From a virus: 23,898 bases of DNA. A model generated the notes under the pieces. That model had not been told where the DNA came from, did no database searches, and was given only the letters and a program-made list of their open reading frames with translations. Shown here in pieces: positions 1 to 23,898 of the stretch (positions are counted from its first letter, which is position 1; each line of letters opens with the position of its first letter). The position numbers were made by a program, and so were the translations under genes. The stretch is from the IMG/VR virus record IMGVR_UViG_3300032677_000161, positions 1 to 23,898 of that record; one strand, written 5' to 3'.

Positions 1-88
1 GTCTTATGAGGATTTCGTTGCAGCCGGTGGTCGCCGTCAGGATCTGGCTTGGGATCTCGCCAAGGGCAACGTAACCATCCAGCGCTGA
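1..88 (+). CDS. C-terminal end of an unidentified protein (5' cut by window edge)
   Basis: An open frame beginning at base 2 runs 28 codons to a TGA at 86-88. The residues include FVAAGGRRQDLAWDLAKGN, which I do not recognise. It reads in the same direction as the DUF932 gene that follows and is separated from it by a strong hairpin. Base composition and codon use look coding, but with so few residues it could be the end of any early or replication gene. The call rests only on the open frame, the clean stop and the position. Confidence 0.5.
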   Translation, partial: SYEDFVAAGGRRQDLAWDLAKGNVTIQR

Positions 89-96
89 ACCAATAG

Positions 97-114
97 GGCC
101 GGGTTCGCCCGGCC
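97..114 (+). terminator. GC-rich hairpin with TTCG loop after the first gene
   Basis: GGCCGGG (97-103) pairs perfectly with CCCGGCC (108-114) around a TTCG tetraloop, 8 bases after the stop of the partial gene. No direct run of T follows; the next bases are AACCTCTCTC and then an A/T-rich stretch (127-144). It may be a weak or factor-assisted terminator, or an RNA-stabilising hairpin protecting the upstream mRNA end. The structure itself is certain from the sequence; the role is inferred. Confidence 0.45.
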
Positions 115-157
115 AACCTCTCTCTCAAATTTTAAATTTTAAAACAGGAAAAACAAA

Positions 158-1132
158 ATGGCACACGAAGTTGAAACAATGGCATTCGCAAACGCAGTTC
201 CTTGGCATGGTCTCGGTAATCGCGTCGACCCGACCGTCTCCGTGGACGACATGCTCGTAGCCGCCGGACTGGATTGGGAAGTCAAGCTCCGTCCGCTTTT
301 CGCTCAGGCCGAAAACGGCTCGATGGTTCGTTTGCCTCTCCGCCGCGCACTGGTTCGCTCATCCGACAACAAGGTTATGTCCGTGACCGGTGATATGTGG
401 AAGCCGTTCCAAAACAAAGACGCTCTCGAATTTTTCCGTGAATACACCGAAGCCGGTGGCGCAAAGCTCGAGACCGCCGGGTCGCTCCGTGGAGGCAAAA
501 TGGTTTGGGCGCTCGCCTCGATCCAAGAAGGCTTCACGGTGAATAAGACCGACCACTCAAAGGGCTATGTCCTGCTGACCTCGCCCCACGAAGTCGGCAA
601 GTCGATCACAGTTCGCACGACAGCCGTTCGTGTCGTTTGCGCCAACACCATGGCGCTCGCAATGAACAGCTCGGCCGCACAGTATTCGCAAAATCACCTG
701 AGCAAATTTGACTCCGCCGCCGCCAAGGAAACGATCGGTCTCGCTCGCGAACAAATCATTCAAGCTGGCCTCGATGCAAATACGCTCAGCAACCTTAAGA
801 TGTCGGAATTCGACACGGTTCGTTTCTTGGCCAAGTTTTTCCAACCAATGCCTGAAACGATCGTTGCCGAAAACGACCAGAAGCAATGGGTTGACAACCT
901 CCTCAACGATCCAGGTGCGATCGACAAGAAGTTTGGCGAGGTGCTCTGGTCGGTTCAGAAAGCACCGGGTGCTGTACCAGGTAACGCATGGGGCGTCCTC
1001 AACGGCGTAACCCATTGGGCCGATCACGTTGCTGGCAACAAGGCCGAAGCTCGCCTCTACAACGCATGGTTTGGCGACAAGGCAAAGCTGAAACTGGACG
1101 TTCAGCACGAGCTCCTTCAGCTCGCGGCGTAA
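158..1132 (+). CDS. DUF932 family phage/plasmid protein
   Basis: This 324-residue protein has the family hallmarks of DUF932 (phage/plasmid-like TIGR03299): an N-terminal WHGLG at residues 16-20, a central RTTAVRVVCANT at 153-164, and a conserved His (H180) after it. The length is normal for the family. The biochemical function of DUF932 is not established; members occur in phages and plasmids, often near replication or recombination genes, which fits the helicase gene downstream. The ATG is preceded by AGGA at 146-149 with an 8-base spacer, so the start is well supported. An A/T-rich stretch lies just upstream and could hold a promoter, but no clear -10/-35 pair was identified. Assignment to the family is firm; the role is unknown. 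Confidence 0.88.
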   Translation: MAHEVETMAFANAVPWHGLGNRVDPTVSVDDMLVAAGLDWEVKLRPLFAQAENGSMVRLPLRRALVRSSDNKVMSVTGDMWKPFQNKDALEFFREYTEAGGAKLETAGSLRGGKMVWALASIQEGFTVNKTDHSKGYVLLTSPHEVGKSITVRTTAVRVVCANTMALAMNSSAAQYSQNHLSKFDSAAAKETIGLAREQIIQAGLDANTLSNLKMSEFDTVRFLAKFFQPMPETIVAENDQKQWVDNLLNDPGAIDKKFGEVLWSVQKAPGAVPGNAWGVLNGVTHWADHVAGNKAEARLYNAWFGDKAKLKLDVQHELLQLAA

Positions 1133-1142
1133 GCCGAAAAAC

Positions 1143-1191
1143 CTGACGGAAACGGTAAGTCATTGAAATACCTACACACCGTTTCCGTCAG
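1143..1191. repeat. Perfect 14-bp inverted repeat between DUF932 and helicase genes
   Basis: CTGACGGAAACGGT at 1143-1156 is exactly repeated as its reverse complement at 1178-1191, with a 21-base spacer. It lies 10 bases after the DUF932 stop and about 100 bases before the helicase start. As RNA it would form a long stem, but the loop is large and no U-tract follows (AAGTCTTATTTC), so a simple intrinsic terminator is unlikely. Other readings are a dyad operator for a DNA-binding protein, an RNase III-type processing site, or an attenuator controlling the helicase gene. Confidence 0.75.
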
Positions 1192-1295
1192 AAGTCTTAT
1201 TTCATCTGTTGTCCTCTTATTATCTTAGAGAAATAAAAGAGGGTAAAAGAGGGGGAATAAGGGTTCGGAGTGGAAACGGAGTGGGAATTTTTGAT

Positions 1296-2996
1296 ATGAA
1301 TATTTTAATCGAAGGCAATCGCGTGAGGACGACCTCGGACTACGATGTTCGTATGATCCGGGCGCTCCCGAAACTTGAAGGGATGAAGCGTTGGGCGAGC
1401 GGTAAAGTTTTCACGTTCGAAAACACGCCCTACAACCTTGAAGTTTGGCGTTCCGTTTTTCCTGACGCTCGGTTCGAAGATAAGACGGGCGCTACGGCCC
1501 CTGCAAAGGCCACCAGCGGCGTTCAGGCGGTTGAGACGGCCCGACCCACCTTCTGCTTTAAAACGCCTCCCAGAGCCCACCAGCGCACAGCTCTGGACAA
1601 AATGTTTAAAAAGGGTGAATACCCCGACTGCTTCGGCCTTTTCATGGACATCGGAACCGGCAAAAGCTGGACTGGAATTGCGATGATGGGCATCCGTTGG
1701 TGCGATGGTCTTTCCGACCATGTGCTTTTGGTCGCCAAGAACGGCGTTCACGCTCAGTGGGTGAACGAGCAGATCCCTCGCCACATGTCGGACTCTGTTC
1801 CTTGGAAGGCTTGGGTCTGGGACAAAACCAAAAAGGGCGAGCGCGATTTCGAAGCAATGATGAATTTCGAGGGGTTGAAGATTTTCGCAATCAACATCGA
1901 TGCGCTGATCACTGGCCCGGCAGAAGAAAAGATCCTGCGGTTTCTGAAAGCAGCCAAGGGCCGGGCGACCATGATCGTCGATGAGTCGCAAGACATCAAA
2001 AACATCTCGGCCTCTCGCACCAAGATGGCAATTCGCTATGGAGCACTCTGCAAATATCGGATGATCATGACCGGGACGCCTCTCGCCAAGAACCTCGTGG
2101 ACGCCTTCAGTCAATTTAAGTTCCTTGACGAGCGTATTTTCGGCCACCGTTACGTGACGACTTTCCGGTCGAGGTATTGTCAGCTGCGCGACAACGGTTT
2201 CGGCCTCGAGATCGTGGGCCACAAAAACGTGGAGGAATTTTACAGAAAGATTGAACCGCACATTTTCCGGATCAATGCCGACGAGGTTCTCGACCTACCG
2301 CCGAAAGTTTACGTCCAGCAGCCATTCACCCTGAGCGATGAACAGAAACGCCTCATGAAAGATCTGCGGAAAACGTTCATGGCTCAAACGGAAAAAGGCG
2401 CAACGCTTTCGGTTCCCAATGCGGCCGCACTTGTGACGCGCATGCAGCAGATCTCCTGCGGCTTCGCGGTGGACGAGAACGGGATCGCCCGTGACCTGCC
2501 CAACCCCCGGCTCACGGAGCTCCTGAACGTTTTGGAGCAGCGTTCAGGGAAGGCTATCATCTGGTGCCGTTTCAACGAGGACATAAAACAAGTTATGAAA
2601 GTCCTCGGCCCATCAGCCGTGGATTATTATGGAGGAACTTCTCAAAATGACAGACAGCGAAACGTTCAGACATTTCTCGATCCCGGAAGCAGCATCTCTT
2701 ACCTCGTGGCCTCACCCGAGGCAGCTGGCACTGGACTTAACCTTCAGGGTGTCTGTCGGACGAATATCTACTACTCAAACAGTTTTAATAGCCTTGCCCG
2801 TTGGCAATCCGAGGGTCGGACCTGGCGCGACGGAACCACTGGAAGTGTCACTTACATCGATCTCGTGGGCAAGGGAACGCCCGATGCACGAATTTTGAAA
2901 AACCTTCAGGATAAAAAATCAATTTCCGACCTCGCGTTGGATGAATACCGTAAACTCATTCTCATGGAGGAAGCAGATGAAATTTTCGACTCGTGA
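1296..2996 (+). CDS. SNF2-family DEAD/DEAH-like helicase/translocase
   Basis: The 566-residue protein carries the ordered SF2/SNF2 motifs: Walker A in DIGTGKS (about residues 118-124), motif Ia around LLVAKNGVHAQW (144-155), the Walker B box DESQ (229-232), motif III TGTP (259-262), and motifs V-VI in the second RecA lobe, EAAGTGLNLQG (475-485) and QSEGRTWRDG (504-513). Residues 1-60 resemble the small N-terminal domain of phage SMARCAL1-like helicases. Such proteins are ATP-driven double-stranded DNA translocases, probably used here in replication, recombination or fork remodelling. I chose the ATG at 1296 because the family-like domain begins there; in-frame TTG (1209) and GTG (1281) codons could extend it, and the ribosome site before 1296 is weak (GGAG at 1278-1281, or GGGA nearer). 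Its 3' end overlaps the next gene by 20 bases. Confidence 0.9.
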   Translation: MNILIEGNRVRTTSDYDVRMIRALPKLEGMKRWASGKVFTFENTPYNLEVWRSVFPDARFEDKTGATAPAKATSGVQAVETARPTFCFKTPPRAHQRTALDKMFKKGEYPDCFGLFMDIGTGKSWTGIAMMGIRWCDGLSDHVLLVAKNGVHAQWVNEQIPRHMSDSVPWKAWVWDKTKKGERDFEAMMNFEGLKIFAINIDALITGPAEEKILRFLKAAKGRATMIVDESQDIKNISASRTKMAIRYGALCKYRMIMTGTPLAKNLVDAFSQFKFLDERIFGHRYVTTFRSRYCQLRDNGFGLEIVGHKNVEEFYRKIEPHIFRINADEVLDLPPKVYVQQPFTLSDEQKRLMKDLRKTFMAQTEKGATLSVPNAAALVTRMQQISCGFAVDENGIARDLPNPRLTELLNVLEQRSGKAIIWCRFNEDIKQVMKVLGPSAVDYYGGTSQNDRQRNVQTFLDPGSSISYLVASPEAAGTGLNLQGVCRTNIYYSNSFNSLARWQSEGRTWRDGTTGSVTYIDLVGKGTPDARILKNLQDKKSISDLALDEYRKLILMEEADEIFDS

Positions 2997-3246
2997 GGTG
3001 ATTCTCATAGAATTCATGCAGCGTCACGCCGGTCAGGAATTCACCGGCGACCAGCTCCTCGCATACATGGATAAAAAGATTCAAACTAAACCAAAGTTTT
3101 TTCGGCAATCCGTTTCGACTTCATTGCGCAAGCTCCGAAACAAATTGTCGATCTACGGCATCGATTTGGTGACAGTCTCACTAATCGGTCGTGGGCATAA
3201 GGCCGTTTATTATGTTGACGGTCGGATCTCCACGCTTATTCCCTGA
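2977..3246 (+). CDS. Small winged-helix-like protein
   Basis: An 89-residue basic protein. It begins with helices (STREVILIEFMQRH), followed by a likely recognition-helix region (RQSVSTSLRKLRNKL, about residues 42-56) and a C-terminal beta hairpin (VSLIGRGHKAVYYVDGR), which is the order expected for a winged-helix DNA-binding fold. The start is set by GGAGG at 2966-2970, 6 bases before the ATG; this site and the start lie within the end of the helicase gene (20-base overlap), so translation is probably coupled to the helicase. Its role may be to regulate the operon or to assist the helicase on DNA. The fold is inferred from pattern only and no specific family is recognised. Confidence 0.65.
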   Translation: MKFSTREVILIEFMQRHAGQEFTGDQLLAYMDKKIQTKPKFFRQSVSTSLRKLRNKLSIYGIDLVTVSLIGRGHKAVYYVDGRISTLIP

Positions 3247-3268
3247 AACTGAAAAAGGAAATATACAA

Positions 3269-3991
3269 ATGCGTTTACCTGAAAATCCCTCCGTGCTGGC
3301 TCAAATTAAAGTGTTCACACAAAAGCTCCCTCTTGGAACTTCGTTGACGCTGCACGATCTTATGCGCTATTTTCCAAACCACACAGAAAACACCCTTTCC
3401 GCCTCTTTGAGTACGCTGACAGCTTCGGGTTTCATGGAAGTTGAAGAGGATAAAGTTTGGTCGGTGTTCAAAGATCGTTCCGGCAAAGAATATGCTGCGA
3501 ATTTGAAGTCCTATGTTCTCATAAATTATCCGGATCTGCATGACCTTCGCCAGAAACCGGAATTCTCCTCGAAACCGAAAACAGTGAAGGAAGAACCTGC
3601 CCAAAAAGCTCCCTTAATCAGGGCGAAAGATGTGCCGATTAAAGAGGGAGAAAAGTTCGACCGGGTTTTTGCTTTGAATCCGAGTATCAAGTTCGATCCT
3701 TCTGCTCTCGCAAAGCTCGGCAAAGAAGTCATTTATTGCACGGATTTTGCGGTTCATGACTCTGTCATTGGCGAAAAAGCCCGTTCGCGCTACGAACGGG
3801 TGATTGCGCAACGGATGAAAGACTTCAATCCTGTTCGTGACGTAGTTGCGATTTATGGCGATTCAATGGTTCTTGCGATGGTTGTTTTCTATCTCGCGTC
3901 GAAGCAGGTGAAGCGCTTCAACGTCTCGCGTTACATGGTTCGTGATGATGATTATTTCACCCGTGAAATCTCGATTGACAATTTCGCCTGA
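3269..3991 (+). CDS. Two-domain protein, N-terminal winged-helix-like, C-terminal domain unknown
   Basis: A 240-residue protein. Residues 1-65 read like a winged helix (TSLTLHDLMRYF, then ENTLSASLSTLTASGFMEV and a beta strand WSVF). A charged, Lys/Pro/Glu-rich linker covers about 90-125. The C-terminal part (about 130-240) has alternating strands and helices, with DVVAIYGDSMVLAMVVFYLA as its most hydrophobic strand-helix unit, and ends in an acidic tail. I do not recognise this C-terminal domain. The start at 3269 is chosen because AAGGAA (3255-3260) sits 8 bases before it; a longer in-frame reading from 3191 would overlap the previous gene by 56 bases and has no such site. It is the last + strand gene, and its stop abuts the T-tract of the opposing terminator. 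Confidence 0.75.
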   Translation: MRLPENPSVLAQIKVFTQKLPLGTSLTLHDLMRYFPNHTENTLSASLSTLTASGFMEVEEDKVWSVFKDRSGKEYAANLKSYVLINYPDLHDLRQKPEFSSKPKTVKEEPAQKAPLIRAKDVPIKEGEKFDRVFALNPSIKFDPSALAKLGKEVIYCTDFAVHDSVIGEKARSRYERVIAQRMKDFNPVRDVVAIYGDSMVLAMVVFYLASKQVKRFNVSRYMVRDDDYFTREISIDNFA

Positions 3992-4031
3992 AAATAAAAA
4001 GGGGCCGGGGAGCAGTTGCTCAACCCGGCCC
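3991..4031 (-). terminator. Rho-independent terminator of the late (- strand) operon
   Basis: GGGCCGGG (4002-4009) pairs with CCCGGCCC (4024-4031), and an inner GAGCA/TGCTC stem (4010-4014 with 4017-4021) extends it into an almost unbroken hairpin. Read on the - strand the hairpin is followed by CTTTTTATTTT, a good U-tract ending in the stop codon of the opposing + strand gene. On the + strand the bases after the hairpin (AAGCTCTTC) contain no T-run, so termination in that direction would be weaker. This closes the 20-kb late operon exactly at the convergent junction. Confidence 0.85.
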
Positions 4032-4036
4032 AAGCT

Positions 4037-4068
4037 CTTCGGAATAGCAGGAGGAGATTATTCCGAAG
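4037..4068 (-). other. 10-bp hairpin overlapping the stop codon of the last late gene
   Basis: CTTCGGAATA (4037-4046) pairs perfectly with TATTCCGAAG (4059-4068) around a 12-base loop. On the - strand this stem includes the TAA stop (4058-4060) of the 67-residue protein and lies 5 bases before the terminator hairpin. It has no U-tract of its own. It could stabilise the 3' end of the late mRNA or act as the + strand transcription barrier. The structure is read directly; the function is inferred. Confidence 0.6.
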
Positions 4069-4261
4069 GGTTCTCTGCCGTCGGGGCAGCAGGAACAGCC
4101 GGAGCGGATGGAGCGCTCGCCGCCTCGACTTGAGGTTTGGCTTGAGAATGGAGGAGAGCGATGATATCCGCAACCTCTTCATAAGCGCCCTTCGCAAGAT
4201 GCTTCAAAACCGAATTGACATGCGCGACAGTGAGCTTCAGCTCGACTTCCAAATTGTCCAT
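4058..4261 (-). CDS. Small helical phage protein with Ala/Pro-rich tail
   Basis: A 67-residue protein. The first 42 residues (VELKLTVAHVNSVLKHLAKG, then YEEVADIIALLHSQAKPQ) look like two helices of a type common as tiny proteins at the end of phage virion modules; the function of that group is not known. The remainder is a low-complexity Ala/Pro/Ser tail. I chose the ATG at 4261 because GAGGA (4266-4270) lies 4 bases upstream; that site overlaps the stop of the preceding 756-residue protein, so the two are translationally coupled. A start 15 codons upstream would lie inside the previous gene and has no such site. It is the last gene of the late operon. Confidence 0.7.
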   Translation of the reverse strand: MDNLEVELKLTVAHVNSVLKHLAKGAYEEVADIIALLHSQAKPQVEAASAPSAPAVPAAPTAENPSE

Positions 4262-4268
4262 GTTATCC

Positions 4269-6539
4269 TCAAATATGTTTATTAGCCACAGCCAATGCTT
4301 TTGCAACAGTTGTGTCGTCTAACTTAAGCAAAGACGACGTGTCCTGACTTTGCTCGTTTTTTATCCTATTGGCAAGTGCAATCAGCGCTTCTGCTTTCAA
4401 TTTCGGATTTTTTCCAGTTCTTCCGCCGGTTGCGCGGCCGACTCTGCCTCCAGCGAAGCGTCCGGTTTGTTGATCATTTGCCAACGGAGCTCCTTGCTGG
4501 TTGATGGCTTGGTAATATTTGTTCAGACCTTCGAGCGTGCGTTGGGCGACGGGATCGTTCGCTGCCATTCTTGCGACTTGTGCGAATTGTTTCGGATCCC
4601 CCGAAGCTGCCATCGAGATTGTCCGCTGGGCCACGGCTTTTGCGCGAGCCGCTGCTCCATAAGTGATGGCAACTCCTGGAAGAACACCAAGCAAATATTC
4701 AGGTCTAAAAACGCCGGAAACCATTGCTCCGTCCATAGCTGCCTGAAGGACACCGCCAGCGCCCGATAAACCTAAACCGATTAATCCCTTTTTAAATCCG
4801 ATTGGACTTTTTCCACCGGCTTGCGGCAATTGCTTCGCAGAGGTGTATATGTTTTCCGCCAAAACAGAGTTTCGAACATTATCATAATTCCCGCCCAAAA
4901 CAAGCTGAGCTTTGCGCTGGAATTCTGGGTCGGTTGTCATTTTCTTTGCGAGGACAGAGGCTCCGCCGGGTCGGCCCATATCATCATTCATGCTGCTCAA
5001 AAAGCCATTTTTGAAATAGCTTTTCTGAGTATCATTATATTGATTATATGCGTTTTCGAAATCCGCAGATTTCATCGAGTCGGCTTTTTTGTAAAAATTT
5101 TGACCGGCCTCTGGTGCAGAAACCGAATCGAAAAACTCACTCGCTTTGTCGCGTGCGGCTTGATATTCCGGAGAAACGTTATCGAGGTGATTGACGAACT
5201 GTTTGCGAACCGCATCAATTTGACGAGCGGCGTCTTTATCTCCGCTTATGTTCGCTTTGTTCCATTGGGTATCGAGGTCGCGTTTCACGATGTCCCAAAA
5301 TGCAATATTCCCCGGTTGCTCGCCGGTGGTCGGGGACCATGATGGTTGCTTGAAAAGCGTGGGGTCGATTTCATTCGCAACACGACCTTCCGCATTCACG
5401 ACGGCATCGTGAAAAATCGGGTTTCGCTGAATTGCAGGATCGAGCTCAGATGCATAAATCGAGTTGGATTTTATGTTTGTTGGATCACGAGCAATGTCGT
5501 AAACCTCTTTCAATTCTTTGCGACCTTGATCTTGAATTTGCCCCGTTATCGCAGCAGGATCGAGCGGAGCACCTGTTTCGTTCGTCAGCACCTCATTCAT
5601 TCGAGCCTGAGAATCAGCAAGCCTTGAGTCTTCTCCCGCAACGGTGCTTCCTCGTTTTGGGTTCAACGATGCATTATACTGTCCCGCATTTTCAGGATAT
5701 TTTTTACTTGGAACGATCGAAGCAGCGTCTTCGAGAGCTGCACGAGTTTCCGTTCCACCAATGTCCGCAATGCTCAGCGGAACACCAGTTTTGATCATGT
5801 CTTCCAACTGCGCACGCGAAATTTTCGCAGTTCCATTTTGAAAGTCAGCAGTCAGAGCGGCAATAAGGTTCGCTTGAGAACGAGCGGTTGTCGGAATATT
5901 TTTTACGGCATCGAGAACGTGTCCGGTCGCCATTTGACCGAAAACGTCCGCCGCCGGGCCAAGCACCGCCGCATAAGGACTGTCGCCAACATTTTGACGA
6001 ACGGTTGTTCCGAACACGCCGCCAAGAAGACCTGCTGTTCCCCGAGCCGCCATGCCTTCTGGACCACCAACAAGGTTGGAAACTGCAGATTCAGCTCCTG
6101 ACTGCGCACGCTCTCCCCATTCGGAAGTGGGTTTATAATTGATACCAGTTTCTTCTGGTACGGCTTTTTTTATATCTTCAGAAGTTGGCAACATAGGTTT
6201 GCCGAGTATTTCATTTTCGGCAGCAATATCGCTATATCCTCTGTTATAAACATCAGGGCCACCCGGAGGTTGATACCCCGATTTTTGCAGAAGTTTTTGC
6301 ATTGCCAGTTCATAAATATTGCCAGCTGTTTGCGGCAAATCTCCGCCCATGCCGACAACATCTGCGACGCCACGCTCCAGACCTGAGCCTGTGCCTCTTT
6401 GAAAGTCTTTTGTATTCCAATATTCCGCTTTGCGAGGAGGCGGAACAACGTTGCCTCCTGAAGGCAATGAAAAATCCGTTCCGCTGTCGGCTGGAGTTTC
6501 TTGAGTTGGAACAGGAAATGAAAGATCGTCATCGGCCAT
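4269..6539 (-). CDS. Large internal/ejection-type virion protein
   Basis: A 756-residue protein. The N-terminal region (about 1-75) holds GLERGVADVVGMGGDLPQTA, a glycine-rich amphipathic motif I associate with ejected proteins of podoviruses. The middle (about 250-560) is helical and charged. Residues 586-630 form a hydrophobic stretch that may insert in membrane, followed by Ala-rich helices. The C-terminus has two GGR motifs (697-699, 705-707), then a helical segment with AEALIALANRIK and a final VAKALAVANKHI. The start has GGAA upstream with suitable spacing. Position after the lysozyme-bearing 1341-residue protein suggests the two act together during DNA entry, like the internal core proteins of other podoviruses. 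No enzymatic motif was found; the role is inferred from size, composition and position. Confidence 0.65.
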   Translation of the reverse strand: MADDDLSFPVPTQETPADSGTDFSLPSGGNVVPPPRKAEYWNTKDFQRGTGSGLERGVADVVGMGGDLPQTAGNIYELAMQKLLQKSGYQPPGGPDVYNRGYSDIAAENEILGKPMLPTSEDIKKAVPEETGINYKPTSEWGERAQSGAESAVSNLVGGPEGMAARGTAGLLGGVFGTTVRQNVGDSPYAAVLGPAADVFGQMATGHVLDAVKNIPTTARSQANLIAALTADFQNGTAKISRAQLEDMIKTGVPLSIADIGGTETRAALEDAASIVPSKKYPENAGQYNASLNPKRGSTVAGEDSRLADSQARMNEVLTNETGAPLDPAAITGQIQDQGRKELKEVYDIARDPTNIKSNSIYASELDPAIQRNPIFHDAVVNAEGRVANEIDPTLFKQPSWSPTTGEQPGNIAFWDIVKRDLDTQWNKANISGDKDAARQIDAVRKQFVNHLDNVSPEYQAARDKASEFFDSVSAPEAGQNFYKKADSMKSADFENAYNQYNDTQKSYFKNGFLSSMNDDMGRPGGASVLAKKMTTDPEFQRKAQLVLGGNYDNVRNSVLAENIYTSAKQLPQAGGKSPIGFKKGLIGLGLSGAGGVLQAAMDGAMVSGVFRPEYLLGVLPGVAITYGAAARAKAVAQRTISMAASGDPKQFAQVARMAANDPVAQRTLEGLNKYYQAINQQGAPLANDQQTGRFAGGRVGRATGGRTGKNPKLKAEALIALANRIKNEQSQDTSSLLKLDDTTVAKALAVANKHI

Positions 6540-6556
6540 AATTTTGTTCCTTCAAA

Positions 6557-9500
6557 TCACTGTTTAATGCTTGGGAAATAGCGTAGGATATTGTCTCCGT
6601 AGTTTTTCCGGATCCATTCTTTATGCGGCTCGTCGAGGTTTGGACCCATTTTAACAATGTAGCGCAAAACCGTCATCGGTTGTTTTGTTGCAGGATCCTC
6701 CATGACAGGACCATTGGGCTTGCCATTGGTCGTCATCGGATTAAGCATCATCTGTTTCAAAGCATCATGCTCTCTTTCGAGCATTGGACCATTTTTCTTA
6801 AAATACCAATTCGCGAACTGCGAGCCTGTCAAATTCGCAATGTGCGGATCAACGTCTGCCGCAGCATTTCTCCAGTTCAAAGAAGCCTCTTGCATGTCGG
6901 CGCTGTTTTGATTTTGCTGAAGAATGGTTGCGACGTTTTCGGCTGCACCTTCACGGCTCGTCGATTTGGTTGGGAAGGTCGCTTTGAAGTGTTCAAGCGC
7001 AGAGACTGCCCTTTGATTGCCGGAGTTCGCAGCTGCCTGACTCATGTTTTCAACAGCTTTTTCGATTGCTTCCTCATTGGCGAGACCGCCTTGAAGCGAT
7101 TCAGGAACAGACAATCCAAGCGTTTTCGCCAAAGACTGAAGCGCACCGGCCATTGGCTGAACCAATGGGGCCGTTGTTCCGTGCGCATAAACGCCGCTTG
7201 CGGGTTGCTGAGAAACGTTACCGGCATATTCCAAGAGCCGTGGGCGGAGAAGCTGGGCGGCTTTTCCGTCATCGTCATAATCCGTCAAACTGTCGCCCCA
7301 ATTCTTTGCAGCGAACCCTGGCCCAGCGGCCCCGATCCTTTGAGCGGCTTCCGCGACAGCTTTTTTGTCTTCATCCGACAATGCTGTTGGGCCAACATTT
7401 TTCGGAGCAACAACACTTGGCTCGCTGCGAGGAACGACGCCGGTTGGCGCCGCAGGAACTGGGGTTGCAGCAGGAGCTGGGGTTGCAGCAGGAGCCGGAA
7501 GAGGAGCTGAAGAAATTGCCGGAGCTCCTGGGGTCGTTGTCGATCCGCCGCCGAGGCCCGGAGCTGGTTTCCCGCCGAGAGAATTAACATCAGCCTCTGG
7601 CAAAGCAACTTTTGAGGTTGCGATGTGCGTCCGAGGATCGATCATAAGATCGCCATTCTTCATTGCTGCACGAGCGTCTTGGTCTCTCACCCAGTGATAC
7701 ATTCCATCTGGGCCGACAGCTTTGATGAACAGCTCCCCTTGCGGAGAGAACTTCATGCTGTCCGACGAAATTCCTGACCAAACTTCCTGCTCTTTTGCTC
7801 TCGTCAAATCGGTCGCGGCGTTCTGCGTCCTTGTTTCGGCGAGCTGTTGAGCAATTTCAGGCTGCTGCTTATTCAGCGCCATATAGGCCGATGTTCCACC
7901 GACGAGGCCTTCGCCAATCGCTGGCAGGAGATAAGGGCTATGGGACGAAAGCATCGTTCCAACACCTGATAAAAGAGGAACCCAAAGGTTCTCGGAGGTC
8001 GGGAAGTTTTCACCAGCCAAACCTTTTGCCATTTTGCCAATCGGGCCGACCTGCTGAGATTCGTCCGTGTAGGCACCCGACTTTGTTGTTCCTGCCAAAC
8101 CGGGACGAGGCTGCTCTTGAGGTTGAGCAGAAGGAGCCGTTGCAACATCCTCTGTCACGTCCGTTTTTGTTGCGAAAGGAGCAGGAGAGGTCGTGTCTTC
8201 TGCGGTCGCGGTCGAAGGAATTCGCTTGTAATTGTCTACGACTTCCGGGTTGAACCAATCTGGTTTTTGATCGTTGCCGCCACCGATCTGATCGAGACCG
8301 GCAGTTTGACCGAGGCCAGCAGCTTTATTGAAACGCTGAACATATTTCGGAACGGTCGTCCCCGTCACGTCCGAGGTCTGCTGATTCGTTTTCGAAAGCG
8401 GCTTGCCTGTGAACCAAACGGAAGCAGCATCTTGCGGAGTTCCGTATTTTTTCAAAGCATCGCCAAAATAGTTTTTCGCAACGGCTTCCTGAGCATTTTT
8501 ATCAGCAAGGAAATCTTCCGGTGACAAAGAGCGTCCAAGCGTATTTTGCGTCCACTGAGGAACGTTTGAGCCCATAACCTGATATTTGCCATAAGCCCGA
8601 TCACCCGACTTGGTCGTTGGGCCAAGAGCGCCGTAGTTTCCGCCGCTTTCGATCTTTCCGAGCGCAGAAAGCAGATTTCCAATGTCATTTGGATCGGACG
8701 AAGTGTCATCGGGCGCAGTCGCTGGGTCGGAGGAGGAGTTCGGCTTGACAGTTTGGCCACCGGCGTATCCTGCTCGACCGCCCGAAGCAAACATTCTTGC
8801 TAAAGATGCAAGCGCCATAAGATCTTTTATCGTTGGGTCGCCCATTGAACCTGGAAGGTTTGCTTGCTGATTAAGTTTTAAGTTCGACTTTTCGTCAGGA
8901 ATATCCAACGATCCTTGCTGATCTGCGCTGTAAAGACCTTCCGGAGTCCCTCCGCCCATATCGCGATGAATCCGTCCGCCATGAGCCGAAGCAAGAAGGT
9001 CGCCTGTTGCGATTTGACCGTCCGCTGCAGCAAGGCCCATTTGCGCCGGGTCTGCGGCCGCAACCTGCTTCGAGTTGTCCTGAAGGGTATCCGCATCGCT
9101 GGTTTTAGGATTTGTTGCAGGAGGATTATTTGTTGGATCGACTGGAGCCTGTGCGCCTTGCGTTTGGCTCTTTGAATTTTGATTGCCTTGGGTTTCGCCC
9201 TTTTTCGCTGTTAAATTATCGTAAATTTGGCGAAAAAATCCTGCATCATGTTTGTCTGTTTTCGATTGAAAAAGTTCCGCAATATTTTTGCCTTTTTCTA
9301 CTGCACCCAAACCTTGCTCCAAAGCGCTCGGAGGGAGCGCTCCAGCAGAAGCTGGACGAATGAGCTGATTATTTACAGGAAGGCTTCCCGGAACACGCGA
9401 GCCGGGCGCACCAGCCGAAAGCTGACGAGCGGTCGGGACATAACCTTTGCCGATATCTTCCGACATTGCGGCGTGCTTGGAAACGATGTTGTTGATGTTG

Positions 9501-10582
9501 TAGGGATCGTAATATCCTGGGCTGTAGTCTTGACCGACAGCATTGCCCATTGCGTGATGCTCGCGGCCCCCGAGACCATAGCTCATGCCTTCATTTTCAA
9601 TGTTGACTGCGCCGCCTTCTGCTCGCGAGGCTTTTTCGTAATCGACCGTTTTGTATCCGCCCGAAAGCCCGACGGCCTCTGGGTGGACTTTTTCGACTTC
9701 ATCTGCCATGTAGCCGATATGCGTTTGTTCAGTTGGGTCGCCTTTATATTTAAATTTGTAAATCGGGAGACCATTTTTTGATGTGCCGACCTGTTTGATA
9801 TCGTGTTTCAAACGACGATCCGAAAACACCGACATTGGCTGAGTTGTTGTTGTCGTGTTGCCGGAAAGTGCGCCTGTTCCTTCTGCGATGTTCGCGAGGA
9901 ATTGAGCAGTTTGGAATGGATAGGCTTGTTTTTGCAGGAACTGATTGTAGAGCGCTGTATTGCCAGCCTGTGAAGTTTGCTGTTCGAGCGTTCCTGCGCC
10001 GAGTTCTGCTTGAGATCCGGCAAGACCAGCCTGTTGTCCCTGAAGTGCGAAAGTTCCTTCTTGGCCCAATCCGGTCATATAATTTTGGGCAGCGTTTTGA
10101 AAACCTTGATTTTCCATGCCGCCAATGGTTTGGCCAAGGGCGAGATTCTGCTGGTTTTCAAGATTCCCCAGGCCAATGTTGGCTCGATCACCGCCAAACG
10201 CTCCCTGACCAATAGCAGAACCCAGCATTTGCTGTTGCTGCTGCTGATTAACATTGTTCATTTGCGCGACAGTTGAGCCAACCGCATTTTGCAAGAATGG
10301 GTTCATGTAGCCTTGAACGCCGGAAGCAAAACCTTGCGGCGTGAAGCCCTGCTCGACTTGACTCAAAACCGGCTGAGCTGAATTCGCATATTTATTAATA
10401 TCCGAAATGCCCTGCTGCTGCTGAGCGTTGATCGGCGCAACGAACGCATTTGGGTCTGTGCTATAATTTTGAAATGGAGTTTGCGCGACCTGCTGAGCGT
10501 TCGCGTTCACTGCATTATAGCGAGCCAAAACCTCTGGTGGGATTTGAACGCTTTGCGTCGTCGTACCGGTCTTGCCACCCAT
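6557..10582 (-). CDS. Giant virion protein with internal S74 chaperone and lysozyme-like domains
   Basis: A 1341-residue multidomain protein. Residues 1-250 are Gln/Asn/Ala-rich with a QQQQQQ run near 113. Residues 250-320 match the endosialidase-type intramolecular chaperone (peptidase S74): SVFSDRRLKHDI holds the Ser254-Asp255 where relatives self-cleave, then IGYMADEVEKVHPEAV. Residues about 320-610 are disordered with GGR motifs at 338, 535 and 601. Residues about 635-745 look like a lytic transglycosylase/lysozyme fold: ALGKIESGGNYG has the probable catalytic Glu645 and AYGKYQVMG follows. Beyond are Pro/Ala-rich linkers (1010-1050) and a C-terminal helical region. It probably sits inside the virion and opens peptidoglycan during entry. 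CGGAG precedes the ATG, which is one base after the GNAT stop. Domain calls are fairly firm; the location is inferred. Confidence 0.78.
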   Translation of the reverse strand: MGGKTGTTTQSVQIPPEVLARYNAVNANAQQVAQTPFQNYSTDPNAFVAPINAQQQQGISDINKYANSAQPVLSQVEQGFTPQGFASGVQGYMNPFLQNAVGSTVAQMNNVNQQQQQQMLGSAIGQGAFGGDRANIGLGNLENQQNLALGQTIGGMENQGFQNAAQNYMTGLGQEGTFALQGQQAGLAGSQAELGAGTLEQQTSQAGNTALYNQFLQKQAYPFQTAQFLANIAEGTGALSGNTTTTTQPMSVFSDRRLKHDIKQVGTSKNGLPIYKFKYKGDPTEQTHIGYMADEVEKVHPEAVGLSGGYKTVDYEKASRAEGGAVNIENEGMSYGLGGREHHAMGNAVGQDYSPGYYDPYNINNIVSKHAAMSEDIGKGYVPTARQLSAGAPGSRVPGSLPVNNQLIRPASAGALPPSALEQGLGAVEKGKNIAELFQSKTDKHDAGFFRQIYDNLTAKKGETQGNQNSKSQTQGAQAPVDPTNNPPATNPKTSDADTLQDNSKQVAAADPAQMGLAAADGQIATGDLLASAHGGRIHRDMGGGTPEGLYSADQQGSLDIPDEKSNLKLNQQANLPGSMGDPTIKDLMALASLARMFASGGRAGYAGGQTVKPNSSSDPATAPDDTSSDPNDIGNLLSALGKIESGGNYGALGPTTKSGDRAYGKYQVMGSNVPQWTQNTLGRSLSPEDFLADKNAQEAVAKNYFGDALKKYGTPQDAASVWFTGKPLSKTNQQTSDVTGTTVPKYVQRFNKAAGLGQTAGLDQIGGGNDQKPDWFNPEVVDNYKRIPSTATAEDTTSPAPFATKTDVTEDVATAPSAQPQEQPRPGLAGTTKSGAYTDESQQVGPIGKMAKGLAGENFPTSENLWVPLLSGVGTMLSSHSPYLLPAIGEGLVGGTSAYMALNKQQPEIAQQLAETRTQNAATDLTRAKEQEVWSGISSDSMKFSPQGELFIKAVGPDGMYHWVRDQDARAAMKNGDLMIDPRTHIATSKVALPEADVNSLGGKPAPGLGGGSTTTPGAPAISSAPLPAPAATPAPAATPVPAAPTGVVPRSEPSVVAPKNVGPTALSDEDKKAVAEAAQRIGAAGPGFAAKNWGDSLTDYDDDGKAAQLLRPRLLEYAGNVSQQPASGVYAHGTTAPLVQPMAGALQSLAKTLGLSVPESLQGGLANEEAIEKAVENMSQAAANSGNQRAVSALEHFKATFPTKSTSREGAAENVATILQQNQNSADMQEASLNWRNAAADVDPHIANLTGSQFANWYFKKNGPMLEREHDALKQMMLNPMTTNGKPNGPVMEDPATKQPMTVLRYIVKMGPNLDEPHKEWIRKNYGDNILRYFPSIKQ
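7461..7496. repeat. 18-bp direct tandem repeat coding Pro/Ala linker
   Basis: The 18-base unit GGGGTTGCAGCAGGAGCT occurs twice back to back (7461-7478, 7479-7496, the second with a final C) and a degenerate copy precedes them. In the - strand gene it codes the APAATP-type linker near residue 1035 of the 1341-residue protein. It probably arose by slippage and can vary in copy number without changing the frame. Confidence 0.8.
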
Positions 10583-10583
10583 A

Positions 10584-11093
10584 TCAATGCTCCGTCAAAG
10601 TCTCGGCGGCATCATTTTGCCATTCGCCGGTCTTTTTGCCATAAATCCAATAAGCCCCAGATTGAGGCCCAAACTGCCTCTCATAAAGTCGAACCTTGCC
10701 TTCGACTCGTTGAGAGCTAAGAATTCCAATCACCAATGGAATCTGCAAAACTTCTGCTGCCTGTTTTGCGAATTCACAAAGTTTTCGAGCACGCCCACCC
10801 TTTGCACTGCGATACTCAGGATGAACGAAAATCGCCCGTTCGACAATCGTTAAATCATCAGAATACCACAAAGGCTCCGTTCTCAGCAAAATTGCTGCCT
10901 CGAACTGTTCACCCGGATGACCGATAATTCCAACGATCCCATGCTGACGTGTCAGCCCGGCCCAAATCTCATTGAGGAGCTTAGCGGGGTTTGGGTTTGT
11001 CAAACCGTTTTCCTCGCAAGCTGCGAGCGCAAGCTGCATCATTCCGTCGACATCTTCAGCGGTTCCGACGCGAACGCTTAATTCATTATCCAT
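10584..11093 (-). CDS. GNAT-family N-acetyltransferase
   Basis: A 169-residue protein with the order of a GNAT fold. A first strand (VRVGTAEDVDGMMQLA) is followed by the central acetyl-CoA motif A at 87-110: AIFVHPEYRSAKGGRARKL has the strand, the pyrophosphate-loop residues (R-x-x-K-G-G-R-A) and the following helix. A later strand is VIGILS, and the C-terminal region has the typical LYERQFG and YWIYGKK. It would transfer an acetyl group from acetyl-CoA to an unknown amine. The gene sits inside the virion operon, with AGAGGGA about 10 bases upstream of the ATG, and ends one base before the 1341-residue protein. A target in virion or host proteins is possible but unknown. Confidence 0.82.
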   Translation of the reverse strand: MDNELSVRVGTAEDVDGMMQLALAACEENGLTNPNPAKLLNEIWAGLTRQHGIVGIIGHPGEQFEAAILLRTEPLWYSDDLTIVERAIFVHPEYRSAKGGRARKLCEFAKQAAEVLQIPLVIGILSSQRVEGKVRLYERQFGPQSGAYWIYGKKTGEWQNDAAETLTEH

Positions 11094-11099
11094 ATTCGA

Positions 11100-11882
11100 T
11101 TAGTCCCTCTTTGGCCCAGGAAGTTTCTGGAGTGTTTTTATCGTCTTGTTACGATAGCCTTTGACAAAATGATCGAGGATCTCGTGTCCGTGATCAATGT
11201 CGCCATCTCCAAGGCGCGTAACATCATCCGGAGAAATTACATATTCTCCGCCAGCCGCAACGATTTCGACTGGAGCTCTTCCGCCGCTCGCACGAGCGCC
11301 GTATGGTTTTCCCTCGGTGTAGGGCGAGGGGGAAGCTGTGTAGGGTTGTTTCTGCTGATTGAAATAAGGTGACGAACTAAACATGCGCCGGGCGATCTTA
11401 AACCCTGCCATCGTGTTTCCTTCGCCCATGGACGAGATGATGTCGGCCGGGATAACATACGACCCAGACTCAACATTCATCGGCAGATGGTCGGTGCGCC
11501 CTGCGACCGGGGAATGGATCGGGCCTTCATGGACCATGTGGCGGACAGGCTGATCCGAATGGACGTAGGACATGTCGCCTTTGTCATAATTCATGTCGGC
11601 GAATGGGCCACCTTCGGCTTTTGCTGTCCGAGCAGAAACTTTGAACGCTTCAGCAGTCGGTGCGCCTTTTTGGCCAGGCTTCCGCATATGTTCTTTCGAG
11701 CCATGGGCGATGCGCTGTTGCTTCGCGTGTATGTTCGCGTACAAACCTCCGCCACCGGCTTTTGTATGACGGGCGGTGTTCAGTGCCGCCGCAATCGCCT
11801 GATCTTGTGGATGACCGGCGTGGATCATTTCCGAGATGTTATGGCTGATCGTTTGTTTCGATTTTCCGTGTTCCAGCGGCAT
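11100..11882 (-). CDS. Phage protein with duplicated G-x-YVI-x-x-D motif, probable virion component
   Basis: A 260-residue protein. The first 45 residues (LEHGKSKQTISHNISEMI, then QDQAIAAALNTAR) match a small N-terminal motif common in phage structural regions. Two similar segments follow: ESGSYVIPADIISSMGEGN at 138-156 and AAGGEYVISPDDVTRLGDGD at 209-228, each preceded by a Pro-Val or Gly-Arg element. A GGR motif lies at 200-202, like those in the 756- and 1341-residue proteins. The C-terminus is basic (KTIKTLQKLPGPKRD). GAGGT lies before the ATG and overlaps the preceding stop. I recognise the sequence style from phages, but no function is known; an internal virion or assembly role is inferred from its neighbours. 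Confidence 0.65.
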   Translation of the reverse strand: MPLEHGKSKQTISHNISEMIHAGHPQDQAIAAALNTARHTKAGGGGLYANIHAKQQRIAHGSKEHMRKPGQKGAPTAEAFKVSARTAKAEGGPFADMNYDKGDMSYVHSDQPVRHMVHEGPIHSPVAGRTDHLPMNVESGSYVIPADIISSMGEGNTMAGFKIARRMFSSSPYFNQQKQPYTASPSPYTEGKPYGARASGGRAPVEIVAAGGEYVISPDDVTRLGDGDIDHGHEILDHFVKGYRNKTIKTLQKLPGPKRD

Positions 11883-11891
11883 TTTGCGACC

Positions 11892-12242
11892 TCAAGTGTA
11901 TGTGGCAGAAGCGGTAGGGGTGCCAGTTTTCATAACAAGCCCAGTCGCAAAAGGAATTTGAATCTGGACAACACCGAGGTTTGTTCCAGGGATAACACAA
12001 ATTTCATTCCCGGTCGTGTTTGTTGTGCTGTTCGTATCGTAAAAAGTTACAATATCACCAGTTGAGATGATACTAACATTTGCCAACCAACCAGAAGAAG
12101 ATTTTACAAGAAACGTTGTCGAGGCGGCAACCTTTTTTGTGTTGTTCGTACCGGCGTGCAGATTGATTGCGCTGACGTAGGCATTGATTGCTTGAACGCC
12201 GTTTTTCTGTGTTGTTAGGATATCGTCTAAACTTGCAGCCAT
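11892..12242 (-). CDS. Conserved small structural-region protein
   Basis: A 116-residue protein starting ASLDDILTTQKNGVQAIN, a common beginning for small proteins next to the nozzle gene in podovirus-like genomes. The first third is helical, and the remaining two thirds read as beta strands (KVAASTTFLVKSSSGWLANVS, then VVQIQIPFATGLVMK), suggesting a helix plus beta-sandwich. Its ATG shares one base with the TAA of the nozzle gene (TAATG), so the two are translationally coupled. It may be a minor tail or internal component. The function is not established. Confidence 0.7.
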   Translation of the reverse strand: MAASLDDILTTQKNGVQAINAYVSAINLHAGTNNTKKVAASTTFLVKSSSGWLANVSIISTGDIVTFYDTNSTTNTTGNEICVIPGTNLGVVQIQIPFATGLVMKTGTPTASATYT

Positions 12243-15200
12243 TAGAATTTTCCATCCAGTTGATAGCGATATCTTATTGCGCCAATTCGGAAAAAAGTAT
12301 TCAAAGAGGCGGTTCCTCTTTGGTCAACGGTTGTTACAGAAATCGAAAGAAGACGAGCGCGAATTCTGCAGCTTATATACTGGACGTTCTGGTCCATGTA
12401 ATATGGGCCATAGGCCGTTTGCGGCCCATCGGGATAGTCCGCTCCATAAAAAGTCATATAGAGCTGAATCGGGTTGGTGGCCCCATCCGCTGTTTGCCAT
12501 TTGAAATCGGGCCAAATCTGATCGACGAAAACAAGGTTGTCCGCTTCGTTCAGCTGAATGTATCCGGTTTGAAATGAACAAACCATTGGATTAATATCAT
12601 TATCGTAACCGACTTCATGCTGATAAATGTAGCCTTTGTTGTCGGAGCCAATCGGAGTTCCGAGAACAGACTGATCGACCCAAGCGGTTCTTGCCAACGT
12701 GCCATAATCCCACTGCTGGGTATAAACATTATATTTTACGTAGGCATTGTTGTAGGAGCTGCCGGTCGTCGGATAATACCAAGTCACTTCCCCAAACGTC
12801 GAATTCGTTGCGCAACGAATGAGGGAATAAAGGTTTGTGTTGATATTCTGATAGATTTGATCCCAAACCGGACAAGCCAATGGCTGAGGGCCGGTCGAGG
12901 AAAGCATGCAAAATTTTTCGGGAGACATCCAATAAACATTGCCACCAAGAATTCCGACAGCCTTTTTACCGATGAGGCCCATTCCGTCTGCGATTTTATT
13001 GAATCCATAAACATTCGAACCGCCAACATATTGCATCGCCCAAACTGAAATGTTTGTCCAGATCAGGGCTTGTTGCGGGCCTTGAATTCCGCCGACGATG
13101 CTGCTTCCTTCTGGGATGCGATAGCTTCCTGCCTGATTGTTTGCGGAGGCAATCCAAGTCGTCGCATCTGCGGCATCCGACCAACGAATAAGGAGAGGGT
13201 CTTGAATGCCAGTGGCCGTTGAGCCATAAGCCACGAGCTGACGTGCAGGCATCGCAATAAAAATGCCATGATTCAGAAGCGGCGCGTTTGCGAGAAGGAA
13301 CGCATCCGTCGTATTATTCGTCGGAGACCAATAATAGATCGGACCATTTTCAGGATTGGCAATTAAAATTTCGCCAAAATTATTAATTACCCAATCGGAA
13401 ACACCCGACAAAGGAATTCCGCTCGGATAGCTCGTTTTTATCCCAAGGCCATATCCGACGGAAGCAGTAAAAAAAGAAGCGGTAAATGACGAGGTTGTCG
13501 TGTTGCCCGAAATACCACCCGGCGTAATGCTCAAATACCAAACAGTTCCGCTTCCACTTGTGATATACGGATAAAGCCCTTGGTTATTTAGGGAGATAGC
13601 GCTTCCAGTAACAAGCTGATTTAGCGCAACATTGGAATTTGCCGTGCTGAGGGTGATATATGCGTAATTTGTATAGTTCGCAGTGAAAGTTCCGGAACCT
13701 CCCGCCGTAACGCTTATTGGAGATCCATTTTGCGTCATCGAAACGTTATATGTCGTGCTCAAAGATGAATTGACGACATAATAAATCGTATTAAGTGTAA
13801 GGCTGGTCGGAAGGGAGCCTCCGGAGCTAACTGTAAATGTTAAGGCTGTTCCATTCGGAGGCGCATTGCCAGAAACTGTTATGACCGCCGGAGAAGCAGG
13901 TTGAGCAATTGTAACAGTTTGACTCGCGACAGAGGTTATGGTGCTTAATTGCGTTGCGGCTGGGCTGCCAGGATAACCAACGTAACCACCGTATTCCCCT
14001 GAACCATATCCGCTTGCACCATAAAGAGATGGGATATTGTAATAATAAACAATGTGAGCATTGCCATTGTTCATATAAAAACTAGCAGAGGCGGTCGCCG
14101 GGGAAGAAGAACTAATTGTATATCTATAAGAAGGATTTGTCGCGTCCAAAGTCGCGATATAATTCCCATAGATTGTAACCCCATTCGATGTCGTTGGATA
14201 CAAAAACGAAGCGGTTTGTCCGTTAATATAAGGCTGATTATATTCGGTAACCGTTACGGTTGTTGTTCCAGAATTGGTGGAAAATTGTGGAAGCAGCGGC
14301 CCATTGGCCAATGAAGTCGCAACACCGACAGAAGCGCTTGCAGGAGAAGCATTGGCTTGAATCGCATAAACGCTAAAAAATTGATTACCGCTCAAAGCTC
14401 CAATAACAGAATAAACTCCGCTCAGCAAAATCGTTTGGATGCTGATAGGAGTTTGAATATTAATATTAAATCCTGTTTGGATTTGATTCGGATTGTAAAG
14501 CGTTAAATTCGTCGCAGAGGTTGCCGAATTTACAATCGCGGTTCCGCCAGAAGTTAGCGAAAGATTAAACGTATTCGAAGAAACCGGTAAAACGTAATAA
14601 GGCGTATTTGCTGCAATTGAGGAGCCTGTAATTGAACCGGTGAAATAAATTTGCGTTGTTGAAACAGGAGTGGTTGTCGCGGTGACGAGGACGTTTCCGC
14701 TTCCGTCCGAACCGACCGAAACACCTGTTTGAACACCCAAAGCGGTATCCGTAATATAAACATAAGGTGAGTTTGCGACCATCGCAAAAGGCGCAACAGA
14801 CATAGTATTTGCACCGGAGGTTACTCCCGTAGCAAAAACCGCTTGCGCTCCGCCCCAAGGAGTTGCAGAAAGCGTAATAACTCCAGCAGAAGCGCTAAAA
14901 ATCCAATATACTGTATTTGCAATAACATTTCCGGAGGTCGATGTAAAATAAACCGCTGTTCCGATTCCCCAAAGGCTCGAAACGGTAATTCCGTTGCTTG
15001 TGGTAAATGTTACTGATTGAGAAACTGCTGTCGTTAATGAAACGTTAGCTGCGTTTAGTTCTGGAGTTATATTGGTGTAAGTTTGCGAAGGGCTGGTAAT
15101 ATACGAAAGTTCGTTTTGTGCCCCAATCGCGAGGCGCTGCTGTCCGTTCAAATCTTCCCAAGCATGAAGCTCGTTGATTTGAGAAGAAATGTTTATACCT

Positions 15201-15361
15201 GGCGCCCAATTTACCCAGCCGCCGAGCTTCTGAATAAGGCCCATTCCATTTCGATCAGGCTGAAATCGAATAAGCTGAGAGGAGGAAAACGCCGCTTCGT
15301 TCAAAGCTGGCGTTTTTGTTGTATCGACTCCAGGAATTAATTTCATCGTTGCATGAGGCAT
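12242..15361 (-). CDS. Tail nozzle / packaged-DNA-stabilisation-type protein with large insertion
   Basis: A 1039-residue protein. Residues 1-95 (LIPGVDTTKTPAL, SSSQLIRFQ, GLIQKLGGWVNW) and the C-terminal 400 residues (LLIRWSDAADATTWI, AGSYRIPEGSSIVGG, WAMQYVGGSNVYGF, GLIGKKAVGILGGNVYWMS) match the family of podoviral tail-hub proteins related to packaged-DNA stabilisation proteins and nozzle proteins. These close the portal channel below the adaptor and form the tail tip. Between them about 530 residues (110-640) of Ser/Thr/Gly-rich beta repeats interrupt the usual architecture, which would be compatible with surface-exposed domains. Three copies of a T-x-Y-T...NTxYYV...T repeat lie there. 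GAGG is found 11 bases before the ATG. The family call is strong; the insertion's role is unknown. Confidence 0.8.
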   Translation of the reverse strand: MPHATMKLIPGVDTTKTPALNEAAFSSSQLIRFQPDRNGMGLIQKLGGWVNWAPGINISSQINELHAWEDLNGQQRLAIGAQNELSYITSPSQTYTNITPELNAANVSLTTAVSQSVTFTTSNGITVSSLWGIGTAVYFTSTSGNVIANTVYWIFSASAGVITLSATPWGGAQAVFATGVTSGANTMSVAPFAMVANSPYVYITDTALGVQTGVSVGSDGSGNVLVTATTTPVSTTQIYFTGSITGSSIAANTPYYVLPVSSNTFNLSLTSGGTAIVNSATSATNLTLYNPNQIQTGFNINIQTPISIQTILLSGVYSVIGALSGNQFFSVYAIQANASPASASVGVATSLANGPLLPQFSTNSGTTTVTVTEYNQPYINGQTASFLYPTTSNGVTIYGNYIATLDATNPSYRYTISSSSPATASASFYMNNGNAHIVYYYNIPSLYGASGYGSGEYGGYVGYPGSPAATQLSTITSVASQTVTIAQPASPAVITVSGNAPPNGTALTFTVSSGGSLPTSLTLNTIYYVVNSSLSTTYNVSMTQNGSPISVTAGGSGTFTANYTNYAYITLSTANSNVALNQLVTGSAISLNNQGLYPYITSGSGTVWYLSITPGGISGNTTTSSFTASFFTASVGYGLGIKTSYPSGIPLSGVSDWVINNFGEILIANPENGPIYYWSPTNNTTDAFLLANAPLLNHGIFIAMPARQLVAYGSTATGIQDPLLIRWSDAADATTWIASANNQAGSYRIPEGSSIVGGIQGPQQALIWTNISVWAMQYVGGSNVYGFNKIADGMGLIGKKAVGILGGNVYWMSPEKFCMLSSTGPQPLACPVWDQIYQNINTNLYSLIRCATNSTFGEVTWYYPTTGSSYNNAYVKYNVYTQQWDYGTLARTAWVDQSVLGTPIGSDNKGYIYQHEVGYDNDINPMVCSFQTGYIQLNEADNLVFVDQIWPDFKWQTADGATNPIQLYMTFYGADYPDGPQTAYGPYYMDQNVQYISCRIRARLLSISVTTVDQRGTASLNTFFRIGAIRYRYQLDGKF
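13682..14956 (-). repeat. Three diverged beta-repeat units in the nozzle insertion
   Basis: Units at residues 136-178, 237-285 and 506-560 (about 14828-14956, 14507-14653 and 13682-13846) share a pattern: a strand of the form VYFT, a variable loop, NTxYYV (VIANTVYW, AANTPYYV, TLNTIYYV), then T(F/Y)NLS and GGT/GGS endings. This type of unit is widespread in phage adhesins. Units are protein-level repeats only; the DNA has diverged too much to be a recent duplication. Confidence 0.7.
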
Positions 15362-15367
15362 AATTAA

Positions 15368-16156
15368 TTACCTCGTTGGCGAAGAGATAGGAGAAGGAGA
15401 ATAAGGTGTCCAAGCAGAAGATTGAAATTTCTTGCGAAATTCCTCGACGGTCGCCCCTTTGATCAAAGCCTGATATTGACTTTCATAGCTCTGGGCCATT
15501 GCCGGATCATCCGATTGGCGCCCAAAGTTACGCTGATAAGCCGAGATATAAATCATTGAAGCCATGATGAAAATTTCAGGCAAATAGGTGCTAATAAATG
15601 TCGTGTTTGTTCCGCCATTGGTCGAATCCATTGGCGTAAATCGAATTGTTCCAGTTACCAATGGATCGTAAGCCTGATCCGGAGTCGGCCCAAGCAAAAT
15701 TTGCCAATTCAAAGGCGAAGTTCCATCGGCCCCGTACATAGCAAAATATTGCGGCATCCCTTGAACCGAAGAATTGTATCCATAAACATTTTGAATAAAC
15801 TCTTTTGACGTTGGAACAAGCGGAGGAGAATAATCAGTCGATGTCCCAGCGACCGAAATTTGAAGTGTTTGAATCGTAATAAAACTACTCAATGGAATTG
15901 AAAAAACCGAACTGCTTCCAAAAATAAGGGGAGAAGCCCCGCCTGGGCCTGAAGTATAAACGATCGAGGTTTGGGTCGATAAAAAATCCAAATCGCGTTG
16001 AATGCGATCTTCCGCATAGCTGATCATTGAAGGAACGATCGCTTCAAAATTTGGATCGGTTGTCGCAACAGGAGAAGTTTGAGTTGGATCCAATGGAACG
16101 ACCGACATCGTTGAAACTTGCGTGATGTAGTCATTGTAAGTTAGAGCGGTCGCCAT
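15368..16156 (-). CDS. Head-tail adaptor protein (podovirus gp4/SU10-adaptor type)
   Basis: A 262-residue protein. Its layout matches the phage adaptor family: an N-terminal helix with TYNDYITQVSTM, the motif FEAIVPSMISYAEDRIQRDLD (about 38-58), a beta-rich middle, LNWQILLGPTPDQAYDPL near 150-165 and a C-terminal helix (YESQYQALIKGA then EEFRKKFQ). Such proteins bind the portal ring from below and hold the nozzle; the nozzle gene follows at once, 6 bases downstream, as in phages of this type. A GGTGA element precedes the ATG by only about 4 bases. The call is based on pattern and neighbours; the sequence match to the named families was not tested. Confidence 0.78.
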   Translation of the reverse strand: MATALTYNDYITQVSTMSVVPLDPTQTSPVATTDPNFEAIVPSMISYAEDRIQRDLDFLSTQTSIVYTSGPGGASPLIFGSSSVFSIPLSSFITIQTLQISVAGTSTDYSPPLVPTSKEFIQNVYGYNSSVQGMPQYFAMYGADGTSPLNWQILLGPTPDQAYDPLVTGTIRFTPMDSTNGGTNTTFISTYLPEIFIMASMIYISAYQRNFGRQSDDPAMAQSYESQYQALIKGATVEEFRKKFQSSAWTPYSPSPISSPTR

Positions 16157-16164
16157 CGAGTCAC

Positions 16165-16680
16165 CTATTCGGCCATTTTTGCAGAAATATCTTTAACAAA
16201 AGAAACCCGGTTGCCCCAACCATGGCCATCATGTGCCCACCCTGGCAAAGATTGCAAGAAGGCGAGCCTATTATCGCAGATTTGCGCCGATAAGTCAATG
16301 GGACTGATTGACTGAACCGCTGCTAATGTGGCAGGACCAATGGCTCCATCCTGAGTTACCCCGCAACAAGCCTGAAGAACTTTCGCTGCTCGCCCATCGC
16401 CTGAATTCACTTCAAAATCAAACACCGCATAATCAACTCCCAAAGGGAGGTCATCGCCGTGATTTTTATCCCAGTATTGGGTTTTGTAAAATGGCATGAC
16501 AAGATCAGGCGTCAGTCCGCGCATCGTCTCTTCGTCGATTTCATGCCCGACATAAGCTTCCCATGCTCGCTTCGTAACACCGAGATTCGTCATTCCGCCC
16601 GGATCGAGCGGATCATTAACGTATCCGCCTTCTTCTTTCAAAACGAGCGCAAAACATTGAGCAAAATTACTCGCAGCCAT
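16165..16680 (-). CDS. GH108-type endolysin (muramidase) with C-terminal peptidoglycan-binding domain
   Basis: A 171-residue protein. The EGGYVNDPLDPGGMTNLGVT motif at 17-36 has the catalytic Glu17 of the GH108 family, which cleaves the bond between N-acetylmuramic acid and N-acetylglucosamine. Residues about 90-125 (VLQACCGVTQDGAIGPATLAAV) form the start of the usual C-terminal peptidoglycan-binding part. No signal peptide or SAR anchor is present, so it needs a holin for export, consistent with a holin candidate in the same cassette. I chose the start at 16680 because GGAG lies 8 bases upstream; a longer frame from 16707 is possible but lacks that spacing. The ATG shares a base with the o-spanin stop (TAATG). 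Confidence 0.88.
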   Translation of the reverse strand: MAASNFAQCFALVLKEEGGYVNDPLDPGGMTNLGVTKRAWEAYVGHEIDEETMRGLTPDLVMPFYKTQYWDKNHGDDLPLGVDYAVFDFEVNSGDGRAAKVLQACCGVTQDGAIGPATLAAVQSISPIDLSAQICDNRLAFLQSLPGWAHDGHGWGNRVSFVKDISAKMAE

Positions 16681-16883
16681 TATTTTTCTCCGCAAAATTG
16701 TTTCCACTTATCGTCGTGGGCGAGAATCTCGCTAGCGGTTGGGGTCGAAAGTTTGTCGGTTTTGCGAACAAAAATAGGTTTTACCCAATCGCAAGAAGTG
16801 TCGACGATTTTTGTTTCGGGCTTCATGCAGGCAGAAAGGAAACTAACCATCAAAACGACGGTAAATAACTTACTTACTTTCAT
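16680..16883 (-). CDS. Outer-membrane lipoprotein, probable o-spanin (Rz1-like)
   Basis: A 67-residue protein. A short basic start (MKVSK) and hydrophobic stretch lead to the lipobox LSAC with Cys19 (counting from this start), so it is a lipoprotein. The mature part has CDWVKPIFVRKTDKLSTP, then TASEILAHDDKWKQFC, a pattern I know from small lipoproteins in phage lysis cassettes. The start at 16883 is supported by GGAG at 16890-16893, six bases away; a further upstream ATG lies inside that GGAG. The gene overlaps the end of the inner-membrane partner by ATGA, the usual arrangement for two-component spanins. A two-component spanin connects inner and outer membrane at lysis. The lipoprotein call is strong; the spanin role is inferred. 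Confidence 0.78.
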   Translation of the reverse strand: MKVSKLFTVVLMVSFLSACMKPETKIVDTSCDWVKPIFVRKTDKLSTPTASEILAHDDKWKQFCGEK

Positions 16884-17125
16884 GGCTGGCTCCATTGTTT
16901 TTCTAAAGTGTCTTGAGGAGTTGGATCTTTCGCAACTGACTGATCGACGGCAGCCGCTTCCGCATCAATTTTTTGCTCATGCTGAATTGCGATTGCCTCT
17001 TCGCGAGCTTGCTCTGTTTCGGCGCCAATGCTTTTTTCGCGGTTTGCCCAATAGGCATAACCCGCGACAAGCGCAAGAACGATAAAAAGGCGTTGAACCC
17101 AAGGATTAAGAAACAGGAGGAACAT
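16880..17125 (-). CDS. Probable i-spanin (Rz-like), inner-membrane anchor with periplasmic helix
   Basis: An 81-residue protein. Residues 3-26 (LLFLNPWVQRLFIVLALVAG and following) form one N-terminal membrane anchor, and the rest (NREKSIGAETEQAREEAIAI onward) is a charged helix typical of the periplasmic part of an i-spanin. It is shorter than many Rz proteins. The ATG has GGAG with a 7-base spacer and starts within the preceding holin-like gene (20-base overlap). Its end overlaps the start of the lipoprotein gene by four bases. The pair of one anchored helical protein and one lipoprotein, just before the endolysin gene, argues for a two-component spanin. Confidence 0.75.
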   Translation of the reverse strand: MFLLFLNPWVQRLFIVLALVAGYAYWANREKSIGAETEQAREEAIAIQHEQKIDAEAAAVDQSVAKDPTPQDTLEKQWSQP

Positions 17126-17348
17126 TTCCCGGCTCCGTTTTTGATTTCAATGAAAGCGCACCGCCACCGCCAGCGAGAATTGCTGAAGCACCAATGGCCC
17201 AATTTTGGGGATCAAAATTGCCATGAGCGACAGCGTGATATGCACTGACTGCGCAATAAACGACAGACATTTTGGCCCAAAGAATTCGGCCGATGTCCCA
17301 TGTTTCGTTGTCCACACCTGTGAACAGATGTTTAAGTGCTTTTAGCAT
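17106..17348 (-). CDS. Holin candidate, two-membrane-span small protein
   Basis: An 80-residue protein. The first 20 residues are soluble and contain WDIGR. Two hydrophobic segments follow at about 24-42 (WAKMSVVYCAVSAYHAVAHG) and about 50-66 (WAIGASAILAGGGGALSLK), linked by FDPQN, and the polar C-terminus ends in KSKTEPGN. Small two-span proteins with this D-x-GR...FD...GGGG-L pattern are common in phage lysis regions and are usually called putative holins. It starts with a one-base overlap on the stop of the preceding gene (TAATG), after a GGTGA element. Membrane topology is predicted by eye, not calculated; the lysis role is inferred from the neighbours. Confidence 0.6.
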   Translation of the reverse strand: MLKALKHLFTGVDNETWDIGRILWAKMSVVYCAVSAYHAVAHGNFDPQNWAIGASAILAGGGGALSLKSKTEPGNVPPVS

Positions 17349-17815
17349 TATTTCACCGTAAATAAAAAAATGACGCCGATCGCGCCAATACCAAACACCA
17401 AAAATCCGATAATGCTACTTATCATGATCAGATCTTGTTGCATCTCTTGCTGCTGTTTTAATGCGGCCGCAGTTTCCCTTGCCGCATCTTTCCGCATTTC
17501 AATAACTTGCCTTTGAATTCCGTCCCATGCTGCTGCTCCATAGGTCGAAACAAACATGTTCTTGACCTCAGCAGCCATCTTTTGGGCTTTGGCTTTTGCG
17601 GCGTATAGTTTGACGGCTTCGGCCTCAAAATCAGCTTGAGATTGGAACAGCTTTTTCTTGCGAGGAGCCGAAGTCAGCTGAACGACCTGCGCCACACGAG
17701 CAAACAATGCGCCGACTTTATCGGCAGTATCCATCACGTCCTGACCGGCATCGACGGCTGACTTGATCGTGTTATATAAAGCCGTCGCTCCAGCGATCAG
17801 GGTAAATGGATCCAT
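17348..17815 (-). CDS. Tail-anchored coiled-coil phage protein of unknown role
   Basis: A 155-residue protein. It begins MDPFTLIAGATALYNTIKSA, a hydrophobic/amphipathic N-terminus often seen in this group, then a charged helical section (about 55-128, e.g. AAKAKAQKMAAEVK and IEMRKDAARETAAALK) and ends with one C-terminal membrane segment (130-153, rich in Ile, Gly and Phe). I recognise the general form from phage virion gene regions, but no function is established. The ATG at 17815 follows an AGGTGA element (17819-17824), so the TTG one codon before it (17818) is the less likely start. It is located between the fibre genes and the lysis genes. Confidence 0.7.
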   Translation of the reverse strand: MDPFTLIAGATALYNTIKSAVDAGQDVMDTADKVGALFARVAQVVQLTSAPRKKKLFQSQADFEAEAVKLYAAKAKAQKMAAEVKNMFVSTYGAAAWDGIQRQVIEMRKDAARETAAALKQQQEMQQDLIMISSIIGFLVFGIGAIGVIFLFTVK

Positions 17816-17824
17816 CAATCACCT

Positions 17825-18883
17825 TTAAAAAAACATCAAAAACCCAATACCAGCGGAATATTGAATGTAAATTAATCCTTGAGATCCTGCTGCGCCATTA
17901 TTTGGACTGCCGCCAGCATATGCACCTGCGCCGCCACCGCCATAATTTCCTCCAGCACCGCCAGTTTGCTGTGCTCCGGTAGGTTGTCCGCCACCGGCGC
18001 CACAACCATGCGTTGAATCGAATTGCGTTCCTGACGTTCCAGTGCCGGTGCTTTGAGCTCCCCCGTAAGCCGTAACACCATTGTCACCCGCCCCTGTGGA
18101 TAAACCTGCTCCAGAAGGACCAGCTGCGCCGCCACCATTTTGTACACTTCCATTGCCACCATGGCCACCAGCATGCAATAATGATCCATAACTGGCAGCG
18201 ACTTTTCCGCCAGCGCCACCAGAGCTACCTTGATAATTTCCTTGTCCGCCGGAACCACCCGCTGCAGCGATAGTCGTTGCAGAATAAAAATAAGAAATGC
18301 TACCATTTCCGCCGTTATTCGAGCCGCCGGAGGTTCCAACGCCCGCCGCTCCTTCTGCTCCAGCAACATATGGAACCGAATTTCCAGCTGAGATATATGA
18401 CAAATTGCTTGAAGTGGCATAAGCGCCACCACCACCACCACCTGCTTGAAAATTGTTAGAATCTGCCGAACCGCCACCACCACCAGCACCAACGATTTGA
18501 ACTTTATTAGCTTGTTGATTCCAATCAAGTGGAACAATCCAATTGGAAACCGTGTTCGAAGTTAAAAAAATGTTGACTGCAAAATAAAATGTTACATCCG
18601 TATGAAAAGAAGGTGCCCATGCCGGGGAGGATAAGCGCCAAAGGGCTGGCTGCTGTTTAAGTGTTCCGGAAATTGCGGCATAAAGAAAAGCATCCGCATC
18701 ATCACGGTCATCAAACCAGCCTTTCCAAATTTCATACCCATCGTTTAATCGTGAAGAAATACTGAACCGCGTAATTTGAACATCGTTGCCAAATTGGTCT
18801 TTTGGTTGCGCCTGAGAGGGCGAGCGCCATTGCCATTTCGGAATTGGCAATAAAACCTTTGGTTGATTGGACAAAATGATCAT
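17825..18883 (-). CDS. Glycine-rich receptor-binding-type tail protein
   Basis: A 352-residue protein in two parts. Residues 1-115 (WQWRSPSQAQPKDQFGND, SRLNDGYEIWKGWFDDR, DADAFLYAAI, QPALWRL) form a conserved N-terminal domain that likely binds the virion. Residues about 128-340 are a glycine-rich domain: it opens with VQIVGAGGGGGS and closes with GLIYIQYSAGIG, the arrangement of glycine-rich adhesin domains that fold as packed polyglycine-type helices. This kind of domain is a known receptor-binding tip in T-even-like phages. ATG at 18883; AGG is present about 9 bases upstream. The gene lies with two other fibre-type genes, so it may be the tip or an accessory adhesin. Confidence 0.75.
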   Translation of the reverse strand: MIILSNQPKVLLPIPKWQWRSPSQAQPKDQFGNDVQITRFSISSRLNDGYEIWKGWFDDRDDADAFLYAAISGTLKQQPALWRLSSPAWAPSFHTDVTFYFAVNIFLTSNTVSNWIVPLDWNQQANKVQIVGAGGGGGSADSNNFQAGGGGGGAYATSSNLSYISAGNSVPYVAGAEGAAGVGTSGGSNNGGNGSISYFYSATTIAAAGGSGGQGNYQGSSGGAGGKVAASYGSLLHAGGHGGNGSVQNGGGAAGPSGAGLSTGAGDNGVTAYGGAQSTGTGTSGTQFDSTHGCGAGGGQPTGAQQTGGAGGNYGGGGAGAYAGGSPNNGAAGSQGLIYIQYSAGIGFLMFF

Positions 18884-18885
18884 TT

Positions 18886-20226
18886 TTATGCCTGTGTGAG
18901 AGATGCAACGCCATCCCAGCGAGATGCAGCTCCATTATAAATGAATCCAACATAAGTAATTTTTGTTGGTGTTGTCACCGTTGGAAGAGAAATCCCTACG
19001 GGTTCAAATGATTTTGCTGAACCGGTCGTCCATGTCAGTGCATAGCCTGGAGGAGTCGCATTCATAGCAACAGAAGTATTTGCAACGCCGCCTGTAATTG
19101 CAAAAGAGGTTCCGGTTCCACCTGTCGTTACTGTTCCAATCACCGCGCCAGTCGAAACCAAAGTTAAAGTAGAACCTGCGACAAGCGTAACAGAGGTCGT
19201 GGTCGTCAAGGTCGTTGTGGTTGTCGTTCCTGTAAATGAAACAATTGAAAGATTGTCTTTTATGCGGAAAATAGCTTTCTGACCGTCGACCGGGGTTCCT
19301 GCGTCCGCACTGATCGTCAAAGCAGTCGAAAGGGCTGTCAATTCAAGCTGATCATAGGGGTCGCTGTTCCAGGCCCAAGGGCTGCTTTGCGTCGCTGCGC
19401 TGTAAACTCTTGGCGAAACGCGCCCCGACGAGTTGCTTGCGACTGGCGACTGAAAAACATACCAGTTCGTTCCATTTGAAAGAAACGTATAAAGGTAATT
19501 GCTCCCATAAGAGGCCAAAGAAATAGACGAAACTGCCGTTTGAGAAGGAACAATAAATGAACCTGAAAGCGTAACAACGTTTGCTGGCGTAATCCCGCTG
19601 GCATAAATCGAAAAATAAGCTCCGTTATTCCCGGTTGGTGTGGGGAATGTAATAGTGTAGGCAGCGGAGCTTGTGACAAAAACGGTCGAACCAAAAACAC
19701 CAGACCCTAAAGTTGTCGTCGTCGTAACAGAAGTTGTCGCAACCGATGCAAAATTTGTGCTTGAAAAATAAACGTTTGTTCCGTCTGTATAAATAAAAGC
19801 AGAAGAACCATTTGGGATCGTAACACCCGCCCCAGAGCCATTTCCTCCAACAATCGTTACAGTGTAAGTGCCCTGCTGAGCGGAAGAAATCGCATTACGA
19901 ACAATCCATGCTCCACCAAACGTCCCCGACGTAAGCGTGTTTGGGAGCGTAATTGTTACGTTTGCAGATAAATTGCTTGTTCCTGAACTCGTGCCGCTTT
20001 GAATAATTAACTGTTGAGCATCATACCAATAAATAGGGTTCCCGTTGACCGTTTGAGTCGCGGTATTGGCAGTCAAAGTTGTTGACGAAGAGCCTGTTCC
20101 AACATAAACAGTAAAAGGCGAACCCATCGCCTGATCAATCGCCAAGAAATTGCTATTGAGCGGCGCGTCCCAATTTAGGGAGGCCGAATTCGGCTCTTGA
20201 AAGTTTTTATTGGTGCTCGTTGTCAT
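18886..20226 (-). CDS. Tail fibre-like protein
   Basis: A 446-residue protein. The N-terminus holds SASLNWDAPLNSNFLAIDQA (residues 14-33), a conserved element used by many phage fibres to attach to the virion. The remaining sequence is Ser/Thr/Gly-rich beta structure with Thr-repeat stretches (TTTTTTLTTTTSVTL near 335-350). The C-terminus is ITYVGFIYNGAASRWDGVASLTQA-like and is typical of phage structural proteins that end in a conserved tip. No enzyme motif was seen. AGGA lies 12 bases before the start, so translation signals are modest; the gene sits only a few bases after the 77-residue protein. Confidence 0.72.
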   Translation of the reverse strand: MTTSTNKNFQEPNSASLNWDAPLNSNFLAIDQAMGSPFTVYVGTGSSSTTLTANTATQTVNGNPIYWYDAQQLIIQSGTSSGTSNLSANVTITLPNTLTSGTFGGAWIVRNAISSAQQGTYTVTIVGGNGSGAGVTIPNGSSAFIYTDGTNVYFSSTNFASVATTSVTTTTTLGSGVFGSTVFVTSSAAYTITFPTPTGNNGAYFSIYASGITPANVVTLSGSFIVPSQTAVSSISLASYGSNYLYTFLSNGTNWYVFQSPVASNSSGRVSPRVYSAATQSSPWAWNSDPYDQLELTALSTALTISADAGTPVDGQKAIFRIKDNLSIVSFTGTTTTTTLTTTTSVTLVAGSTLTLVSTGAVIGTVTTGGTGTSFAITGGVANTSVAMNATPPGYALTWTTGSAKSFEPVGISLPTVTTPTKITYVGFIYNGAASRWDGVASLTQA

Positions 20227-20231
20227 GGCGT

Positions 20232-20465
20232 TTATTTATCCTGCTTGTTGTCGAGCCGGTCAAAAATTTTTCCAAGCATATCTTTGACTTCACGCATATC
20301 AGCTTTATAGTCCTCGCGAGTTACATAAGTCGTGGAAACCTGAATTTCCATTTCATGCAGATCTTTTTGAAGCGCTTTCACAGCACCCCAAAGTTCTCGG
20401 GCAAACCAGCCAAAAACCGCGAGCGCTGCTCCGCCGAGAAGGTTGTAAACGGTCTGCATATCCAT
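20232..20465 (-). CDS. Small membrane/coiled-coil phage protein
   Basis: A 77-residue protein. One membrane segment at about 5-22 (TVYNLLGGAALAVFGWFARE) is followed by a charged coiled-coil (ALQKDLHEMEIQ, then YKADMREVKDMLGKIFDRLDNK). This form is a common small gene in tail/lysis regions; it is often left as hypothetical. I chose the ATG at 20465 because it lies two bases after the stop of the 107-residue protein (TGATTATG), although only a weak GGGG site precedes it; a TTG four codons further upstream is in frame. Its role could be a holin-like or fibre-associated one, but the sequence does not show which. Confidence 0.65.
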   Translation of the reverse strand: MDMQTVYNLLGGAALAVFGWFARELWGAVKALQKDLHEMEIQVSTTYVTREDYKADMREVKDMLGKIFDRLDNKQDK

Positions 20466-20467
20466 AA

Positions 20468-20791
20468 TCAGCCCCAAGGATTCGGTAGAATGGTAGAAAC
20501 ATAATAATTGTTGGCGATTTGAGCTGCAACATCATTTTGTGTTGCATTCACCTGATCAGGGCCGAGAGAGGCTTTTACCCAACCAACGACCTGCTCCTCG
20601 GTCAATTCGGAATAAGGCGTGTAGGGGCCGGTTGCATCAAGCCTAATGCCGGTCGAGCCACCGAGCGCCCCATTATATGTTCCATCGGTTCCATTGCAGG
20701 TCCAATTGACAGTAACAACAACATCCGTAAGCCCTTCAGCTTGCGGATATGAAACCATGTTGTTGACGATCCAGGTGTATGTGTTTGCCAT
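20468..20791 (-). CDS. Conserved 107-aa phage protein (DUF7936-like)
   Basis: A 107-residue protein with the pattern MANTYTWIVNNM, GLTDVVVTVNWTCNGTDGTY, GIRLDATGPYTPYSELTEEQ, VVGWVKASLGPDQV. I recognise it as a widely conserved small phage protein found beside fibre genes, which I believe is DUF7936. It has a predicted beta-strand N-terminal part and a helical C-terminal part ending NPWG. Its function is unknown, though position suggests a structural or fibre-assembly role. Its ATG is 2 bases after the fibre gene stop; ribosome-binding signal is weak. Confidence 0.78.
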   Translation of the reverse strand: MANTYTWIVNNMVSYPQAEGLTDVVVTVNWTCNGTDGTYNGALGGSTGIRLDATGPYTPYSELTEEQVVGWVKASLGPDQVNATQNDVAAQIANNYYVSTILPNPWG

Positions 20792-20793
20792 GA

Positions 20794-23724
20794 TTATGCC
20801 GCCACGCCTTTGATTACGTTGAAGTTGATGACTGGAGTGTCCGAAGTCGTGCCGCCAGTCGTGTAGAACGTGATGTTAAACGAGCCAGCTGCCACCGCAG
20901 TAACAAGAAGATTGTATAAGTTCGTGGATGTCTTCATGCTTAAACTAATCGTGTCAGTCGCAGCAACCGTGCTATTGGTCACAGTAAAGGTTGCGGCAGT
21001 GGCCGAACCTGCTGCCGTAAACATCGTGATAGCGCCGCTGGTCTTGTTGAGCGTAACACCCGTTGTGCGTGATGTGAGCTGCGTTACAGCGCCACCAGCG
21101 CCCGTAGCATAGCCCACGCCGCCAGCACCCGTCGAAAGGATGCTGGTCGAGCCAGTGACCGTCGTAAACGCGCCGGTCGATGCTGTCGTCGCACCAATCG
21201 ACATGTTGTTGATCGTGCCGAGCGTACCGGAAGAGATCGTAATCGTGCCGGCACCAGTGGTGGTGTAAGACTGGTTATTGGTAGTTGTTTGGAATGTAAT
21301 TGCGCCAATGGCATTGATCGAACCCGCAACGCCGACCGTGGTCGTGCCTACGCCAAGCGCACCAGCCATATAATTGTTGGCGGTTCCATTCATATATAGG
21401 TTCCAGCGGTTCGCGCCGGATGCAAGGCTTCCAAAGAACCCATAGGCATTGGTGACAGTCGCCGCACCTTGCGTTCCAATGGTAAATTCCGCTAGGAACC
21501 CAACCTGGGTTGTTATTGTTGAACCAGCGCCACCGACTGAAGGATTCGCATAAAAATGAATAGCATTTGATGTGGTGACAGAAGCCGCCAGTAGCATCGC
21601 GCTATATGCACCGATGGCATTAGCCGTCACGCCGGATTGCACAGCACCGCCAATTAAAATAGATGCAGCCGTTGTCGCGCCTGTGATATTTGCACCAACA
21701 TTAAGGTTGTATGCTGTTAGATTTGTTGAACCGATGCCAAGGTTGCCAGCCATATAATTGTTGGCCGAGCCGCCCATATATAGGTTCCAACGGTTGGTTC
21801 CTGCTGCAATGTTTCCACCGTATCCAACGGCAGTAGTTACAGTTGCAGCGCCAGAAGTTCCAAGTGTTGATTCTGCTAAAAAACCATATTGAGCTGAAAT
21901 AGTTGAACCAGCTCCGCCAGCATTTGGTGCAGCATAAAAATGAATAGACGTTGCCGTCGTAAATGAAGCAGCGGCTGATGATATGGAGCTGGCATATCCA
22001 ATCGCAGACGTGGTAACGCCAGATTGAACAACGCCACTATTCAAATGGGCGTATGCCGTCGTGCCGCCTGTAATTTGGGCATTGGTAAGCAGATTGACGC
22101 CAGTTGACGTTCCAGAACCGCCGATGCTGACGTTGCCGGAGGAGTCGATGCGCATGGCTTCTGCACCAGTTGCTCCAGAGCCTGTGTAAAACTCTATGCC
22201 GCCGTTGTTATAACCGTTTGTAATGCCTCGCGTAGCTATTGATGCTCCACCAGCATTAAATGATGGGCCAGCACAAAGATTAATTGAGCCAGTTGTCGTT
22301 CCGCTAAGCGATCCAAAAATGAACCCGCTCGGCATAATCATGTTGCCGCGCACATCTAATTTCTGTTGCGGCGAAGTCGTCCCAATACCTACGTTGCCGC
22401 TGGAGTCGATGCGCATACGTTCGGCAGCATTAGTGTAAATAAGCGCTGGATATGCAGCAGACGTTCCATAATACACTGTATTAGTGGAATATCCCCCATA
22501 GGCTTCACCAGTGGATAGCACACCAAAATCAATGGTTCCGGCAGTATTAATGACCCTCAAAAATGTGTTTGTAGCAGATCCTGTATATACGTTTAGTTTA
22601 GTCGCTGGCGAACTTGTCCCAATACCTACGTTGCCGTTGGTATCAATACGCATACGTTCAACCTGACTACCCGTCTTGAAGATAATGCTATCAGACGTAC
22701 CCGCGCCAGACGTGGATTCCAACGTCAGCGTGGACGATGCTGTCGTTCCGCCAATGAGAAGCGGGGTCGTGAGCGATGTGATAATAGCGCTGGCAATGGT
22801 CGTGATTCCTGCCGCCGAGATCGTCATAGCATCCGTTGCGCCGCTATTAACGGCAAAATGGATCGCATTCGCGCCAATCGTGCCAAGGACAAGATCGGTT
22901 GATCCTGTTAGGAAATAACCATAGCCCGGCGCGTTGATTGACCCCGTGCCAGTATATCCCGATGAATTGATGCCGACCGTGGCATAGTTCGTCGCAGCGG
23001 TGCCTTGGTCATTGTAGACAATAAACTCGGCGGACGAGACAGAACCGTTCGACGTGTTCTGGATCGTGACCTGATTATAGCTGTTCACACTCGACTGGAA
23101 CGATGCCAGCACGTCAACGTCAGAGAAACCGTTCGTGCCATAGCTGATTGCGCCTGTCGTGGCCGTTGACGTGCGCGAAGCCGTGGCGATCAGCAATGGT
23201 GAAGTGACGGATGTAGAGAAGGTGGCAGCACCAGTAGCATCGATCAAAAGACGCTGTGTGCTGTTCGTGCTGAGAGCGATCTGGTTCGTCGCAGGGCTGT
23301 AAATGCCAGCCGCAGTTGGAACCGTGCCAAACGCCACAGAGACCACGCCAGCAGTGGCCGCGACAGGCGTAAGGCCGGTCGTGCCAAAGGCGACGCTATC
23401 AACACCCGCAGTTACCGGAATCGTTGGTTGCCATGATGGAGCGGATCCAGCAGACGCCACCAAAACATAGTTGCTCCCAGTGGGTGGCGTCACAGTGCCG
23501 ACAGGATTCGTCCCGTTTCCAAACATCAAGCCATATTGGGTCAGCGTCGTATCGCCTGTTCCACCAATGGAAACAGGAAACGGAAGGGTGCTCACGCCTT
23601 TTGAAAGAGCAGCAATCTGACCGGTTGTAATCTGTACGGACGTGCTGGATTGAACACCAAGAAGTGGTTCAGTTCCATTCAAACCGGTTACCGTGGGCAG
23701 ATTGGTTAAGGTAATGTTCGCCAT
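20794..23724 (-). CDS. Large tail fibre/appendage protein with duplicated modules
   Basis: A 976-residue protein. The N-terminus (ITLTNLPTVTGLNGTEPLLG and the SIGGTGDTT element) is the common virion-attachment region of phage appendages. Residues 190-305 are a beta module with SYGTNGFSDVDVL. Three fibre repeats of type MRID-x-x-GNVGIG start at residues 358, 437 and 524. Two copies of a roughly 115-residue module follow (551-670 and 681-795). The C-terminal domain (about 865-976: GGVGYATGAGGAVTQLTSRT to INFNVIKGVAA) is a conserved phage fibre tip. Sequence is very Ser/Thr/Gly rich, typical of extended fibres. The ATG is 2 bases after the stop of the preceding gene. It probably binds the host, but no receptor can be read from sequence. 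Confidence 0.82.
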   Translation of the reverse strand: MANITLTNLPTVTGLNGTEPLLGVQSSTSVQITTGQIAALSKGVSTLPFPVSIGGTGDTTLTQYGLMFGNGTNPVGTVTPPTGSNYVLVASAGSAPSWQPTIPVTAGVDSVAFGTTGLTPVAATAGVVSVAFGTVPTAAGIYSPATNQIALSTNSTQRLLIDATGAATFSTSVTSPLLIATASRTSTATTGAISYGTNGFSDVDVLASFQSSVNSYNQVTIQNTSNGSVSSAEFIVYNDQGTAATNYATVGINSSGYTGTGSINAPGYGYFLTGSTDLVLGTIGANAIHFAVNSGATDAMTISAAGITTIASAIITSLTTPLLIGGTTASSTLTLESTSGAGTSDSIIFKTGSQVERMRIDTNGNVGIGTSSPATKLNVYTGSATNTFLRVINTAGTIDFGVLSTGEAYGGYSTNTVYYGTSAAYPALIYTNAAERMRIDSSGNVGIGTTSPQQKLDVRGNMIMPSGFIFGSLSGTTTGSINLCAGPSFNAGGASIATRGITNGYNNGGIEFYTGSGATGAEAMRIDSSGNVSIGGSGTSTGVNLLTNAQITGGTTAYAHLNSGVVQSGVTTSAIGYASSISSAAASFTTATSIHFYAAPNAGGAGSTISAQYGFLAESTLGTSGAATVTTAVGYGGNIAAGTNRWNLYMGGSANNYMAGNLGIGSTNLTAYNLNVGANITGATTAASILIGGAVQSGVTANAIGAYSAMLLAASVTTSNAIHFYANPSVGGAGSTITTQVGFLAEFTIGTQGAATVTNAYGFFGSLASGANRWNLYMNGTANNYMAGALGVGTTTVGVAGSINAIGAITFQTTTNNQSYTTTGAGTITISSGTLGTINNMSIGATTASTGAFTTVTGSTSILSTGAGGVGYATGAGGAVTQLTSRTTGVTLNKTSGAITMFTAAGSATAATFTVTNSTVAATDTISLSMKTSTNLYNLLVTAVAAGSFNITFYTTGGTTSDTPVINFNVIKGVAA
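21340..22074 (-). repeat. Duplicated ~115-aa module in the large fibre gene
   Basis: Copy A (about 21715-22074, residues 551-670) and copy B (about 21340-21684, residues 681-795) align end to end: VVQSGVTTSAIG/AVQSGVTANAIG, SIHFYAAPNAGGAGSTI/AIHFYANPSVGGAGSTI, GFLAESTLGTSGAATVT/GFLAEFTIGTQGAATVT and NRWNLYMGGSANNYMAGNLG/NRWNLYMNGTANNYMAGALG. The DNA keeps recognisable similarity as well (for example around TATATAGGTTCCA at 21395 and 21778), so the duplication is fairly recent or is kept alike by recombination. Confidence 0.85.
22105..22653 (-). repeat. Three MRID-GNVGIG fibre repeats
   Basis: Repeat cores lie at residues 358-373, 437-452 and 524-540 (22606-22653, 22369-22416, 22105-22155). 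The first two share MRID, GNVGIGT and SP and also an identical 18-base stretch (22382-22399 and 22619-22636), exactly 237 bases apart. The third departs after GNVSIGG. These are typical structural repeats of phage fibres and could support recombination that changes fibre length. Confidence 0.8.
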
Positions 23725-23726
23725 TC

Positions 23727-23898
23727 TCAGACCCCAGTAATCGGTACTTGATTGTAGTTGTACGGCAGACCGACCAACGCTGTAACCATCAAGCTCGTGC
23801 TCGTCAAAAGCGGATTGGAGCTCGTCGGTACGGCCGAGTTGACCTGATAAGTGAAGAAAAGCGGATTCGACACCGTCACACTATACATGCCGTCTGCC
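23727..23898 (-). CDS. C-terminal end of a structural protein (5' cut by window edge)
   Basis: The frame is open from the window edge to a TGA at 23727-23729, giving 56 complete residues: it contains GMYSVTVSNPLFFTYQVNSA and ends MVTALVGLPYNYNQVPITGV. The pattern looks like the beta-rich C-terminus of a phage structural or fibre protein, possibly a fibre-linked or capsid decoration protein. It is 2 bases before the fibre gene (TGAGAATG), so it belongs to the late operon. The exact identity cannot be told from this fragment. Confidence 0.6.
   Translation of the reverse strand, partial: ADGMYSVTVSNPLFFTYQVNSAVPTSSNPLLTSTSLMVTALVGLPYNYNQVPITGV

Follow-up and report, generated by a model that had tools for sequence, protein, structure and literature searches.

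Results

Gene context and architecture of a 1341-residue virion protein

The window analysed here, a 23,898-nucleotide stretch of viral DNA (IMG/VR record IMGVR_UViG_3300032677_000161), encodes a 1341-residue protein in a single open reading frame (Table 1). The gene follows a tail tubular B/stabilisation gene, whose product takes the position of the 'phage stabilization protein' of MW202675.1, and accessory genes, and lies ahead of other ejection genes. At residues 251–265 the protein carries the sequence SVFSDRRLKHDIKQV, within which begins a match to PF13884 (Peptidase_S74) at residues 254–304 (profile positions 1–57 of 58). Its 42.2 bits exceed the cut-off of 22 (E=1e-10), so that the match is not due to chance, and motif and core are too conserved for a chance or decayed copy. 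The initial annotation had correctly recognised an S74 domain in this frame and about 1000 residues following it. An independent contig of 98% identity (L002) has the identical single frame, as do other relatives, which rules out an assembly artefact or a sequencing error behind the fusion, and we regard the fused architecture as well supported.

Table 1. Features of the 1341-residue protein and of neighbouring genes, in window coordinates
Feature	Position	Strand	Basis
Next gene (756 aa), presumed to encode the operon's last ejection protein	4269..6539	-	phrog_5880 (unknown function), position
Ejection protein from the fused gene (1341 aa), made up of a gp7-like module, the mini-S74, a muralytic module and a C-terminal region	6557..10582	-	
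Residues 758-1341: remainder of ejection protein	6560..8311	-	without Pfam or PHROG family match
Residues 618-757: lytic-transglycosylase-like (muralytic) region	8312..8731	-	phrog_24990; homology to next-gene ORF of L062
Residues 321-617: linker of low complexity containing Gly-Gly motifs, where the alpha4 coiled coil would be	8732..9622	-	sequence, motif listing
Mini-S74 domain, residues 254-320	9623..9823	-	PF13884 at 254-304 and AF2
Lys259 codon (Ser+5), predicted general base	9806..9808	-	alignment to MYRF and endoNF dyad; conservation
Ser254 codon, predicted nucleophile; predicted cut Phe253/Ser254	9821..9823	-	alignment to MYRF and endoNF dyad; conservation
Residues 1-253: Q/N-rich, predicted helical; predicted N-terminal cleavage product	9824..10582	-	phrog_4287, phrog_6121, AF2
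GNAT acetyltransferase gene directly upstream	10584..11093	-	weak family matches; order as in split relatives
Virion protein of tail tubular B / DNA-stabilisation type, with which the conserved order starts	12242..15361	-	phrog_3287 E=1.1e-53

The lysozyme-like domain also reported in the initial annotation is real, though a weaker match than the S74 domain: phrog_24990 is found at E=1.3e-18, and tblastn recovers phage tape-measure and 'glycosylase' proteins at 37–50% identity within residues 624–790, but the Pfam SLT family (PF01464) stays below its cut-off in the window protein (E=0.1; 12.6 bits vs 21.3 for a sub-fragment). A relative (L067) clears that cut-off with 34.9 bits. On the basis of an ESGG motif, Glu645 is a candidate catalytic residue.

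Homologues are named 'tail fiber domain-containing protein' or 'putative tailspike' in several records. It is nevertheless very improbable that the 1341-residue protein is itself a tail fibre or tailspike: it matches no receptor or beta-helix family, its N-terminal part is predicted helical and Q/N-rich with muralytic modules downstream, its gene occupies an ejection-gene slot and matches DNA-ejection profiles, and the window has separate fibre-type genes, which carry no S74. We therefore dropped the fibre identity; gene order, PHROG 'DNA ejection' matches and muralytic modules agree with the initial proposal of an internal or entry protein.

Fusion of two neighbouring ejection genes

Residues 1–320 correspond to a separate protein of ~330 residues, ending in S74, that many podophages encode in the slot of the DNA-ejection protein gp7 of P22. 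The N-terminal part matches families of ~392 residues with S74 at their end, namely phrog_4287 (residues 1–317 to 4–385 of 392) and phrog_6121 (residues 74–321); the former, a 'DNA ejection protein' family, is matched by the window protein at E=4.9e-07 and by relative L030 at 3.3e-29. Another 'DNA ejection' family, phrog_598, finds matches in split relatives only and spans residues 3–228 of the PAE2 S74 protein (E=6e-30), ending ahead of its S74 domain. The S74-bearing relatives share both gene position and sequence match with P22 gp7 and these two DNA-ejection families.

Split phages and the window share a gene order that runs from the stabilisation protein through acetyltransferase and S74 protein to the muralytic/internal virion protein. 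In Sulfitobacter phage phiGT1 (genes 17 and 18), pCB2047-C and EBPR podovirus 2, the S74-terminated protein and the muralytic internal virion protein after it come from two genes, as opposed to the one fused gene seen here; in phiM5, the S74 protein and the product of its next gene are both annotated 'detected in phage particle proteome'. The next gene has a muralytic-family match in five, not all, of the eight split viruses scanned. In one of these five, L062, the separate next ORF is homologous to the lysozyme region of the window protein (iE 5e-22) and itself matches phrog_24990 at E=1e-82. Of ten split S74 proteins, two fall short of the Pfam cut-off.

We conclude that two adjacent podophage genes, one for an S74-terminated P22 gp7-like protein and the following one for a peptidoglycan-degrading ejection protein, have become fused. 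The domain lies near the N-terminus of the 1341-residue protein because two neighbouring genes were joined, and it is still C-terminal to its presumed client; the unusual placement described in the initial annotation holds as a position along the chain, though not with respect to the client. Between the domain and the chain end there are only 1–17 residues in 53 distinct C-terminal copies (two fibre-type copies have tails of 23 and 27 residues), and 691–1116 residues in 27 distinct internal copies. A tree of 88 mini-S74 rows, built on only 66 columns with L103 and L112 omitted, left 35 forks open and contains several long-branch joins. Its starred branches require that the internal position arose at least once, and there may have been a single fusion, which the tree accommodates. 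Six relatives carry two S74 copies; five of the six second copies cluster together (support 96), that of L032 lying outside, and this clustering suggests an internal duplication.

A shortened S74 domain

A profile built from 61 sequences of the domain matches solved S74/ICA structures (6f45, E=9e-4; 7dc3, MYRF, 2e-3; 8jov, 0.011; 3gud, 0.07); a phmmer search of PDB sequences with the whole 1341-residue protein gave nothing useful. In the AF2 model of residues 1–345 only the S74 core is confident, while the N-terminal part is all-helical with pLDDT mostly <50. The core of the domain is modelled as strand-strand-strand-helix-strand-strand-short helix at pLDDT ~80. The stretch directly upstream of the domain is likewise modelled as helical (pLDDT <50 there), as opposed to a triple beta-helix or beta stalk. 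The alpha1 helix after the dyad is absent from the model, its place being taken by a beta-hairpin, and so is the C-terminal alpha4 coiled coil, in place of which a 6-residue helix is followed by a Gly-rich linker. The domain is a shortened relative of self-cutting S74 without alpha1 and alpha4, referred to hereafter as mini-S74. Foldseek returned no match at E<=0.001 for either the S74-only model or the 1–345 model, the latter mixing low-confidence helices with the domain; the top VIA-align rows, both weak, were MyRF 7dc3 (Z 3.3, rmsd 5.9 over 63 residues) and GA-1 3gud (Z 3.2). In a hydropathy scan the window protein had no strong segment and those of its relatives were only scattered, and we therefore claim no membrane-pore role for the N-terminal part.

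Conservation of the predicted catalytic residues

The initial annotation had placed the active site at Ser254-Asp255, but the catalytic partner of the serine is Lys259. Both Ser and Lys, whose fate in relatives that annotation had proposed to follow, are kept in 42/42 ORFs including the window's own, and in 90/90 distinct intact copies, a count from which frame-broken L112 was removed beforehand and in which SD...K was scored if up to 70 residues upstream. The Ser codon is TCN in 85 of these 90 copies and AGC in 5, so that both codon families are present. In a set of 97 distinct copies collected with a profile lacking the SD...K motif, SD...K was located within a short stretch in 92; in the other five it lies further upstream (L049, L052, L057 and L023) or the frame is broken (L112).

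Some loci were found with peptide patterns in which the SD...K motif plays no part. Across 57 representatives below 80% identity, collected with a profile lacking that motif, Asp is kept in 56/56, Lys in 56/57 and Ser in 55/56, compared with only 49/57 for the Arg at Ser+3; the two departures are one misalignment and one frame-broken ORF. Ser, Asp and Lys fall within the seven most conserved columns, and the Arg between them drifts. About one third of S74 columns are invariant within the fused clade, so that Ser/Lys invariance there says little by itself and it is the wider set that carries the argument; these column counts were obtained by searching for the motif, which makes them circular with respect to Ser, Asp and Lys. 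Such conservation could also mark a site that is retained but unused.

Discussion

We propose, with a probability of about one half, that the 1341-residue protein is a fused precursor which mini-S74 would cut before Ser254 into a gp7-like and a muralytic ejection protein; cleavage itself we put at about even odds. Copies of the precursor would assemble, after which each mini-S74 would cut its own chain ahead of Ser254. One product would be a gp7-like ejection protein of 253 residues, the other a muralytic protein of 1088 residues with S74 at its head. The fused gene would in this way give rise to the pair of proteins that split viruses make from two genes. The site was predicted from MYRF, where the cut is reported to be N-terminal to the serine (P577|S578); the products should therefore be residues 1–253 and 254–1341, with Ser254 as the new N-terminus, one residue off from the cut after Ser254 (254 and 1087 residues) first suggested.

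MYRF also resembles the present protein in arrangement: in this eukaryotic protein a mid-chain S74/ICA with the same dyad is reported to split the chain into two functional halves, and its structure (7dc3) is weakly matched here. The flanking domains are unrelated, however, and alpha1 is retained in MYRF together with a leucine-zipper alpha4. The latter is described there as the main trimerisation force and as required for processing, leucine-zipper mutants remaining uncut, and in endoNF Arg897 of the triple beta-helix is reported to participate in cleavage. Since mini-S74 has neither alpha1 nor alpha4, activity cannot simply be carried over from MYRF; assembly of the ejection protein might stand in for the missing coiled coil.

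The same losses favour the main alternative, in which mini-S74 no longer cuts and acts as an assembly or oligomerisation module, the intact 1341-residue protein passing the portal with its gp7-like and muralytic parts linked. This is possible, although we are inclined to doubt it. The long chains downstream of the 27 internal copies fit it, as does T7 gp16, a large ejection protein whose muralytic domain is part of a single long chain (PMC8954989). Set against it are the rank of Ser, Asp and Lys among conserved columns next to a drifting Arg, and the pre-cleavage oligomer that is reported still to form in the published Lys-to-Ala mutant of MYRF and in Ser-to-Ala endoNF; Ser and Lys are thus unnecessary for the fold in those proteins.

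Alternatively, the cut could serve to free the S74 domain, or the piece between tandem copies, as a chaperone, a second protease acting downstream, e.g. at the linker Gly-Gly motifs. A cut before Ser in the C-terminal relatives would indeed release an S74 piece of ~70 residues, Gly-Gly linker motifs recur in three virion ORFs, and the N-terminus of P22 gp7 is reported to be trimmed by a host protease. Gly-Gly motifs are, however, common in low-complexity linkers, and both the second protease and its site are hypothetical, so that we consider this improbable.

Mini-S74 differs in several respects from the known phage S74 proteins. In endosialidase (endoNF), the T5 L-shaped tail fibre and the GA-1 neck appendage, which PF13884 and solved-structure matches connect to the present domain and whose Ser-x4-Lys dyad is alike, S74 is C-terminal to its client, and in the split relatives it holds this position towards the presumed client as well. 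Here it lies mid-chain, without alpha1, the alpha4 coiled coil or any sign of an upstream triple beta-helix, and the client is a predicted-helical ejection protein. The predicted 253-residue product is similar in size to P22 gp7 (229 residues), which is too short for such a module plus S74 and is not known to be fused to a muralytic protein. A literature search, with most subscription journals outside its reach and sources seen in part, found no published description of S74 self-cleavage of an ejection protein; the nearest passage assigns S74 to proteins of low complexity, among them tail fibres, tailspikes 'and other proteins' (PMC7824862).

More tentatively still, and with some doubt on our part, an uncultured podophage-type clade may make its ejection machine as self-cutting polyproteins, in which one or two minimal S74 domains without a coiled coil divide one gene product into two or three ejection proteins, and assembly of the ejection proteins, instead of the S74 trimer, acts as the folding sensor permitting the cut. 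If the proposal is true, S74 would be a processing element of an internal injection machine, besides its part in fibre and spike maturation, and this would explain why a number of proteins in ejection slots are filed as 'tail fiber domain-containing protein'. Split and fused viruses would offer a natural comparison, two genes in the former and a single self-cutting precursor in the latter yielding the same pair of proteins, and a coiled-coil-free domain would test how little of S74 suffices for the cut, a question that bears on MYRF as well.

Domain content of ORF1341 and fusion of two genes

The 1341-residue reading frame (ORF1341) of the initial annotation is present, on the minus strand, and a Peptidase_S74 (Pfam) domain does lie near its N-terminus, covering positions 1-57 of the 58 in the profile and far exceeding the curated cut-off. 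A profile built from 61 related domains matched the solved S74/ICA proteins 6f45 (a T5-type fibre), 7dc3 (MYRF), 8jov and 3gud (the GA-1 appendage). The lysozyme-like region is likewise genuine but weaker: Pfam SLT stayed sub-threshold there, and tblastn recovered phage tape-measure and 'glycosylase' proteins.

Residues 1-321 match phrog_4287 ('DNA ejection protein'), phrog_6121 ('virion structural protein') and phrog_1980, whose profiles, 392-449 positions long, align with the window S74 at their C-terminal ends. S74 genes stop shortly past the domain in the GenBank regions read (n=14); the S74 in one of them, AP013548.1, is of fibre type and its tail is longer. In phages with a separate S74 gene, such as phiGT1, pCB2047-C, EBPR podovirus 2, RHph_I3_18 and OH, this gene comes after a stabilisation/tail tubular gene, with an acetyltransferase gene between the two where annotated, and precedes a gene for an internal virion protein or peptidoglycan hydrolase; gene order in the window matches this, but with the last two genes joined. 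By domain scan, the next gene matches a muralytic or endolysin family in five of eight cases (the split virus L062 and the first four of these phages) and lacks such a match in phiM5, PAE2 and ppBeUSDA76-2, the phiM5 gene being named 'internal virion protein/exolysin' in its record. The window lysozyme region has a homologue in the next ORF of L062 (iE 5e-22). Profile alignment, shared gene order, muralytic next genes and the L062 homology together show that the ORF1341 gene is a fusion.

The window also holds a second muralytic gene, separate from ORF1341, and a 260-aa ORF matching only PHROGs of unknown function. A.GG / GYA.GG-type motifs recur in three virion ORFs of one operon and may be protease sites or reflect the composition of linkers.

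Features of the window and its virion ORFs
Feature	Window position	Strand	Residues	Remarks
ORF1341	6557-10582	-	1-1341
Peptidase_S74 in ORF1341			254-304	Pfam, E=1e-10
phrog_24990 in ORF1341			618-757	PHROGs, E=1.3e-18
A.GG / GYA.GG-type motifs, ORF1341			321-325, 533-537, 599-611
A.GG / GYA.GG-type motifs, ORF756			696-712
A.GG / GYA.GG-type motifs, ORF260			42-46, 89-93, 198-213
260-aa ORF	11100-11882	-		two internal 'YVI(P/S)(A/P)D'-type segments, by eye
GH108-type endolysin	16165-16707	-		PF05838, E=2e-25

Ejection role of the front half and its relatives

The 'DNA ejection' family phrog_598 matches the S74 proteins of PAE2 (E=6e-30), PspP-H6/1 (4e-16) and 199E37-1 (1.5e-12), ending before S74 or barely touching it, and two of the three are named 'putative ejection protein' and 'putative DNA transfer protein' in their records. 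These matches and names place all three in the gp7 slot. S74 on ejection-type proteins is already annotated in existing records, and PMC7824862 mentions S74 in low-complexity 'other proteins'; our search of a library with few subscription journals turned up no article describing either the fused form or ejection proteins cleaved by their own S74. OP596614.1, MF074189.1 and MT028492.1 label mini-S74 ejection-slot proteins as tail fibre or tailspike proteins, probably wrongly.

We found 41 related viral loci and one annotated circular genome (MW202675.1, 61-kb). Seven fused relatives were scanned by Pfam and seven by PHROGs, six being common to both. Their downstream modules vary: SLT in L067 (sub-threshold in L012), phrog_24990 in L003, and endolysin/tape-measure families in L030 and L039, with no muralytic match recognised in L017 and L042 (PHROGs) or L071 (Pfam scan only). 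Across these relatives, then, the front half is retained and the muralytic half swapped.

Six relatives (L021, L029, L030, L032, L037 and L041) carry a second S74 ~230-320 residues downstream of the first, the copies lying near residues 281-302 and 515-624 of their ORFs and the second preceded by a Gly/Ala-rich stretch. Second copies cluster on a tree in 5/6 of these relatives, which suggests internal duplication.

A shortened S74 domain and its predicted cleavage

The predicted structure of the S74 domain alone runs strand-strand-strand-helix-strand-strand, then a helix of six residues. Compared with the ICA layout described in PMC8326128 (alpha1-beta1-alpha2-beta2-alpha3-beta3-beta4-alpha4), the model has a hairpin in place of alpha1 and no alpha4; we call such a domain mini-S74. 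Loss of alpha4 is general, since C-terminal copies end 1-17 residues past the domain (n=53 distinct), as against tails of 23 and 27 residues in two fibre-type ORFs; a third, in L042, has 33 (weak match).

A motif-free profile search gave 121 domain hits in 114 ORFs from 112 loci, reduced to 91 distinct copies and 57 representatives below 80% identity. Among the latter, Asp is conserved in 56/56, Lys (Ser+5) in 56/57, Ser in 55/56 and Arg (Ser+3) in 49/57. The lone Ser exception comes from a fibre-type ORF that is misaligned, its true motif lying further upstream; the lone Lys exception is L112 (mini-S74 ORF at about 4332-4634), where the upstream part is out of frame through either sequencing error or gene decay. 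With L112 excluded beforehand, SD...K is present in 90/90 distinct copies, the Ser codon being TCN in 85 and AGC in 5. A MYRF Lys mutant and an endoNF Ser mutant still form the pre-cleavage oligomer (PMC3742443 and PMC8326128), so Ser and Lys are dispensable for the fold in these two proteins; their conservation is our main argument that mini-S74 still cuts.

Against this, MYRF alpha4 leucine-zipper mutants are not processed (PMC3742443), and alpha4 is described as the chief trimerising element (PMC8326128). The same source has endoNF cleavage also employing an Arg from the upstream beta-helix, with no evident counterpart in the window protein. We propose that assembly of the ejection proteins may stand in for alpha4. 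Because alpha4 is lost, the Arg counterpart is not evident, this replacement is conjectural and the literature yielded no experiment on the mini-S74 family, we put the probability of cleavage at about one half.

The initial annotation named Ser254-Asp255 as the site and, were it active, expected a 254-residue N-terminal piece. The predicted dyad is Ser254-Lys259, and MYRF is cut before its Ser (P577|S578; PMC3742443), so by analogy the products would be 1-253 and 254-1341. P22 gp7 (229 aa) is trimmed by a host protease prior to assembly, according to PMC4992974, and the predicted 253-aa product would be slightly longer than the gp14/gp7-type proteins of 181-240 aa listed in PMC8954989.
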